Shown piece by piece: positions 1-64,000 of a stretch of DNA of 64,000 nucleotides. The notes beneath the pieces were generated by a model. That model was not told the DNA's origin and made no database searches. It was given only the letters and a program-made list of their open reading frames with translations. The stretch lies in contig NZ_VDFU01000003.1 in assembly GCF_006152115.1 (NCBI RefSeq), forward strand, positions 186,001 to 250,000, in the 5' to 3' direction. This stretch comes from Rubellimicrobium rubrum. Lineage in GTDB: Bacteria > Pseudomonadota > Alphaproteobacteria > Rhodobacterales > Rhodobacteraceae. Position numbers and translations under genes: made by a program. Numbering within the stretch: the first letter of the stretch is position 1; each line of letters opens with the position of its first letter.

Positions 1-2190
1 TCCGCGCGGCGGCTGCCCATGACGCTCCAGGCCGAAGCGGCCGAGTGCGGGCTGGCCTGCCTATCGATGATCGCAGCCTTTCACGGCCGCCCGGCCGGTC
101 CGGCCGAGTTGCGCCAGCGCTTCGGGCTGTCGCTGAAGGGAGCTACCCTGAAGGACGTGATCGGGATCGCGGAGCGGCTAAGTATGGCCGCCCGCCCGGT
201 GCGGCTCGATCTGGATGAGCTTGGCCAACTCCGGACTCCTTGCATCCTGCACTGGGATCTCAGCCATTTCGTCGTGCTCCGGTCGGTCGATCGGCGCGGC
301 GTGACGATCCACGATCCTGCCGAGGGCGTTCGGCGGCTGAGCCTTGCCGAGGTGTCCCGCCACTTCACCGGGGTCGCGCTCGAGCTCACTCCCACGGGTG
401 GCTTCGAGGCTGCGTCTGGGCCAGTGCCGCGTGTGCGGTTGCGCTCGCTTGTGGGCGAAGTGAGGGGCCTGCGGCGCGCGTTGGCGCATCTTCTCGTGCT
501 GGCCCTCGCCATCGAGGTGTTCGCCCTCCTGAGCCCGCTTTTTCTTGGGCTCACGGTCGATCAGGCCCTGCTGTCGGGCGACCGCGACCTGCTGCTGACG
601 CTGGCGCTGGCCTTTGGCCTCCTGCTCTTGCTCCAGACAGGGGTCGAAGCCCTGCGGGGCTGGATGCTGATGGCGCTTGGGGCATCGCTCAAGGTGCAGG
701 CGCGCACCAACCTGCTGTCGCATCTTCTGGCCCTTCCGGCGGGGTGGTTCGAGGCCCGCGCGGTCGCGGACATCCTGTCGCGCTTTGAATCACAGGACGA
801 GATCCTGCGGGCCATCACCCGTGATCTCGTGGTGGCGGTGCTGGACGGCATCATGTGCATCGTGACGCTGGTCGTCATGGCGGTTCTCGCGCCGACGCTC
901 ACGATCCTGGTGATCGCGGGCGGCCTGCTTTATGCCCTGGTGCGCTGGGCCTTCTACGCCCCGCTCCGGCAGGCCTCGGCCGAGGCGCTGGTCTGGGCCG
1001 CGCGCCGGGACGGGCACTTTCTCGAGTCGCTGCGCGGCATCCGCGCCATCAAGCTGTTCAATGCTCAGGCCGACCGCCGGACGCAGTGGGCGAACCTCCT
1101 GATCGAGACCGTGAACCGCCAGCTCGTGACCGAGCGGCTCCACATCCTGTTCAGGGCTGTCAACATGCTGCTCCTCGGGGGTTTGGGGATCCTCGTGATC
1201 TGGCTGGCAGCCCGGATGATCATGGACGGGCGTCTCACCGTCGGGCTCCTGATCGCCTTTGTTGCCTACCAGACCCTGTTCCTGCGCCGGGTGAGCAGCC
1301 TGATCGACACGCTGGTCGATCTGCGGATGCTTGGCCTGCATGCCGAACGCCTGACCGACATTGCCCTGACGCCGCCCGAGCCAGCGGGGGAGCCGGCGGC
1401 ATCCGAGCCCGCGCCCAGGTTGCCGGTCGCGATCGAGGTTCGCGGCCTGGGGTTCCGCTACGGCCCGAACGACCCGTGGATTCTTCGCGACATCAATCTC
1501 CGCATCGAGCCCGGCGAGTGGGTCGCCATCGCCGGCCCGTCGGGCTGCGGCAAGACCACTTTGCTCAAGCTCCTCGCGGGCCTCCTCCCGACCACCTGCG
1601 GCGAGATCCTTGTGGACGGGGTTCCGTTGGATGAGCTCGGTCCCGCGCGGTGGCGCGACAGGATCGGGGTCGTCATGCAGGACGACTCGCTCTTTGCCGG
1701 GTCCATCGCCGACAACATCGCCTTTTTCGCGCCGGACCCGGACCGAGCCCGCATCGAGCGATGCGCCCGGCTCGCGGCGGTCCACGACGACATCGCCCGC
1801 ATGCCGATGAGCTATGCGACGCTGATCGGCGACATGGGCAGCGTCCTTTCGGGCGGACAGCAGCAGCGTGTCCTTCTGGCCCGAGCGCTTTACAGGCAGC
1901 CACGACTCCTTTTGCTCGACGAGGCCACGAGCCATCTCGACACGGAGCGCGAACGCGCCGTCAATGACGCGCTCGCAACCATGCCCATGACCCGCATCGC
2001 CATCGCCCATCGCCCGGAGACCATCCATGCAGCAGGACGTGTCATCGCACTGGACGGCGGCCGGCTGGTCGAGCCTGTTGGCGCGCGACACCCGCCATCG
2101 CCTGAGCATCCGGGCCAAGATCGCCCTGCACCAGGCCGTGGTCGCGCTGACCCTGCTGTGCAGCGGCGGGGCGACCTGGTTCGCGGTTGA
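1..2190 (+). CDS. C39-peptidase-containing ABC exporter (5' partial)
   Basis: Bacteriocin/peptide-type ABC exporter: an N-terminal C39 protease that clips double-glycine leaders, an ABC membrane domain and a C-terminal ATPase. The reading frame is open to base 1, and homologues have residues before the first ATG (base 19), so the true start is probably outside the window. Numbering from that ATG, the triad is present (C10, H83, D99), so this is a peptidase and not the inactive C39-like domain of RTX exporters. Membrane helices span about 150-420; Walker A GPSGCGKTT begins near 506 and the LSGGQ signature near 610. The last ~40 residues are R/P/G-rich and lie in the region shared with the next gene. 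No leader-peptide substrate was seen nearby. The family is sure, the substrate unknown. Confidence 0.9.
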   Translation, partial: SARRLPMTLQAEAAECGLACLSMIAAFHGRPAGPAELRQRFGLSLKGATLKDVIGIAERLSMAARPVRLDLDELGQLRTPCILHWDLSHFVVLRSVDRRGVTIHDPAEGVRRLSLAEVSRHFTGVALELTPTGGFEAASGPVPRVRLRSLVGEVRGLRRALAHLLVLALAIEVFALLSPLFLGLTVDQALLSGDRDLLLTLALAFGLLLLLQTGVEALRGWMLMALGASLKVQARTNLLSHLLALPAGWFEARAVADILSRFESQDEILRAITRDLVVAVLDGIMCIVTLVVMAVLAPTLTILVIAGGLLYALVRWAFYAPLRQASAEALVWAARRDGHFLESLRGIRAIKLFNAQADRRTQWANLLIETVNRQLVTERLHILFRAVNMLLLGGLGILVIWLAARMIMDGRLTVGLLIAFVAYQTLFLRRVSSLIDTLVDLRMLGLHAERLTDIALTPPEPAGEPAASEPAPRLPVAIEVRGLGFRYGPNDPWILRDINLRIEPGEWVAIAGPSGCGKTTLLKLLAGLLPTTCGEILVDGVPLDELGPARWRDRIGVVMQDDSLFAGSIADNIAFFAPDPDRARIERCARLAAVHDDIARMPMSYATLIGDMGSVLSGGQQQRVLLARALYRQPRLLLLDEATSHLDTERERAVNDALATMPMTRIAIAHRPETIHAAGRVIALDGGRLVEPVGARHPPSPEHPGQDRPAPGRGRADPAVQRRGDLVRG

Positions 2191-3673
2191 GCGGATCGAC
2201 TACTACTTCGACCGCAACCGGTTGGCGCAGGAGCAGATGGAGACGATGCTCCGCCTGTCCACGCATCTCAACCGCTATTCCGAGAACGTGGCTGAGCTAC
2301 TTCTCCTCGGGAGGACCGAGCTCGACGATTTCTTCGCCGCGAGGCGAAGCGTGGAGGAAGTGCTGGACGAACTGTCGGACTTGACCGGACAGGAGATCGA
2401 GTTCGTCCGATCCGCCGAGGAGCGGGCGGAGGAGATCGGAGAGCAGGAGCGGACCAACCAGATCCGCGCGCTGTTCGAGGAGATCGACCTCACCACGCAA
2501 CGTCTTCTGTTCCTGCGCGATCAGGGTCAGCAGGAGCAGGCCGTGACCCTGTTCCGCGACACCATCGAGGAGGGGGTGAGCGCGCAACTCGACCGCGAGA
2601 TCGCCACCGCCCTCGCCGGTGAGGAGGCCGAGCTGCGCGAACTCCAGATGCGGACCAATCGGCTCGAAAGCGGCCTTGTGCTGTTCGTCCTGTCGGTCGT
2701 CGGCACGGCCATCCTGGTATCCGCGCTGGCGGGCGCGCGCCTGGTCGGGGCGCTGACCCGGCCCATCCACGACCTGATCGCCGCGACCCGTGCCATCGGC
2801 GATGGCGACCTGGGGCACCGGATCGGCAACGACCACCCCAAGGAGTTCGCCGGGCTGGCGCGGCAGTTCAACCGGACCGCCAGCCAGCTCGAGGCGCAGC
2901 GGCTCGAGGTGCAGGAGCGGCAGGCCGGGCTCGAGGACACCATTTCCCGGCGCACGGCCGAGCTCGAGGAGGCCAACGAGCGGCTTCAGCGCCTCGACCG
3001 CATGCGGGTGCTGTTCCTGGCGGATATCAGCCACGAGCTCCGCACCCCGCTGACGGTCCTGCGCGGCGAGGCCGAGGTGGCGCTGAGGGGGGTGCGGTCG
3101 TCCGAAGAGCACCGCGAGACACTGGTGCGCGTCGTTCAGCTTGCCCAGCAGATGGGACGGCTGGTCGAGGACCTCCTGTTCCTGGGACGCGCCGAGGTCG
3201 GGGCCGTGCGCTTCGAGATGCAGCCGCTCGAGCTGGAGGATGTCGTGGAGATCGCCCTCGCGGACGCCGAGATCCTCGCGGACGAGCGGGAACTGGTCAT
3301 CGATGCGCACTTGCCGGATGGTCCAGTGAGGGTCGAGGGGGATGCGGGACGGCTGTCGCAGGCCCTCGTGACAATCCTCGACAACGCGGTGAAGTACTCC
3401 AGCCCCGGCGGTCGAATCGCGGTCGAGCTGAGCCGGACCGAGATCGAAGCCTGCCTCCGGGTCGTCAACGGCGGTCCGGGCATTCCCAAGGCCGATCTAC
3501 CCTTCGTGTTCAACCGATTCTACCGAGGCCGAGCCGAGCGCGGTTCCACCGATGGCAGCGGCCTGGGCCTGCCGATCGCCAAGTGGATCGTGGATGCCCA
3601 TGGCGGCCGAGTCGACCTGGCGAGCGAGGAGGGTCGGACGGTGGTCACCCTACAACTTCCACTGAGGGGCTGA
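2027..3673 (+). CDS. Membrane sensor histidine kinase (HAMP-HisKA-HATPase)
   Basis: Sensor kinase of 548 aa. TM1 is near 35-52, a helical sensor region spans about 55-210, TM2 is near 215-238, then come HAMP and a short coiled coil. HisKA carries the H-box HELRTP with phospho-acceptor H336, and HATPase has an N-box (LDNAVKYSS), a G1 box (GGPGIP) and a G2 box (GSGLGLPIAKW). The ATG at 2027 has a GGAG seven bases upstream, so the start is credible although it lies 164 bp inside the exporter gene. A TTG at 2078 is an alternative. The stop is 3 bp from the response regulator, so the two form a kinase/regulator pair. The helical sensor suggests detection through the membrane or periplasm; the signal is unknown. 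Confidence 0.92.
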   Translation: MQQDVSSHWTAAGWSSLLARDTRHRLSIRAKIALHQAVVALTLLCSGGATWFAVERIDYYFDRNRLAQEQMETMLRLSTHLNRYSENVAELLLLGRTELDDFFAARRSVEEVLDELSDLTGQEIEFVRSAEERAEEIGEQERTNQIRALFEEIDLTTQRLLFLRDQGQQEQAVTLFRDTIEEGVSAQLDREIATALAGEEAELRELQMRTNRLESGLVLFVLSVVGTAILVSALAGARLVGALTRPIHDLIAATRAIGDGDLGHRIGNDHPKEFAGLARQFNRTASQLEAQRLEVQERQAGLEDTISRRTAELEEANERLQRLDRMRVLFLADISHELRTPLTVLRGEAEVALRGVRSSEEHRETLVRVVQLAQQMGRLVEDLLFLGRAEVGAVRFEMQPLELEDVVEIALADAEILADERELVIDAHLPDGPVRVEGDAGRLSQALVTILDNAVKYSSPGGRIAVELSRTEIEACLRVVNGGPGIPKADLPFVFNRFYRGRAERGSTDGSGLGLPIAKWIVDAHGGRVDLASEEGRTVVTLQLPLRG

Positions 3674-3676
3674 GCG

Positions 3677-4387
3677 ATGGCGCGTATTCTGCTGGTCGAG
3701 GACGACCCTCGGATCGTGAGCTTCATCCGGCGCGGCCTGCAGGCGGAAGGGCATGTGATCGACACGGCCGACACGGCAGCGCGGGGCCTCAACATGGCGC
3801 GCGAGAACGACTATCCCCTGCTGATCCTGGACCGGATGCTGCCCGACATGGATGGAGCCGAGATCTGCCGACAGCTCCGGCAGGAGCGGGTGGGCTCGCG
3901 CATCCTGATGCTGACGGCCAAAGACACGCTTGGCGACAAGGTGGGCGGCCTGCGCGCCGGGGCCGATGACTACCTGACCAAGCCGTTCTCTTTCGACGAG
4001 TTCGTGGCGCGGATCGAGGCCCTCTTGCGACGCAGCGCGATGCAGCGGCACGAGTCGCGGCTTCAGGTGTCGGACCTGACCCTGGACCCCGCCACGCGGG
4101 CCGTGATGCGCGGCGGAAGGGCGATCGAGTTGACGCCCAAGGAATACGCGTTGCTGCGATGCCTTATGGAGAACCCAGGCACGGTTCTGAGCCGTTCGCA
4201 GCTTCTCAACAACGTCTGGGGGCTGGCCTTCGATCCAGGCACCAAGGTCGTGGACGTTTATGTGCGCTACCTGCGCCGCAAGGTGGACGACGGCGCAGCC
4301 GAGTCCCTGATCCACACCGCACGAGGCACGGGCTATTGGATCGGCCAAGGCTCCGGTTCCCAGGACGCAACGGCGGCCGACTCGTGA
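3677..4387 (+). CDS. OmpR/PhoB-family response regulator
   Basis: Two-domain regulator of 236 aa: a receiver (acidic pocket D9/D10, phospho-acceptor D52 in LILDRMLPD, conserved Lys in LTKPF near 102) and a C-terminal winged helix (LTPKEYALLRCL, RRKVDDG, GTGYWIG) of the OmpR type. It follows the kinase stop by 3 bp and is almost certainly its partner. Targets are unknown; because the pair is fused to the end of the exporter gene, control of that exporter is a reasonable guess, but no operator is visible in the window. No T-tailed terminator is seen in the 128 bp before the tRNA. Confidence 0.95.
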   Translation: MARILLVEDDPRIVSFIRRGLQAEGHVIDTADTAARGLNMARENDYPLLILDRMLPDMDGAEICRQLRQERVGSRILMLTAKDTLGDKVGGLRAGADDYLTKPFSFDEFVARIEALLRRSAMQRHESRLQVSDLTLDPATRAVMRGGRAIELTPKEYALLRCLMENPGTVLSRSQLLNNVWGLAFDPGTKVVDVYVRYLRRKVDDGAAESLIHTARGTGYWIGQGSGSQDATAADS

Positions 4388-4515
4388 TGCACTGGCCCTG
4401 ACCGTCGAGCAGGCTTCTGCCAAAGCGCCGGCGCCGACAGACACTCTCTTGCGTGCCCCTTCGACCGCACTTGCCCGGGTTCTTGATGCAACTCAGCCGA
4501 AATGATCTGGATGAC

Positions 4516-4590
4516 TGGTGCTGCGAGAGAGGATTGAACTCTCGACCTCACCCTTACCAAGGGTGTGCTCTACCACTGAGCTACCGCAGC
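4516..4590 (-). tRNA. tRNA-Thr (anticodon GGT)
   Basis: Reading the minus strand gives a 75-nt cloverleaf with encoded CCA. The acceptor 5' strand GCTGCGG pairs with TCGCAGC (one G-T), the discriminator is A, the D-arm contains GCTCAGTGGTAGAGC, the anticodon stem CACCC/GGGTG encloses loop TTGGTAA (anticodon GGT), and the T-arm contains GTTCAATC. The gene stands alone between the regulator and the murA cluster, on the opposite strand to both. Confidence 0.97.
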
Positions 4591-4678
4591 ACTGGGGCGC
4601 CTTCTAGCGACCCCGACGCCGAGCGCAAGAGGGTTCGTGCGGCTGGACGTGCGCTGAGGCTGGGACTATGACGCGCCC

Positions 4679-4885
4679 ATGACGGAACGGCGGCCAGGCA
4701 CCCCCGCGAAGGGCGAACGCGACGCGCGGCTCAGGGCCGCGCCGACCGGCCGCGACGCGCGGCTCAAGGCCGCCCTCAAGGCCAACATCGCCCGGCGTAA
4801 GGCCCGCGCCCAGGTTTTGGACGCGGAACGACCGCCCGAAGATCCCTATGGCGACGCGCCGCTCGCCCCACCCGAGGAAAACTGA
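4679..4885 (+). CDS. Small basic hypothetical protein upstream of murA
   Basis: A 68-aa protein rich in Arg, Ala and Pro with a repeated element (RDARLRAA, RDARLKAA) and an acidic, proline-rich C-terminus. It has no membrane segment and no recognisable catalytic motif. The stop codon abuts the murA start directly (TGA then ATG), which implies co-transcription and probably translational coupling. I recall similar short basic ORFs before murA in relatives, but cannot name a family. The repeated RDARL segment could bind nucleic acid; that is a guess. Confidence 0.7.
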   Translation: MTERRPGTPAKGERDARLRAAPTGRDARLKAALKANIARRKARAQVLDAERPPEDPYGDAPLAPPEEN

Positions 4886-6151
4886 ATGGACTCGATCATT
4901 GTCCGTGGCGGAGCCGAGCTGAACGGCCAGATCCCCATCGCGGGGGCAAAGAACGCCTGCCTCGCGCTCATGCCGGCAACGCTGCTGAGCGAGGAGCCGC
5001 TGACCCTCACCAATGCGCCGCGGCTGTCGGACATCCGTACCATGACGATGCTCCTGCAGTCGCTGGGGGCCGAGGTCTCCACGCTGGCGGGGGGCAAGGT
5101 CCTGGCCGCGTCCTCGCACGGTCTCACCTCCTCGCGCGCGGACTATGACATCGTCCGCAAGATGCGCGCCTCGAACCTCGTGCTGGGGCCGCTCCTCGCT
5201 CGGGAAGGGCAGGCGGTCGTGTCGTTGCCGGGTGGCTGCGCCATCGGCGCGCGGCCCATGGACATTCATATCGACGCGCTGGAACGTCTGGGCGCGGTCA
5301 TCGACCTCCGCGACGGCTACCTGCATGCGACCGCGCCGGGGGGGCTGAAGGGCGCCCGCGTGCCGCTGCGCTTCGCCTCCGTGGGCGCGACCGAGAACGT
5401 GCTGATGGCCGCCACGCTCGCAAAAGGCACTACCATCATCGAGAACGCCGCCCGCGAGCCCGAGATCGTGGACCTCGCCCAATGCCTTCGCAAGATGGGC
5501 GCGCAGATCGAGGGGGAGGGGACGTCCGCCATCACCATCCAGGGCGTCGACCGGCTTAATGGCGCGACGCACGCCGTGGTAACCGACCGGATCGAGCTTG
5601 GCACCTACATGCTCGCGCCTGCCTTCACGGGCGGTGAGGTGGAGTGCCTGGGCGGGCGGCTCGACCTCGTGGGAGCCTTCGTGGAAAAGCTGGAGATGGC
5701 TGGCCTTGAGATCGAGGAGACCGCGCGCGGGCTCAAGGTCCGCCGCTCGAACGGACGGCCCCGCGCCGTGGACGTGGTGACCGAACCGTTCCCTGGCTTT
5801 CCGACTGACCTGCAAGCGCAGATGATGGCGATGCTCTGCACCGCCGACGGCACCTCGGTCCTTGAGGAGAAGATTTTCGAGAATCGCTTCATGCACGCAC
5901 CCGAACTCATGCGGATGGGCGCGCGGATCGAGCTTCACGGCGGGACCGCCAAGGTGACGGGCGTGGAACGCCTTCGCGGCGCGCGTGTTATGGCCACCGA
6001 CCTGCGGGCCTCGGTGTCGCTGATCCTTGCGGGGCTCGCGGCCGAGGGCGAGACGGTGGTCAGCCGCGTCTACCACCTCGACCGCGGCTACGAACATGTC
6101 GAGGAAAAGCTCTCCGCCGTGGGGGCCCGGATCGAAAGGATCGCCGCATGA
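4886..6151 (+). CDS. murA: UDP-N-acetylglucosamine 1-carboxyvinyltransferase
   Basis: First committed step of peptidoglycan synthesis in the cytoplasm: transfers enolpyruvate from PEP to UDP-GlcNAc. The protein is 421 aa, the normal length. The start [16 protein letters not shown] contains the conserved K22/N23, and the PEP-binding loop [11 protein letters not shown] holds the catalytic Cys at position 118; a Cys here predicts fosfomycin sensitivity of this enzyme. The final [10 protein letters not shown] segment is typical. The gene is coupled to the short ORF before it and overlaps the next gene by 4 bp (ATGA). Confidence 0.98.
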
Positions 6152-6618
6152 GTGACGCACCGCAGGACGCCCGCTTCGCTGATGCCGACGAGGGCCCCCT
6201 GCGGCTTCGGGCCCAGGACCCGGAGGACCTGACCATCCTGTCCGCCCTGGTGCAGGACGCGGTGGTCACGGTCGGCGACGTCGCCTGGCTGAAGCAGAAC
6301 CGCCGCTTCGCCGCCCTCGTCAATCGCTTCCGTTGGGAGGGACAGACCCGGACGCCCGAGCGCGTGCGCTCCCTGCTGGTGATCGAGGGGGTGACGGCAG
6401 TGCGCTCGCAGGGCGTCGATCCTCGGGACAAGGACACCGTGCTGTCCCTCCTTTCGCTGGCTTGGGAGGCCGGGGAGGATGGGGCTGGCCGGGTCGTCGT
6501 GACGCTTGCCGGCGACGGAGTCATCGCCGTCGAGGTGGAAGCGCTGGAGATCCTGCTGAAGGACGTGACCAAGCCTTACCTCGCCCCATCCCGCCGAGCG
6601 CCGTCGCATCCGGAGTGA
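6148..6618 (+). CDS. DUF2948 family protein
   Basis: A 156-aa soluble protein that I recognise as the DUF2948 family from its position after murA and from the pattern [19 protein letters not shown], the core [20 protein letters not shown], and a C-terminal [13 protein letters not shown]. The function is unknown. It has no signal peptide or membrane segment. The start overlaps the murA stop by 4 bp, so the two are probably translated together. The downstream conserved neighbour in relatives is hisD; here about 1.2 kb of other sequence separates them. Confidence 0.88.
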
Positions 6619-6655
6619 CCCGGACGGTGCTCAAGGGAGGCTTCGGCCACGCCGC

Positions 6656-7471
6656 ATGCACTGGCCTGATATCCGCTGGCGGCCGGCTGGGACTGTGAGG
6701 TCCCCGGTCACCTCTTACGTGCTCTGCGGCACGCCCAGGTCGGGCAGCACGCTCTTGTGCGGGATGCTGGCGGCCAGTGGCGTGGCGGGCCGCCCGAACT
6801 CCTACTTCCGGCCCGAAGATGTCGTGGATTGGGCCGCGGCCTGGGGCGTTCCGCAGCCGCACGACCTCAACAGCGCCGACTTCGAGTGCGCCTACCTGGA
6901 GGCCATGCGACGCGAAGGAAGGGCAGGCACGGGCGTGTTCGGCCTTCGGCTGATGTGGGACAGCGTGGCCGAAGCCGGGCGACGCTTGAACCGTGCGCTT
7001 GGTGCCGATCGCGACATCGGGCAGGCGATCGAGGCGGCATTCGGGCCTACGCTCTACGTGCATGTGTCGCGCAAGGACAAGGTTGCCCAGGCGGTGTCGC
7101 TTGTTCGGGCCGAACAGAGTGGGTTCTGGCATCTGGCAGCGGATGGAACGGTGCTCGAAGGCGAGGAGACACCGCGCCCCGTGTCCTATGATCGGGCTCG
7201 GCTGGGCGAAGTGACCGAAAGGTTGAGAACGGATGACGCCGCCTGGGTGGCCTTTTTCCAGGAGCGCCGCATCAGGCCCCTGCGGCTGGTCTATGAAACC
7301 GCGTCAGCCGATCCCATCGCGGCGCTGGCGAAGGTCCTGGCCGCTCTGGGCCTCGACCCGGAACTGGCGAGGCACGTGGCTGTCCCGACCGCGCGGATGG
7401 CCGATGAGGTCAGCCGCGAGTGGACCCAGCGGTTCCATAAGGAGTCAGGCGGCCGGGGTGCCCGCGTCTGA
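6656..7471 (+). CDS. Stf0-family sulfotransferase
   Basis: Probable PAPS-dependent sulfotransferase of 271 aa, related to the trehalose sulfotransferase Stf0. The 5'-phosphosulfate-binding loop is CGTPRSGSTLLC near the N-terminus, followed by NSYFRPE and the conserved FGLRLMWD; the VHVSRKDKVAQAVSLVRAEQSG segment resembles the 3'-phosphate-binding region, followed by a W-containing acceptor region. The start is uncertain: no good ribosome site precedes 6656, and a GTG at 6695 would give a more typical N-terminus. The sulfate acceptor is unknown. The gene sits inside an otherwise conserved housekeeping order and may be an acquisition. Confidence 0.85.
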   Translation: MHWPDIRWRPAGTVRSPVTSYVLCGTPRSGSTLLCGMLAASGVAGRPNSYFRPEDVVDWAAAWGVPQPHDLNSADFECAYLEAMRREGRAGTGVFGLRLMWDSVAEAGRRLNRALGADRDIGQAIEAAFGPTLYVHVSRKDKVAQAVSLVRAEQSGFWHLAADGTVLEGEETPRPVSYDRARLGEVTERLRTDDAAWVAFFQERRIRPLRLVYETASADPIAALAKVLAALGLDPELARHVAVPTARMADEVSREWTQRFHKESGGRGARV

Positions 7472-7492
7472 ACGGCCACCTCGTCCCGAAAG

Positions 7493-7699
7493 TCAGTCCT
7501 TCGTGTCGGGAAGGGCAGCCTCCTCGTCCTCTCCGGCCTGCAGTCCAAGGGGCACGTCGCGGGCCAGATGAACTGCCGATGCGCCTTCGCCCACATCCGG
7601 CAATCCTTGGGCAAAAGTCTCGGATGGGACGTCGGCGTTCCTGATGCCAGGGCGCGGAGCCTGGGGGTGTTTCACGGACCTGGTCGGGTCGTCGGTCAT
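7493..7699 (-). CDS. Small acidic hypothetical protein (68 aa)
   Basis: A 68-aa reverse-strand reading frame with an N-terminus of MTDDPTRSVKHPQAPRPG and an acidic end (AGEDEEAALPDTKD). The start is supported by a GGAG on the minus strand about eight bases upstream. There is no signal peptide, membrane helix or known motif; the composition suggests a flexible protein. It converges with the sulfotransferase gene and diverges from hisD. I do not recognise a family. Coding is likely but not certain. Confidence 0.5.
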   Translation of the reverse strand: MTDDPTRSVKHPQAPRPGIRNADVPSETFAQGLPDVGEGASAVHLARDVPLGLQAGEDEEAALPDTKD

Positions 7700-7875
7700 G
7701 GGGGTCGCTCCTGATCGCTGTGTTCGGAGCCCAACCGCCCGAGCGGTGGCCTCGTTCCCTCCGAAGCCGCGATCCGGACCGATCCAACGCACCGGGACAA
7801 TCGAGCCGAGCCGGCGACCTGCGGATTGAAGGCGCGGTCAGGCCTCGCTAATCCAGTCCGGCAAGGAGGCCACCC

Positions 7876-9177
7876 ATGCCGCAATACCTCTCCACGTCCG
7901 ATCCCGGCTTCGAGGCGGCTTTCGCCCATCTCCTCTCCCTCAAGCGCGAGGACAGCCCCGACGTGGACGCAACCGTGGCCGCCATCATTGCCGACGTGCG
8001 CGAGCGCGGGGATGCGGCTCTGGTCGAAATGACCGCCCGGTTTGACCGGGTGACCCTTGCGCCCGACCGCCTCCGCATCCCGGACCACGAGATCGACGCC
8101 TTGTGCGCACAGGTGCCCGAGGCCGAGCGGGCGGCCCTGTCCGTTGCCGCCGACCGCATCCGTGCCTACCACCAGCGGCAGATGCCATGCGACGAGAGCT
8201 GGACCGATGATCTGGGCGCCATGCTGGGCTGGCGCTGGACGCCCGTCTCGGCGGCCGGGCTTTACGTGCCGGGGGGACTTGCCTCCTATCCATCCTCCGT
8301 CCTGATGAATGCGATCCCGGCCAAGGTCGCCGGGGTCCGTCGCCTGGTCGTGACCGTGCCCACGCCGGACGGGGTCGCCAATCCGCTCGTTCTCCTTGCC
8401 TGCCGGATCGCAGGCGTGGACGAGGTGTTTCGCATCGGTGGCGCGCAGGCCATCGCGGCGCTGGCCTATGGCACGGAGTCGGTGCGCCCCGTCGATACGA
8501 TCACCGGCCCGGGCAACGCCTATGTCGCCGCCGCCAAGCGCCGCGTCTTCGGCCGCGTCGGCATCGACATGATCGCCGGACCTTCCGAGATCCTGGTTAT
8601 CGCCGACCGCGACAACGACCCGGACTTTGTCGCGCTCGACCTCCTGTCCCAGGCCGAGCACGACGAGTCGGCGCAATCCATCCTCGTCACCGACGATGCG
8701 TCCTTTGGCCAAGCGGTGGCTCGCGCGGTCGAGCGACATCTCGAAATCCTGCCCCGCGCCGCCATCGCCGGGGCGAGCTGGCGCGACTTTGGCGCAATCA
8801 TCACGGTGCGCGACCTCCCCGAGGCCGCAGCCTTGGCCGACCGCATCGCAGCCGAGCATCTGGAGCTTCTGGTGGCCGATCCGGAGGGGCTGGCCGCGAC
8901 GATCAGCCACGCCGGCGCGATCTTCCTCGGCCCCTGGACGCCCGAGGCCATCGGCGATTACATCGGCGGGCCGAACCACGTGCTTCCCACGGCGCGGACG
9001 GCGCGGTTCTCGTCGGGGCTGTCGGTCATGGACTTCCTCAAGCGCACCACCCTGTCCCGGATGACGCCCGAGGCGCTGCGGGCGCTGGGCCCCTCGGCCG
9101 AGACCCTGGCCAAGGCCGAGCGGCTCGAGGCCCATGGCCTGTCCGTGCGGGCGCGTCTGGACCGGCTCAACGGATGA
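7876..9177 (+). CDS. hisD: Histidinol dehydrogenase
   Basis: Last two steps of histidine synthesis: NAD-dependent oxidation of L-histidinol to L-histidine. The protein is 433 aa, full length. Zn ligands Q259 and H262 (LSQAEHDE) sit at the same numbers as in E. coli, the catalytic Glu-His pair is E327/H328 (AEHLELLV), and the motifs GPGNAYVAAAK and AGPSEILV are present. The start has a strong AAGGAGG just upstream. It overlaps the next gene by 4 bp. No other his gene is in the window, so the pathway is scattered. Confidence 0.98.
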   Translation: MPQYLSTSDPGFEAAFAHLLSLKREDSPDVDATVAAIIADVRERGDAALVEMTARFDRVTLAPDRLRIPDHEIDALCAQVPEAERAALSVAADRIRAYHQRQMPCDESWTDDLGAMLGWRWTPVSAAGLYVPGGLASYPSSVLMNAIPAKVAGVRRLVVTVPTPDGVANPLVLLACRIAGVDEVFRIGGAQAIAALAYGTESVRPVDTITGPGNAYVAAAKRRVFGRVGIDMIAGPSEILVIADRDNDPDFVALDLLSQAEHDESAQSILVTDDASFGQAVARAVERHLEILPRAAIAGASWRDFGAIITVRDLPEAAALADRIAAEHLELLVADPEGLAATISHAGAIFLGPWTPEAIGDYIGGPNHVLPTARTARFSSGLSVMDFLKRTTLSRMTPEALRALGPSAETLAKAERLEAHGLSVRARLDRLNG

Positions 9178-9653
9178 CAGAGCGTCTCGTTGCCATCGCG
9201 ATCGACGACACGGGGCTGCCCCGCCCCACGCCCGAAATGGAGCAGGAGCGTCGCGTCGCCATCGTGGATCTCCTGGAGGAGAACTGCTTCACGCTTCCGC
9301 CGCACCCGGATCGCACGGCAGCACCCCCCTGGAAGCTCAACCTGTCGGTCCGCGACCGCCGCCTCGTGTTCGCGGTCACTTCCGAGTCCGGCGAGCCCGC
9401 GGGCGAGTTCCACATGTCCACGGGACCGTTCCGTCAGGTGGTCAAGGATTACTTCCAGATCTGCCAAAGCTACTACGACGCCGTGCGCACCCTTCCGCCC
9501 TCGCAGATCGAGACCATCGACATGGCCCGGCGAGGCATCCACAATGAGGGCGCGCGCGTGCTTCAGGAACGGCTGGCCGGAAAGGCCGAGCTCGACCAGG
9601 ACACGGCACGTCGGTTGTTTACGTTGATCTGTGTGCTTCAGTTCGGGGGCTAG
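9174..9653 (+). CDS. UPF0262 family protein
   Basis: A 159-aa soluble protein of the UPF0262 family, recognised from the core WKLNLSVRDRRLVFAV, the segment FRQVVKDYFQICQSYYDAVR and MARRGIHNEGARVLQERL. These are characteristic of the alphaproteobacterial family that follows hisD. The function is unknown. It starts inside the hisD stop codon (ATGA overlap) and ends 3 bp before the phosphatase gene, so all three are likely one transcript. Confidence 0.92.
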   Translation: MTERLVAIAIDDTGLPRPTPEMEQERRVAIVDLLEENCFTLPPHPDRTAAPPWKLNLSVRDRRLVFAVTSESGEPAGEFHMSTGPFRQVVKDYFQICQSYYDAVRTLPPSQIETIDMARRGIHNEGARVLQERLAGKAELDQDTARRLFTLICVLQFGG

Positions 9654-9656
9654 CGC

Positions 9657-10157
9657 GTGGAAGGGGACAAGGTCGCGAACGCCTCTCTGGATGCCCTTCC
9701 ACAATCGGTGCTGTTCTGCTGCGATCACAACGCGGTCCGCTCGCCCATGGCCGAAGGGATGATGAAGCAACTCTACGGGACCGACTGCTACGTGCAGTCG
9801 GCGGGCGTGGTGAACGACCTCGAGATCGACGGCTTCGCCATCGCCGTCTGCCAGGAAATCGGGGTGGAACTGTCGCGTCACCGCGCCCGCAGCTTCGATG
9901 AAATGCGGGATTGGGGCGACGACCTGTCCTCGTTCGATCTTGTCGTGGCGCTGACCCCGGCCAGCCAGCATCGCGCGCTCGACCTGACGCGGCACAGCGC
10001 CATCAACGTCGAATACTGGCCCATTCTGGACCCAACGGGCTTGGGGGAAGGGCGTGAGGAACGCCTTCGCTCCTACCGCAAGACCCGGGAGATGATCCTG
10101 AGCCGCCTTCTCGACCGCTTCGGGCCGCCGCGGGGGCGCTGGGAGCCGCCCCGCTGA
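9657..10157 (+). CDS. Low-molecular-weight protein-tyrosine-phosphatase-like protein
   Basis: A 166-aa protein of the low-Mr phosphatase/arsenate reductase fold. The P-loop is C22-DHNAV-R28-S (CX5RS), followed by PMAEGMMKQLYG as in the family; the C-terminal WPILDPTG contains the expected general-acid Asp. It starts at GTG, 3 bp after the UPF0262 stop. Substrate specificity (phosphotyrosine protein or arsenate) cannot be read from the sequence; the position in a conserved housekeeping block argues against an arsenic-resistance role. Confidence 0.85.
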   Translation: MEGDKVANASLDALPQSVLFCCDHNAVRSPMAEGMMKQLYGTDCYVQSAGVVNDLEIDGFAIAVCQEIGVELSRHRARSFDEMRDWGDDLSSFDLVVALTPASQHRALDLTRHSAINVEYWPILDPTGLGEGREERLRSYRKTREMILSRLLDRFGPPRGRWEPPR

Positions 10158-10211
10158 CGGGAACCCGGAGTGGCCCTGACGCGTCACTGTGCTGGACGTG
10201 ACGATTCGCGC

Positions 10212-10246
10212 TTGAAAAAGCGCCCGCGCGGGGCCATCTAGGCCCC
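10212..10246 (+). promoter_or_regulatory. Candidate infA promoter
   Basis: A TTGAAA hexamer at 10212-10217 is followed after 17 bases by CATCTA (10235-10240), and the latter is embedded in a perfect 6-bp inverted repeat GGGGCC-ATCTA-GGCCCC (10230-10246). The infA start lies about 40 bases on. The -10 match is poor by the E. coli rule, so this is a plausible but unproven sigma-70 promoter. Confidence 0.35.
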
Positions 10247-10287
10247 GGGCCGCAGCATTTCGCGGCCTGAAATCATTTGGAGATCAC

Positions 10288-10506
10288 ATGGCCAAGGAAG
10301 AACTGCTCGAATTTCCTGGTGTCGTGAAGGAGCTTCTGCCGAATGCGACGTTCCGGGTCGAGCTGGAAAACGGCCATGAGATCATCGCGCATACGGCAGG
10401 CAAGATGCGGAAGAACCGCATCCGGGTGCTCGCTGGCGACAAGGTGCAAGTCGAGATGACGCCCTACGACCTGACCAAGGGGCGCATCAATTACCGCTTC
10501 AAGTGA
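10288..10506 (+). CDS. infA: Translation initiation factor IF-1
   Basis: A 72-aa OB-fold protein that binds the 30S A site during initiation. It begins [19 protein letters not shown] and ends [10 protein letters not shown], matching IF-1 across its whole length, including the [19 protein letters not shown] core. It has its own upstream region of about 130 bp, so it is probably transcribed independently of the phosphatase, with maf following 22 bp downstream. Confidence 0.98.
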
Positions 10507-10528
10507 CGCGGGCGCGAAGGACACTCCC

Positions 10529-11128
10529 TTGACGACCCTCGCCCCGGACCCCGCAGTGCGACTGGTCCTAGGTTCGGCCAGCCCGCGCCGCCTCGACCTG
10601 CTCGCGCAGGCCGGGATCACGCCGCACGCCGTTCGCCCGCCCGAGATCGACGAGACCCCTCGCAAGGCCGAAACGCCCTTGGATTACGTGCGCCGGATCG
10701 CCCGCGAAAAGATCGCGGCCATCCAGGTGGCCGAGGACGAGGTCGTGCTTTGCGCGGATACCACTGTGGCCCTTGGCCGCCGCATCCTTGGCAAGCCCGC
10801 CGACGAGGCCTCGGCCAGGGCGATGCTTTCCCTCCTCGCCGGCCGCCGCCACCGGGTCATCACCGCCGTCACCGTGCGCCGCGGCGACCGGGTCTGGGAA
10901 CGGGCCGTCACGACGGCCGTCGCCGTCAAGCCGCTGACGGATGCAGAGATCGAGGCCTATATCGGGACCGATGACTGGCGCGGCAAGGCGGGCTCTTATG
11001 CCATCCAGGGACCCTTCGGGGCGCATATCCCCTGGATCAATGGGTCCTTCACGGGTGTCGTGGGCCTGCCTCTCACCGAAACACTGGGCCTGCTCACGGC
11101 GGCGGGCCTTGCCGGAGGACCGCGATGA
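10529..11128 (+). CDS. maf: Maf-family nucleotide pyrophosphatase
   Basis: A 199-aa house-cleaning nucleoside-triphosphate pyrophosphatase. The N-terminal nucleotide-binding motif is [24 protein letters not shown] contains the catalytic Asp, and [26 protein letters not shown] is the typical C-terminal core. It starts at TTG after a short gap from infA and overlaps the ribonuclease gene by 4 bp. Which modified nucleotide it prefers (dTTP/UTP or m7GTP type) was not resolved. Confidence 0.95.
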
Positions 11129-12150
11129 AGGGACGGACCATCGTCCTCGACCACCTGGGGGGCCGAGAGGCCGCTGCCCTGCTCGTGGATGGGCGGCTTG
11201 ATGACCTTCTGGTCGATGACGACTCCGCGCCCCGGCCGGGAGCTATCTACAGGGCTGTGACCGACCGTGGCATGAAGGGGCAGGGCGGGATGATCCTCCG
11301 CATCCCTGGCGGGACCGCGTGGCTCCGCAACGCCAGCGGCCTCAAGTCCGGCGAGACGATGCTTGTCCAAGTCACCGGCATCGCCGAGGGCGGCAAGGCC
11401 GTCCCGGTCACGGATCGTGTCTTGTTCAAGTCGCGCTATGCCATCGTGACGCCCGGCGCCCCGGGCATCAACGTGTCACGCCAGATCCGCGACGATGAGG
11501 AACGGGGGCGGCTCCTTGCGATTGCACACGAGGAGATGGAGGAGGGCTCGCACGGCTTGATCCTGCGCTCGTCCTGCGAAGGGGCGCCAGAGGACGACGT
11601 GGCCAGCGACATCGCGGCGATGCGCGACTTGGCCGTCAAGGTCATGGCCGACGACCAGGGCCCGCCCGAGAAGCTGACCGAGGGCGATGGTCCCCATCTC
11701 CTTGCCTGGAGGGAGTGGACCGCCCCCAGCGTGATCACCAAGCCCGGCAGCTTCGCGCGCGAGGGTGTTCTCGACCAGATCGACAGCATCCGCAAGCCGG
11801 AGGTGGACCTGGGCGAAGGCTCCATGGTGCTGGAGCCGACGCGGGCGCTCGTGGCGGTGGATGTGAACACGGGCGGCGACACCTCGCCTGCCGCCGCTCT
11901 CAAGGCCAACATGGCCGCCGCCCGCGCGCTGCCGCGCCAGCTCCGGCTCCGCGGACTTGGCGGGCAGGTCGTGGTGGATTTCGCCAACATGTCCAAAGGC
12001 CACCGCAAGCAGCTCGAGCAGTCGATCCGCGACAGCTTCCGGGCGGACCCGATCGAGACGAGCCTCGTGGGCTGGACCGCGATGGGCCTGTTCGAACTGT
12101 CCCGCAAGCGCGAACGCCTACCCTTGGGGCATCTGTTGGGAAAGGACTGA
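11125..12150 (+). CDS. Ribonuclease E/G-family protein, short form
   Basis: A 341-aa protein with the RNase E/G catalytic core. The two metal-binding aspartates are D246 (VAVDVNTG) and D285 (VVVDFANM). It ends soon after the DNase I-like subdomain ([12 protein letters not shown]), so the zinc-link cysteines and small domain of RNase E/G (usually near 490 aa for RNase G) are absent. The S1-like N-terminus is also reduced. It overlaps maf by 4 bp and is followed 1 bp later by yacG. This form appears to be usual for the locus in relatives. Activity as an RNase is likely but not certain without the zinc link. Confidence 0.88.
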
Positions 12151-12151
12151 C

Positions 12152-12325
12152 ATGGCCTGCCCGATCTGCGGAAAGCCTGCCGAAGCCAAGTACCGTCCCT
12201 TCTGCTCCTCGCGCTGCGCCGATGTCGATCTGGCGCGGTGGCTGCGGGGCGACTACGTCCTCCCCGGCAGCGTGTCCGAGGAGGAGGAGCGTCCCGACCC
12301 TCAGGGCGAGCAGCGGGACGGCTAG
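12152..12325 (+). CDS. yacG: DNA gyrase inhibitor YacG
   Basis: A 57-aa zinc protein. Four cysteines (CPIC at 3-6, CSSRC at 18-22) form the YacG zinc site, followed by DLARWLRGDYVLPG, the family signature. The family is reported to bind GyrB and inhibit gyrase. The ATG is 1 bp after the ribonuclease stop, giving tight coupling. It is the last gene of the murA-yacG block; the next operon is convergent and ends 21 bp away. Confidence 0.92.
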   Translation: MACPICGKPAEAKYRPFCSSRCADVDLARWLRGDYVLPGSVSEEEERPDPQGEQRDG

Positions 12326-12346
12326 AGGCCGCCAGCCGCTCCGCCG

Positions 12347-13411
12347 TCAGACTCCGATCACGATCACGTCCCGGCCCGAGAAGCTGATCTCCACGGCCTC
12401 CCCTGGCTGCGGAGGTGGGGCGTCGGGCCGGTTGAAGGTATCCAGGAGAAAGCTCTGCCCGGCGGCTTCGGCGCGAATGCGGATCACCGAACCCATGAAC
12501 TCCACTTCCCGTGCCGTGGCGGGAAGGATGATCTCGCGTCCCGAGGCGCGTCCCAACTGAACGGCCTCGGGTCGGAGTGCGATGGGCACAGCCGTCCCCG
12601 TTTCGGCCGACAAGGGGCGTCCCAGGTTCATGGTGAGCCCGCCCGACATGACCGTGCCCACGCGTGGGTCGATCACCGTCGCCTCGAAGGGCGTCAGGGT
12701 TCCTACGAAACTGGCCACAAATGGCGTGGCAGGACGGTTGTAGATCTCGAACGGCGAGCCGACCTGATCGGCGATCCCCGCATTCATCACCACAACGCGG
12801 TCGCTGATCGACAGCGCCTCCTCCTGGTCGTGGGTCACGAAGATCGTGGTGATGCCCAGCCGGCGCTGGATGTCCCGGATCTCGCCGCGCAGCCGCACGC
12901 GCACCTTGGCGTCAAGCGCCGAGAGCGGCTCGTCGAGCAGCAGCACGCGCGGTCGAGGGGCCAGCGCCCGGGCAAGCGCCACACGCTGCTGCTGGCCGCC
13001 CGAAAGCTGGAAGGGATACCGGGCTCCGTACTCGGCCAATGGCAGGCCGATTATGTCGAGCATCTCGCCCACGCGGGTCTGCGCCTCTTTGCCAGCGACC
13101 CCGGCGATCCTGAGCCCGAATCCCACGTTCTGCGCAACCGTCAGGTTCGGGAACAGTGCATAGGCCTGGAACACCATGCCGATGTTGCGCTGGTTCGGAC
13201 GCAAGGGAACGATGTCCTTGCCTTCGATGCGGATCGCGCCGGCGCTGGGCGTCTCGAAGCCCGCGACCATTCGCAGGACGGTGGTCTTGCCGCAACCAGA
13301 CGGGCCCAGCAGCGACACGAACTCCCCCTTGTCGATGGGGAGCGAGAAGTCCTTGACCACGCGGTTGGCGCCGAACGACTTTTCGAGGTGAGCGATATCG
13401 AGATAGGCCAT
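12347..13411 (-). CDS. ABC transporter ATPase (spermidine/iron/phosphonate type)
   Basis: A 354-aa ATPase with Walker A (GPSGCGKTT, 36-44), Q-loop (VFQAYALFPNLTV), LSGGQQQRVALARAL signature, Walker B (LLLDEPLSALD) and a C-terminal TOBE-like regulatory domain. It energises import by the two permeases encoded upstream; the start codon overlaps the stop of the adjacent permease by one base. The substrate class (polyamine, Fe3+ or aminoethylphosphonate) is undecided. The end is convergent with yacG. Confidence 0.93.
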   Translation of the reverse strand: MAYLDIAHLEKSFGANRVVKDFSLPIDKGEFVSLLGPSGCGKTTVLRMVAGFETPSAGAIRIEGKDIVPLRPNQRNIGMVFQAYALFPNLTVAQNVGFGLRIAGVAGKEAQTRVGEMLDIIGLPLAEYGARYPFQLSGGQQQRVALARALAPRPRVLLLDEPLSALDAKVRVRLRGEIRDIQRRLGITTIFVTHDQEEALSISDRVVVMNAGIADQVGSPFEIYNRPATPFVASFVGTLTPFEATVIDPRVGTVMSGGLTMNLGRPLSAETGTAVPIALRPEAVQLGRASGREIILPATAREVEFMGSVIRIRAEAAGQSFLLDTFNRPDAPPPQPGEAVEISFSGRDVIVIGV

Positions 13412-14202
13412 CAGGCTCCCGCCCGTGTGTGTTTCTGCAGCCGTGTCACAAGCTGGATCAGCCCCATGCAGGCCCAGGTTATGGCAAAGGCGATCACGGC
13501 CAGCGCGGCGGGCTCATAAGCCCGGTTCGCGCCAAGAATCTGCATGAAGGGCCCAAAGGCCGGCCGGTCCAGCAGCGCGGCCATGGTGAACTCGCCGATG
13601 ACGATGGCGAAGGTGAGAAAGGCGCCTGAAAGGACCGCGACCAGCACGTTGGGCAGGATCACCCGGAACAGGATGGTGCCCCAGCCCGCGCCCAGGGACT
13701 GCGCGGCTTCGGTCAGGGTGCCCACGTCCAGCGTCCGCAGGCCCGTGTCCACGGCGCGGTACATGTAAGGCAGTGCCAGCGTGGCATAGCCGAACACCAG
13801 CAGCAGGTTGGTCCCCATGGACGATCCCGTCAGCGGCAACCAGGACGAGGTGTTGTACAGCCGGATGTACCCGAACACGATCACGATGGCCGGGATCACG
13901 AGGGGCAGCAGCGTGATGAACTCGATGTAGGGGCGGATCCAGGGCAGCCGCAGCCGGACCCAGTAGGCCGTCGGCACCACCAGCAGCACGCCGAAGATGA
14001 TGGTCGCCACCGCCATCAGCACCGAATAGCCAAAGGTCTGGCGAAAGCGCGGGTCGCCCAGGATCGTCGTATAGGCATCGAGCGAATAAACCCCCCGCCG
14101 CATGGACAAGGAGAACTCGGTCATCCCGACCAAGGGGAGGATGAAGTAGAGCATGCCCAAGATCAGGGCCACCCAAGCCAGGATGCGGGTCAACGAAGCC
14201 AC
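13411..14202 (-). CDS. ABC transporter permease (inner subunit 2)
   Basis: A 263-aa membrane protein with six predicted helices and an EAA-type loop (LTEAAQSLGAGWGTILFRVILPN) that contacts the ATPase. Belongs to the PotC-like permease family. It overlaps the first permease by 13 bp and the ATPase gene by one base, so the three genes are one translation-coupled unit. Confidence 0.92.
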   Translation of the reverse strand: MASLTRILAWVALILGMLYFILPLVGMTEFSLSMRRGVYSLDAYTTILGDPRFRQTFGYSVLMAVATIIFGVLLVVPTAYWVRLRLPWIRPYIEFITLLPLVIPAIVIVFGYIRLYNTSSWLPLTGSSMGTNLLLVFGYATLALPYMYRAVDTGLRTLDVGTLTEAAQSLGAGWGTILFRVILPNVLVAVLSGAFLTFAIVIGEFTMAALLDRPAFGPFMQILGANRAYEPAALAVIAFAITWACMGLIQLVTRLQKHTRAGA

Positions 14203-15104
14203 CTTTCGGACCGGGCGCGCAGGACGATGTAGACCGTGTTCGCCACCGCCGTGATCGCGATCATCCCCGTGGCGAGTGCATAACCCAGATGGGGGTTGCC
14301 CAGCACGTCACCCCGGATCTGCGCGTAAAGCAGGATCGGAGCGATGTTGAGCGAGGATCCGGTGAGCGCGATGGCCGTGGCGACCGCCCCGAAGGCGTTC
14401 GCGAACAGCAGCGCCAGGCAGCCCAGGAGCGAGGGGAACAGGATCGGCAGCGCCACCATCCGCCAGTATTGCCAGCCGGTCGCGCCCAGCACCATCGCCG
14501 CCTCGCGCCATTCGCGACGCAGGCCGTCCAGGGCGGGCGTGATGATCAAGATCATCAAGGGGATCTGAAAGAACAGGTAGGTGATGATCAGGCCCGGCGT
14601 GCTGAGCAGATTGAAGCCGTAGGCCCGCAGGTTGATCCCCAGGTCCTGCCGCAGCCACATCGTGATCAGCCCCGCCGGCCCGATGGTGGCGAGAAAGGCA
14701 AAGGCCAGCGGTACGCCCGCAAAGTTCGACGCCACGCCCGAAAAGGTCAGGAGCGGCGAGCGCACCCATTTCGGCAGGCCCCCAAGGACCGCCCCGGCGG
14801 ACATGGCGAAACCGATCAAGCAGCCCAGCAACGCCGAGATGAAGGAGATCTTGATCGACACCCAGTAGGCGTTGCGGACCGAAGGGGTGTTCAGAGCGAC
14901 GATGTTCTCGAGCGTCCAGCCCCCGCCTGTCCGCTGGAACGCTCCCAGCACGATGTAGAGCGTGGGCCCGATCAGGAACAGCAGCGCAAAGACAAGGAAC
15001 GGCACGACACCGACCATCCGCAGGATGGGGGCCAACACGTTGCGACGCGGGGAGGGGGGAAGGGATGTGTCTGTCACGTGAGGGGAGCGGGGGCGGCCCA
15101 CCAT
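14190..15104 (-). CDS. ABC transporter permease (inner subunit 1)
   Basis: A 304-aa PotB-like permease with about six membrane helices; the coupling loop is REAAMVLGATGWQYWRMVALPILFPS. The first ~30 residues are polar and proline-rich. The ATG at 15104 has a GGAGGGG site upstream, better than the in-frame GTG ten codons later. It follows the binding-protein gene by 26 bp. With its partner it forms the transmembrane channel. Confidence 0.92.
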   Translation of the reverse strand: MVGRPRSPHVTDTSLPPSPRRNVLAPILRMVGVVPFLVFALLFLIGPTLYIVLGAFQRTGGGWTLENIVALNTPSVRNAYWVSIKISFISALLGCLIGFAMSAGAVLGGLPKWVRSPLLTFSGVASNFAGVPLAFAFLATIGPAGLITMWLRQDLGINLRAYGFNLLSTPGLIITYLFFQIPLMILIITPALDGLRREWREAAMVLGATGWQYWRMVALPILFPSLLGCLALLFANAFGAVATAIALTGSSLNIAPILLYAQIRGDVLGNPHLGYALATGMIAITAVANTVYIVLRARSERWLR

Positions 15105-15130
15105 GGAGCCGCCCCTCCGGACCTATTTCA

Positions 15131-16237
15131 TCACTCGACGACGTTCGCGCCGACGGTGGTGTCCCAGCCAGCCTTGACCGCCTCGGAGTTGGTGTTGACC
15201 TGGTCGAGGGTCGGGAAGACCGCCGCGTCGTAAGCCTCGGCCGGCGGCAGCTTGTCCATCATCTCTTGCGGGACGACGCCGCGCTCCACGAGGTCGTTGA
15301 AGCGAATCGGGTGGCAGTAGCCCGACAGCCAATGCAACTGGCCCTCGTCTGAATAGATGTATTCCATCCACAGCTTCGCAGCGTTCGGGTGCGGCGCGTA
15401 GGCCGAAATGGCCTGCACATAGACGCCGGCGAGCGAGGCGTCCGATGGCACCACGACCTCGACCGGCGGGTTGCCGGCCAATGTGTCGCGCCAGGACAGC
15501 GCATTGTAGTCCCAGGCGATGACGATCGGCGTCGTGCCCTGCGCCAGCGTCCCGGCCTTGCCGATCACGGGGACGAAGTTCCCGGCGTCGTTCATTTCCT
15601 TGAAATAACCGAGCCCCGCCTCGGCAGCAGCTTGTCCGGGCTCGGCCCCACGGGCCATGCCCGCAGCCATCACGCCCAGGATCGCCTGGTTCGAGGCGCG
15701 GGGATCGCCCGCCAGCGCCACCTGACCTGCGTATTCGGGCTTGAGGAGGTCGGCAAAGGAGGTCGGCACCGGGTCCACGAGGTCGGTGTTCACAGCCATG
15801 GCCATCACGCCGTAATAGTCGCCGTACCAATAGCCGTCCGGGTCCTTGGCATCCTCGGGAATCGTGTCCCAGGTCGAGACCTTGTAGGGTTGGATCAGCC
15901 CTTCGGCCTGGGCCTGCGGTCCAAAGGACAGGCCCACGTCAATCACGTCGGGTGCCTGCGGGCCGGCGTTGTCCATGTTGGCGCGGATCGCCTCGAGCTC
16001 GTCGGCCGAGCCTGCGTCCGGGTTCAGCTCGTTGACTTCGATGTTCGGATACTTCGCCTTGAAGCCCTCGATCAGGGCACCGTAGTTGCACCAGTCATGG
16101 GGCAGGGCGATGGTGGTCAGCATCCCCTCGGCCTCGGCGGCTGCGACCAGTTCGTCCATGGATTGCGCCATCGCGGCGCCGGCCTGCAAAAGCGTGGCCA
16201 CGCTGGCCGAGGCCGCCAGCCAGTTCGTCATTCTCAT
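15131..16237 (-). CDS. Periplasmic substrate-binding protein of ABC importer
   Basis: A 368-aa secreted binding protein. The chosen ATG (16237) gives a clean signal peptide (MRMTNWLAASASVATL...AMA-QS) and has GGGGAGA upstream; an in-frame ATG 32 codons earlier would place the signal peptide internally and is rejected. The mature part has bacterial type 1/6 solute-binding features (YGALIEGFKAKYPNI, PDVIDVGLSFG, YGVMAMAVNTDLV, PTSFADLLKPEY) seen in polyamine and iron-binding relatives. The gene heads the four-gene operon. Ligand identity is unknown. Confidence 0.9.
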   Translation of the reverse strand: MRMTNWLAASASVATLLQAGAAMAQSMDELVAAAEAEGMLTTIALPHDWCNYGALIEGFKAKYPNIEVNELNPDAGSADELEAIRANMDNAGPQAPDVIDVGLSFGPQAQAEGLIQPYKVSTWDTIPEDAKDPDGYWYGDYYGVMAMAVNTDLVDPVPTSFADLLKPEYAGQVALAGDPRASNQAILGVMAAGMARGAEPGQAAAEAGLGYFKEMNDAGNFVPVIGKAGTLAQGTTPIVIAWDYNALSWRDTLAGNPPVEVVVPSDASLAGVYVQAISAYAPHPNAAKLWMEYIYSDEGQLHWLSGYCHPIRFNDLVERGVVPQEMMDKLPPAEAYDAAVFPTLDQVNTNSEAVKAGWDTTVGANVVE

Positions 16238-16316
16238 CGTCGTCTCCCCAAAGTCGGGCCGGGCTGTCTGTCCGCCCGGCTTGTGCGGACTTAGGTAACG
16301 ACTGAATCGTTCATGT

Positions 16317-16352
16317 GACAATGGCATTGTCATGAACTGACCATTTGGTCAG
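16317..16352. promoter_or_regulatory. Paired palindromes upstream of ABC importer operon
   Basis: Two adjacent perfect inverted repeats: GACAAT-GGC-ATTGTC (16317-16331) and CTGACC-ATTT-GGTCAG (16337-16352), about 80 bp before the binding-protein start. On the minus strand a TTGTCA (overlapping the first repeat) lies 17 bases from a TTACCT, a weak -35/-10 pair. The arrangement suits a repressor or activator controlling the importer. The protein that binds is unknown. Confidence 0.45.
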
Positions 16353-16494
16353 CATCCGGTCCGGCCGCTGCTGGAACCAAGATCCGACTTCAGTGGCCGG
16401 AACAGCAGGCCCCGCTGCACAGATGACCGGACCGCATGCCTGATCCGCCATTTGCGTGGCCGCTGTTGCCCTTAGCCCAATGTTGCAGATCCGG

Positions 16495-16536
16495 CGCTTC
16501 CCGGCCCGACGCCACGGTGCGTCGGGCCGGGAAGCG
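16495..16536 (-). terminator. Perfect 18-bp hairpin after RND operon
   Basis: An 18-bp perfect stem (arms 16495-16512 and 16519-16536) with a 6-base loop CACGGT, beginning 4 bp after the stop codon of the RND pump gene on the minus strand. It is very GC-rich and has no downstream T run, so it may act as a strong pausing hairpin or as an RNA 3'-end stabiliser. It separates the efflux operon from the ABC importer promoter. Confidence 0.6.
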
Positions 16537-16540
16537 GAAC

Positions 16541-19500
16541 TCACTCCGCGACGTGGAGCACGGGCCGCGCGCCCTCGCCCTCAAGCCGCATGAGGCGCGC
16601 CTCGAGTGCCGCGATCTCGGCCTTGCGGGCGGCGATGCCGGCGGACAGGTCGCTCAGGGCGGGCTCCTCGGGCTCCTCGTCCTTTTGGCCAACGAAGCGC
16701 CCGAAGATCCAGGAGATGAGGCGCTGCAGGTCGTCCATGATCAGGAAGAACGACGGCACAATCACAAGGCTCAGCACCGTCGAGACGATGATGCCCCCGA
16801 TCACGGCGGTGGCCATCGGCGCACGGAACGACCCGCCCTCGCCCACGCCCAGCGCCGAAGGCAGCATCCCCGCCGACATCGCGATCGAGGTCATCACGAT
16901 GGGACGGGCCCGCTTGTGGCCAGCCTCCACGACAGCCTCGAAGCGGCTCATGCCCTTGGCGCGCATCTCGATGGCAAAGTCCACCAGCAGGATCGCGTTC
17001 TTGGTCACGATCCCCATCAGCATCAGGATGCCGATCAGCACCGGCATCGACACCGCGCTTCCCGTCAGGATCAGCGCCGCCGCCACGCCGCCGATGGCGA
17101 GCGGCAGGGAGAAGAGGATCGTGAAGGGCTGGATCACGGAGCCGAACAGCAGGATCAGCACCCCGAGCATCAGCATGAGGGCCAGCAGCATGGCATTGGC
17201 GAAGCTCGCGAACAGCTCGGCCTGGATCTCGGCGTCGCCCGATTCGGCTGTCCGGACCGAAGCGGGAAGATCGACACCCGCCACGATTTCGTTAAACCGC
17301 GCCGTCGCGGTGCCCAGCGCCACCCCGGGGGGCAGGTTGGCGCCGATGGTAGCCACCCGCTCGCGGTTGAGACGGTTCACGACGCTCGGCCCCTCCGCGA
17401 CCACGATGTCCGCCACTGCGTTGAGCGGCACGGCACCCCCCGCCGCGGTCGGCACCCGCAGGGCCCCGATCCGCGCCAGGTCTTCCCGCGCGCTCCGGGT
17501 CAGTTGCACCCGCACCGGAATGAGCCTGTCGTCGATCGAGACCTTGGCCAGCGCCGCATCGTAGTCGCCGATCGTGGCGACCCGCACGGCTTCGGCGATC
17601 GACGCCGTGGTGACGCCCAGGCGGGCGGCTTCCTCGATTCGGGGGGTGATCTGCAGTTCGGGCCGGGGCAGGGCACCCTCGGTCGAGACCGCCTGCAGCA
17701 GCGGATCGCCCCGCAGCGCCTCCTCGAGCCGGGCCACCGCCACGTTGAGGTCGGCTTCGCTTTGGGACAGGATCGAATAGGAGATGTCGCGCCCCGATCC
17801 GCCTGCGCCTTCGGCAAGCTTGATGATGCGCGCGTCCGGGATGGCCGACACCATCGCCAGGATCTCGGCCTCGATGGCGGTCTGCGGCCTCAGGGTGCCG
17901 TTGCGCCCGTGATAGGGCACGTCGGGAACCAGGTCGCCCAGCACCGGCACACTCTCGACGATGTCGAGGAGCTTGCGCTCGAGCGTGTTGTCGAGCCTGT
18001 CGAGCACGATCGTCACCGCGCCGCGGCGCACGTCGCGCTGTCCGGTCGGTGAGGAGCCGTCGAGCACGAAGACGTTCGCCACGCCGTCCACGCCGCTGAC
18101 CATGCCTTCGATCTGTCGCGTGACCGCCTCGGTGTCGGCCAGGGCGACGCCCGGGGGCAGTTCGACCGACAGGGTTATGCGGCTCGCATCCTCCGGCGGG
18201 ATGAAGCTGCCCGGAATCTGCGCCATGAAGTAGAGCGAGACCCCCAGGATGCCGAACGCCGCCAGCAGGGTGAGATACCGCACCCGCATGGTCACGCGAA
18301 CGAAGGCCAGATAGGCCCGCAGCATCAGGCCGTCCTTTTGACCGTGGTCGTCGTGACCATCGCTCGACCGCATCAGATAGGCGGCCATGAGCGGCGTGAT
18401 GAGCCGCGCGACCAGCAGCGAGAACAGCACGGCGATGGCGACCGTCAGGCCGAACTGCCGGAAGTACTGTCCCGGAATGCCGGGCATGAACGACACAGGC
18501 ACGAAGACCGCGACGATGGTGAACGAGGTCGCCACCACGGCAAGCCCGATCTCGTCGGCGGCGTCGATGGCGGCCCGATAGGGCGTCTTGCCCATTCGGA
18601 TGTGCCGCTGGATGTTCTCGATCTCGACGATGGCATCGTCCACCAGGATCCCGGTGGCCAAGGTGATCGCCAGGAACGAGATGAGGTTGAGCGAGAAGCC
18701 CAGAAGGTCCATGGCCCAGAAGGTCGGGATTGCGGACAGCGGCAGCGCCACCGCCGCGATCATCGTGGCGCGCCAGTTCCGCAGGAACAGGAGCACCACC
18801 AGCACCGCCAGCAGCGCGCCCTCCAGAAGCGTATGGATGGCGGCCTCGTAGTTGCCGTAGGTCGAGTAGACGTTGTCCACCACGAGGTCGATCGAGACGC
18901 CGGGGTTCTCGGCGCGGATCGTTTCCAGGCTTTCCTCGACTGTCTCCTGGACGCTCACCTCGGACGCGCCCTGGGCACGGAACACCGCGAACACGACCGC
19001 ATCCTCGCCGTTGAAGCTCGCCGAGGAGCGGACCTCCTCGTAGGTGTCCACCACGGTGCCGAGGTCGGACAGGCGCACCTCCCGGCCCGAGGGCAGGGCG
19101 ATGGTGCTCTCGGCCAGCCGCTCGGCGTCGCCCTGGTCGCCCAGCAGGCGGATCGCCTGCTCGCCCGATCCGAGGTCGGCGCGCCCGGCGCCCTGGTTGG
19201 CGTTGGTGGCCCGGATCTGGGCGCTGACCGTGCCGGCGGTGATCCCGTAGGCATCGAGCCGCGCGGGGTCGAGCTCCACCCGGATCTCACGGTCCGCGCC
19301 GCCGTAGCGGTCGACCTGACCGACGCCGGGCCGGCCCTGGAGCTCGCTCTTGATGGTGTCGTCCACGAACCAAGAGAGTTCCTCGTAGGTCATGGCCGGC
19401 GCGGAGACCGCGTAATACAGGATCGCCTGCCCTGCCACGTCCACCTTGGTGACGACGGGTTCCTCGACATCTCCGGGAAGATCGCCGCGGATCTGGTCGA

Positions 19501-19834
19501 TGGCGTCCTTGACGTCCTGCACGGCTTCGTCGGTGGGCACCTCCATGCGGAAGGTGACCACCGTGGACGACAGGCCGTCCGAGACGGTCGAGGTGATGTC
19601 GTCAACCCCGGTGATTCCAGCCACCGCGTCCTCGACCTCGCGGGTCACCTGACTTTCAAGCTCGGCCGGTGCCGCGCCCGACTGGGCCACGGATATCGAC
19701 ACCACGGGCACGTCGATGGTGGGGAACTGGGTGATGGGCAAGGTGCGGAAGCTCTGCCAGCCCAAGAGCAGCAGAAGTCCGAATACAAGGATGGGCGCAA
19801 TGGGATGGCGGATCGACCAGGCAGAAAAGTTCAT
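16541..19834 (-). CDS. RND efflux pump inner-membrane transporter
   Basis: A 1097-aa HAE1-type RND pump that exports hydrophobic compounds using proton flow. The start at MNFSAWSIRHPIAPI gives the usual N-terminus with TM1 at once; the reading frame extends 43 codons further but that part overlaps the adaptor gene. Periplasmic domains lie between TM1-2 and TM7-8; the proton-relay Asp pair is in the GILVDDAIVEIENI segment. The C-terminus carries an extra charged helix (ARKAEIAALEARLMRLEGEG). The gene follows the adaptor by 4 bp. No outer-membrane channel gene is present nearby. Substrates are unknown. Confidence 0.96.
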   Translation of the reverse strand: MNFSAWSIRHPIAPILVFGLLLLLGWQSFRTLPITQFPTIDVPVVSISVAQSGAAPAELESQVTREVEDAVAGITGVDDITSTVSDGLSSTVVTFRMEVPTDEAVQDVKDAIDQIRGDLPGDVEEPVVTKVDVAGQAILYYAVSAPAMTYEELSWFVDDTIKSELQGRPGVGQVDRYGGADREIRVELDPARLDAYGITAGTVSAQIRATNANQGAGRADLGSGEQAIRLLGDQGDAERLAESTIALPSGREVRLSDLGTVVDTYEEVRSSASFNGEDAVVFAVFRAQGASEVSVQETVEESLETIRAENPGVSIDLVVDNVYSTYGNYEAAIHTLLEGALLAVLVVLLFLRNWRATMIAAVALPLSAIPTFWAMDLLGFSLNLISFLAITLATGILVDDAIVEIENIQRHIRMGKTPYRAAIDAADEIGLAVVATSFTIVAVFVPVSFMPGIPGQYFRQFGLTVAIAVLFSLLVARLITPLMAAYLMRSSDGHDDHGQKDGLMLRAYLAFVRVTMRVRYLTLLAAFGILGVSLYFMAQIPGSFIPPEDASRITLSVELPPGVALADTEAVTRQIEGMVSGVDGVANVFVLDGSSPTGQRDVRRGAVTIVLDRLDNTLERKLLDIVESVPVLGDLVPDVPYHGRNGTLRPQTAIEAEILAMVSAIPDARIIKLAEGAGGSGRDISYSILSQSEADLNVAVARLEEALRGDPLLQAVSTEGALPRPELQITPRIEEAARLGVTTASIAEAVRVATIGDYDAALAKVSIDDRLIPVRVQLTRSAREDLARIGALRVPTAAGGAVPLNAVADIVVAEGPSVVNRLNRERVATIGANLPPGVALGTATARFNEIVAGVDLPASVRTAESGDAEIQAELFASFANAMLLALMLMLGVLILLFGSVIQPFTILFSLPLAIGGVAAALILTGSAVSMPVLIGILMLMGIVTKNAILLVDFAIEMRAKGMSRFEAVVEAGHKRARPIVMTSIAMSAGMLPSALGVGEGGSFRAPMATAVIGGIIVSTVLSLVIVPSFFLIMDDLQRLISWIFGRFVGQKDEEPEEPALSDLSAGIAARKAEIAALEARLMRLEGEGARPVLHVAE

Positions 19835-19838
19835 GGTC

Positions 19839-21071
19839 TCAGTCCTCTTCCACTTGGCCGCCTTGGGCGACCTCCAACTCGTCCTGAACCGGGTTGATGC
19901 GGTCCCCATCGCGCACGAAGGCTCCGGCCTTGGTGACGACGAGATCGCCTTCGGCCAGACCATCGACGATGCCGATCAGGCCGCCATCCCGGATTCCGGT
20001 GGTCACGCTGACCCGTTCCGCCACGCCGTCGCGGACCCGCATGACGGTCGAGCCATCCGAGCCCGTGCCCACGGCCGTGACCGGCACGGCAGGGCTTTCC
20101 TGCTCGCTCACCGTCACCTCGGCCGTCAGGAACATGCCTTTCACGGCCCGGGTGGGGTCGTCGATCTGGATCCGCGCAACGCCAAGGCGTGTCTGCGGGT
20201 CGATCGCGGGCTCCACGAGGCGAACCTTGCCGGGAATGACGTCGGAGCCCTGCATCGCCTGCATGGTCGCCGGTTGACCTTCATCGAGCCGCAGCAGGTC
20301 CTGTTCGGAGACGTCGGCGCGCATCTCCATCGCGCCCTCGCGGACGATGGTGAACATCGCCTGACCCGTCGCGGAGGCAATGGCTCCGATCTGGGCGTTG
20401 CGTGCAACCACGAGGCCGCCCACGGGCGCCCGGACCTCCGTTCGGGACAACTGCAGCTCTGCATTCTCGATCTGCGCGTCCACCAGTTCAAGTTGTGCTC
20501 GCGCCGAGGCGATCCCCTGCTCGGACACGCGCACGGCCGCCCGCGCGGACTCGGCTGCGGCGGCGGACTGGTCGGCCTGCGCCTGGGGAACGGAGCCGGC
20601 CTCGACCAGCTCGGCGTTGCGGCGGGCCACTCGCTCGGCCTCTTCGGCATTAGCCGTGGCCTGCACGAGGCTGGCCTCGGCTTGCGCGATCTGCGCCTCG
20701 GTCGAGGCACGATTCGCAGCGAGCTGGCTCAACTGCAGTTCCAGCGTCGACTCCGACAGGCGAGCGAGCACCTGACCTTCCTCGACCGTGTCTCCGACAT
20801 CGGCCAGAAGCTCGTCGATGGGCTGCCCCTCGACGAGCGGTTGGACCTGAACCTGCTCGATGGCATCCACGAGGCCCGAGGCGATCACGCGATCGGTCAG
20901 CCGGACGCGCTTCACCTCGGAAACGGTGATCGCGGGCAGGTCGGCGGCCGGTGCGGCTTCTTCGGAATGTGCGTCGGGCGCAGCTTCCTGCGCCATTGCA
21001 AGGCCTGGGACGGCGATGAGGGAGGCCGCGATCAGGGCGCGAAGGGAATGGGCCGAGGGCAGGACGGTCAT
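19839..21071 (-). CDS. RND efflux periplasmic adaptor subunit
   Basis: A 410-aa membrane-fusion protein. The signal peptide ends near AMAQ (28). A biotinyl-lipoyl domain (about 74-104) leads into a long alpha-hairpin (105-210, Ala/Glu/Gln-rich heptads), then the second half of the lipoyl domain (TEVRAPVGGLVVARNAQIGAI) and beta-barrel domains. It links the pump to an outer-membrane channel. The ATG is 1 bp after the TetR-family stop and the stop is 4 bp before the pump, so all three form one operon. Confidence 0.95.
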   Translation of the reverse strand: MTVLPSAHSLRALIAASLIAVPGLAMAQEAAPDAHSEEAAPAADLPAITVSEVKRVRLTDRVIASGLVDAIEQVQVQPLVEGQPIDELLADVGDTVEEGQVLARLSESTLELQLSQLAANRASTEAQIAQAEASLVQATANAEEAERVARRNAELVEAGSVPQAQADQSAAAAESARAAVRVSEQGIASARAQLELVDAQIENAELQLSRTEVRAPVGGLVVARNAQIGAIASATGQAMFTIVREGAMEMRADVSEQDLLRLDEGQPATMQAMQGSDVIPGKVRLVEPAIDPQTRLGVARIQIDDPTRAVKGMFLTAEVTVSEQESPAVPVTAVGTGSDGSTVMRVRDGVAERVSVTTGIRDGGLIGIVDGLAEGDLVVTKAGAFVRDGDRINPVQDELEVAQGGQVEED

Positions 21072-21072
21072 G

Positions 21073-21711
21073 TCAGTGATCCTTCCCGGCCAGGACGTCG
21101 TCGATCAGCCGGTCAATGGTTTTCAGGATTAGTTCGTTCAGGTCGCTGTCCGCTGCAGGGCAGGGTCCGTGGCCGCAGGCCGAGCCACGCACGATCAGCA
21201 CGATCACGCGGGCATGCGTCTCGAAACGCCGGAACGCCTCCTCTTCAGGCAGTTGGCTCACGAGACCCAGCACCGAAACGATTCGCTGGACGATGCCTAT
21301 CTCGAAGCCAGCCAGCAGAGCCGCGATGTCGGGCTTTCGTGCCGCTACTGCCAATATCTCGGCCCAAAGCGGGTCCTCGTCCTGGCAGTTCTCCATCACC
21401 CGTTCGCGCAAGGTAGCCTTCAGCGCGGCAAGCGGATCGTCCGAGGTGGCGATGGCTCGAAAAGTCTGCTCCACCTCCAGAAGGTCCCGAGCGATCAACG
21501 CCTCGACCAAGGCGGCCTTGGACGGGAAGTAGCGATAGAAGTTCCCCGCGCTCATGCCGGCGGCCTTGGCGAGATCCTGCATGGATGCGCCGTCGAAGCC
21601 TTTCTCTACGAAAGCATGCCGGGCGAGGCCAAGGATCTCCTCGCTACGATGACCCGAGTCCGTCGCTTCGGCCCCGTTCACTCCGACCAAGGTGGAAAGA
21701 TCCTGTGGCAC
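21073..21711 (-). CDS. TetR/AcrR-family repressor of the RND operon
   Basis: A 212-aa regulator starting at GTG. The N-terminal helix-turn-helix (about 42-62: MQDLAKAAGMSAGNFYRYFPSK) is the TetR type; the C-terminal part is a helical ligand-binding domain. It is the first gene of the operon, directly upstream of the adaptor, so it most likely represses its own operon and is released by a pump substrate. A perfect palindrome 26 bp upstream of the start is its probable operator. Confidence 0.92.
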   Translation of the reverse strand: MPQDLSTLVGVNGAEATDSGHRSEEILGLARHAFVEKGFDGASMQDLAKAAGMSAGNFYRYFPSKAALVEALIARDLLEVEQTFRAIATSDDPLAALKATLRERVMENCQDEDPLWAEILAVAARKPDIAALLAGFEIGIVQRIVSVLGLVSQLPEEEAFRRFETHARVIVLIVRGSACGHGPCPAADSDLNELILKTIDRLIDDVLAGKDH

Positions 21712-21737
21712 CTATGTGAGTCTCCCGCAGAAGCGTG

Positions 21738-21755
21738 TGAATGAACGTTCATTCA
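21738..21755. promoter_or_regulatory. 18-bp perfect palindrome, TetR-type operator
   Basis: TGAATGAACGTTCATTCA is an exact 18-bp palindrome lying 26 bp before the GTG of the TetR-family gene. Length, symmetry and position fit an autoregulatory TetR operator. The core GAATGAACGTTCATTC resembles other AcrR-type sites in general design. Binding has not been shown. Confidence 0.7.
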
Positions 21756-21877
21756 TCTGGGTGCTGATGCGACGATTGTCCAGTGCTGGGTGCAATCTGG
21801 AGCTGGTTTTGTCCTGGATGTGTCTAAGCTGCGGTGCGATGCCGTTAAAGTAGGCACTTCCTTACCCTGAACGCCTC

Positions 21878-21905
21878 TGGACACTGTCAGCGCGCTCGCC
21901 TAGAA
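21878..21905 (+). promoter_or_regulatory. Candidate tRNA-Phe promoter
   Basis: TGGACA (21878-21883) and CTAGAA (21900-21905) are separated by 16 bases and end about 40 bp before the mature tRNA 5' end, a sensible arrangement for a stable-RNA promoter. The match to the consensus is partial, so the call is tentative. Confidence 0.3.
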
Positions 21906-21944
21906 GGCGCCCACCTGATGCGGACGACACGTTCGCATCCCCGT

Positions 21945-22019
21945 GCCCGGGTAGCTCAGGGGTAGAGCAGCGGATTGAAAATCCGCGTGTCGGTGGTTCA
22001 AATCCGCCCCCGGGCACCA
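21945..22019 (+). tRNA. tRNA-Phe (anticodon GAA)
   Basis: A 75-nt cloverleaf with encoded CCA. Acceptor GCCCGGG pairs with CCCGGGC, discriminator A; D-arm contains GCTCAGGGGTAGAGC; anticodon stem GCGGA/TCCGC with loop TTGAAAA gives GAA; T-arm GTTCAAATC is standard. It stands alone between the RND operon (divergent) and the chemotaxis locus (convergent). Confidence 0.97.
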
Positions 22020-22662
22020 CTTGTGCTGCTTCCTTTCGAGTTGGATCGTCCTTCTTTGGCCGGATGTCGAGGCGGTTGCGTCGCGCCCTGATGAATCGGG
22101 ATGTGTCATGCGCTTCAGCCGGGCGACTCGTGGACGTGCATCTTCAGTCCTCCGGCCCAATCCGTCGGTGAGCGCATGGAAGAACCGCAGCCTGGGAGCA
22201 GCCCCTTACTTGTGCTTTGACGTTTGCAGCGCTGAGGCCTGCTAGCTGTCGAATCTAGCCTTTGCTGTTGGGCGGGGGCTTGGGTGTAGAGCAAGGGCTT
22301 TAGCACCGAACAGTCAGTTCAGGAACGATTGCATCGGTTCTGAACGTGTTCGGACGTCTCTAACCCAGCAGGATCCAGCCTGGATGTCGAAGCCTTGACA
22401 CTCTTTGAACGGACGTCGCTGACCGGCAGATCCTCAAGGTCATGATCGCACCTCCTGAGGGGTAGGCCCGTCGGAGGAGCTGCTTTCAGCGGCAGACAGG
22501 ACTGAAAGGATCCCTATTCCCCTTGGTGAGCCGACTTGGCAGCGCAGTCCGCGCTCAGGGAACAAAGCCAAATCGTCAGTGCCCTCAGCCTTGACATGCA
22601 TAACGAGCCAAGGCGCAGCCAGCCCTGGCTCGTTCGTTGCGGCGGAACTTGGCGCTTGGGCG
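22020..22662. other. Gene-free spacer after tRNA-Phe
   Basis: About 640 bp with no convincing coding frame on either strand. The base composition is less GC-rich than the flanks. It contains a small perfect repeat ATCCAG-C-CTGGAT (22373-22385) and nothing that resembles a duplicated tRNA 3' end, an integrase or an IS end. Possible explanations are an eroded insertion at a tRNA site or an unrecognised small RNA. Confidence 0.5.
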
Positions 22663-24096
22663 TCAGAACTCCTGCCATCCTCCATCGGAGGCCCCGACGG
22701 CAAGGCGTACCGGACGGGACGGAGCCCGCGGCGCAAGGTCCATTTGGGCCGTGGTAGCCGTTGGAGAGGCTGTCGCCTTGATGTCGGCCTCAGCGATCCG
22801 GAACCGTCCGACGACCTCTCCCAGATGCGCGGCATCCTGGCTTAGAGCATGGCTGGCGGTCGTTGACTCTTCCACCATGGCCGCATTCTGCTGCGTGACC
22901 TGATCAAGCTGCGTGATCGCGATGTTGATCTCGCCCAAGCCGGTCGACTGCTCACGCGCGCCGGCCGCGATCTCGCTGACGAGGGAAGATATCTCCGAGA
23001 CGCGGCCCACGATGCTGGTGAGCGCCGTGCCGGCTTGTCCGACGAGCTGGACGCCGTCTTGCACCTGCTTCGCACTCCCCTCGATCAGGGACTTGATCTG
23101 GCGAGCGGCGTCGGAGGATCGCTGCGCCAGGGAGCGCACTTCGGAGGCCACGACCGCAAAGCCGCGCCCGGCCTCGCCAGCCCTCGCGGCCTCCACCCCA
23201 GCGTTCAGGGCCAGGAGGTTGGTCTGGAAAGCGATGTCGTCGATAACGCCGATGATTTGCGAGATCTCGTCCGAGGACCGCTTGATCTCCGACATGGCGG
23301 CCACGGCGTCCCGAACCACCGAGCCGCTGCTCTCGGCTTCGGCCTTGGCCTCGCCGACGACAGCCTCGACCTCGACCGTGCGCTCGGCGGCCGAAGCCAC
23401 GCTGGCCGTAAGTTCGCCCAGCGCTGCCGCCGTTTGTTCCAGAGCGGCCGCCTGGCTTTCCGTGCGCCTGGACAAGTCGTCCGATGATTCGCTGATCTCG
23501 ATCGACCGGTCACGGATGCTGTTGGCGTTGCCCACGACCGAAGCCACGATCGAGCCCAGCGTCTCCAGAGTCCGATTGAAATCGGAGCGGAGCCCTTCGT
23601 AGGCTTGCGGGAAGGGGGCCGTGATAGGCGTGTCGAGGTCACCCTGCGCGAGTCGGGTCAGCCCTCGTCCGAGTTCCGACACGATGCGCTCTTGCTCGTC
23701 CTGCGCGGCATCACGCTCAAAGGCGGCGCGATCCGCTGACTGCAGGCTGGTGCGTAAGTCGTTCAGGGTCGCCGCGATCGCACCGAATTCGTCCGTCCGG
23801 CCCAAGCCAGAGATGGCGTGGTCAGGATCACGATGGGCGACAGCCTGCATGGACTGGCCGAGATCTTCTAGTCCGGTCGTCACGGATCGGGCCAGCAGCC
23901 ACCCGAGAAGACCGGCCACGCCCACGCTGCTCAGGATGAGAGCCACGACCGTGATGTGGAGGCCGGGGCCGCTCAGGAGCGCATCCTCCTGGCCTTGGCG
24001 GTAGAGCAGGATGCCGAAGCAACTCATCACGATGAGCATGAGGCCCATGATCGCGAGGGGGAGGCGAAGAGCGAGGGGGAGGCGGGCGCTGAGCAT
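22663..24096 (-). CDS. Methyl-accepting chemotaxis protein with WQEF tail and minimal periplasmic part
   Basis: A 477-aa receptor. TM1 is about 14-33 and TM2 47-69, leaving only some 13 residues outside, so there is no periplasmic ligand domain. Two HAMP-like segments follow (about 70-120 and 135-185), then a signalling bundle with the tip IAFQTNLLALNAGVEAARAGEAGRGFAVVA (about 288-317 in all). Gln/Glu-rich methylation helices flank it. A flexible linker (435-472) ends in GGWQEF, which resembles the C-terminal pentapeptide that tethers CheR/CheB. It is the last gene of the leftward che operon. It probably senses a membrane or cytoplasmic state, or another protein. Confidence 0.92.
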   Translation of the reverse strand: MLSARLPLALRLPLAIMGLMLIVMSCFGILLYRQGQEDALLSGPGLHITVVALILSSVGVAGLLGWLLARSVTTGLEDLGQSMQAVAHRDPDHAISGLGRTDEFGAIAATLNDLRTSLQSADRAAFERDAAQDEQERIVSELGRGLTRLAQGDLDTPITAPFPQAYEGLRSDFNRTLETLGSIVASVVGNANSIRDRSIEISESSDDLSRRTESQAAALEQTAAALGELTASVASAAERTVEVEAVVGEAKAEAESSGSVVRDAVAAMSEIKRSSDEISQIIGVIDDIAFQTNLLALNAGVEAARAGEAGRGFAVVASEVRSLAQRSSDAARQIKSLIEGSAKQVQDGVQLVGQAGTALTSIVGRVSEISSLVSEIAAGAREQSTGLGEINIAITQLDQVTQQNAAMVEESTTASHALSQDAAHLGEVVGRFRIAEADIKATASPTATTAQMDLAPRAPSRPVRLAVGASDGGWQEF

Positions 24097-24131
24097 GGGA
24101 CGTCCTGATGCAATGCGTGGGAGGCTCGGGC

Positions 24132-24494
24132 TTAGAAAAGCTCGACCGGTGGTTGAGGAGTGCAGGCTAGGCCTTGCCTGCCCAGGGCCGCGCCGAGGCT
24201 TGCGGCCACGCGTTCGAGCTTGAGGGCGTGAAAGGCGGGACCCGCGTCGATCTGGACGTCGGTCGGGACATGATCGCCCAAGCGCATCATGAACCCTTCG
24301 AGGTCATTCAGGATCTGGAGCGCCAGATCGATGCTCTGCAGATCCTGGGCCGCACCATCGGCCGCCGGACGCGACTGAAGAACCGCAGTGAGGTGGTGCT
24401 CCGCCGCGAGAATGGCTTGGCGCGGCCCGTCGATCTCGCGGGCGAGAGCAGGGAGCAGGTCGCTCAGGGCGACCGGGAGTTCCTGTTCCATCAT
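24132..24494 (-). CDS. CheT-like small chemotaxis protein with DxxxQ motif
   Basis: A 120-aa, mostly helical protein starting MMEQELPVALSDLLPALARE. It contains D56-LAL-Q60, a DxxxQ motif like that used by CheZ, CheC and CheX to dephosphorylate CheY, within helix LQSIDLALQILNDLEGFMMRLGD. The ATG overlaps the cheY stop (ATGA), and the C-terminus ends in the hydrophobic PPVELF. Position, size and motif resemble the small CheT protein described in the Sinorhizobium che1 operon, from memory. It may help to dephosphorylate CheY or act on methyltransferase activity. It lies 35 bp before the MCP gene. Function is inferred; no domain name is certain. Confidence 0.6.
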   Translation of the reverse strand: MMEQELPVALSDLLPALAREIDGPRQAILAAEHHLTAVLQSRPAADGAAQDLQSIDLALQILNDLEGFMMRLGDHVPTDVQIDAGPAFHALKLERVAASLGAALGRQGLACTPQPPVELF

Positions 24495-24877
24495 AGCCGG
24501 CCCACGACCTGTTCGATGGAGGCCTTGAGGGATGCTGTCGTGAACGGCTTCTTGACGAGGTTGTTCAGCCCCAAAGCCCGGCCGCGGTCCATGACTTCCT
24601 TGGTCGGACTTCCGGTCACCAGAATAAAGCCGACGCCTTGGGTCGTGCGGTTCGACCGCAGTGCCTCCAGAAGCTGGAGGCCGTTCATCCCCGGCATGTT
24701 GTAGTCCGCAAGGACCAGATGGACGGGGTTCGCGACGATCTTGTTGAGCGCGGCCTGTCCGGCGCTCTCGGTCTGGAACTTCCATAGTCCCATCTCCTCG
24801 AGCGCTTGCGTCAGGAGCCCGCGGCTCACCGACATGTCGTCGACGACCATTATGCGGAGCGTGTCCTTGAGTGCCAT
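24491..24877 (-). CDS. cheY: CheY-type single-domain response regulator
   Basis: A 128-aa receiver: acidic residues D13/D14 (VVDDMSVSRG), phospho-acceptor D58 (LADYNMPGMNG), switch Thr/Ser (LVTGS) and Lys110 (VKKPF). The MPGMNG variant with Asn instead of Asp is common in CheY. It is preceded by cheR (3 bp gap) and followed by the DxxxQ gene (4-bp overlap), so the regulator and its presumed phosphatase are translated together. It is one of three CheY proteins in the locus. Confidence 0.93.
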   Translation of the reverse strand: MALKDTLRIMVVDDMSVSRGLLTQALEEMGLWKFQTESAGQAALNKIVANPVHLVLADYNMPGMNGLQLLEALRSNRTTQGVGFILVTGSPTKEVMDRGRALGLNNLVKKPFTTASLKASIEQVVGRL

Positions 24878-24880
24878 GTC

Positions 24881-25768
24881 CTAGATCCTTGATGACGAGG
24901 GGCGAGGGGCCGGCCTCTTGCGGTAGGCGGTGGTCCCGGCATGGTCGAGCCGTTCGATCGCCGACCCCAGAACCCGCTCGGAATGTCCGATGAACAGCAC
25001 TCCGTCGTCGCGCAGGGCGTCGCTGAAGCGCCGCCAGAGATCCTCGCGCACGGTTTTGTCGAGGTAGATCGCGACGTTGCGACAAAAGATCACGTCGAAC
25101 GGATGCTTCATGGGCCAGGTTTTCACGAGATTCAGGCGCTTGAACGACACCAGTCCAAGGACAGCGTCCCGGATCTTCGCAGACCCGGCGTGCTTGGATT
25201 CCCCGAAGAGGGCCCTCCGGCGTTCCGGAGGCAGGAGCTCCGCTTCGGCGACCGGGTAGGTCGCGTCGCGGGCCTGATCCAGCACGCCCGGATCCACATC
25301 CGTGGCCAGGACGCGGATGTCGAACTGCGCGGCCTCGGGACAAAGCCCGACGATGCAGGCGGCGATGGAGAACGGCTCCTGGCCGGTGGAGCAACCTGCC
25401 GACCAGATGCGCACGCGGCCGCCAGCCTTTGCCTGGTCGATGAGGCCGGGCAGCACATCGCGCTCGAGCATTTCGAAGTGGTGCGCCTCGCGGAAGAAGT
25501 GCGTGACGTTGGTGGTCGTGGCCGAAATGAGATTGTCACGCTCGTCCTCGGCCCACGGAGCCTCGATCAGGTCGAGGTATGCACCCAGGCTCGACAGGCC
25601 AAGCTCACGCATGCGGGCGCCGAGGCGTTGACGGACGACAGAGGATTTGGCGGGCTGAAGGTCGATCCCCAGGGAGGATCGCACGACCCGTGCCAGACGT
25701 TCCAGATCCGCCGGGGTTGCGGTGCCTGCCTCTCGCGGGCGGGGTCGAAGATCCTGTCTGGATGTCAT
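24881..25768 (-). CDS. cheR: Chemotaxis receptor methyltransferase CheR (module 1)
   Basis: A 295-aa SAM-dependent glutamyl methyltransferase acting on MCPs. The N-terminal helical domain (to about 95) precedes TNVTHFFREAHHFEML, then the SAM-binding WSAGCSTGQEPFSIA and ATDVDPGVLDQA. FDVIFCRNVAIYLD and DDGVLFIGHSERV are typical of the family. The start (25768) is fixed by an ATGA overlap with cheW. It is followed by cheY after 3 bp. The MCP at the end of the operon carries a WQEF tail, a plausible docking site for this enzyme. Confidence 0.94.
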   Translation of the reverse strand: MTSRQDLRPRPREAGTATPADLERLARVVRSSLGIDLQPAKSSVVRQRLGARMRELGLSSLGAYLDLIEAPWAEDERDNLISATTTNVTHFFREAHHFEMLERDVLPGLIDQAKAGGRVRIWSAGCSTGQEPFSIAACIVGLCPEAAQFDIRVLATDVDPGVLDQARDATYPVAEAELLPPERRRALFGESKHAGSAKIRDAVLGLVSFKRLNLVKTWPMKHPFDVIFCRNVAIYLDKTVREDLWRRFSDALRDDGVLFIGHSERVLGSAIERLDHAGTTAYRKRPAPRPSSSRI

Positions 25769-26229
25769 GCGGCCACCTCTGCCATCGTCGGCGCGACAGC
25801 CTGCATGTTGAGGACCCGAAGCGCCTCGCCGTTCAGTGCGATCATGCCCTGGATCAAACGCATGTCGGCGCCCGACAGCGTGGGGGTGCCCTGGATCGCC
25901 GTTCGCGGGACCCTCAGGATGTCCGACACGGAGTCGACCAGAAGACCGACGGTCCGTTCTCCGGCCGAGACGATGAGGACGACATGGCGTGCCGTCAGCG
26001 CCGTCCGGTCCAGCCCCAGCCGAAGAGCCAGGTCCAGAACCGGGATGACCGCGCCACGCAGGTTCATGACCCCGAGCAGGCAGTCGGGAGCATGGGGCAA
26101 GGTCGTAACCGGAGACCACCGACGGATCTCGCGGACCTTGGTGACCTCGATGCAGTAACCCTGGCCCCCGGCCATCAGGGAGATGAACTCGGCCTGTTCC
26201 TCGGTCCGAGCGTCAGTCTGCATGTTCAT
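25765..26229 (-). CDS. cheW: CheW coupling protein (module 1)
   Basis: A 154-aa scaffold that links CheA to receptors. Typical elements are YCIEVTKVREIRRW, LLGVMNLRGAVIPVLDLALRLGL and VGLLVDSVSDILRV. The start MNMQTDARTEE lies 17 bp inside the end of cheA; a second ATG two codons later is also possible. It overlaps cheR by 4 bp. It has the usual length for a single CheW domain. Confidence 0.94.
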   Translation of the reverse strand: MNMQTDARTEEQAEFISLMAGGQGYCIEVTKVREIRRWSPVTTLPHAPDCLLGVMNLRGAVIPVLDLALRLGLDRTALTARHVVLIVSAGERTVGLLVDSVSDILRVPRTAIQGTPTLSGADMRLIQGMIALNGEALRVLNMQAVAPTMAEVAA

Positions 26230-28318
26230 GTCCGGCCTCGAAGGTCGTGATGGAATGAAGATCCCGCCGGCGTGCCGCCATTCCCACAAGGGTGTCGGGA
26301 TCGAGGATGAGTGCGACCTTGCCGTCGCCCAGGATGGTGGCCGCCGAGATGCCGGGCACGGTGCCGACATTGCCCCGCAGGCTCTTGATGACGACCTGCC
26401 GCTTGTCCGAGATGCCACTGATCGCGAGGGCTGCCCGCGTGTCCTCTCCGGTGCGGACAAGCACGACGATCGCCTGGGAGGGATCGACGACAGGGCCATA
26501 GCCCAAAACCGATGCGACATCGACGATGGGCACATGAGTCCCACGGAGATTGAGCACCCGCTCGCCTTGCCCGAGATCCAGGAAGTCCCGCGAGGATGGC
26601 CGGATCGTCTCGAGCACGGCGGCTGCCGGTACGATCATCGGCTGGTCGGCCACGGCAACGATCAAGCCGTCGAGCACAGCCAGAGTAAGGGGGAGCGAGA
26701 TGATGAAGGTAGTGCCCTCGCCCGGCCGGCTGGTGATGCTGATCCGCCCGCCAAGGGCAGTGATCGCCGTACGGGCCACATCCATGCCGACCCCGCGCCC
26801 CGAGAGGCTGGTGACCGAGGCGGCCGTCGAGAAGCCGGGGAGGAAGAGCAGGTTGTCGATCTCGCTGTCCGACAGAACGGCGTCGGCCGGAATGAGGCCC
26901 TTGCGAACCGCAGTGGCCTGGATCCTCTCGCGGTTCAGTCCTGCCCCGTCATCCTTGATGACGATTCGGACGTTCCCGGACACGTGGCTGGCGGTCAGAA
27001 GCAGGCGACCCGCGCTGGCCTTGCCCGTGGCGATGCGGTCGTCAGGCGATTCGATGCCGTGGTCGATGGCATTGCGGACCATATGGGTGAGTGGATCGGC
27101 CAGCCCCTCGACCACGGTGCGATCGACCTCCGTGTCCTCGCCTTCGGTGACCAGATCGACCTGCTTGCCGGTCGCGTCGGCCGCTTCGCGAACGACGCGG
27201 GCCATGCGCTGGAACAGTGGCTTCACCGGTTGCGCCCGGATCAGCATCACGCCTTCCTGGATGTCGCGCGCCAGAAGGCTCAGGTCCTCGACCTGCGCCG
27301 CGAGCCCGGAGGACGGCGGCAGCCCGGCTTCGGCGACCTTCTGGGCGATCACCGCTTGGTTGATGATGAGCTCGCCGACGGAGTTGATGAGGCGATCCAC
27401 CCGGTCCAGGTCGACGCGGAGCGTCGGACGGGGTGCCTCCTTGACGGTAGGAGGTGTCGGGACCGAGACCGGAGGAGTCGTCGGGGTGGGTGCTGGGGCG
27501 GCTTGCGGTTCCTCGGCCGGTACGTCTTCGGCCGCGGTGTCCGTCGCCTCCGGAAGGTCGATCAGGGGAAGGATCCCCATCGCGAACCGCGGCATTTCCT
27601 CGACTTCGAGGTCGCAGAGGTCCTCGACAAAGGCGAATACGTCCCGGACCTGGTCCTCGCCGGCTTCCGTCTCGAGGGTCAGGCTCCAGGCGAGGTAGCT
27701 TTCCTCAAGATCGATTACCTCAAGCCGCGGTAGTCCTGTGGTGTCGCAGGCGACGGTGACCTCGCCCAGGTCGGACAGAGCGGCGAACAGGTTCGCGGGT
27801 TCATGCCCGTTGTGGAAGAACTGGCGGCTCGGGCGGAAGTGCAGGCGGAACAGCTTCGGTTGCGCCGGAGCATCGTCGGCCAGGAACGACATTCCAAGAC
27901 CCATCGGCTCGAACACGAAGTCCTCTTCCGCGAGATCCTCGCCCCCGGCCAGTTCCTCCAGTGCTTCAAGAATCGCACCAAGCGCCTCGGGCGGGTCCGA
28001 ACGCCCGTCGCGTGCCGCCTCGAGCAGGTCGGCCAGGATGTCCCCGGACCGTTGGAGGAGCCGCATGACATCCGCATCCGGGACCAGCCGGTCGGATCGG
28101 ATCGCGTCGAGCACCGTTTCGAAACTGTGGGCGAACGACACGACGTCGGACAGGGCAAAGGCCCCGGCGGCACCCTTGATCGAGTGAACGGCCCGGAAGA
28201 CAGCGTGCATCGTCTCTGTCTCGGCGGTGCCGTCCGACATCGCGGCCAGCCCCTCGCCCATGGCGGCGAGAAGGTCCTCGCTTTCGGCGAAGAAAGTGTC
28301 CCTGAGTTCGTCCGTCAT
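26213..28318 (-). CDS. cheA: CheA histidine kinase with P2-like domain (module 1)
   Basis: A 701-aa central kinase. P1/Hpt is 1-105 with H45 (AVHSIKGAAGAF); a P2-like response-regulator-binding domain is 155-245 (LFRLHFRPSRQFFHNG to the VEDLCDLEVEE segment); a Pro-rich linker is 255-297; P3 dimerisation is 300-365; P4 kinase is about 365-540 (N-box HMVRNAIDHG 412-421, DDGAG 456-460, GRGVGMDV 507-514); P5 CheW-like is 545-690. It is preceded by cheY (2 bp gap) and overlaps cheW by 17 bp. Domain content differs clearly from the second CheA in the locus. Confidence 0.95.
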   Translation of the reverse strand: MTDELRDTFFAESEDLLAAMGEGLAAMSDGTAETETMHAVFRAVHSIKGAAGAFALSDVVSFAHSFETVLDAIRSDRLVPDADVMRLLQRSGDILADLLEAARDGRSDPPEALGAILEALEELAGGEDLAEEDFVFEPMGLGMSFLADDAPAQPKLFRLHFRPSRQFFHNGHEPANLFAALSDLGEVTVACDTTGLPRLEVIDLEESYLAWSLTLETEAGEDQVRDVFAFVEDLCDLEVEEMPRFAMGILPLIDLPEATDTAAEDVPAEEPQAAPAPTPTTPPVSVPTPPTVKEAPRPTLRVDLDRVDRLINSVGELIINQAVIAQKVAEAGLPPSSGLAAQVEDLSLLARDIQEGVMLIRAQPVKPLFQRMARVVREAADATGKQVDLVTEGEDTEVDRTVVEGLADPLTHMVRNAIDHGIESPDDRIATGKASAGRLLLTASHVSGNVRIVIKDDGAGLNRERIQATAVRKGLIPADAVLSDSEIDNLLFLPGFSTAASVTSLSGRGVGMDVARTAITALGGRISITSRPGEGTTFIISLPLTLAVLDGLIVAVADQPMIVPAAAVLETIRPSSRDFLDLGQGERVLNLRGTHVPIVDVASVLGYGPVVDPSQAIVVLVRTGEDTRAALAISGISDKRQVVIKSLRGNVGTVPGISAATILGDGKVALILDPDTLVGMAARRRDLHSITTFEAGHEHAD

Positions 28319-28320
28319 GC

Positions 28321-28689
28321 TCAGATCGTCCCGGTGACGCGCTTCAGGGTGGACACGAGGGCCGTCTCATCGAAGGGCTTGGTCAGCCAACCGGTCGCGC
28401 CGGCCGTCCGGGCACGGGCCCGCAGCTCGGGGCCGGTTTCCGTGGTGAGGACGAGGATCGGCACCCGCTTGTTGCGGTCGCCGGCGCGGATGGCCTCGAT
28501 GACGCCGAAGCCATCCATGTTCGGCATGTTGATGTCCGTGATGACGGCATCGAATGCCTCTCCGGCAAAGGCCGAGACGCCCAGGACGCCATCATCGGCG
28601 GTGGTCACCTGCATGCCGGCGGTTTCGAGAGCGCGACGGAGCAATTCCCTGATCGTTCGTGAATCGTCGATGGCGAGAACGGAGATCAT
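28321..28689 (-). CDS. cheY: CheY-type response regulator at head of leftward che operon
   Basis: A 122-aa receiver with D8/D9 (LAIDDSRTIRELL), phospho-acceptor D52 (VITDINMPNMDG), Thr in LVLTTET and K104 (LTKPF). The chosen ATG has AGGAGG eleven bases upstream, and that site lies inside a candidate 48-aa ORF ending 1 bp before. Continuing upstream in frame gives non-receptor-like sequence and is rejected. Together with the CheY before the DxxxQ gene, it gives two output or sink regulators for this module. Confidence 0.93.
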   Translation of the reverse strand: MISVLAIDDSRTIRELLRRALETAGMQVTTADDGVLGVSAFAGEAFDAVITDINMPNMDGFGVIEAIRAGDRNKRVPILVLTTETGPELRARARTAGATGWLTKPFDETALVSTLKRVTGTI

Positions 28690-28690
28690 G

Positions 28691-28837
28691 TCAGGCCACA
28701 GCCTCCTGGATCGTGGGGCGGGTGTCCCGACCTGCACCAAGGGCGGAGGTGCCCGGCGCACAAGGCTGGCGGCCAGCCGGCTTTCTCGGATCGGACGTGT
28801 GGGTCGCACGGCTTGGCGCGCAGAAGTCGTCAGTCAT
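28691..28837 (-). CDS. Candidate 48-aa leader ORF before cheY
   Basis: A short open frame (MTDDFCAPSRATHTSDPRK... ending PTIQEAVA) that stops 1 bp before the cheY ATG (TGA-C-ATG). GAGG lies six bases before its own start. The product is polar with two Cys and no known domain. The cheY ribosome site lies within it, so it could couple translation of the operon or be chance. I do not recognise it. Confidence 0.35.
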   Translation of the reverse strand: MTDDFCAPSRATHTSDPRKPAGRQPCAPGTSALGAGRDTRPTIQEAVA

Positions 28838-28903
28838 GTTGAACCTCGATCGTATGGCGCGGAGCGATGCCGGACGTTCTGCCGATCCATACGCCTGCCT
28901 TCG

Positions 28904-28974
28904 TTAAAACGGGCTGAATGCAAGGAAGCGTCTGCCTCGGGATCATTAAAGGTCGAGGCTTAAACTCACCTTAA
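28904..28974. promoter_or_regulatory. Shared che control region with CtrA-like TTAA-N7-TTAA box
   Basis: Between the two divergent che operons, an AT-rich patch has four TTAA tetramers (28904, 28946, 28960 and 28971). TTAA-ACTCACC-TTAA (28960-28974) has exactly the N7 spacing of a CtrA site. CtrA is a known regulator of motility and chemotaxis genes in many alphaproteobacteria. The box is about 100 bp from the rightward cheY and about 270 bp from the leftward one. No clear -10 was assigned. Confidence 0.5.
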
Positions 28975-29074
28975 GCCGGACGGCCTTACCGATTCGCACC
29001 AGTCCCGACTCGACAAAGGTTCATCCCATGGTTGCCGAACGTTCCGCTCTCACCTTCATGCCAGGAGTCCTCCG

Positions 29075-29443
29075 TTGAGCCGGCGCATCCTTGTCGTGGA
29101 CGACTCGCCTTCGCTGCGCCGGATGATCGCCATGACGCTCAAGGGAGCGGGCTATGACGTGGTTGAAGCAGAGGATGGCCTCGATGCCCTGGAGCGGGTC
29201 GCGGCGGCGCGCTTCGATGCGGTGCTGACGGACCAGAACATGCCGCGCATGGATGGCCTGTCCTTTATCCGCGAGTTCAAGTCGCGGCCCGAGGGGCAGG
29301 GCATCCCGGTGGTATTCCTGTCCACCGAGAGCGAGGGCGAGCTCAAGGACAAGGCACGCGCCGCCGGTGCGTTGGGCTGGATGACCAAGCCGTTCGATCA
29401 GGCCAAGCTCCTGTCGGTCATGGCCCGGGTGGTAGGCGCATGA
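29075..29443 (+). CDS. cheY: CheY-type response regulator at head of rightward che operon
   Basis: A 122-aa receiver with D9/D10 (VVDDSPSLRRMIA), phospho-acceptor D53 (VLTDQNMPRMDG), switch residue in FLSTES and K105 (MTKPF). It appears to start at TTG (29075), with AGGAG eight bases upstream; no ATG precedes the receiver in frame. It overlaps cheA by 4 bp. The product is similar to, but clearly distinct from, the CheY at the head of the other operon. Confidence 0.93.
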   Translation: MSRRILVVDDSPSLRRMIAMTLKGAGYDVVEAEDGLDALERVAAARFDAVLTDQNMPRMDGLSFIREFKSRPEGQGIPVVFLSTESEGELKDKARAAGALGWMTKPFDQAKLLSVMARVVGA

Positions 29444-31071
29444 TCGACGCCGAAACCCTGGCCATCTTCCGCACCGAAGCGGACGGATTGGTGGAAAGCC
29501 TCGAGGCGGGCCTGCTGACCCTTCAGGAGCGCCCCGGCGACCGTTCTGTCATCGATCAGGTCTTCCGCGACCTGCACACGCTGAAGGGCACGGGAGGCAT
29601 GTTCGGGCAGACCGAACTCGCGGCTTTCGTGCATGGCTTCGAATCGGCCTTCGAGGCGATCCGCTCTGGAACCAGCGTGGCGAGCCCCGCCCTGATCGCC
29701 GTCTGCCTGAAGGCCCATGACCATATCATGTCCCTTCTGGCCGGAGAGCGGCCGGGTGGCGCCGGGACGATCCTTGCCGATCTTGCGACGGCCGTGTCGG
29801 GCTCGGCTCCAGCGGATGAGCAGATCCTTCCAGAAGTGCCCACCGAGGCGTCCGCCTCCGCTTCCCAGGAATCGGGGGCCAAGACGATCCCCATGATGCG
29901 CATCTCGGCCGAGCGCCTCGACGAGATGATGGATCGCGTGGGCGAACTCGTCATTGCCGAGGCCCGCCTGGCCGAGATCGCCGCCAGGAGCGGCGTTCCG
30001 GCCCTGGTCTCCGTGACCGAGGATATACAGCGTCTAGCATCGAGCATGCGCGACGCGACGATGTCGATCCGCATGACGCCGATCTCGTCCATCACTGGCC
30101 GCTTCCGCCGTCTCGTTCACGATCTCGCACGCCAGTTGGACAAGCCGATCGATCTCGTGATCGAGGGGGAAGAGACGGAGCTGGACAAGGCCGTCGTCGA
30201 GCAGCTCGCCGAGCCGCTGATGCACCTCATCCGGAACGCCGCCGATCATGGGATCGAGGACGCCGCGACACGCTCGCGACTCGGCAAGTCCCCGTCCGGT
30301 CAGATCAGGCTTTCGGCCCGACAGTCCGGGGGCGAAGTCGAAGTCGAACTCGCAGACGACGGCCGCGGTCTGGACGAGGCCCGCATCCGGGCCAAGGCGA
30401 TCGATCTCGGGCTTCTCGGGCTGGATGCCGATGTCGGATCGGCCGATCTCCAGCGCCTGATCCTTTCTCCGGGCTTCTCGACGGCCCAGCAGGTCACCGA
30501 GCTGTCCGGGCGGGGGGTCGGCATGGACGTCGTCCGCCGCACCGTCTCCGAACTCCGCGGCAGCGTCGACATCGCGTCCTCGTCGGGGAGCGGAACCCGC
30601 GTGGTCATACGGCTCCCGCTGACCCTTGCCATCATCAGCGGGCTGCTGGTCGAGGTGGCCGGGGAACGGTTCACGATCCCGCTCTCGACCGTGGAGGAGA
30701 TCGTCGAGCTTCCCGAAAGATCGGGACCGGCAGACGCCTCGTCGCGGTTCTTGGACATCCGGGGACGGCTTGTCCCCACCATGTCGCTTCGCGAGGTATT
30801 TGCCAGCCCGCCCGCCCCCGAGATGTTCCCCAAGGTCGTGATCGTGGGAGCCAGCGGAGCCCGTGTCGGCTTGGTCGTGGATCGCATCATCGGATCCAAC
30901 CAGACGGTCATCAAGCAGCTCTCGCCGCTTCATGCGGGGGTCAGCACATTCTCGGGCGCCACCATCCTCGGGGATGGCGCCGTGGCGCTGATCCTGGATG
31001 TGGCGACCCTGGTCAATCAATCGAAACGCCCGGCTCCGATCGAGCGGCATCTTCAAGAGGTTCTCGCATGA
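29440..31071 (+). CDS. cheA: CheA histidine kinase lacking P2 (module 2)
   Basis: A 543-aa kinase. P1/Hpt is 1-105 with H46 (DLHTLKGTGGMF); residues 106-150 are a short low-complexity linker in place of a P2 domain; P3 is 153-215; P4 holds the N-box HLIRNAADHG (262-271), DDGRG (306-310) and GRGVGMDV (357-364); P5 is about 395-530. Without P2, CheY and CheB must be phosphorylated directly from P1. It overlaps both neighbours (cheY, cheW) by ATGA, so the operon is tightly coupled. Confidence 0.95.
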   Translation: MIDAETLAIFRTEADGLVESLEAGLLTLQERPGDRSVIDQVFRDLHTLKGTGGMFGQTELAAFVHGFESAFEAIRSGTSVASPALIAVCLKAHDHIMSLLAGERPGGAGTILADLATAVSGSAPADEQILPEVPTEASASASQESGAKTIPMMRISAERLDEMMDRVGELVIAEARLAEIAARSGVPALVSVTEDIQRLASSMRDATMSIRMTPISSITGRFRRLVHDLARQLDKPIDLVIEGEETELDKAVVEQLAEPLMHLIRNAADHGIEDAATRSRLGKSPSGQIRLSARQSGGEVEVELADDGRGLDEARIRAKAIDLGLLGLDADVGSADLQRLILSPGFSTAQQVTELSGRGVGMDVVRRTVSELRGSVDIASSSGSGTRVVIRLPLTLAIISGLLVEVAGERFTIPLSTVEEIVELPERSGPADASSRFLDIRGRLVPTMSLREVFASPPAPEMFPKVVIVGASGARVGLVVDRIIGSNQTVIKQLSPLHAGVSTFSGATILGDGAVALILDVATLVNQSKRPAPIERHLQEVLA

Positions 31072-31592
31072 CGCTGATGTCCCGCCCCGCCAGTCGATCC
31101 CTGGGCAACATCGACGTGGTCACCCTGCGGCTGGGCCAGGATACCCTGGCCATCCGGGCCGAGATGCTGCGCGAGGTGCTGGAGCCTGTCAGCATCACTC
31201 GCGTGCCCGGTGCGCCCGAGTTCTGCTGCGGGCTCGTCAACGTACGAGGGACCGTGGTTCCCTTGTCCGACCTGCGGGTGACCTTCGGAATGCCCCGGAC
31301 GCCGCTTGGACCCGACAGCCGGATCCTTGTGCTCGATCTGCCCCTGTCCGGGCGTGCTTCTGTCGTGGGCATCGTAGCGGATGCCGTCCACGAGGTGACC
31401 CGAGTCGAAAGCCACATGCTCCAGACTGTTCCTGCCGTGGGCACCCGGTGGCCTCCGCAGTTCATCGAGGCGATCGCCCGGATCGGAGGAAACTTCGTGA
31501 TGCTGCCCGACATCCCCGCCATCTTCGCGGCGTTCCTCGGCGGCCAATCGGCCACGACGGTCGGCCCGCAGGGGCAGGGCGCTGCAGCGTGA
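31068..31592 (+). CDS. cheW: CheW coupling protein (module 2, first copy)
   Basis: A 174-aa CheW with IDVVTLRLGQDTLAIRAEML near the N-terminus, REVLEPVSITRVPGAPEFCCG, LVNVRGTVVPLSDLRVTFG and VGIVADAVHEVTRVES. It begins inside the cheA stop (ATGA). It is the first of two unequal CheW copies in this operon, the second following after a 129-bp gap that holds a hairpin. Such pairs may separate receptor coupling from array building. Confidence 0.92.
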   Translation: MTLMSRPASRSLGNIDVVTLRLGQDTLAIRAEMLREVLEPVSITRVPGAPEFCCGLVNVRGTVVPLSDLRVTFGMPRTPLGPDSRILVLDLPLSGRASVVGIVADAVHEVTRVESHMLQTVPAVGTRWPPQFIEAIARIGGNFVMLPDIPAIFAAFLGGQSATTVGPQGQGAAA

Positions 31593-31640
31593 CCGGCGTC
31601 GCCCTCCTCTGAGCCAAGGTCTGCCTCCACCCTGGCTGCT

Positions 31641-31657
31641 CCGGATCGCCGATCCGG
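31641..31657 (+). repeat. Inverted repeat in cheW-cheW gap
   Basis: CCGGATC-GCC-GATCCGG is a perfect 7-bp stem with a 3-base loop in the 129-bp gap between the two module-2 cheW genes. All other genes of this operon overlap, so the gap is out of place. The hairpin could stabilise or attenuate mRNA. No T run follows. Confidence 0.4.
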
Positions 31658-31721
31658 CGGCAGCTGTCTTGAACCGATCCTGCGCAGTGGCCGCGCGGTC
31701 CCCGACTGAGGAAGATGCCTC

Positions 31722-32246
31722 ATGCTGAATCAACCAGTAGTTACCTTCGGACTGGAAAGCTCTCTGTTCGGCCTTCCCGTCGCGCTCGTCCAGGAGATCC
31801 TCGATCCCCGTCCGGTGTCGCGCCTCCCCCACGCGCCGTCGCACCTCATGGGCGTGACGGACGTCAGGGGCAGCTCGGTCGCCGTCATCGACCTTCGCAC
31901 CTACTTGGGCGAGCCGATGAGGCCCGATGCGGCGGACACGCGCATCATGGTTCTCAAGCTCGACAGGGATGGGGCCGCGCTTCTCGTGGCCCTCAGGGTC
32001 GACCGGGTGATCGAGGTGACGAGCCTGGACGACGACCGCCTCGAGCCGCTGGCCGAAGCTGCTCTCCTGAACTGGGACCAGCGGATGGTCGAAGGCATCG
32101 GCCGTCGGAACGGGACATTCGTCACCGTCCTGCGCTTGGCCGGCCTGTTCGACCGAGACGTCATGGACGCGATGGCGACGGGTCGGCCAAGGCAGGCGGC
32201 CAGTCAGGACGCGGAGGCGGCCTTTGCCGGGCTGGCCAGCGCATGA
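31722..32246 (+). CDS. cheW: CheW coupling protein (module 2, second copy)
   Basis: A 174-aa CheW: VTFGLESSLFGLPVALVQEILDPRPVSRLPHAP, LMGVTDVRGSSVAVIDLRTYLG and ALRVDRVIEVTSLDD. It ends DAEAAFAGLASA. It has an ATG with GAGGAAG nearby, and overlaps cheR by 4 bp. The sequence differs substantially from the first copy, so it is not a recent duplicate. Confidence 0.92.
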   Translation: MLNQPVVTFGLESSLFGLPVALVQEILDPRPVSRLPHAPSHLMGVTDVRGSSVAVIDLRTYLGEPMRPDAADTRIMVLKLDRDGAALLVALRVDRVIEVTSLDDDRLEPLAEAALLNWDQRMVEGIGRRNGTFVTVLRLAGLFDRDVMDAMATGRPRQAASQDAEAAFAGLASA

Positions 32247-33154
32247 GCACCCAGATCCTCCGCTCGCGGTACCCTGCGCGGTTCCGTCAGATCGTCCATG
32301 AGGCCACAGGCATCCATCTTCCTGAAAGCAAGGATGGCATGGTGGAGTCCCGGCTGCGCCCGCGGCTGGTGGCCCTGGGGCTTACCGATGCCGGTGAATA
32401 TTTCCGCTACCTGTTCGAGGAGAATGGTCTCGAAACAGAACTGGCAAGCCTCATCGAACTCGTCACCACGAACAAGACCGACTTCTTTCGGGAGGTCCAG
32501 CATTACAACCTGCTTCAGGACATGATGATCCCTGCTGCCCTCAGGACCGGACGGGCGGGCGGGCGGGTCAGCTTCAAGTTCTGGAGCGCGGCCGCGTCGA
32601 CCGGGGCCGAAGCCTGGTCGGCGGCGATGGTTCTGGCGGAAGCCCAGGCCCGTGCGCCCGAGTTGGACTGGGCCGTGCTGGGCACCGACATCTCGCGCCG
32701 CGTGCTGAAGACGGCCGTCCGCGCCATCTATCCCGAAGCCGAGCTCATCCCGGTGCCTCCCATGCTGCGGGACCGGTACGCGATGGTTGGGCGCGACAAG
32801 GATGGTTTGCCTTTGCGCCGCATCGTGCCGGAATTGCGCCAGCGCGTCCGCTTCGAGGAGATGAACCTCATGGACAGGACCTATCCGGTGGATCGCAACC
32901 TGGATGCGATCTTTCTGCGCAACGTGCTGATCTACTTCGATCCTCCGACCCAGGCTCGCGTGATCGCCACGATCGCATCGCATCTCCGTCCCGGTGGGCA
33001 TCTCGTGGTCGGACATGCGGAGTCGATGATCGTGCGCCAGTCCGGCCTGAAACAGGTCGCCCCGGCCGTGTTCGAGCGGCAAGGCAAACTCGAGACGGAC
33101 GCCATGGCTGGCCATTTGACCCAGCCATCCATGCATATGGGAGCCATGCCATGA
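32243..33154 (+). CDS. cheR: Chemotaxis receptor methyltransferase CheR (module 2)
   Basis: A 303-aa methyltransferase. The N-terminal RFRQIVHEATGIHLPESKDG and VTTNKTDFFREVQHYNLL precede the SAM-binding WSAAASTGAEAWSAAMVLAE and LGTDISRRVLKTA; LDAIFLRNVLIYFD and GGHLVVGHAESM follow. It overlaps cheW (4 bp) and cheB (4 bp). The C-terminus (HLTQPSMHMGAMP) is Met-rich and unusual. Target receptors may be encoded elsewhere, since the only MCP here is in the other operon. Confidence 0.93.
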   Translation: MSTQILRSRYPARFRQIVHEATGIHLPESKDGMVESRLRPRLVALGLTDAGEYFRYLFEENGLETELASLIELVTTNKTDFFREVQHYNLLQDMMIPAALRTGRAGGRVSFKFWSAAASTGAEAWSAAMVLAEAQARAPELDWAVLGTDISRRVLKTAVRAIYPEAELIPVPPMLRDRYAMVGRDKDGLPLRRIVPELRQRVRFEEMNLMDRTYPVDRNLDAIFLRNVLIYFDPPTQARVIATIASHLRPGGHLVVGHAESMIVRQSGLKQVAPAVFERQGKLETDAMAGHLTQPSMHMGAMP

Positions 33155-34251
33155 CCGCCGGCCCGATCAAGGTCATGATCGTCGATGACAGCGCCAGCAT
33201 CAGGGCGGGGCTCAAGGCCCTGCTGTCCACGGACCCGGAGATCGAGGTCATCGCCTCCGCCGCCGACCCGTTCGAGGCCGCCGAGCGGCTCCGCTCGATG
33301 GTGCCCGATGTCATGCTTCTCGATATCGAGATGCCAAGAATGGATGGCCTGACGTTCCTGAGCAAGATCATGGCTCAGCGGCCCTTGCCGGTCGTCATCT
33401 GCTCCAGCCATACCGAGGCCGGGTCCAAGACGGCGATGCGCGCCCTGGAGTTGGGGGCCGCCGAGGTGATCGGGAAGCCGAACCTGGGCAGCCCACGCGA
33501 GCGCCAGGAAGCGCAGATGCGCGTGTGCGATGCCGTGCACGCGGCTGTCCAGACCAGGCCCGGCGCGCGTGGGTCGACGCCCCGCCCGATGCAACCGGGG
33601 CCGAAGCATACAGCCGACGTCATCCTGCCGCCTGCGCGCGCGCATGCCGCCAAGCCGCCGCAGACCGCGCCCCTGGTGGCGATCGGCGCTTCGACTGGCG
33701 GCACCGAAGCTCTTGCGTCCATCTTGCGTGAACTGCCGCCGAACGCCCCGCCGGTCGTGATCGTGCAGCACATGCCCGAGCGCTTCACCGCCGCGTTCGC
33801 CCAACGTCTCGACGGATTGTGCCGGGTGCGGGTGGCCGAGGCCGTGACCGGCGACCAACTCACGAGCGGACTGGTGCTTATCGCTCCGGGCGACCATCAC
33901 CTGCTGCTAAGGCGTCAAGGCGTCAACTACAGGGTCGAGGTGGTCGAAGGCCCGTATGTCGCGCGGCACCGTCCCTCGGTGGATGTGCTGTTCCGCTCGG
34001 TCGCGCAGGCAGCGGGGCCCAACGCCCTGGGGATCCTGCTGACCGGCATGGGAGACGACGGCGCGCGCGGTCTCCTGGAGATGAAGCAGGCGGGTTCGGG
34101 CACCATCGCCCAGGACGAGGCCACATCCGTGGTCTTCGGCATGCCGCGCGAGGCGTTGCGGATGGGAGCCACCGAACGGGCACTGCCACTGGGCCGAATG
34201 GCCAACGAGATCGTGACCTGGGGGAGGAAACATGTTGGATCGGTCCAGTGA
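33151..34251 (+). CDS. cheB: Chemotaxis receptor methylesterase/deamidase CheB
   Basis: A 366-aa two-domain enzyme. The receiver holds phospho-acceptor D58 (LLDIEMPRMDG); a Pro/Arg-rich linker (about 135-170) joins the esterase with triad S181 (IGASTGG), H207 (VQHMPERF) and D303 (LLTGMGDDGARG). This is the only CheB for two CheR enzymes in the window, so it may serve both modules. It overlaps cheR by 4 bp and the next gene by 20 bp. No CheD is present. Confidence 0.95.
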   Translation: MTAGPIKVMIVDDSASIRAGLKALLSTDPEIEVIASAADPFEAAERLRSMVPDVMLLDIEMPRMDGLTFLSKIMAQRPLPVVICSSHTEAGSKTAMRALELGAAEVIGKPNLGSPRERQEAQMRVCDAVHAAVQTRPGARGSTPRPMQPGPKHTADVILPPARAHAAKPPQTAPLVAIGASTGGTEALASILRELPPNAPPVVIVQHMPERFTAAFAQRLDGLCRVRVAEAVTGDQLTSGLVLIAPGDHHLLLRRQGVNYRVEVVEGPYVARHRPSVDVLFRSVAQAAGPNALGILLTGMGDDGARGLLEMKQAGSGTIAQDEATSVVFGMPREALRMGATERALPLGRMANEIVTWGRKHVGSVQ

Positions 34252-35926
34252 TATCGACCCTGCTCGGCAGGAAGCCTCTGAGGTCACGGCCCTGGACTGG
34301 TCGCCCCTGACCCGGGTCGCCGTCGTGAGGAGCCGCACCGAAGCCGTTTTCGGGGCGTCGCTCGATGCCATGCTGGGGGCAGTGGACGACCTTAGCCTGA
34401 CGGAGTCGTCGCTCGCCGCTCTGGCGGACGCGCTGTCGCCCGCAACGATGGTTCGCCTCAAGTCGCTTCAGCCCCGGTTCCAGGATCTCAGCCGGCAGGT
34501 CGAGGCCAAGGCTGATCGGTGCCGCGTGGCGGCCGGTGCCTTGGGCGGCCTCATGAGGGACGCCCGCAGCCGGCTCGAGGAACTTCGTCGCCTCGCCCGC
34601 ACGGCGACCCTGGTGTCGCTCAACGCCTTGGTCGTCAGCCGCACGCTGAACTCGGACGGCGGCACCATCGACGGCTTGGCCCGGGACATGAGGGCGGTGC
34701 TGGGCGAGGTGGGTGGCCTGGTTGCCGATCTTGCCGTTCGCATCTCGGCCGGACAGTCCGAGCTCAACGGGGTGGCCGAGCAGACGGCCAAACTGCAGAC
34801 GCTCGCGCACAAGGACGTCCTTCCTGCGATCCGGACGCTGTCCGAACTGATTCAAGCCAAGTCCCGCGACGACCGGATCGCCCGCTCGGCCGGGTTGGTG
34901 TCCAAGCGGTTCCGCGCGCTTCAGGATCGCGTCAGCCAGGTCATCCTGCACCTTCAGGTGGGGGACGGCTTCCGCCAAAGGCTCGAACACATCGAGGCTA
35001 TCCTGGCGATGGCCCAGGATCCCGACAACGCGTCGATTCGAACGATGCTGCACCGGCTCGGGGCCGCACAGCTTCGCGGCGCGCTCATCGACCTCAGATC
35101 CTCTCTTCAGGTCGCAGGGCGCCACATCCGCGCGATGAGCCGGATGGGGGCCGAGATCCCGCGCGCGGGGGCGATCAGCGCGATCAGGGGTGGACAAGAT
35201 GGGCTGGGTGTCCTGCTGTCCGCAGCCTCGGGCATGGAGACCGTGATCGAACGGCTGTCCGACAGGAGCGGTCGCCTCACCGTCACGTCGCGCGGGTTGG
35301 CGGCCACGCTGGCCGGCGCCGGGCAGAACGCCGATCAGGCTGCCGAGTTCGAGCGGCGAATGACTGTCCTGGGTCTCAATGCCATCCTCCTGGCCTCGCG
35401 CCTGGGATCCGAAGGCCGCGCGATGGAGGAAGTGGCGCAGCAGCAGCGCGACATCGCTCGCAGCATCATCGAGGTCATGGGCCTGCTCCGCAAGGAGTTG
35501 GAAGCCGTGGTCGTGACCTCGGGTGCACTCGACGCTCCGGAAGACGAGACCTTGACGGGGACGCTGCATGCCGCGGCCGAAGCGGCCCTGGAGATCTCCA
35601 TCCTGTCGGGCCGGGTGCGCGGGCACCTCGCGGCCATGGACAGCGTCCGCGGGTCGGACGAGATCGCCGTCGTCGTGGAGCGTGCGGGACGCGAACTCGA
35701 TCACTTCATGGACATGGCCAAGGGACTGGACGAGGTTGCGCGCGTCCTTGATCAGGGACATGTCGCGGCAGAGGCGCCCCCGGGTCACAGCGAGACGTTC
35801 GCTCGTGTCCGGACGCTCTACTCCATGCAATCCGAGCGCGACATCCATGACCGGATGTTCCCCCGGGATGCTGCGGCGGAAATCGCAGCCGAGCCCGAGG
35901 AGGAGGACGACTTCCTCTTCGCCTGA
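34232..35926 (+). CDS. Unusual soluble MCP-like protein with CheZ-like DxxxQ segment
   Basis: A 564-aa, all-helical protein without membrane segment, final gene of the rightward che operon (20-bp overlap with cheB). Two stretches look like degenerate MCP tips: 122-168 (TATLVSLNALVVSRTLNSDG...) and 376-418 (MTVLGLNAILLASRLGSEGR...), each sharing the LNA core and the following amphipathic helix with the true MCP. Between them, HLQVGDGFRQRLEHIEAIL (240-258) contains D245-GFR-Q249, a DxxxQ motif in a setting like CheZ. The C-terminus is acidic and hydrophobic (EPEEEDDFLFA), reminiscent of a CheZ CheY-binding tail. Canonical tip residues for CheA/CheW contact are largely lost. I do not know a named family. 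It could be an array scaffold, a CheY phosphatase, or both; this is inference. Confidence 0.6.
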   Translation: MLDRSSDIDPARQEASEVTALDWSPLTRVAVVRSRTEAVFGASLDAMLGAVDDLSLTESSLAALADALSPATMVRLKSLQPRFQDLSRQVEAKADRCRVAAGALGGLMRDARSRLEELRRLARTATLVSLNALVVSRTLNSDGGTIDGLARDMRAVLGEVGGLVADLAVRISAGQSELNGVAEQTAKLQTLAHKDVLPAIRTLSELIQAKSRDDRIARSAGLVSKRFRALQDRVSQVILHLQVGDGFRQRLEHIEAILAMAQDPDNASIRTMLHRLGAAQLRGALIDLRSSLQVAGRHIRAMSRMGAEIPRAGAISAIRGGQDGLGVLLSAASGMETVIERLSDRSGRLTVTSRGLAATLAGAGQNADQAAEFERRMTVLGLNAILLASRLGSEGRAMEEVAQQQRDIARSIIEVMGLLRKELEAVVVTSGALDAPEDETLTGTLHAAAEAALEISILSGRVRGHLAAMDSVRGSDEIAVVVERAGRELDHFMDMAKGLDEVARVLDQGHVAAEAPPGHSETFARVRTLYSMQSERDIHDRMFPRDAAAEIAAEPEEEDDFLFA

Positions 35927-36088
35927 CGTCTGATCGCTTCGACGGCGCTGCTACCCAGAGTGCGGCGCCGTCCACATGCCTTCGGCCCCCGGCGTGTATC
36001 GCCCTCAATGCCCTGGACCAAAGATGTGAGCCATGGAACCGCCTGGCGGCGCCGGCGCTCCGTCACTGATGGATCCCGGGGGCGGACA

Positions 36089-36568
36089 ATGGTGCAACTC
36101 TTTCTCGACTGCGATGGTGTTCTGGCGGACTTCGAGACCTATGCGACCGAGGTTCTGGGCATGGCTCCCCGTGACTTCGAGGCGCAGCATGGGCCCAGAC
36201 GTTTCTGGAGCCGTATCGCCGCGCACGAAGACTTCTTCTTCAACCTGCCGCTGATGCCCGATGCGCGCGACCTTTGGGACGCGGTGGCCCACCTCGACCC
36301 TGTGATCCTGACCGGCCTTCCGCACGGCAATTGGGCCGCGCCGCAGAAGATGCGCTGGGCGTCCAGACACTTTCCCGATGCACGCATGATCACGACCATG
36401 GCACGCGCCAAGCGGGATCACATGAAGGCACCGGGAGACATCCTCGTGGACGATCTCCTGAAGTACCGGCCCCTGTGGGAGGAGGCCGGTGGCATCTTCG
36501 TCCATCATCGCAGCACCAGGGAGACCTTGGCTGCTCTGAAGGATCTTAGACTGGACATCCACGCATAG
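36089..36568 (+). CDS. HAD-like 5'(3')-deoxyribonucleotidase-type protein
   Basis: A 159-aa HAD-superfamily protein. Motif I is FLDCDGVLADF; ILTGLPHG and the Lys/Arg-rich AKRDHMKAPGDILVDD serve as motifs II-IV, as in NT5C-like nucleotidases. The chosen ATG is the last before motif I; upstream in-frame sequence is Arg-rich and unlike the family. Likely dephosphorylates small phosphate esters; the substrate is unknown. No operon partner is apparent. Confidence 0.8.
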   Translation: MVQLFLDCDGVLADFETYATEVLGMAPRDFEAQHGPRRFWSRIAAHEDFFFNLPLMPDARDLWDAVAHLDPVILTGLPHGNWAAPQKMRWASRHFPDARMITTMARAKRDHMKAPGDILVDDLLKYRPLWEEAGGIFVHHRSTRETLAALKDLRLDIHA

Positions 36569-36721
36569 CTCCCGATCTCTTCCATGCCCTGGATGCATGA
36601 CGGGCCTGCAGTGGAAGGGGCTGATACGGCGGCCCCTGAACCCCATCTCTCGTCTCGATAGCGCTAACACGCGCAACGAGGGGCCGTCAGGTCCCGCCAT
36701 CTTTCAGGGAAGCAGTTCATC

Positions 36722-36931
36722 ATGGCCTATGCCAACACCTCCTACTCGTCCTTTGCCCGCCCGCAGGGCGACAGCCTGCTGGCCCGTCTGGCGAGCCATT
36801 TCGCCGCACGCCGCCGCTATCACGAGACGCGCCGGGAGCTTGGCGCGCTGAGCGACCGTGATCTCATGGATCTTGGCATCCACCGCAGCAACATCTCCGA
36901 TATCGCGGCCGAAGCGGCCCGGAACTTCTGA
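36722..36931 (+). CDS. DUF1127 small protein
   Basis: A 69-aa protein with the DUF1127 core [25 protein letters not shown], which includes the family's LxDIG-like turn, after an Arg-rich helix ([20 protein letters not shown]). Small DUF1127 proteins in alphaproteobacteria have been linked to RNA metabolism and stress; the role of this one is unknown. It has AGGGA upstream and stands alone. Confidence 0.88.
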
Positions 36932-37053
36932 GGGGCCGAACGTCTGCCGTCCATGGAGGACGGAACGTCTTGCGCTCTGGTTGGTTCTCGGATCAGTCCG
37001 CAGCGTCCCACCCGGGCGGCGCCGGCGGCGTCCCTAATGTGGAGCATGTGTGG

Positions 37054-37986
37054 TTGACCGACGACGTCCTCGACTGCTGCATCATCGGCGGCGGCCCGGC
37101 TGGGCTGACCGCCGCCATCTTTCTTGCACGCTTCCGCCGCCGCTTCGTTCTCATCGACGCGGGCGAGAGCCGCGCCTCCTGGATCCCCCGGTCGCACAAC
37201 CATCCGGCCTTTCCGGGCGGCATCAACGGCGAAGAGCTGCTCGACCGCATGCGGCGGCAGGTGGATGAGTTCGGCGGCACGCGCCTGTCCGGCGTCGTCA
37301 CCCGGATCTCGCGCGAGGGGGAGGGGCCGTTCCGGATCGACACCGGACAGGGCACACTGGTTGCGCGTCACCTGATCCTTGCGACAGGCGTCCGGGACAA
37401 CCTGCCGGCCGTGCCGGATGCCGTGTCGCACGTCCGCCGGGGTACCATCCGTCAGTGCCCGATCTGCGACGGCTACGAAGTCACCGGGAAACGGATTGCG
37501 GTCCTTGGCTCGGCCGCCTGTGCGGCGGGCGAGGCGCTGTTCCTGCGAACCTACACCTCCGACATAACCGTGGTGACCCTGGGGGAATCCCTGTCGATCG
37601 CCGATGACGATCGGGCCCGGCTGGATGATCTTGGAATCCGTCTCATCGAAGCGCCGGTCGATCGTGTCGCTTGCGACGATGGCACCGTCGAGGTGACCCT
37701 GGGTGACGGTCAGGTCATGACCTTCGACGCCGTCTATGCTGGGCTGGGGATCGAGCCCCGGACCAGTCTGGCCCATGAGCTGGACGTCCAGCTATCGGAC
37801 GACGGGCGGGTCGTGACGGACGCGAAGCAGCGCACCAGCGCCCCGCAGGTCTATGCCGCGGGCGACGCGGTGACCGGCCTGAACCAGATCGCCGTCGCCA
37901 TGGCGCAAGCCGAGGTGGCAGCCGTGGACATTCACAACGAGTTGCGCCGGGCCGAGAAGATGTGCCTTCTCCAGACGGCCTCCTGA
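37054..37986 (+). CDS. Thioredoxin-reductase-like FAD oxidoreductase
   Basis: A 310-aa flavoprotein with an FAD-binding GGGPAGL near the start, a redox motif CPICDGYE that matches the thioredoxin-reductase CxxC site, an NAD(P) Rossmann segment ([21 protein letters not shown]) and C-terminal [25 protein letters not shown] chose TTG 37054 (GGAG nine bases before) because it yields [17 protein letters not shown]; upstream in-frame sequence is Gly/Ala-rich. In-frame GTG codons at 37039 and 37048 are alternatives. The partner thiol protein is unknown. Confidence 0.85.
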
Positions 37987-38101
37987 CCATGGACCGACCG
38001 ACACCGACAGGCCAGGGCGCGCCCAAGGGGGATTGCCCGTCCTTTCGACAAGGCGCATCAGCGCACCCTGACCCCAGACAGACCGTCATACCGGACCCAT
38101 C

Positions 38102-39331
38102 ATGAACAGATCCCTGACGGGCGCGCTGTCGCGCCCGGAATTCGTGGCGCTGATTGCCGCGATCATGTCCCTCAATGCCCTGGCCATCGACGTGATGCTG
38201 CCGGCCTTGCCCCATATGGGCGACGCGCTGGGCGTGAGCGACGACAACCACCGCCAGTTCGTGGTGTCGGTCTACATGATCGGCTTCGCGGTGGGGCAAC
38301 TCCTCATCGGGCCGCTTTCGGACCGCTACGGGCGACGGGTGCCGCTGCTGATCGGGATCGGCGTCTATGTGGTGGCCGTTCTCGCGGCGGCCTTTGCCCC
38401 GACCTTCGGCGCCCTTCTTGGGCTGCGCTTCGTGCAGGGCCTGGGCGCCGCCTCCACCCGCGTCGTGGCGACCGCCGTGGTCCGGGACCGCTTCTCGGGG
38501 CGGGCGATGGCCGAGGTGATGTCCCTGGTCTTCATGGTCTTCATGGTGATCCCCGTCGTGGCCCCCGGACTGGGCGAGGTGCTGCTGCAGGTGAGCCCGT
38601 GGCAGAGCATCTTCGTCTTCATGGGCGTTCTGGCCACGGCCTTCGGCATTTGGGCCTTCCTCCGCCTGCCCGAGACGCTCGAGCCCGAGCACAGGCGGCC
38701 CCTGACCGCGCGCTCCATCTTCGGGGGGTTCCGCCTCGTGGTCGAGAACCGGATGGCGCTGTGGTACGCGCTGGCCGGGACCTTCACCTTCGGCGCGCTG
38801 TTCGGCTTCATCAGCACGGCGCAGCAGATCTATGTCGATCTGTATGGCCTGGGGGTCTGGTTCCCGGCCGCCTTCGCCTTCGTGGCGGGGCTGATGGCGC
38901 TGTCCTCGTTCCTCAACTCGCAGATCGTCCGGCGGCTCGGGATGCGGAGGCTCGCGCATTTCGCGATCCTGGCCTTCACCGGGCTGAGTGGCGTGCTCCT
39001 GCTGGTGAGCCTTGGGGGCCTGCCGCCGCTCTGGCTGTTCCTTGGGCTCCTGTCGGCTGTCATGTTCATGTTCGGCTGGGCTGCGTCCAACATGAACGCG
39101 CTGTCGCTCCAGCCGCTCGGGGCCGTCGCGGGCACGGCGTCGTCGGTGTTCGGCTTCATCCAGACCTTGGGGGGCGCCCTGCTCGGCGGCTTCGTGGGGC
39201 AGCAGTTCAATGGAACGGTGATCCCCACGGTGACGGGCTACTTCGTCCTGGGGGTCCTGGCCGTCGCTTGCGTGCTCGTCGCCGAGCGTGGCCGCCTGTT
39301 CAACGAAGTGCAGGAGGGCGCTCAGGCCTGA
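38102..39331 (+). CDS. MFS drug-resistance transporter (Bcr/CflA type)
   Basis: A 409-aa proton-coupled exporter with about 12 membrane helices. The loop between TM2 and TM3 has GPLSDRYGRR, the MFS signature, and the FVQGLGAASTRVVATAVVRDRF segment is typical of the Bcr/CflA subfamily. It is preceded by about 115 bp without a gene. Substrates are unknown. The next gene is convergent. Confidence 0.9.
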   Translation: MNRSLTGALSRPEFVALIAAIMSLNALAIDVMLPALPHMGDALGVSDDNHRQFVVSVYMIGFAVGQLLIGPLSDRYGRRVPLLIGIGVYVVAVLAAAFAPTFGALLGLRFVQGLGAASTRVVATAVVRDRFSGRAMAEVMSLVFMVFMVIPVVAPGLGEVLLQVSPWQSIFVFMGVLATAFGIWAFLRLPETLEPEHRRPLTARSIFGGFRLVVENRMALWYALAGTFTFGALFGFISTAQQIYVDLYGLGVWFPAAFAFVAGLMALSSFLNSQIVRRLGMRRLAHFAILAFTGLSGVLLLVSLGGLPPLWLFLGLLSAVMFMFGWAASNMNALSLQPLGAVAGTASSVFGFIQTLGGALLGGFVGQQFNGTVIPTVTGYFVLGVLAVACVLVAERGRLFNEVQEGAQA

Positions 39332-39349
39332 CGCCATGACGGCGTGGGG

Positions 39350-40276
39350 TCAGCCGGCCTCGGGAGACACCGGTGTCCGCCGCGCCGCCGGATCCTTGTG
39401 GATCAGCACGTCAGCCAGCGGATAGGCCCGGATGATCTCGCGCTTGAGCGCCGCGCCAATGGCATGAGCCTCGTCCAGGGTCTGGTCGCCATCGAGTTCG
39501 ATGTGGAGGTTGACGAAGATCCGGCTTCCGGCGGTCCGGGTCTTGAGGTCGTGATACCCCCGCACCCCCGGAAAGGCCGAGGTGATCGCGGCGATCCCGT
39601 CGATGACCGCCGGGTCTGCGCGCCGGTCCATGAGGGCGTCGAACGCCCGTCGTCCCAGCCCAAGCGCCCCGACCACCATCAGCCCCGCCGCGGCTAGCGC
39701 CACGACCGAGTCGATCTGCGTCAGCCCGAACGCCGCCGAGGCCCAGAGCGCCAGCAATCCCCCGATGGATGGGATCAGGTCCCCGATGTAGTGGAGTGAA
39801 TCAGCCGCCACGACCGGGTTGCCCGTCCGCCTCACGACCTGCCGCTGCCAGGCCACCAGCCCCAGGGTCAGCAGGATCGACAGTCCGAGCACCAGCGCCC
39901 CCGCGCCTTCGGCCGCGATCTCGGGCGGCGCGACGGCCAGCAGCCGGCGCAGCGACGCCACCGCGATCACCCCGGCCGAGACCAGGATGAACACCGATTG
40001 CATCAGCGCCGCGAGATCCTCGGCCGAGGTGTGGCCGAAGGCATGATCCTCGTCGGCAGGCTTGGCGGCATAGACGATGGCCGCGAGCCCGCCCGCCGAC
40101 ATCAGCAGATCCATAGCGGAATCCACCAACGTCGCCGCGATGGACAGAGCGCCCGTCTGCCCCAGCGCCCAAAGCTTCAGCAGCACCAGCGTCAAGGCCA
40201 CAAGAACCGAGGCCACGCCCGCGGACAGGTTCAGGCGCGCGCCCGAATCGGGCGCAGGAGAAGGGGTCGCGTTCAT
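39350..40276 (-). CDS. Cation diffusion facilitator family transporter
   Basis: A 308-aa CDF protein that moves divalent metals out of the cytoplasm in exchange for protons. It has six TM helices, with metal-site residues in the DSAMDL (TM2) and ADSLHYIGD (TM5) segments, and a cytoplasmic C-terminal domain (VRGYHDLKTRTAGSRIFVNLHIELD) that resembles the FieF/ZitB fold. The HAFGHTSAEDL loop is characteristic. Metal preference (Fe, Zn, Mn) cannot be decided. Confidence 0.92.
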   Translation of the reverse strand: MNATPSPAPDSGARLNLSAGVASVLVALTLVLLKLWALGQTGALSIAATLVDSAMDLLMSAGGLAAIVYAAKPADEDHAFGHTSAEDLAALMQSVFILVSAGVIAVASLRRLLAVAPPEIAAEGAGALVLGLSILLTLGLVAWQRQVVRRTGNPVVAADSLHYIGDLIPSIGGLLALWASAAFGLTQIDSVVALAAAGLMVVGALGLGRRAFDALMDRRADPAVIDGIAAITSAFPGVRGYHDLKTRTAGSRIFVNLHIELDGDQTLDEAHAIGAALKREIIRAYPLADVLIHKDPAARRTPVSPEAG

Positions 40277-40303
40277 GCGGCGCAGCTAGACCGCTCCGGA
40301 CGC

Positions 40304-40909
40304 CTAGTCGAGAACCTCGTCGGCCCCTACGCCCCAGATCGCGTCCTTGGGCGCCCAGCCGCCGTAGCCGCCGGCGCTGATCCGGCACCAGCCGGCCTCG
40401 CAAGACTCAAGGCGGGCCACGACGTTCTGCTCCAGCAGCGCCACGGCCTGCGATCCTTCGTCGGGGCGGGTCCGCAGCGGCATCTCGTCTTGGTCCACGA
40501 TCACCGTGCGGGTTCCGGACAGGAGCGAGTAGTGCACCCAGCCGCCCTCGCCATCGCGATCCTCGACCCGCCGCCAATGCCCGTACTCGGCCGTGATCTG
40601 GAGCGGCATGTCCTCGCGGGTGAAGACCCAGTCGATCCGCTGGTCCAGGGCGGGACCGCGGCGCGCGTTGCCTTCGTCGGTCTTGAGCGACACGTAACGG
40701 GGCAGGGGCAGGTTCGTCTCGGGCCCCAACGTCGGCGACCCGGCCGGTGCCGGCGCGACCGACGAGGCAGGCACCACGATCTGGTCGGCTGCAGGGATCA
40801 CGAGGTTGGCCGGACGGGCGAGCGGCCGCACTTGGGCGCAGGCCGGCCAGGCCGTCACCGCGCCCATCAAGAGCGTCGCACACAGGCGCGTCCACCGCCG
40901 TTCCGTCAT
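40304..40909 (-). CDS. Secreted SH3-like domain protein
   Basis: A 201-aa protein with a signal peptide (to AQVRP) and a Pro/Ala-rich stretch followed by two SH3-like repeats: YVSLKTDEGNARRGPALDQRIDWVF and MPLRTRPDEGSQAVALLEQNVVARL with GGWAPKDAIWG at the end. Proteins of this type act in the envelope and may bind cell-wall peptides. The start has GAGGG six bases upstream. The C-terminal residues are acidic (GADEVLD). Confidence 0.82.
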   Translation of the reverse strand: MTERRWTRLCATLLMGAVTAWPACAQVRPLARPANLVIPAADQIVVPASSVAPAPAGSPTLGPETNLPLPRYVSLKTDEGNARRGPALDQRIDWVFTREDMPLQITAEYGHWRRVEDRDGEGGWVHYSLLSGTRTVIVDQDEMPLRTRPDEGSQAVALLEQNVVARLESCEAGWCRISAGGYGGWAPKDAIWGVGADEVLD

Positions 40910-40932
40910 GCTGCCCTCATTGCCCCGATTCG

Positions 40933-40950
40933 CGAAAGGTCCCCCTTTCG
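40933..40950. repeat. Inverted repeat upstream of SH3 gene
   Basis: CGAAAGG-TCCC-CCTTTCG is a perfect 7-bp stem with a 4-base loop, 24 bp before the SH3-domain gene start. It could act as an operator or a structured 5' end. No T run follows on either strand, so it is not a clear terminator. Confidence 0.3.
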
Positions 40951-41053
40951 TCGTTGCCGGGAACTCTGCCACAACCTGGGGGTTTATCGAAAGCCGCCTG
41001 CACTTGTGTGGGCCAATCCCGGCCGAGTTGTGTTGTCCCTGCGCGACGGTTGA

Positions 41054-41521
<468 letters not shown>

Positions 41522-41523
41522 GG

Positions 41524-42507
41524 TCAGGGGATCAGCACCGTCGATCCCGTGGTTGCCCGGCCCTCCAGCGCGCGGTGGGCCTCCTGCACCTGGTCCAGGG
41601 GAAAGCGCTGGTCGATCCGCACCCGGATCGCGCCGCTTTCGATCTTGCCGAACAGGTCGGCTGCCATCGCGCGACAGGTCGCAGGGTCGGCGACATGGGT
41701 GAACATGGTGGGCCGGGTCAGTTGCAGCGACCCCTTGGCGGCAAGCGTCATGATGTCCACCGGCGGCACCTTGCCCGAGGCGTTCCCGAACGAGATCATC
41801 ATCCCAAGCGGCCGCAGGCAGTCGAGCGAGGCGTCAAAGGTGTCGCGACCAACGCCGTCCATGACGACGTCCACCCCGCGACCATCGGTCAGTCGCTTCA
41901 CCTCCGCCGCGACATCTGCCTCCCGGTAGTTGATGGCCTCCGACGCCCCATGTTCCAGGGCCAGCGCGCATTTCTCGGCCGAGCCCGCCGTCCCGATCAG
42001 CCGAATGCCTTCGGACCGGGCCCATTGGCAGGCGATCAGGCCGACGCCACCGGCCGCGGCCTGGAACAGGACCGTGTCGCCCGGGGCCAGGGGCGTCGTG
42101 CGGCGGAACAGGAACTGGACCGTCAGCCCCTTGAGCATGACCGCTGCTCCCTCCTCGAAGGAGATGCCGTCGGGCAGCGGCACGACTACCCCGGCCGGCA
42201 GGATGCGCGCCTCGGCATAGGCCCCCGCCGGTCCGCCGGCATAGGCCGCCCGGTCCCCTGCCTTCAGATGGGTCACGCCGTCGCCCACGGCCTCCACGAT
42301 CCCGGCACCTTCCTGCCCCAAGGCCGCCGGGAGCGGCATCTGATACAGGCCCGACCGCTGGTAGACGTCAATGAAGTTGAGGCCGATTGCATGGTGCCGG
42401 ATGCGGACCTCGCCCGGCCCCGGCTCGCCCAGGGCGCGATCCTCGATCTCCATCACCTCGGGCCCGCCATGCTGGCGAATCGTGACGGCGCGAACGGTCT
42501 GGGTCAT
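41524..42507 (-). CDS. Zinc-free quinone oxidoreductase (MDR family)
   Basis: A 327-aa NADPH-dependent quinone reductase. The N-terminal GROES-like fold (RIRHHAIGLNFIDVYQRSG, QEGAGIVEAVG) is followed by a Rossmann fold (AAAGGVGLIACQWA). It lacks the zinc ligands of alcohol dehydrogenases. The ATG at 42507 has CAGGAG in place; upstream frame sequence is not conserved. Converges with the truncated SDR. Confidence 0.93.
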   Translation of the reverse strand: MTQTVRAVTIRQHGGPEVMEIEDRALGEPGPGEVRIRHHAIGLNFIDVYQRSGLYQMPLPAALGQEGAGIVEAVGDGVTHLKAGDRAAYAGGPAGAYAEARILPAGVVVPLPDGISFEEGAAVMLKGLTVQFLFRRTTPLAPGDTVLFQAAAGGVGLIACQWARSEGIRLIGTAGSAEKCALALEHGASEAINYREADVAAEVKRLTDGRGVDVVMDGVGRDTFDASLDCLRPLGMMISFGNASGKVPPVDIMTLAAKGSLQLTRPTMFTHVADPATCRAMAADLFGKIESGAIRVRIDQRFPLDQVQEAHRALEGRATTGSTVLIP

Positions 42508-42647
42508 CGAAGGCTCCTGAAGCACTAGGGACATGGTGCAGGCTAGCCTCAGTCCGGGCGCGAGTGAACGCTTCGCTTGCACAACCGGAACCCGACGCAG
42601 TCCATGGAGTTTGACTTCCAAATGCCTGTTCTGAAAAGGAGTTCACC

Positions 42648-42821
42648 ATGCTCGGATGGGCCGTCACCTTTCTGGTGATCGCATTGATCGCAGCGCTGTT
42701 CGGCTTCGGGGGCATCGCCTCCGCTTCGGCCGGCATCGCCCAGATCATCTTCTTCGTCTTCATCGTGCTGTTCGTGATCGCGATGATCATGCGCGCGGTG
42801 CGGGGTCGTCCCCCAGTCTGA
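42648..42821 (+). CDS. DUF1328 small membrane protein
   Basis: A 57-aa membrane protein of two helices. The pattern [24 protein letters not shown] followed by [19 protein letters not shown] is diagnostic of DUF1328 (YtjA family). Start ATG 42648 has AAGGAG eight bases upstream. The function is unknown. It lies between the quinone reductase (divergent) and the panBC operon (convergent). Confidence 0.9.
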
Positions 42822-43016
42822 CACCCCGTCTGACCCCCGGGTTCCAAGCCCCGGCCCGGCTTGTCGCCGCGGCCGGGGACTTGTCAGGATGCAGAGGGCG
42901 CCCGCAGTGCCGCAGATCGGCATGAGCGAACATCATCAACAGCTTGCCGGCCGAGGCTGAACCGGCAGGGCAGCAACCCGCTCCCGGTCGGTCCGGGCCC
43001 GTTCAGCGATAAGAGT

Positions 43017-43832
43017 TCAACGATAAACCTGATCCTCGGTCGGGAACGCCCGCGCGCGCACGTCTTCGGCGTAGGATCTGACTGCCTCCTCGATCATGCC
43101 CCCAAGCTGGCCATAGACCTTGACGAACTTGGGCGGGCGCGGGCTCAGCCCGAGCATGTCCTCCAGCACGAGGATCTGACCGTCGCAGGCCGGCGAGGCT
43201 CCGATGCCGATGGTGGGGATGGGGCATTGCGCCGTGATCCGGGCCGCAAGCGGCTCCACCATGCCTTCCAGCACCACGGCAAAGGCGCCCGCCTCGGCCA
43301 CCACGCGGGCGTCGGTCTCGTGGGTCGGCCAGGTCTCCTCCTGACGCCCTTGCGTCTTGAACCCGCCCATGACGTGGCTCGACTGCGGGGTGAGGCCGAT
43401 ATGGGCCATGACGGGAATCCCCCGCTCGGTCAGGAAGCGGATCGTCTCGCCCATCCGCGCGCCGCCCTCGAGCTTGACCGCGCCGCAGCCCGTTTCCTTC
43501 ATGACGTGGGCGGCGTTCCGAAAGGCCATGTTCGGGCTTTCCTCGTAGCTGCCAAAGGGCATGTCGACGACCACCAACGCCCGCTTGGTGCCCCGCACGA
43601 CCGCCCGCCCATGCATGACCATGAGGTCGAGCGGCACGCCCACCGTGGTCTCCATCCCATGCATCACCATGCCAAGGGAATCGCCCACCAGGATGATCTC
43701 CGCATGGCGGTCCACGATGGCCGCCGTGTGCGCGTGATACGAGGTCAGGGACACGATGGGCGCGCCGCCCTTGCGGGCCCGGATCTGGGGGACCGTGATG
43801 CGGCGGACGGGGGCTGTGGGCTCGGTGCTCAT
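43017..43832 (-). CDS. panB: 3-methyl-2-oxobutanoate hydroxymethyltransferase
   Basis: First step of the pantothenate/CoA branch: transfers a hydroxymethyl group from 5,10-methylene-THF to ketoisovalerate. It is 271 aa, normal length. Mg-binding and active-site elements are [23 protein letters not shown] and [35 protein letters not shown] closes the TIM barrel. It overlaps panC by 4 bp, as usual for the pair. Confidence 0.97.
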
Positions 43833-44689
43833 CGCGTCTCCTGGGGTGGGTCGATCTCGCGTTGGTCGATCAGCAGGACGCCCCCGAACTCGGCCGAGAG
43901 CATGATCCCCGCGCGGCGGGTCAGATGCCGCACCACGGGACGGAAGCTTGCCGCGTCCACGATGTCGAGCCCTTTCAGGACGGCGCGGGGCTCGGAGCCG
44001 ATGACGTCGCGGATGGCTTGCATCATCGTCTCGACCGGGGCGCCCTCGGCGGCCAGCGCCTCGGCCCGATCAAGGGCGCGGCTCAGAACCGGAGCGGCGG
44101 CGCGATCCTCGGGCGAAAGGCGGACGTTGCGCGACGACATGGCCAGCCCGTCAGGCTCGCGCAGCGTCGGCACGCCCAGGATGTCCACCGGCATGTGGAG
44201 GTCGCGCACCATACGCCGGATCACGGCCAATTGCTGGTAGTCCTTTTCCCCGAAGAGCGCGACATCGGGTTGAACGATGTTGAGGAGCTTGGTCACCACC
44301 GTCGCCACGCCCCGGAAATGCCCAGGCCGCACGGCCCCGTGGTAAAGCCCCGCGAGCCGGCTCGTTTCCACGATCGTCTCGTCGCCCTCGGGATACATCG
44401 CCTCGACGGCGGGAAGGAACAGGGCTCCCACGCCGTGATCCTCAAGCAGCCGGGTGTCGGCTTCGATGGTTCGCGGATAGGCCGCCAAGTCCTTGGGGTC
44501 CCCGAACTGCGTGGGGTTCACGAAGATGGAGGCGACCACCCGGTCAGCCTGCGCTTGGGCCTGCCCTACCAAGGCCATGTGGCCCGCGTGGAGCGCGCCC
44601 ATGGTCGGCACGAGCGCCACCCGGTCCCCGGCGCGCCGCCAACCCGCGACGGTGTCGCGGATTGCCTCGACTGTGCGGCAGATCTCCAT
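43829..44689 (-). CDS. panC: Pantoate-beta-alanine ligase
   Basis: A 286-aa ATP-dependent ligase that joins pantoate and beta-alanine. The nucleotide-binding HIGH-like motif is [12 protein letters not shown], the KMSKS-like element lies in the [14 protein letters not shown] segment, and [12 protein letters not shown] is conserved. It precedes panB with an ATGA overlap. Start ATG at 44689 with a short upstream AGAGAGG. Both pan genes give the route from ketoisovalerate to pantothenate when beta-alanine is supplied. Confidence 0.97.
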
Positions 44690-44748
44690 GCCTCTCTCCG
44701 TCCTGCCCCTCCCGATGTGTAAGGTCGGGCCGACCGGCGGGCAAGGCG

Positions 44749-44772
44749 GGGGAGGCGGACGGCCACCTCCCC
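44749..44772 (-). terminator. Candidate terminator hairpin after alpha-carbonic anhydrase
   Basis: A 10-bp stem (one G-T pair), arms 44749-44758 and 44763-44772 with loop ACGG, 16 bp past the end of the anhydrase gene on the minus strand. It lies beside an 11-base C run. There is no T run. Confidence 0.35.
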
Positions 44773-44788
44773 CCCCCCCGTCGCTCGA

Positions 44789-45532
44789 TCAGTTGATCAG
44801 CAGCTCGCGGTCGTTCAGCGGCTGCAGCGGCCGCGCGTCGTTCGGGAACATGGCGGAGAAGGCGGCGCTCGCCTCGTCGGACACGGCCATCTTCTCGGTC
44901 GTCACGGTCCAGGTCACCGCCTCCGAGCAGGGCGGCGTGGTGAGCGAACCCTCGTAGCGGTCGAACAGCCCACCGGCCGGGAGCAGGGCGCTCGGGTCCG
45001 CGATGCCGGCCGGCGCTTCGCCTTCGTGGATCGGGGCAGCCGCAAGCACCGCATCGACTGGGCCGACAGCCCCACCGCCGGTCAGCATCACGCCGATCAC
45101 GGCCAGCGCGCCGTCGGCAGCCTTGTGGACGAAATGGACCTCCATCTCGGTGTGGGCCGCGTCCACGGCGTGCTCCGAGGGGTGGTGGAAGTGGAACTGC
45201 ACGAGGTCATAGGTCTTGCCGGCGATCTCGATCTGGCCAGCGGCTCCGCCATGGGCGGGCGCGGCCTGAACCGTGTGGCCGTTGTTGATCGCGGTCCAGT
45301 CGGTGTCCGAGGCCCAGACGGGGGCGCTCGCAGCCACGTCGCCATGCATGGCGCCGCTCAGGTCGATGGGGGACTGGTGGGCTCCCTTGGCGCACAGCGC
45401 GTTCGCGGGATCGAGCGCCGCCCAGGCGTCGGGACCGGCATCGCCGTCATAGGCCCAATGCGCACCCTCGGCCCAGAGGGCCTGCGGCGCGAGAAGGAAA
45501 GCCAGGGCGGCGGCAGAATGGGCAAGTTTCAG
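44789..45532 (-). CDS. Periplasmic alpha-carbonic anhydrase, apparent CTG start
   Basis: A 247-aa alpha-class enzyme that hydrates CO2. Zinc ligands are H114 and H116 (FHFHHPSEH) and H133 (EMEVHFVH), with HQSPIDL and SLTTPPCSE flanking. The reading frame has no ATG, GTG or TTG between an in-frame TGA and residue 62, yet a good signal peptide (KLAHSAAALAFLLAPQALWA) starts at CTG-AAA with CGGAG nine bases before. I therefore take CTG (45532) as the start. A start at ATG 45349 would remove the signal peptide and part of the core. An upstream frameshift is the alternative. Confidence 0.8.
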   Translation of the reverse strand: MKLAHSAAALAFLLAPQALWAEGAHWAYDGDAGPDAWAALDPANALCAKGAHQSPIDLSGAMHGDVAASAPVWASDTDWTAINNGHTVQAAPAHGGAAGQIEIAGKTYDLVQFHFHHPSEHAVDAAHTEMEVHFVHKAADGALAVIGVMLTGGGAVGPVDAVLAAAPIHEGEAPAGIADPSALLPAGGLFDRYEGSLTTPPCSEAVTWTVTTEKMAVSDEASAAFSAMFPNDARPLQPLNDRELLIN

Positions 45533-45609
45533 GCTGTCGGTCTCCGAGGTTCAATAACGGCACCTCTCCGACGCGGATCTCTAACGATTCCTTGATGGAT
45601 CGATTTAGC

Positions 45610-45625
45610 GTCGGTTTCGACCGAC
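45610..45625. repeat. TTCG-loop inverted repeat
   Basis: GTCGGT-TTCG-ACCGAC is a perfect 6-bp stem with a TTCG loop, between the divergent anhydrase and dehydrogenase genes. It may form a stable RNA hairpin in the dehydrogenase leader or mark an operator. Nothing else stands out in the 166-bp intergenic region. Confidence 0.35.
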
Positions 45626-45698
45626 AAGGGGTCGGCCCCCTCTCGCGCTCGACGGCGGGTTAAGCCAGATTGCGCGCGGCTAACGCACGAGGGATCCG

Positions 45699-48206
45699 AT
45701 GGGCGTGTTGAAGACGGAAGTGAAGGCGCTCGTCGTCGGTGGCGGCGCGGTAGGAACCGGCATCGCCTACCACTTGGCCAAGCGCGGCTGGGACACCATG
45801 CTGCTTGAACGGGACGAGCTGACCTCGGGCTCCACCTGGCACGCGGCGGGCCTGCTGCCCTTGTTCAACATGGGCTACGCCACCACCCACATCCACAAGT
45901 ACTCCGTGGACTTCTACAAGTCGCTCGAGGCCGAAACCGGCCTTGATGCGGGCTTCTTTGTCGTGGGCAACCTGCGGATGGCTCAGACCGATGCGCGCAT
46001 GGACGAATACATGCTCTACTCCACCACCGCCGAAACTGCGGGCGTGGAGCATCACTTCCTGTCCCCCAAGGAGATCGCCGATCGCTGGCCCCTCGTGCGG
46101 ACCGAGGACTTGAAGGGCGCGCTGTTCCACCCGCAGGACGGCTACATCAACCCCGCCGACGTCACGATGGCCATGGCCAAGGGCGCCCGCCAGCGCGGCG
46201 TCACCATCGAACGCAAGTGGCAGGTGGACGGCTATCACTGGGCGGGCGACCACTGGCAGGTGCAGGTGACCCGCATGGAGGATCGCGGCGGCAACCTTAT
46301 CGCCACCGACGACCGCGAGGTCATCCGGGCCGAGCATGTCGTCACCGCCACCGGCAACCACGCCCAACGCACCGCCCGCCTCCTCGGGCTCCGCATCCCC
46401 GCAATCCCGGTCGAACACCAGTACATCGTGACCGAGCAGGACCCCGCGCTGGTCCAGTGGCGCTCCACCAACCCGCAGCACCCGGTCCTGCGCGACGCCG
46501 ACGCCAAGTGGTACGTCCGCGAGGAGCGGGGCGGCTGGATCCTTGGGCCCTACGAGCGCAACGCGCCCGCCCGCTTCGAATATGAGGTGCCCGCCGGCTT
46601 CCGCGCCGATCTTTTCCCGCTCGACCTCGACCGGATCGAGGCGGAATACATGTCGATGATCCACCGGCTTCCGTCCTCGGAAACCGTGGGCCTCAAGGAC
46701 GACTACAACGGCCCGATCTGCTACACGCCCGACGGCAACCCGCTTGTCGGCCCCGCGCCGGGCCTGCGCAACATGTGGCTGGCCGAGGGCTTCTCCTTCG
46801 GGATCACCGCCGCCGGGGGGACCGGCCACTACCTCGCGCAGATGATGGTGGACGGCGAGGCCGAGATCGACATGGCCTCGCTCGACCCCAAGCGGTTCGG
46901 CGGCTGGATGACGACCGAATACGCGGCCCGCAAGAACGAGGAAGCCTACGAGAACGTCTTCATCCTCCACCACCCCGACGAGGAGCGGCCCGCCTGCCGC
47001 CCGCTTCGCACTTCGCCCGCTTATGACCGGCAAAAGATGCGGGGGGCGCAGTTCGGCCAGGTGAACGGCTGGGAGCGTCCGACCTACTTCGGCCCCCTGG
47101 ACGCGCCCGAGGGTTTCGACCACGACACCCGCAGCTTCCGGCGCGGCGGCTGGTGGCAGTACGCCGTCAGCGAGGCGCAGGCGATCCGCGAAAAGGTCGG
47201 CCTGATCGACGCGACCGCCTTCGCCAAGCACCGGGTCAAGGGGCCGGGCGCGACCGCCTTCCTCGACTGGTTCACCACCAACAAGCTGCCCAAGGTCGGC
47301 CGCATCAACCTGACCTACGCGCTGACCGACGCGGGCACCACGCGGACCGAATACACCATCGTCCGTCTGGCCGAGAACGACTACTACCTCGTCTCCGCCG
47401 GCGCCTGGTCGGATTACGACGGCGACTTCCTCCGCAAATCCGTGGAGGACATGGAGCCCACCTTTGGCCGCATCGAGGTGCAGGACGTCACGACCCAGTG
47501 GGGCGTCTTCGCCCTCGCCGGCCCCAACTCCCGCGCGCTGCTGAACGCGGTCATCAAGGATGGCGACCCCGCCACCGCCTTGTCGAACAAGCGTTTCCCC
47601 TGGCTGTCGTCCCGGCGGATCGAGCTTGGCATGGTCCCCGTCCAGGCGATCCGTGTGGCCTACACCGGCGAGCTGGGCTGGGAACTGCACCACCCGATCG
47701 AGATGCAGAACCACCTGTTCGACCTGCTGATGAAGGCCGGGGAGGCGCATGGCCTGACCCTCGTGGGCGCGCGCGCCCAGAACTGGCTCCGTCAGGAGAA
47801 GAGCTACCGCGCATTCGGCAACGAACTCGGCCGCGACGCGACGCCGCTCGAAGCCGACCTGCCGCGCTTCGTGGACATGACCAAGGACTTCCGGGGCAAG
47901 GATGCCATGCAGGCGCTGGGCATCCGCTCCAAGTGCGTCACGGTCCTGATCGACGGCCCTGCCGACGCCGACCCCTGGGGCCGCGAGGCGCTGTACGCGG
48001 AGGACGGCACCAAGGTCGGACGCCTCACCTCGGGTGGCTACTCGGTGGCCTTCGGCCAGTCGATCGGCATGGGCTACATCCGCCCGGACCTCGCCGTACC
48101 GGGCACACGCCTCAAGGTCCGCATGTTCCGCGAGCTCTTCGACGCCGTGGTGACCGAGGACAGCCCCTACGATCCCCAGAACGCCCGCATCCGCCAGGAC
48201 GGCTGA
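45699..48206 (+). CDS. FAD-dependent dehydrogenase with GcvT domain (dimethylglycine/sarcosine type)
   Basis: An 835-aa enzyme. The N-terminal FAD fold (VVGGGAVGTGIAYHLAKRGW) and STWHAAGLLP, with H48 at the site of covalent flavin attachment in the family, identify the DMGDH/sarcosine dehydrogenase group; the C-terminal half (LTYALTDAGTTRTEYT, GELGWELHHPIEMQ, GRLTSGGYS) is GcvT-like and binds folate. It probably demethylates glycine betaine breakdown products. The precise substrate is not fixed. glyA lies further along but is not in the same operon. Confidence 0.9.
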   Translation: MGVLKTEVKALVVGGGAVGTGIAYHLAKRGWDTMLLERDELTSGSTWHAAGLLPLFNMGYATTHIHKYSVDFYKSLEAETGLDAGFFVVGNLRMAQTDARMDEYMLYSTTAETAGVEHHFLSPKEIADRWPLVRTEDLKGALFHPQDGYINPADVTMAMAKGARQRGVTIERKWQVDGYHWAGDHWQVQVTRMEDRGGNLIATDDREVIRAEHVVTATGNHAQRTARLLGLRIPAIPVEHQYIVTEQDPALVQWRSTNPQHPVLRDADAKWYVREERGGWILGPYERNAPARFEYEVPAGFRADLFPLDLDRIEAEYMSMIHRLPSSETVGLKDDYNGPICYTPDGNPLVGPAPGLRNMWLAEGFSFGITAAGGTGHYLAQMMVDGEAEIDMASLDPKRFGGWMTTEYAARKNEEAYENVFILHHPDEERPACRPLRTSPAYDRQKMRGAQFGQVNGWERPTYFGPLDAPEGFDHDTRSFRRGGWWQYAVSEAQAIREKVGLIDATAFAKHRVKGPGATAFLDWFTTNKLPKVGRINLTYALTDAGTTRTEYTIVRLAENDYYLVSAGAWSDYDGDFLRKSVEDMEPTFGRIEVQDVTTQWGVFALAGPNSRALLNAVIKDGDPATALSNKRFPWLSSRRIELGMVPVQAIRVAYTGELGWELHHPIEMQNHLFDLLMKAGEAHGLTLVGARAQNWLRQEKSYRAFGNELGRDATPLEADLPRFVDMTKDFRGKDAMQALGIRSKCVTVLIDGPADADPWGREALYAEDGTKVGRLTSGGYSVAFGQSIGMGYIRPDLAVPGTRLKVRMFRELFDAVVTEDSPYDPQNARIRQDG

Positions 48207-48310
48207 GCCATGGTGGGCGGGCTTCGGCCTGCCCGTGCCATGCCGGGTGTTTTCCCTGGGCGGCGCGGCTAGTGTTCCGGCCAATGCCACGCCGCCCGAA
48301 GGAGAACCTG

Positions 48311-49069
48311 ATGTCACGCCTCGCTCTCGCCTCCGTTGCCGCGCTTCTGCCGCTGCAAGCCCTGGCCCAGGAGGCGGGCAACCGCTTCGCCTTCTCCCTT
48401 CGCGCCGGTTTGGAGGCGCGGCCGGGCTACTTCGGCTCGGACGAAGTGGCGGCCAGTCCCGACCTCGCCTTTTCCCTCGACAGCCTGAGTCTCGGGCCCC
48501 TGTCCTTCGGCGACCCCGATTCCCCTGCCGTGCAGGAGGGGTTCGGCCTGCGCGGCTCCTTCCGCTACCTGCCCGAGCGGAGCGCCGACGACTACGAGGA
48601 GCTGGCCGGGTTGAACGACGTGGACGGGGCCTTTGAGCTTGGCGCCGGCCTGTCCTATGCCCAGCCCTGGTGGGAGGCCTTCGCGGTGGTCCGCTATGGC
48701 GTGACGGGCCATGAATCCCTGGTGGCCGACCTCGGCATGGACCTGATCGCCCGCCCGTCGGACCGCCTTTCGCTGCGCCTGGGCCCCCGGGCGTTCATCG
48801 GCTCGGACGATTTCGCGCAGACCTATTTCGGCGTCACCGGAGCCGAGGCCGCGACCAGCGCCTTTTCCGCCTTCGATGCGGAGGGCGGCATCCTGTCGGC
48901 CGGGCTCGAGGCCAGCGTCGAATATCGTCTCTCGGACCCTTGGGGTATCGAAGCCGGGCTGCGGCTCGACCGCCTGCGCAACGACGCCGCCGCGAGCCCG
49001 ATCACGACCGAGGACAACCAGCTTTCGGCCTTCGTGGGCGTTACCCGGCGCTTCGATCTGCGGTTCTGA
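48311..49069 (+). CDS. MipA/OmpV-family outer-membrane protein
   Basis: A 252-aa beta-barrel protein. The signal peptide ends at LQALAQ; alternating hydrophobic strands follow, with FSLRAGLEARPGYFGSDE at the start and FVGVTRRFDLRF at the end. The terminal Phe is typical of barrels. The start ATG has AAGGAGA close by. The family includes scaffolding proteins and porin-like proteins; the role here is unknown. It lies 104 bp after the dehydrogenase. Confidence 0.85.
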   Translation: MSRLALASVAALLPLQALAQEAGNRFAFSLRAGLEARPGYFGSDEVAASPDLAFSLDSLSLGPLSFGDPDSPAVQEGFGLRGSFRYLPERSADDYEELAGLNDVDGAFELGAGLSYAQPWWEAFAVVRYGVTGHESLVADLGMDLIARPSDRLSLRLGPRAFIGSDDFAQTYFGVTGAEAATSAFSAFDAEGGILSAGLEASVEYRLSDPWGIEAGLRLDRLRNDAAASPITTEDNQLSAFVGVTRRFDLRF

Positions 49070-49112
49070 CCCGGATGGGACGCGAGGCGCGCCCCACCCA
49101 TGGCCAGATGGT

Positions 49113-49442
49113 TCAGCCTGCCTTGGCAAGGTAGGGGATCGACCCCGCCAGATCGGTGTCGTCGATGACGTAGAAGTTGCTCACGCTGCCAGCCTGCCGC
49201 GCCTGCACGAAGGGCGCATAGTCGGGGTCGTTGGCGAAGGCTTCGGCGGCATCGGCGGACGGGAACTCGATCAGGGCGACCAGGGTGACATCCGGCCGCT
49301 CGCCTTCGAGTACCCGGACGTTGCCGCTGCGGGACAGGTACCGCCCTCCGTGCCGGGCGGCGATGTCATGCACCCGTGCGGCGTAGTCCGGAATCCATGA
49401 GTCGTCGGTGACCTTCACTTGGGCGATCAGGTATGCGGGCAT
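49113..49442 (-). CDS. DUF1330 family protein
   Basis: A 109-aa ferredoxin-like fold protein. MPAYLIAQVKVTDDSWIPDYAARV and VTLVALIEFPSADAAEAFANDPDY are the DUF1330 pattern, typical of small dimeric alpha-beta barrels. Function is unknown. It is a single gene convergent with the OmpV-like gene, separated from pyrG (same strand, upstream in transcription) by 154 bp. Confidence 0.9.
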   Translation of the reverse strand: MPAYLIAQVKVTDDSWIPDYAARVHDIAARHGGRYLSRSGNVRVLEGERPDVTLVALIEFPSADAAEAFANDPDYAPFVQARQAGSVSNFYVIDDTDLAGSIPYLAKAG

Positions 49443-49596
49443 TGTGGTCCTCCCTTGCAGTTCCGTTGGCTGATAGGCGGCGACCCCTTCAGGGGGTCAC
49501 CGTCCGATCACGCCACGGATAGCAGGCGAAGGCCCGTCGATCACTCGCCGAATGGGCAGGCCCCGCAATGACTCGGGCCGCGGCCCGGCGACAGGC

Positions 49597-51240
49597 TCAG
49601 ACCAGCCGCGCCGACCCCACCGCCGCCTTCACGAACCCCGCGAAAAGCGGATGCGGCTGGAAGGGCTTGGACTTCAGCTCGGGGTGGAACTGCACGCCGA
49701 TGAACCAGGGATGCCCCGACCATTCCACGATCTCGGGCAGGCGGCCATCCGGGCTCATGCCCGTGAAGCAAAGCCCGCACTCCTCCAGCTTCTCGCGGAA
49801 GGCGGTGTCCACCTCGTAGCGGTGGCGGTGCCGCTCCTCGATCTCGTGTGCGCCGTAGACGTCCGACACCAGCGACCCCGGCTTCAGTTGCGCCGTATAG
49901 GCCCCAAGGCGCATGGTGCCGCCCTTGTCGTCGGTGACCTTGCGCTCGACCACATGGTTGCCCTGCACCCATTCGCGCAGGTGGTATACCACGGGCGTAA
50001 AGCGCTTGTGCCCCGCCTCGTGGTCGAACTCCTCCGATCCGGCGTTCTCGACCTTGGCCACGTTGCGCGACGCCTCGATCACGGCCAACTGCATCCCCAG
50101 GCAGATGCCCAGATAGGGGATGTGATGCTCGCGCGCGTATTTCGCGGCGGCGATCATCCCTTCGGTCCCGCGCTCGCCGAAACCCCCGGGCACGAGGATC
50201 GCGTCGAAGTCCTCCAGATACGGGGCAGGGTCCTCGCGCTCGAACAGCTCGCTCGACACCCACTCGGCCTTGACGCGCACGCGGTTGGCCATGCCGCCAT
50301 GAGTCAGCGCCTCGGCGATGGATTTGTACGCGTCTTCAAGCTGCGTGTACTTGCCGACGACCGCGACCTTCACCTCGCCCTCGGGGTTCTCGAGCCGGTC
50401 CATGACGTCGAGCCACCGCGCGAGGTTCGGCTTGGGCGCGGGCGAGATGCCAAAGGCGTCCAGAACGGCCTGGTCCAACCCTTCCTTGTGATAGGCCAGC
50501 GGCGCCTCGTAGATGGACTTGAGGTCATAGGCGGCGATCACCGCTTCTTTCCGGACGTTGCAGAACAGCGCGATCTTTTCGCGCTCCCGCTCGGGGATCG
50601 GATGCTCGGACCGGCACACGAGCACATCGGGGGCAAGGCCGATGGACTGCAGCTCCTTGACCGAATGCTGCGTGGGCTTGGTCTTCAGCTCCCCCGAGGC
50701 CGCCAGATAAGGCAGAAGCGTCAGGTGCATCAGGATGCACTGGCCACGCGGGCGTTCATGCGTGAACTGGCGGATGGCCTCAAAGAAGGGCAGACCCTCG
50801 ATGTCACCCACCGTGCCGCCGATCTCGCACAGCATGAAGTCGACCTCGTCCTCGCCCACGGCAAGGAAGTCCTTGATCTCGTTGGTGACGTGCGGGATCA
50901 CCTGGATCGTCTTGCCCAGATAGTCGCCCCGCCGCTCCTTCTCCAGCACGGTCGAATAGATCCGCCCCGAGGACACCGAATCCGTCCGCCGCGCCGCGAC
51001 GCCCGTGAACCGCTCGTAGTGCCCCAGATCGAGGTCGGTCTCGGCCCCGTCGTCGGTCACGAAGACTTCGCCATGCTCGAAGGGCGACATCGTCCCGGGA
51101 TCGACGTTCAGGTAGGGATCAAGCTTCCGGAGCCGCACCGTATAGCCGCGCGCCTGCAGGAGAGCGCCCAGCGCGGCCGAAGCCAGACCCTTGCCCAGGG
51201 ACGAAACCACGCCGCCGGTGATGAAGATGTAGCGCGCCAT
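49597..51240 (-). CDS. pyrG: CTP synthase
   Basis: A 547-aa enzyme that aminates UTP to CTP using glutamine. Synthase domain: [31 protein letters not shown]; amidotransferase domain: Cys in [12 protein letters not shown], His/Glu in [13 protein letters not shown]. The start at [10 protein letters not shown] was chosen; an ATG seven codons earlier does not match the family. Downstream of secG on the same strand (121 bp between them). Confidence 0.98.
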
Positions 51241-51275
51241 CAAGGCCCCCGTGGTGTGCAAAAGGAATCAGGATC

Positions 51276-51295
51276 GGCGCGCCCTGGGACGCGCC
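51276..51295 (-). terminator. Candidate terminator hairpin between secG and pyrG
   Basis: GGCGCG-CCCTGGGA-CGCGCC is a 6-bp perfect stem (51276-51295); on the minus strand it is followed within about 20 bases by a T-rich stretch (GATTCCTTTT). A second small hairpin GGGG-TTT-CCCC lies at 51301-51311. Either could end secG transcription before pyrG. Confidence 0.4.
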
Positions 51296-51360
51296 GCCAC
51301 GGGGTTTCCCCTTAATCGGAAGCGCCCCGCCTGCGCAACCGGCGAACGCTCGACGTAGCG

Positions 51361-51750
51361 TCAGTCGCCTGCGGGAACCAGCGGCGCGTCCTGCGGCGCG
51401 GCCGTACCCGCATCAGTCCCGGCCGGCGGAGGCAGAAGGCTGCCGCCACCCAGGTCGGGCAACGTGGGGGCCTCGTCCTCGGCGGCATCGGCGCCGCCCG
51501 CGTTGATCTGGTCCACGACCGAGGAACTGGCCGACTTCTCGGCCGCAATGATGGTCAGGATGACCGAGGTCACCATGAAGGCCCCGCCGATGAGCCAGGT
51601 CGCCCGGCCCAGCGCGGTGGCCTGTGCGCGGCCGGTCATCGCGCCGCCTCCGCCCATGCCCAGCCCGCCGCCTTCGGAGCGCTGGAGAAGCACCACCCCG
51701 ATCAGCGCGACGGCGAGGATCAGGAGGATCACGAGGGCGACGTTTTCCAT
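51361..51750 (-). CDS. secG: Preprotein translocase subunit SecG
   Basis: A 129-aa membrane protein. TM1 (VALVILLILAVALIGVVLL) and TM2 (RATWLIGGAFMVTSVILTIIAA) enclose the conserved QRSEGGGLGMGGGG loop, as in SecG. The acidic and Pro-rich C-terminus (residues 85-129) extends beyond the E. coli protein but is common in alphaproteobacteria. It supports SecYE. It is transcribed toward pyrG. Confidence 0.94.
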   Translation of the reverse strand: MENVALVILLILAVALIGVVLLQRSEGGGLGMGGGGAMTGRAQATALGRATWLIGGAFMVTSVILTIIAAEKSASSSVVDQINAGGADAAEDEAPTLPDLGGGSLLPPPAGTDAGTAAPQDAPLVPAGD

Positions 51751-51885
51751 GGAGCTTTTCCCAAGGGGCGGAACGGGGCGCTTCTAAAGGGACTCTCCGG
51801 GGCCTGCAAGCCTGTCCTCCGCACGGCTTCCCCCCTGGTCACGGCACCGCTATAGGGGGCGCGGTTTGCATGAAGGGGAACGGAC

Positions 51886-53175
51886 ATGGCCAACGTCGTC
51901 GTCGTGGGCGCGCAATGGGGCGACGAAGGAAAGGGCAAGATCGTCGACTGGCTCTCCGAGCGGGCCGACATCGTCGCCCGGTTCCAGGGCGGCCACAACG
52001 CGGGCCACACGCTCGTCGTCGGCGGCCAGGTCTACAAGCTTTCGCTCCTCCCGTCCGGGATCGTGCGCGGCAAGCTGTCGGTGATCGGCAACGGCGTGGT
52101 GCTCGACCCCTGGGCGCTGCTGGAGGAGATCGCCCGCCTCGAAGGGCAGGGCGTCCGCATCACCCCCGACAACCTCATGATCGCCGAGAACACGCCCCTG
52201 ATCCTGCCGCTTCACGGGGAACTGGACCGCGCCCGCGAAAGCAGCACGGCGGTCGCCAAGATCGGCACTACCGGGCGCGGTATCGGCCCCGCCTACGAGG
52301 ACAAGGTCGGTCGCCGCTCGATCCGCGTGGCCGACCTGTTCGACCCCGCGACGGTCGTCCAGCGCATCGAGCGGCTGCTTACCCACCACAACGCGCTGCG
52401 CCGTGGCCTGGGCCTGCCCGAGGTGGACGGCGAGGCGCTGCGCGCCCAGCTCCAGGAAATCGCGCCGAAGCTCCGCCCCTATGCCGCGCCCGTCTGGAAG
52501 CTCCTCAACGAGGCGCGCCGCGCCGGCAAGCGCATCCTGTTCGAAGGCGCGCAAGGCTCGCTCCTCGACGTGGATTTCGGCACCTATCCCTTCGTGACCT
52601 CCTCCACGACGCTGGCCGGGCAGGCCGCGACCGGGACCGGCGTCGGCCCGTCTGCGGTGGGATTCGTGCTGGGCATCGTCAAGGCCTACACCACCCGTGT
52701 GGGCGAGGGTCCCTTCGCCGCCGAACTGCACGACGACATCGGAGAGCATCTGCGCACCGTCGGCCACGAGCGCGGCACCGTCACGGGCCGCAACCGCCGC
52801 TGCGGCTGGTTCGACGCCGTGCTCGTGCGCCAGACTTGCGCCCTGTCGGGCGTGAACGGCATCGCGCTGACCAAGATGGACGTGCTGGACGGCCTGCCCG
52901 AGCTCAAGATCTGCGTGGCCTACGACCTGGATGGCGAACGGCTGGACCACCTGCCCACCGCCGCCGACGCCCAGGCCCGCTGCAAGCCCATCTACGAGAC
53001 CGTCGAGGGCTGGACCGGGTCCACCGCCGGCGCGCGGTCCTGGGCCGAGCTTCCCGCCCAGGCCATCAAGTATGTCCGCCGCATCGAGGAACTGATCCAG
53101 TGCCCCGTCGCGTTGGTCTCCACGAGCCCCGAGCGCGAGGACACCATCCTCGTGACCGACCCCTTCTCGGATTGA
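51886..53175 (+). CDS. purA: Adenylosuccinate synthetase
   Basis: A 429-aa GTP-dependent enzyme that joins IMP and aspartate in AMP synthesis. The nucleotide loop GDEGKGK is at 12-18 with GGHNAGHT after it; [17 protein letters not shown] and [17 protein letters not shown] are present, and [14 protein letters not shown] near the end. Start ATG with GGGGAACGG just upstream. It is followed 4 bp later by DUF2842. Confidence 0.98.
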
Positions 53176-53179
53176 CAGC

Positions 53180-53419
53180 ATGGCCCTGAGCTACCGCGCC
53201 CGCCGCCGCTGGGCCTACCTGATCCTGCTGGTCGGGCTTCCCGCCTACATCGTCGTCTCGGTGACGCTGGTGAACTGGCTCGAGCGTCTCTACGGCCGCC
53301 CGCCCTTGTGGCTCGAACTCATCGTGTATGTCGGGCTGGGGGTGCTCTGGGCGCTGCCCTTCCGGGCCCTGTTCCGGGGGGTCGGGCGTGAGGACCCCGA
53401 CAAGCCGAGCGTCGACTGA
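53180..53419 (+). CDS. DUF2842 membrane protein
   Basis: A 79-aa protein with two membrane helices (WAYLILLVGLPAYIVVSVTLVNW and LWLELIVYVGLGVLWALPF), recognised as DUF2842, which commonly follows purA in Rhodobacterales. Function is unknown. It lies 4 bp after purA and is probably co-transcribed. Confidence 0.88.
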   Translation: MALSYRARRRWAYLILLVGLPAYIVVSVTLVNWLERLYGRPPLWLELIVYVGLGVLWALPFRALFRGVGREDPDKPSVD

Positions 53420-53449
53420 CGCCGGCTCGTCCGGTCCCCCTCGGCCGCC

Positions 53450-54346
53450 CTATCGCGCCTGTTTCCCCGGATGGAACCGGCTTCGCGGTCCGGGCCTGTA
53501 GGACCCGTTCCCCTCGCGCGCCAGCTTGCCTTCGCGCAGCAACGCACTGATGCAGCCCAGCCCGTCCTCCGGCGAAAGGGTACCGGAAAGCCGGCTCGCG
53601 GCCAGGGTCATCAGGGTCGGGGGGTCGCAGGCCTCCCGTCCCCCCGTGCCGGCCGCCCAGGCCGCCGCGGCTTCCAGCAGGTCGGGCAGGCTCCGGGCCC
53701 CCACCCGGTCCGCGAAGTCGGCAAAGGGCTGGAGCTCCGAACCGGTGCCTTCCTCCAGCGGCTCCGGCCCGTGATCCACCCGCTGCGACGCCTTGAGCCG
53801 AAGCGGAGGCGGCGTGGAGGGTCCGCCCCTGGGTCGCGACCCTACGGCGTCGCGCAGGTCGTTGCGGAAGACACCGTGCCGCACCACCCCGCCGGCATTC
53901 GCCTCTCCCAGGACGCGCTCGGCCTCGGTGGCGGCCACGGCGGCCTTGAGGCTGGCGATCGCGTCGCGACGACGGGCTGACTCGGGATCGGCCAGATGGC
54001 TGTCGGCCTGCGACAGGATTCGGTCCAGCACCGCATCGTCGTCGGGGGGCGGAGCCGGCAGCCGCCGCCGTCCGGTCGGAGCGGCGCCCGGCGTTTTGGT
54101 CGCCCGAAGGACCAGCCCGGTCCCGTCCACATCCACGACAACGCGCGCCGCGCCACCGCGCTTCGCGATGCAGGCCAGCGCCTTGCCGTCGAGGCGGCTG
54201 CGTCCTTCCGCCAAGGTCAGGCCCTCTCCCGCACGGCCAAGATGCTCCTCGACCGCGACCATCGCCGCCGCCGGGTCGTCGAAACCCTCCAGGCGGCAGG
54301 AGAACGCCCCGAAGGTGACTTGGAGACTCTTGAAAGGGTCGGCCAT
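53450..54346 (-). CDS. Conserved hypothetical protein (298 aa)
   Basis: The start at MADPFKSLQVTFGAFSCRLEGFDDP was chosen over an ATG twelve codons earlier because it fits what I recall of Rhodobacterales relatives. An N-terminal conserved domain (to about 90) is followed by a Pro/Arg-rich linker with acidic runs and a C-terminal helical part (LSPEDGLGCISALLREGKLAREG). No signal peptide or membrane helix. Some databases label such proteins as chemotaxis-related, which I consider unsupported. Diverges from the thiamine pyrophosphokinase gene. Confidence 0.75.
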   Translation of the reverse strand: MADPFKSLQVTFGAFSCRLEGFDDPAAAMVAVEEHLGRAGEGLTLAEGRSRLDGKALACIAKRGGAARVVVDVDGTGLVLRATKTPGAAPTGRRRLPAPPPDDDAVLDRILSQADSHLADPESARRRDAIASLKAAVAATEAERVLGEANAGGVVRHGVFRNDLRDAVGSRPRGGPSTPPPLRLKASQRVDHGPEPLEEGTGSELQPFADFADRVGARSLPDLLEAAAAWAAGTGGREACDPPTLMTLAASRLSGTLSPEDGLGCISALLREGKLAREGNGSYRPGPRSRFHPGKQAR

Positions 54347-54375
54347 GCCATTGCTCGCTTTCTGGCGCTCCCGCA

Positions 54376-54390
54376 CTGACAACTTGTCAG
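54376..54390. promoter_or_regulatory. 15-bp palindrome between divergent genes
   Basis: CTGACAA-C-TTGTCAG is a perfect 7+1+7 palindrome about 30 bp before the 298-aa gene and 90 bp before the thiamine gene. It includes a TTGTCA that could serve as a -35 element. A repressor site or dual promoter is possible. Confidence 0.35.
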
Positions 54391-54481
54391 CGGAGTTGGA
54401 GTTGGTGCTTAACGCGCAGGAGAACCGGGCGGGTTCTTTATTGACCGTTTCATGGCGGCCCTCCGCTCAGGGAAACAATGC

Positions 54482-55168
54482 ATGAGTTCGCAAGTGATCG
54501 TCCATAGCATGACACCGGTTACACTGATCGGTGGGGCAGGGGCCAGTGCGGAAGACATGACTTTGGCCCTTTCGCTCGCCCCGATTCTCACCGTGGCCGA
54601 TGGCGGCGCCGACACCGCGCTGGCCCTGGGCCTGACTCCGCAGGCGGTGATCGGCGACATGGACAGCCTGAGCCCGCAGGCGGCGGCGGCCTTTGCCGCG
54701 GTCCTTCACCCGGTGGCCGAGCAGGACACCACGGACTTCGACAAGGCGCTGACCCACATCGACGCGCCGCTCATCCTGGCGCTGGGGTTCTCGGGCGGGC
54801 GGCTCGACCACGAACTTGCGGCGCTCCACAGCCTCGTGCTGCGCGCCGACCGGCCCTGCCTCCTCCTGGGCTCCGAGACGCTGGCCTTCCATTGCCCGCC
54901 GGACCTCCTGCTGCCCCTTGCGGCGGGAACGCTGGTGTCGCTGTTCCCCTTCGGCGCGGTCCGTGTCGCGTCCCAGGGGCTGCGCTGGCCGACCGACCAC
55001 CTCGATTTTGCCCCCGACCGGCGCATCGGCACCTCGAACCAGGCCACGGGCGAGGTCCGGCTCCGTCCCGCCGCGCCGGGGATGCTGGTCATCCTGCCGC
55101 GTGCGACGCTGCCTCTGGTGGCGGAACCTCTGCGCCGCGCGCCGCGCTGGCCAGTCGCTCCCGGTTGA
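54482..55168 (+). CDS. thiN: Thiamine diphosphokinase
   Basis: A 228-aa enzyme that converts thiamine to thiamine diphosphate with ATP. The conserved elements are VTLIGGAGAS, ILTVADGGADTALALGLTPQAVIGDMDSL and QDTTDFDKALTHI, followed by LALGFSGGRLDHELA; the C-terminal substrate-binding domain has VSLFPFGAVRVASQGLRWP. The start MSSQVIVH was chosen over an ATG ten codons earlier. Its 3' end overlaps the convergent DMT gene by 80 bp. Confidence 0.92.
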   Translation: MSSQVIVHSMTPVTLIGGAGASAEDMTLALSLAPILTVADGGADTALALGLTPQAVIGDMDSLSPQAAAAFAAVLHPVAEQDTTDFDKALTHIDAPLILALGFSGGRLDHELAALHSLVLRADRPCLLLGSETLAFHCPPDLLLPLAAGTLVSLFPFGAVRVASQGLRWPTDHLDFAPDRRIGTSNQATGEVRLRPAAPGMLVILPRATLPLVAEPLRRAPRWPVAPG

Positions 55169-56027
55169 TGACATACAGGCCCGAGGCCACGATCACCCCG
55201 ATCCCCACCCAGGTCAGCGCGTTCGGGAAATCGCCGAATACCAAGTAGCCCAGCGCGACCGAGGTCACGATCTCCAGGTAGTTCAGGGGCGCGAGCGTGG
55301 CCGAGGGCGCAAAGCGCAGCGCCACCGTCATCAGCATGTGCGATACGGCCGAGGCCGCGCCCACCCCCAAAAGCCAGGCCCAAGCCCAGCCCTGCGGCCA
55401 TGCGGCGTCGAACTCCGGCGACCCGCTCCCCTCCGCCCACCACAGCACCGGCAGGCAGATCGCGGAGGCGAGGACCGAGGTGTGCAACTGCATCGGAACC
55501 GGGTGCATCCGGGGCGACAAGCCGCGCGTGATCAGCATGTAGAAGGCAAAGCTCAGCGCCGTCGCCAGCGGCCACAGCGCCACGAACCCAAAGGCCGCCA
55601 GACTGGGCTGGATCACCAGGAGGCACCCCCCGAAGCCCACCGCGCAGGCCGCGATCCGGCGCGGCCCCACAGCGTCCCCGAACACGAGCCGCCCCAGGAT
55701 CAGCAGCACGAACGGCATGACAAAGACGATGGCTAGGGCATCCGCCAGCGGCATCACGTCGATGGCCGAGACGAAGGCAAAGGTGGACACCACCAGGCAC
55801 AGACCGCGCAAGGCAACGGGCCCGACCAGCCGCAGGGGCAGCCCCAGCCCGTGCCCGCCCAGCGCCGCCAACGGCAGCATCAAGGCCCCCTGCACCACGA
55901 AGCGCGCCGCCGTGACCTGCCCTACGGGCAAGGTCTGCGCCGCAAGCTTGGAGGCCACGTCGATCAGCGGGGCGGTGACCACAAAGCCCAGCATCAGGGC
56001 CACGCCGGTCAGGATGCGGTCGGTCAT
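55089..56027 (-). CDS. DMT-family (EamA) transporter
   Basis: A 312-aa permease with ten helices in two EamA halves (first starting LMLGFVVTAPLIDVASKLAAQ, second FVALWPLATALSFAFYMLITRGL). Such proteins move metabolites or drugs; the substrate is unknown. The C-terminus (ARGAEVPPPEAASHAAG) is soluble and lies in the 80-bp overlap with thiN on the opposite strand. Confidence 0.9.
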   Translation of the reverse strand: MTDRILTGVALMLGFVVTAPLIDVASKLAAQTLPVGQVTAARFVVQGALMLPLAALGGHGLGLPLRLVGPVALRGLCLVVSTFAFVSAIDVMPLADALAIVFVMPFVLLILGRLVFGDAVGPRRIAACAVGFGGCLLVIQPSLAAFGFVALWPLATALSFAFYMLITRGLSPRMHPVPMQLHTSVLASAICLPVLWWAEGSGSPEFDAAWPQGWAWAWLLGVGAASAVSHMLMTVALRFAPSATLAPLNYLEIVTSVALGYLVFGDFPNALTWVGIGVIVASGLYVINRERLASAARGAEVPPPEAASHAAG

Positions 56028-56156
56028 GATCGAGGTCCGGGCTCAGTGTACGCCGCTCCTAGCAGCGGCAAGGGGGCAGGGCCAGGGTGCCGCATGGTGC
56101 GCGGCATGCGCACATGCTAGCCCGCCGCCGAACGACGCTCCCGAAGGATACCCCCG

Positions 56157-56756
56157 ATGCGCTTCATGTTCCGCTCCGCCTTGGCTGCCCTGGCGCTCTC
56201 TGCCGCGCCGGTCCTGGCGCAGGACATCGGCGTCCACGATGCTTACGCGATCACCGCCATCCCGGGCGCGCCCACCGGCTCGGCCTATATGCTCATCCAT
56301 AATCACGCCTCCGCCGCCGACCGGCTGATCGGGGCCTCATCGCCCGCCGCCGACCGGGTGGAGATCCACGAGAACCTCGAAGAGAACGGCGTCATCCGCA
56401 TGCGCCACGTCGAGGAGGGACTCGAACTGCGGCCGGGCAGCGTGCTGCTGCTCAATCGCGGCGGGCCGCACCTCATGTTCCTGGGCATCACCGATTCCTT
56501 CGAGGACGGCGACACCGTCCCCATCACCCTGACCTTCGAAAAGGCCGGAGACGTCCCGGTCGAGGCGATCGTGGACCTCAGCCGCCTCACCGAGGATGCA
56601 GAGGGCGATCCCGCCATGGATCATGACGCGATGGACCACGGCACCATGGACCACGATGCGATGGATCACGGGGCCATGGACCACGGCACCACGGACGGCG
56701 GCGGGGCGGCGCATGGCCACGCCGACCATCAGCACACGGACGGGCAGGGCGGCTGA
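56157..56756 (+). CDS. PCu(A)C-type copper chaperone with Met/His-rich tail
   Basis: A 199-aa periplasmic protein. A signal peptide ends near LAQ. The PCu(A)C fold carries the copper motif H-x10-M-x21-H-x-M (VEIHENLEENGVIRMRHVEEG through GGPHLMFLG). The C-terminal tail has five near-identical MDHxx units followed by HGHADHQH, a probable second copper-binding region. It likely delivers Cu to cytochrome c oxidase. No oxidase gene is in the window. Confidence 0.9.
   Translation: MRFMFRSALAALALSAAPVLAQDIGVHDAYAITAIPGAPTGSAYMLIHNHASAADRLIGASSPAADRVEIHENLEENGVIRMRHVEEGLELRPGSVLLLNRGGPHLMFLGITDSFEDGDTVPITLTFEKAGDVPVEAIVDLSRLTEDAEGDPAMDHDAMDHGTMDHDAMDHGAMDHGTTDGGGAAHGHADHQHTDGQGG
56616..56690 (+). 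repeat. 15-bp tandem repeats encoding MDHxx units
   Basis: Five near-identical 15-bp units in the copper chaperone gene (ATGGAYCAYGRY-type) encode MDH followed by two small residues. They form a Met/His tail and could vary in copy number by slippage. Confidence 0.8.
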
Positions 56757-56763
56757 CGCAGGC

Positions 56764-57075
56764 CTAGCGGCAGATCGCCTCGGCGCGGTTGGCAAAGGCG
56801 CGGTAGCGCGCCCAGAAGGCCTCGTCCCCGGCGCGGTCCGAGACGCGGGTGCTCTGCGCCTCGTCCGGGTCGCTGAACAGCCGGGCCGCCCGCCGCTGGT
56901 CCGCGCCCGACAGCGACTGGTTCGCCACCCCCTGGATGCAGGAGCAAAGCTGCGGGTTCGCCGCATTGCGCCCTCCCGCCATGCAGGCCTGGCCGATCTC
57001 GCCCGACACGCCGCCGCCGCAGCCGCCCATCACCCAGAGCGCGCCCAGCGCCGCGCACAGCCCGAATCTCCGCAC
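56764..57075 (-). CDS. Small Cys-rich lipoprotein
   Basis: A 103-aa protein with a lipobox near VMGGC (Cys19) after a short signal sequence. The mature part has four further Cys (ACMAGG, LCSCI, ICR end), so disulfides are likely. Relatives in Rhodobacterales have been annotated as hypothetical. Anchored probably in the outer membrane. It converges with the copper chaperone gene, whose stop is 7 bp away. Confidence 0.7.
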   Translation of the reverse strand: MRRFGLCAALGALWVMGGCGGGVSGEIGQACMAGGRNAANPQLCSCIQGVANQSLSGADQRRAARLFSDPDEAQSTRVSDRAGDEAFWARYRAFANRAEAICR

Positions 57076-57262
57076 GTCCCTGCCTCTTCGTGTTCTGCCC
57101 GCCGGCCATCATGACCGCCCCCGCGCCCAAGCGCAATTCACGCTCCCGCGGCGCCCCGGAACCGCGACCCCCGCGACCTCACGAAGGCGCGACCACGCGG
57201 GCGGGCGCAGGGACACCAGAGCGCATTGACGCGTTCCCCAAACGCCCCCATAGCGTGCGCCC

Positions 57263-59062
57263 ATGACCGATCTGTCCCGCATCCGCAACTTCTCCATCGT
57301 GGCTCATATCGACCACGGCAAATCCACTCTCGCCGACCGGCTGATCCAGTCGACCGGGACGGTCGCCGACCGCGACATGAAGGAGCAGTTGCTCGACTCG
57401 ATGGACATCGAACGCGAGCGCGGGATCACCATCAAGGCGAACACCGTCCGCATCGACTACAAGGCCAAGGACGGCCAGCAATACGTCCTGAACCTGATCG
57501 ACACGCCCGGCCACGTGGACTTCGCCTACGAGGTCAGCCGTTCCATGCGCGCGGTCGAAGGCTCGCTCCTCGTCGTGGACGCCTCCCAGGGGGTCGAGGC
57601 GCAGACGCTGGCCAACGTCTACCAGGCGCTCGACGCGGGCCACGAGATCGTGCCCGTCCTCAACAAGATCGACCTCCCCGCCGCCGAGCCCGAGCGCGTC
57701 GCCCGCCAGATCGAGGACGTGATCGGCCTCGACGCCTCGGACGCCGTGATGATCTCGGCCAAGTCCGGCCTGGGCATCCCCGACGTGCTCGAGGCCATCG
57801 TCCACCGCCTTCCCGCGCCCAAGGGCGACCGGGACGCGCCGCTCAAGGCGATGCTGGTGGATTCGTGGTACGACGCCTATCTCGGCGTGGTGGTCATGGT
57901 CCGCGTCATGGACGGCGTCCTCAAGCGCGGCGACCGCATCCGCATGATGCAGACCAACGCCGTCTATCCCGTGGACACGCTCGCCGTCCTGCGCCCCCAG
58001 ATGGTCTCCATCCCCGAACTCGGCCCGGGCGAGATCGGCGTGCTCACCGCCCAGATCAAGCAGGTCCGCGACACCCGCGTGGGCGACACCATCACCCACG
58101 AACGCAAGGGCGCGACCGAGGCGTTGCCCGGCTTCAAGCCCGCGCAGCCCGTGGTGTTCTGCGGCCTCTTCCCCGTGGACGCCGCCGACTTCGAGGATCT
58201 GCGCGACGCCATCGAAAAGCTCGCCCTCAACGACGCCTCCTTCACCTACGAGATGGAAACCTCGGCCGCCCTCGGCTTCGGCTTCCGCTGCGGCTTCCTG
58301 GGCCTCCTCCACCTGGAGGTGATCCGGGACCGGCTCGAACGCGAATACGACATCGACCTCATCACCACCGCGCCCTCCGTGGTTTACCACCTCTACATGC
58401 GCGACGGCACGATGACGGAACTGCACAACCCCGCCGACATGCCCGACCTCACCCTGGTGGACCACCTGGAGGAGCCGCGCATCAAGGCCACGATCCTTGT
58501 GCCCGACGAATACCTGGGCGCCGTGCTCAAGCTCTGCCAGGACCGCCGCGGCATCCAGCTCGACCTCAGCTATGCCGGCACCCGCGCCATGGCCGTCTAT
58601 GACCTCCCCCTGAACGAGGTGGTCTTCGACTTCTACGACCGCCTCAAGTCGGTGACGACCGGCTACGCGAGCTTCGACTACCAGATCACCGGCTACCGCG
58701 AGGACGCCCTCGTCAAGATGTCGATCCTGGTGAACGACGAACCCGTGGACGCCCTGTCCATGATGGTCCACCGCGACCGGGCCGAGATGCGGGGCCGCGC
58801 GATGGTCGAGAAGCTCAAGGACCTGATCCCCCGCCACATGTTCAAGATCCCGATCCAGGCCGCCATCGGCGGCAAGGTCATAGCCCGCGAGACGCTGTCG
58901 GCGCTCCGCAAGGACGTGACCGCCAAATGCTATGGCGGCGACGCGACGCGGAAGCGCAAGCTTCTCGACAAGCAGAAGGCGGGCAAGAAGAAGATGCGGC
59001 AGTTCGGGAAGGTCGATATCCCGCAGGAGGCGTTTATCTCGGCGCTGAAGATGGATGGGTGA
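57263..59062 (+). CDS. lepA: Elongation factor 4 (LepA)
   Basis: A 599-aa translational GTPase. G1 ([10 protein letters not shown] from about 14), G3 (DTPGHVDF) and G4 (NKID) are intact; the middle part has domains II-III and V; the C-terminal [25 protein letters not shown] is the LepA-specific domain. It helps ribosomes in elongation or assembly. The start ATG has the GTPase core close behind. The gene ends 41 bp before the low-GC DUF2971 gene. Confidence 0.98.
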
Positions 59063-59103
59063 TGCCTTCAGTATGTTTTTGGCCTCTTCCGGGGGGCGAA
59101 TAG

Positions 59104-59997
59104 ATGAAACTGTACAAATATCTTTCGTTTCCCAGAATCGACGTGCTGCAGGGAATGCGTATTCGGCTAACGCAGCCGCAGTGCTTCAACGATCCGTTCG
59201 ACCTGCGTCCCAGCTTCCAACTACTATCTCGGGATGACATCGAACAGTTGCCCTTAGCCTTCGACGAACGCGGACTCCCAACAGGAGGACGGCTTCTAAC
59301 TCCGGACATTCTTAAGACAATATTTGAGTTCGCGTTACCAACTCTGATTGAACTTCAAACAAGCGACCCTTCTGCTGGTGCAGCTTACTCCGTCGATAAC
59401 AACCAACTTGCTCAAAATGCGCTCGGTGACCAGTTCGGGGTGCTCTCCTTATCGAGTACTCATGACAATCTTCTGATGTGGGCTCACTACGCTCAAGATC
59501 ATACGGGCTTCGTAGTTGAATTGGACTCTTCGCACTCATTCTTTCACGGTGAGGAGCTAGTACAGAGCCTGCCTAGATTGAGCGCAGTCGAGTACTCCGA
59601 CACGCGTCCGGTCCTTTCAGTTACGACTATTCACCATCCGGCGGCATTCCTGAGGAAAAGTAACGCTTGGTCTTATGAACAGGAGTGGCGTCTAATTCGG
59701 CCGCTGAATGAAGCCTCTGATGTTTTTGACAATGGTGGACGTTATCCAATTTGCCTTTTCTCGCTTCCGCCTGAGGCTGTCACCGCTGTTTTCACTGGTG
59801 TTCAGATGCTGCCTGAGAACTATCAAGAGTTGACTAGCTTCATTGCCGACGACCCAAGATATCGTCATGTGCGAGTGCACCATATGTCGCTGAGTTCCCA
59901 TAACTATCGTCTACTTACTTCACCGCCTTTGCCCGGAGCAGAGCTTGATCCTGAGTTCCAGCCACAAGTGCTGTCGGCTCGGCCGTTTAGTGTGTGA
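59104..59997 (+). CDS. DUF2971 protein, low GC
   Basis: A 297-aa protein of the DUF2971 type. Recognised from MKLYKYLSF, QCFNDPFDLRPSF, CLSSTHDNLLMWAHYAQDHTGFVVELD-like spacing (here VLSLSSTHDNLLMWAHY) and the WSYEQEWRLIRPL segment. Function is unknown. Its base composition is clearly lower in GC than the flanks, with many A/T-ending codons, which indicates recent acquisition. It lacks a partner gene nearby. DUF2971 members are often found on mobile or defence-related loci, but no such gene is visible here. Confidence 0.85.
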   Translation: MKLYKYLSFPRIDVLQGMRIRLTQPQCFNDPFDLRPSFQLLSRDDIEQLPLAFDERGLPTGGRLLTPDILKTIFEFALPTLIELQTSDPSAGAAYSVDNNQLAQNALGDQFGVLSLSSTHDNLLMWAHYAQDHTGFVVELDSSHSFFHGEELVQSLPRLSAVEYSDTRPVLSVTTIHHPAAFLRKSNAWSYEQEWRLIRPLNEASDVFDNGGRYPICLFSLPPEAVTAVFTGVQMLPENYQELTSFIADDPRYRHVRVHHMSLSSHNYRLLTSPPLPGAELDPEFQPQVLSARPFSV

Positions 59998-60654
59998 GAA
60001 CCGTAGCTAGCGTGGGTGTGCGGCAGCGCTTCACCTTTCCCACGCTGATGGTGGTGCGCGCCAGCGCGCCCTACAGACTGCTCTCCGGCAATACCGACCC
60101 GCGTTGATCGCGTGGTGGACCAATGTAAAAGCGCATTGCGGGGTTCACTCCGCCATGCCTCGATACAAGAACCTCATCTATCGGGGTGCCGGGCTGAGGC
60201 CTGCGCCACGGGTTCACACTCAGCCTTCACCGCCAAGGTGAACCGCGTCTTAATCACCCCCACCGCCCGCCGCTCCCACGCCCCCTTAACCCCCGCCCCC
60301 TATCCTCCCGCCCATCTCCGATGCCTCCGGAAGCGGCTTGATGAACGGCCGGCCGCTCTCCGATTTCCGGTACCCGACCGTTCAAGCCCCGTCCCGCGCC
60401 GCCCGCTAGCACCCCCGGGCATGGTCGGGTCCCTTCCGGGGCCGTGCTGAGACACCGCACCCCTATTTGCGGGGCCCGAGGGGAGGGCACCACTGGGACA
60501 ACCCCCCAGCCGCCGCGCGTCGAACACGCGACCTCCGCGCCGTGGGCTGGCATCCCGGCGCGGCCCCGGCGCGCGACCCCATGGCAGGGGTGACGGCCCG
60601 GGAACCACCCTTCGCCCCGCTCGTTCCCCTGCCGACATTCGAAGGAGAACACCC
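59998..60654 (+). other. Gene-free region after DUF2971
   Basis: About 650 bp without a convincing gene. The first ~250 bp are lower in GC than the genome and contain an imperfectly spaced inverted repeat AGCGTGGG ... CCCACGCT (60009-60046) and short frames such as RFTFPTLMVVRASAPYRLL that might be a degraded remnant. The rest is GC-rich and looks non-coding. No IS end or att duplication was identified. Confidence 0.5.
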
Positions 60655-61155
60655 ATGACCGACGACCCCCAGAAGGACGCCGAGATCGAGGCCCGGTTCT
60701 GGGCCGCCCTGCGCAAGGACATGACCGTGATGCTCGGCCTCGGGAGCGAGATCGAATCCCGCCCCATGACCGCCCAGATCGAAGGCGATGAGAACCAGGG
60801 CCCCATCTGGTTCTTCGGCAACACCGAATCCGACCTCGTGGAGCATCTGGGCCAGGGCGCCAAGGACGCGAGCTTCCATTTCGTGTCCAAGGGCCACGAC
60901 GTCTGGGCCACGGTGTCCGGCACGCTCCAGGTGGACAACAACAAGGCCATGATCGACGCGCTCTGGAACCCCCACGCCGCCGCCTGGTACGAAAACGGCA
61001 AGGACGACCCCAAGCTCGCCTTGCTGCGGATGGACGTGACCCACGCCAAGATCTGGAAGGACGGCTCCTCGCTGGTCGCGGGCTTCCTGTCGATCCTGGG
61101 CCGCGACCCCAAGAAGGACTACCAGGACAACGTGGCCGAGGTTTCCCTGCGCTGA
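60655..61155 (+). CDS. General-stress pyridoxamine-oxidase-like FMN protein
   Basis: A 166-aa split-barrel flavin protein. The elements MTAQIEGDENQGPIWFFGN, ASFHFVSKGHDVWATVSGTLQV and WNPHAAAWYENGKDDP are typical of the general stress protein 26-like subfamily. Its role is unknown, probably reduction or binding of flavin cofactors. The start has AAGGAG seven bases before. A single gene in the + direction. Confidence 0.88.
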   Translation: MTDDPQKDAEIEARFWAALRKDMTVMLGLGSEIESRPMTAQIEGDENQGPIWFFGNTESDLVEHLGQGAKDASFHFVSKGHDVWATVSGTLQVDNNKAMIDALWNPHAAAWYENGKDDPKLALLRMDVTHAKIWKDGSSLVAGFLSILGRDPKKDYQDNVAEVSLR

Positions 61156-61180
61156 TCGCGCCCTTGGGCGCCGGGCCGGC

Positions 61181-61930
61181 TCAGGCGTCCAGGAACACCC
61201 GCACGGCCGCCTCCACCTCGCGGGGGCGGTCGGCATGGACCCAGTGGCCCGCGCCCTTCACCCGCGCAAAGCGGGCATGGGGGAACAGCGCCTTGATCCG
61301 CGCCCGATGCTCGGGCAGCACATAGGTCGACTCCTCCCCCGACAGGAACAGGACCGGGCCGTCGAACCGCCCCTCGACCTCGGGAAAGCCGATCACCGCC
61401 TCCATCGCCGCCTCCAGCGCATCGAGGTTGAGCCGCCAGCGCCGCTCCGACAGATCGAGGCTTTGGAGCAGGAACGGCGCGATGGCCGGATCGGCCTGCA
61501 TCTGCGCCTCCGCCTCTCCCCGTGATCCCACCGTGCCCAGGTCAACCCGCCGCATCGCGTCGATCTGCGGCTGCTGCGTGTGCCCATACGCCACCGGAGC
61601 GATGTCGAGCACGACAAGCTTGCGCACCAGCTCGGGCCGGGACAGCGCCAGCACCATCGCCGCCTTCCCGCCCATCGAATGCCCCATGACGTCCATGGGC
61701 TGACCCTCGGCCTCGATGACCTGCGCCAGATCCGCAGCCATCGCCGGATAGTCGTGCAGCGGATCATGGGCGCTCTGCCCATGGTTCCGCATATCCACGG
61801 CCAGCACCGCGCGCCCGTCCGACAGGCGCCGGGCGATCACCCCCCAGTTCCGCGCCGACCCGAACAGGCCATGCGCGATGAGAAGGGCGGGGCGGTCGGT
61901 CGGGGCGCCGTGGCGGATGACATTGAGCAT
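61181..61930 (-). CDS. Alpha/beta-fold hydrolase
   Basis: A 249-aa esterase-like protein. The oxyanion region is LIAHGLFGSARNWG, the nucleophile elbow GHSMGGK holds the catalytic Ser, and the later AGHWVHADRP supplies the His. It resembles the YbfF/PHB-family acyl hydrolases. The substrate is unknown. It converges with the stress flavoprotein and diverges from the small basic membrane protein. Confidence 0.9.
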   Translation of the reverse strand: MLNVIRHGAPTDRPALLIAHGLFGSARNWGVIARRLSDGRAVLAVDMRNHGQSAHDPLHDYPAMAADLAQVIEAEGQPMDVMGHSMGGKAAMVLALSRPELVRKLVVLDIAPVAYGHTQQPQIDAMRRVDLGTVGSRGEAEAQMQADPAIAPFLLQSLDLSERRWRLNLDALEAAMEAVIGFPEVEGRFDGPVLFLSGEESTYVLPEHRARIKALFPHARFARVKGAGHWVHADRPREVEAAVRVFLDA

Positions 61931-62007
61931 AGCCCCCCATCTAGCCTCGGGCCGTCCCCCGCTCCAGAGGACTTGCGCCCGAACGCGCCGGAGCCGATCC
62001 TGGCGCC

Positions 62008-62373
62008 ATGACCGATCTGCCCGCCCGCTTGGCCGCTCTCCGTTCGCTCCTGGCGGAAAAGCTGGGCGTCGGGCCAGGCGACCTCTCGCGCCAGATCCGC
62101 CGGGCCGGACGGCGCCTGCCCAGACGGCTGCGGAGGGACGCCGCCGTGCTGGCCCGCGCCGAGCCCCTGACGCGTCACCCGCGCCTGTCCCGCCTCATCG
62201 ACCCTGCCGAGGTCCACCGGGCCGAAGCGCGGCTAGCCCGGCATCTGAGCACCATTGACCCGGTCCGTCAAAGACGCGACCGCCGCCAGGACAGGCTGGC
62301 GGCGGTCGGGTTCTACATCCTCGTCACCTTCGCGCTGGTCGTAACCGTGCTCTGGTGGCGGGGCTATGTGTGA
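62008..62373 (+). CDS. Basic hypothetical protein with C-terminal TM helix
   Basis: A 121-aa protein. The first 90 residues are rich in Arg and Leu (RRAGRRLPRRLRRD, RQRRDRRQDR), followed by one TM helix (AVGFYILVTFALVVTVLWW) and a short tail. It is probably a tail-anchored inner-membrane protein with a cytoplasmic basic domain. I do not recognise a family. The stop touches the glyA stop, which converges. Confidence 0.65.
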   Translation: MTDLPARLAALRSLLAEKLGVGPGDLSRQIRRAGRRLPRRLRRDAAVLARAEPLTRHPRLSRLIDPAEVHRAEARLARHLSTIDPVRQRRDRRQDRLAAVGFYILVTFALVVTVLWWRGYV

Positions 62374-63660
<1,287 letters not shown>

Positions 63661-63819
63661 GCATCCTTTCGGGCGGGTTGCGTCCTCTTAGCCGTCCGCC
63701 GCGACGCGGGCGAGACGCAAAACGACGCGGGGGCGACCTCTCGCGGCCCCGATGCGGCGCTTGCGTTTCGTATCGTGGCGGCGGACAACCTCGGGGAAAC
63801 CTCAGGGACCACCCGGCCC

Positions 63820-64000
63820 ATGTCCGAGCTTCGCATCTGCTTCGTGGCCAGCGACGCGACCCTGGCCCGCGAGGCTCAGGCCCGGCTCGCCAATCGCTAT
63901 GGCCAAGTCCCGCTTGAGAACGCCGATGTCGTCGTCGCGCTGGGCGGCGACGGCTTCATGCTCCAGACCCTCCACGCCGTGCAGCGGAGCGAGACGCCGG
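63820..64000 (+). CDS. nadK: NAD kinase (3' partial)
   Basis: The first 60 codons of a NAD kinase: MSELRICFVASDATLAREAQARL, then VVVALGGDGFMLQTLH with the GGDG nucleotide-binding motif that is diagnostic of the family. The gene runs off the window end, so the rest is not seen. It makes NADP from NAD and ATP. Divergent from glyA. Confidence 0.85.
   Translation, partial: MSELRICFVASDATLAREAQARLANRYGQVPLENADVVVALGGDGFMLQTLHAVQRSETP

Follow-up and report, generated by a model that had tools for sequence, protein, structure and literature searches.

The last gene of a che operon in the window, a stretch of 64,000 nucleotides from Rubellimicrobium rubrum (contig NZ_VDFU01000003.1), is assigned by sequence comparison to the TlpC family, a group of little-understood alphaproteobacterial chemotaxis proteins. 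By profile alignment its product is a tandem MCP hairpin that arose by internal duplication. The protein carries a strictly conserved pair of residues of the CheZ type, and we give roughly even weight to the proposal that it works at the array as a CheY-P phosphatase, with a duplicated receptor hairpin as its scaffold.

The TlpC-family gene (34232..35926, + strand, 564 aa) has the start codon ATG with GGAGG just upstream, and its first 20 bases overlap the end of cheB. It is the last gene in the operon order cheY-cheA-cheW-cheW-cheR-cheB, all genes of which lie on the + strand. The genes cheA (29440..31071), cheW (31068..31592), a second cheW (31722..32246), cheR (32243..33154) and cheB (33151..34251) were recognised with Pfam, while cheY (29075..29443), the candidate substrate, was identified visually from its single receiver domain, and CheY ORFs that match it occupy the corresponding position in related operons. 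The hydropathy profile of the protein lacks any peak of the kind expected for a membrane helix. Searches against Pfam, NCBIfam and PDB sequences returned nothing usable, the best matches, to DUF948 with E 0.086 and to phasin_2 with E 0.049, falling short of the cut-off. As no Pfam domain over the cut-off was found, the protein has no recognised sensor domain. The CheC/CheX families PF04509 and PF13690 gave no match to it at E<=1, and they were absent among the 20 Pfam families matched by 52 family members.

According to the original prediction the protein belonged to no described family, which was wrong, since it is a relative of TlpC from Rhodobacter sphaeroides. In a full-length alignment the two proteins have about 22% identity and have in common the QxxDxxxQR motif, an N and the Y/E/R residues. 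In one genome (G082) the genes cheY-cheA-cheW-cheW-cheR-cheB are followed by a family member of 580 aa, corresponding to the published CheOp2 order and TlpC length. We take this copy to be TlpC on the basis of gene order, the 580-aa length and the 100% identity of the G082 reaction-centre L subunit to a known sequence. This copy shares 94% identity with the one from Cereibacter johrii, and in the numbering of the 580-aa chain the D and Q of the motif are D237 and Q241. A second member, of 595 aa, was found with an MCP-like ORF on either side in a cluster resembling cheOp1, the operon for which tlpS has been reported; it is likely TlpS of Rhodobacter/Cereibacter sphaeroides cheOp1, a name inferred here. 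The R. sphaeroides CheOp2 gene order, the same as that of the window operon, is given in the accessible part of a published account (PMC7277832) and was also observed at locus L065. Elsewhere in the TlpC family some members are divergent from cheY. A che gene (>60 bits) was present in the locus for 39/40 ORF rows of the first genome set, which include two pieces of one broken gene, for 50/51 of the second set and for 9/9 others. Plasmid proteins were searched with a Rhodospirillaceae member, which gave 14 records without use of the motif, and 6 of these were examined. Neither the window protein nor the R. sphaeroides-type copy (C. johrii) gave a match when used as query against plasmid proteins, and a plasmid DNA search gave none over the window gene.

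The original proposal that one soluble chain contains two hairpin regions, related to each other and similar to those of MCPs, was borne out by HHalign comparisons of the halves and of the tips. The N-terminal and C-terminal halves are homologous in register (96.7%, E 3e-10). The second tip (residues 376-418; 35357..35485, + strand) is related to the MCP signalling domain, the C-terminal half matching the MCP profile with 96.2%. The first, more degenerate tip (residues 122-168, turn at about 138-142; 34595..34735, + strand) matches the second with 96.1% but hardly matches MCPs directly, the best alternatives reaching 20.5% (off the tip) and 8.6% (tip on tip). The MCP signalling domain (PF00015) was matched by 22/52 family members at E<=0.01 (best 1.9e-10), the window protein itself not being among them. 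The canonical contact residues had been described as missing. Column tallies at residues 122-145 and 376-401 confirmed the loss of the GFAVVA stretch, but the MCP Asn (N383) is invariant (39/39), and G392 and G395 are retained in 26/39 and 24/39 sequences, respectively. TlpC itself is described, in the accessible part of a 2019 paper, as having neither the glycine turn nor obvious adaptation sites (PMC6829392). Two AF2 models consist of long helices, and in one of them D245 and Q249 are located within helix 243-260. The expected hairpin turns were recovered in part: the helix is clearly broken at the first tip, whereas at the second it is interrupted by a single residue in one model and runs through in the other, which leaves the second turn unconfirmed by structure. 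Foldseek searches of both models against the PDB returned long helical proteins including MCPs, with weak E-values, and no CheZ was present among the best 50 PDB matches of each model.

The residues D245-GFR-Q249 were located where the original prediction had placed them, in HLQVGDGFRQRLEH, and form part of a QxxDxxxQR motif (residues 242-250; 34955..34981, + strand), which is the putative response-regulator phosphatase site. A DxxxQ taken from a single sequence alone is not beyond chance: the window protein contains four (residues 9, 85, 232 and 245), and its shuffled copies average 1.6. The pair is significant because D245 and Q249 are invariant in 39/39 family sequences with a median pairwise identity of 17%; a CheZ-type DxxxQ is therefore strictly conserved, and the other three copies are not invariant in this set. 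Just eight residues are invariant in the 39 sequences, namely Q242, D245, Q249, R250, N383, Y530, E535 and R536, the last three of which belong to a conserved YxMxxERxxH stretch (residues 530-539; 35819..35848, + strand) with H539 in 38/39. The motif was also found in all 51 family ORFs of the second genome set, which is partly biased in that one of two search patterns contained LQ.GD..R, though not the Q of DxxxQ, and in 6/6 of the plasmid-borne members examined. The motif lies on the descending arm of the N-terminal half, and the C-terminal half holds the invariant Asn at its tip.

For comparison of the motif register, a CheZ profile of 31 ORFs was anchored on the catalytic Asp. With this profile D245 ranked first of 534-548 family positions in 4/4 windows, and when the D and Q columns were left out it ranked 11, 2, 2 and 1, and 71, 11, 2 and 5 with alignment A4. 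The predicted CheZ-like acidic-hydrophobic tail, EEEDDFLFA (residues 556-564; 35897..35923, + strand), is a candidate CheY-binding peptide. A tail of this kind was present in 36/39 family members according to a crude rule, which recovers just 17/31 true CheZ tails and applies to 12/103 neighbouring MCPs and 3/53 other ORFs of the window. Pfam CheZ (PF04344) was matched by 0/52 family members at E<=0.01. The N-terminal half aligned with CheZ in the right register with an HHalign value of 40.7%, a score reached by 0/150 block shuffles; this alignment breaks when the D and Q columns are masked and is absent with alignment A4. Since reversed profiles score nearly as high (32.6% and 30.6%), it was rejected as proof of remote CheZ homology.

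In CheZ, the Gln positions the attacking water in the active site of CheY. For the window protein, the tips would place the chain in the receptor/CheW/CheA array, phospho-CheY would be caught by the tail in the manner of the C-terminal CheZ helix, and D245 and Q249, which share a helix face and are one turn apart, would enter the CheY active site. The outcome would be the dephosphorylation of CheY at the array, by which the signal would be ended in bacteria mostly without CheZ, and TlpC-family proteins may thus be a missing off-switch of the swimming signal. For the family as a whole, we tentatively propose, short of an even chance, that TlpC and its relatives form a previously unrecognised class of chemotaxis signal terminators. 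After duplication of a chemoreceptor hairpin within one chain, the array-binding tip would have been retained by the second copy and a CheZ-type DxxxQ gained by the first, so that a receptor became a CheY phosphatase anchored at the array. Among the literature matches listed, which leave subscription journals mostly outside, no link of TlpC to DXXXQ or CheZ-type activity was found by title, abstract start or term counts.

CheZ was found in 0/39 family-bearing genomes of the Rhodobacteraceae, the bacterial family of the window, an absence that is confounded by shared ancestry. It was not used as strong evidence, because 2/3 family-bearing genomes in a sample of the class also have CheZ. Against the phosphatase reading, a CheC/CheX-type ORF (a CheC-like phosphatase) is present in the genome of the window, and a close relative has a CheC-type ORF. 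According to the accessible part of a 2010 account, R. sphaeroides regains prestimulus behaviour in <1 s and has no CheZ homologue, a phosphatase was known at that time for CheY6 alone, and the ending of signals via the other regulators was stated as open (PMC2924250). No settlement of this question was found among the later literature matches listed. Also against the phosphatase reading, in the accessible part of a 2025 review R. sphaeroides is in a list of species said to have CheD, CheS and CheT, the last a DXXXQ phosphatase, yet it is absent from the list of CheT homologues (PMC12654446).

A rather unlikely alternative is that the protein is an array component without catalytic activity. 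It would be a cytoplasmic receptor or scaffold, in line with published descriptions of TlpC, and QxxDxxxQR would serve as a structural site or as a docking site for CheA/CheW, CheB or itself. The MCP type of the hairpins is consistent with this, as is the location of further invariant residues in the second tip and in the YxMxxERxxH stretch. In the accessible part of the 2019 paper, TlpC makes two-hybrid contacts with CheA3, CheW4 and itself, in a table that spans CheA3, CheA4, CheW4, TlpC and TlpT and not CheY, and deletion of tlpC leads to a diffuse chemotaxis cluster (PMC6829392). The partner differs between accounts, since CheA4 is named in the accessible part of a 2024 review, and the role is given as tentative. 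Against a receptor role, the window protein has no sensor domain recognised by Pfam, and from a structural role one would not expect a CheZ-like motif register combined with a CheZ-like tail. Still less probable is a CheY-P binder or phosphatase regulator without catalysis of its own, the tail of which would dock CheY-P at the array as a sink or hand it over, for example, to the phosphatase domain of CheA3. The frequent tail, the contact of TlpC with CheA3 as the carrier of the CheY6 phosphatase (PMC6829392, accessible part) and the CheC-like ORF as a possible enzyme agree with such a binder, but the strict invariance of D245 and Q249 would be left unexplained. It is very improbable that DxxxQ is a remnant of DxVTQQ, which is conserved in the methylation helix of MCPs, and has no phosphatase meaning. 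Such descent would agree with the origin of the family from MCP hairpins and with the sequence IQQLDKVTQQ of neighbouring MCPs, which matches the loose pattern and, like the family, has Gln at -3. It is disfavoured by the ranks of D245 on the MCP anchor, which are just 66, 84 and 103 among some 520-550 positions and lie between 47 and 147 when alignment A4 is used, and by the distance from Asn to Asp, with 93 columns in neighbouring MCPs versus 114 residues in the window protein.

If the phosphatase reading is true, TlpC-family proteins would supply the missing phosphatase for the che systems of Rhodobacterales and likewise for che operons of Bradyrhizobium, Rhodopseudomonas, Azospirillum, Methylosinus, Shinella and others, and a receptor scaffold would have been reused as an enzyme. 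The invariant phosphatase-type pair in TlpC relatives joins the role of TlpC and signal termination into one question. Compared with MCPs, the window protein has neither a recognised sensor domain nor the GFAVVA tip stretch, and it has two hairpins per chain. CheZ resembles the family in the DxxxQ within a helix, in similar downstream residues (family consensus DSTRQRLEHV versus DITGQRITKV) and in a similar acidic-hydrophobic C-terminus; however, the 31 CheZ ORFs used have 187-396 aa, whereas the window protein has 564 aa and MCP-derived hairpins. CheT of Sinorhizobium meliloti is a small protein. By its description in the accessible part of the 2025 review, it is an alphaproteobacterial protein with DXXXQ that shows no significant homology to chemotaxis proteins already known, it enhances the dephosphorylation of one CheY, and its AlphaFold model is CheZ-like with no mention of MCP tips there, unlike the hairpins of the window protein (PMC12654446). 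The closest counterpart is TlpC. By its title, a 2002 report is said to present it as a novel chemotaxis protein, and it is reportedly essential for chemotaxis. In the accessible parts of published accounts TlpC is a chemoreceptor or chemoreceptor-like protein, with a phosphatase-type motif not mentioned in them; as a CheOp2 product of R. sphaeroides it shares with the window protein both the family and the gene position at the 3′ end of cheY-cheA-cheW-cheW-cheR-cheB.

The ORF at 34232-35926 (+) encodes a protein of 564 aa and is the final gene of a tightly packed che operon, in which it is preceded on the same strand by cheY (first gene, start 29075), cheA (start 29440), cheW (start 31068), a second cheW (start 31722), cheR (start 32243) and, directly 5′, cheB (start 33151), which it overlaps by 20 bases. 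Just 129 bases (31593-31721) separate the two cheW genes; the MCP-like ORF found at this place in many related operons is missing here, as it is in the R. sphaeroides operon (locus L065). A simple hydropathy scan of the 564-aa protein revealed no membrane helix (highest 19-residue mean 1.39), and sequence searches of Pfam, NCBIfam and PDB named no family.

With this protein as query, matches at E≤0.001 were obtained in 26 of 394 genomes of the same taxonomic family, a few of them weak, while a profile of 27 sequences gave at least 40 near-full-length matches (E<1e-20) in 37 of the 394 genomes, a lower bound since at most three candidates were scored per genome. Next came partial matches of about 60 bits covering the C-half, which are taken to be ordinary MCPs and were not each checked. 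Genome G082, whose reaction-centre L subunit is 100% identical to what we take to be the R. sphaeroides sequence, contains a member of exactly 580 aa directly after cheY-cheA-cheW-cheW-cheR-cheB. On the strength of this L-subunit identity the taxonomic family is taken to be Rhodobacteraceae. The copy in Cereibacter johrii shares 94% identity with the 580-aa member of G082. The published CheOp2 of R. sphaeroides has the same order and ends in tlpC (PMC7277832), and the length of TlpC is 580 aa (PMC3964821). The second member in G082 (595 aa) has an MCP-like ORF on either side within a cheOp1-like cluster, the position given for tlpS in the literature, and is presumably TlpS. The protein thus belongs to a known family, TlpC, read only as a receptor in the literature searched.

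The original prediction had described a chain with a CheZ-type DxxxQ helix and two degenerate MCP-like tips, and this observation was confirmed. In the protein alone DxxxQ occurs four times, with 1.6 expected, and a sighting in a single sequence is therefore no evidence; D245 and Q249 are, however, invariant in the family. An alignment of 39 sequences (38 complete neighbourhood-locus ORFs and the window protein, leaving out the hits in G087 and G187, two of the 40, and the broken gene of G006) has a median pairwise identity of 17% and exactly eight residues invariant in 39/39, namely Q242, D245, Q249, R250, N383, Y530, E535 and R536, the other three DxxxQ lying outside this set. Moreover, the motif was present in all 51 ORFs from named genomes (one of the two search patterns held LQ.GD..R, without the Gln) and in all six plasmid members examined, which were found without use of the motif. 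Distant members carry MQFSDRLAQRLDH and LQFADAFVQRVQN, which look close to the alphaproteobacterial CheZ motif CSFQDITGQRITKV. Conservation equal to that of the DxxxQ pair is seen ahead of the tail in YxMxxERxxH (residues 530-539, 35819-35848), with Y, E and R present in 39/39 and H in 38/39.

The motif was compared with that of CheZ by setting the catalytic Asp of a CheZ profile (31 ORFs from PF04344-found loci, picked by catalytic motif) on every position of the family profile in four windows. D245 was the top position in all four, and with the D and Q columns omitted it ranked 11/546, 2/540, 2/548 and 1/534, or 71, 11, 2 and 5 with another alignment, A4. Anchoring on the MCP DxVTQQ instead gave D245 ranks of 66, 84 and 103 (47 to 147 with A4), so that the pair is not simply a relic of that MCP motif. 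In the full profile comparison the catalytic helices of the family and CheZ were in register at 40.7%, a score reached by none of 150 block shuffles. Reversed-profile controls, however, gave 32.6% and 30.6%, masking of the D and Q columns destroyed the alignment, and the in-register match was not seen with A4; therefore, likeness of motif to CheZ, and not homology, is claimed.

The N-half matched the C-half at 96.7% (E 3e-10, 179 columns), with N131 aligned on N383 and the DxxxQ helix aligned with residues near 490-503; the first tip matched the second at 96.1% and the C-half matched the MCP signalling domain at 96.2%. The N-half matched MCPs directly only weakly (best 20.5%). We conclude that the protein consists of MCP hairpins in tandem, an arrangement that may mimic a receptor dimer within one polypeptide. 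AF2 models of the window protein (pLDDT 88.3, pTM 0.68) and of C. johrii TlpC (pLDDT 88.5, pTM 0.70) consisted of helices throughout and turn clearly at the first tip. At the second, one residue was non-helical in the former model and none in the latter, so a turn there is not confirmed. MCP structures were among the weak Foldseek matches listed.

The scan of named genomes yielded 53 loci, of which 51 had ORFs scoring as members (L135 and L140 had no whole ORF), including Cereibacter, Rhodobacter, Gemmobacter, Paracoccus, Marivivens, Bradyrhizobium, Rhodopseudomonas, Alsobacter, Acidocella and Paracraurococcus. Plasmid records, 6 of 14 of which were examined for members, add Azospirillum, Rhizobium, Shinella, Agrobacterium, Methylosinus and Novosphingobium, the annotations, where present, being 'hypothetical protein', 'chemotaxis protein' or 'type VII secretion target'. 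A che gene above 60 bits was present in the locus for 39/40 ORF rows from the coded genomes (two rows being pieces of one broken gene), 50/51 from named genomes and 9/9 from other loci, the window's own included; both exceptions lie at contig ends. For these three sets in turn, cheB is the immediate same-strand neighbour in 22, 43 and 6 cases, and 14, 1 and 1 have a divergent cheY no more than 1.2 kb away. In a same-genus genome (L103, 9472-11094, -) in-frame stops split the gene into two ORF pieces. On Agrobacterium leguminum plasmid p1 (L199, 8944-11450) the gene ('chemotaxis protein') adjoins a ParA-family gene beside a che operon, a setting reminiscent of PpfA, the ParA-like protein that partners the cytoplasmic cluster in R. 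sphaeroides.

CheZ was found in none of the 39 family-bearing genomes of this taxonomic family, which may reflect shared ancestry. In a class-wide sample of 58 genomes, CheZ was found in 23 and the full-length TlpC family in three, two of which also have CheZ, with several matches each. CheC matches (E≤0.001) among the 39 genomes were confined to G000 and G002; a CheC-type ORF occurs in one close relative and in the genome of the window itself, where it is of CheC/CheX type, lies on contig C33 (L205, 4215-5033, -; PF13690 7e-14, PF04509 4e-12) and has ELANLG and EIGN stretches. A second, divergent che system (22663-28809, -) comprises a response regulator (28321), cheA (26213), cheW and cheR read by eye after it, another response regulator, whose end lies near 24491, and an MCP (22663-24096) that has a HAMP domain and an intact tip. 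Its terminal 120-aa ORF (24132-24494, -), with DLALQ, likewise a DxxxQ, and the C-terminus PPVELF, had no Pfam match over the cut-off and is possibly a CheT-like phosphatase. A 2025 review counts R. sphaeroides among species with CheD, CheS and CheT, though its list of CheT homologues does not include it (PMC12654446). Due to the CheZ co-occurrence, the CheC-type ORF, the 120-aa ORF and this listing, the TlpC-family protein is not necessarily the sole phosphatase in its cell.

Whether the TlpC-family protein is a phosphatase at all we regard as an evenly balanced question; this reading is new as far as the literature searches go. According to a 2010 paper, R. sphaeroides resumes its prestimulus behaviour less than 1 s after brief stimuli and has no CheZ homologue, CheY6 alone having had a known phosphatase, CheA3 (PMC2924250). 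TlpC is located in the cytoplasmic cluster, with CheA3, CheW4 and itself as two-hybrid partners in a table without CheY (PMC6829392), and a 2024 review suggested control of CheA4 by TlpC instead (PMC10924463). A precedent for a non-standard DXXXQ phosphatase is provided by Sinorhizobium CheT, which is unlike the standard set (PMC12654446).
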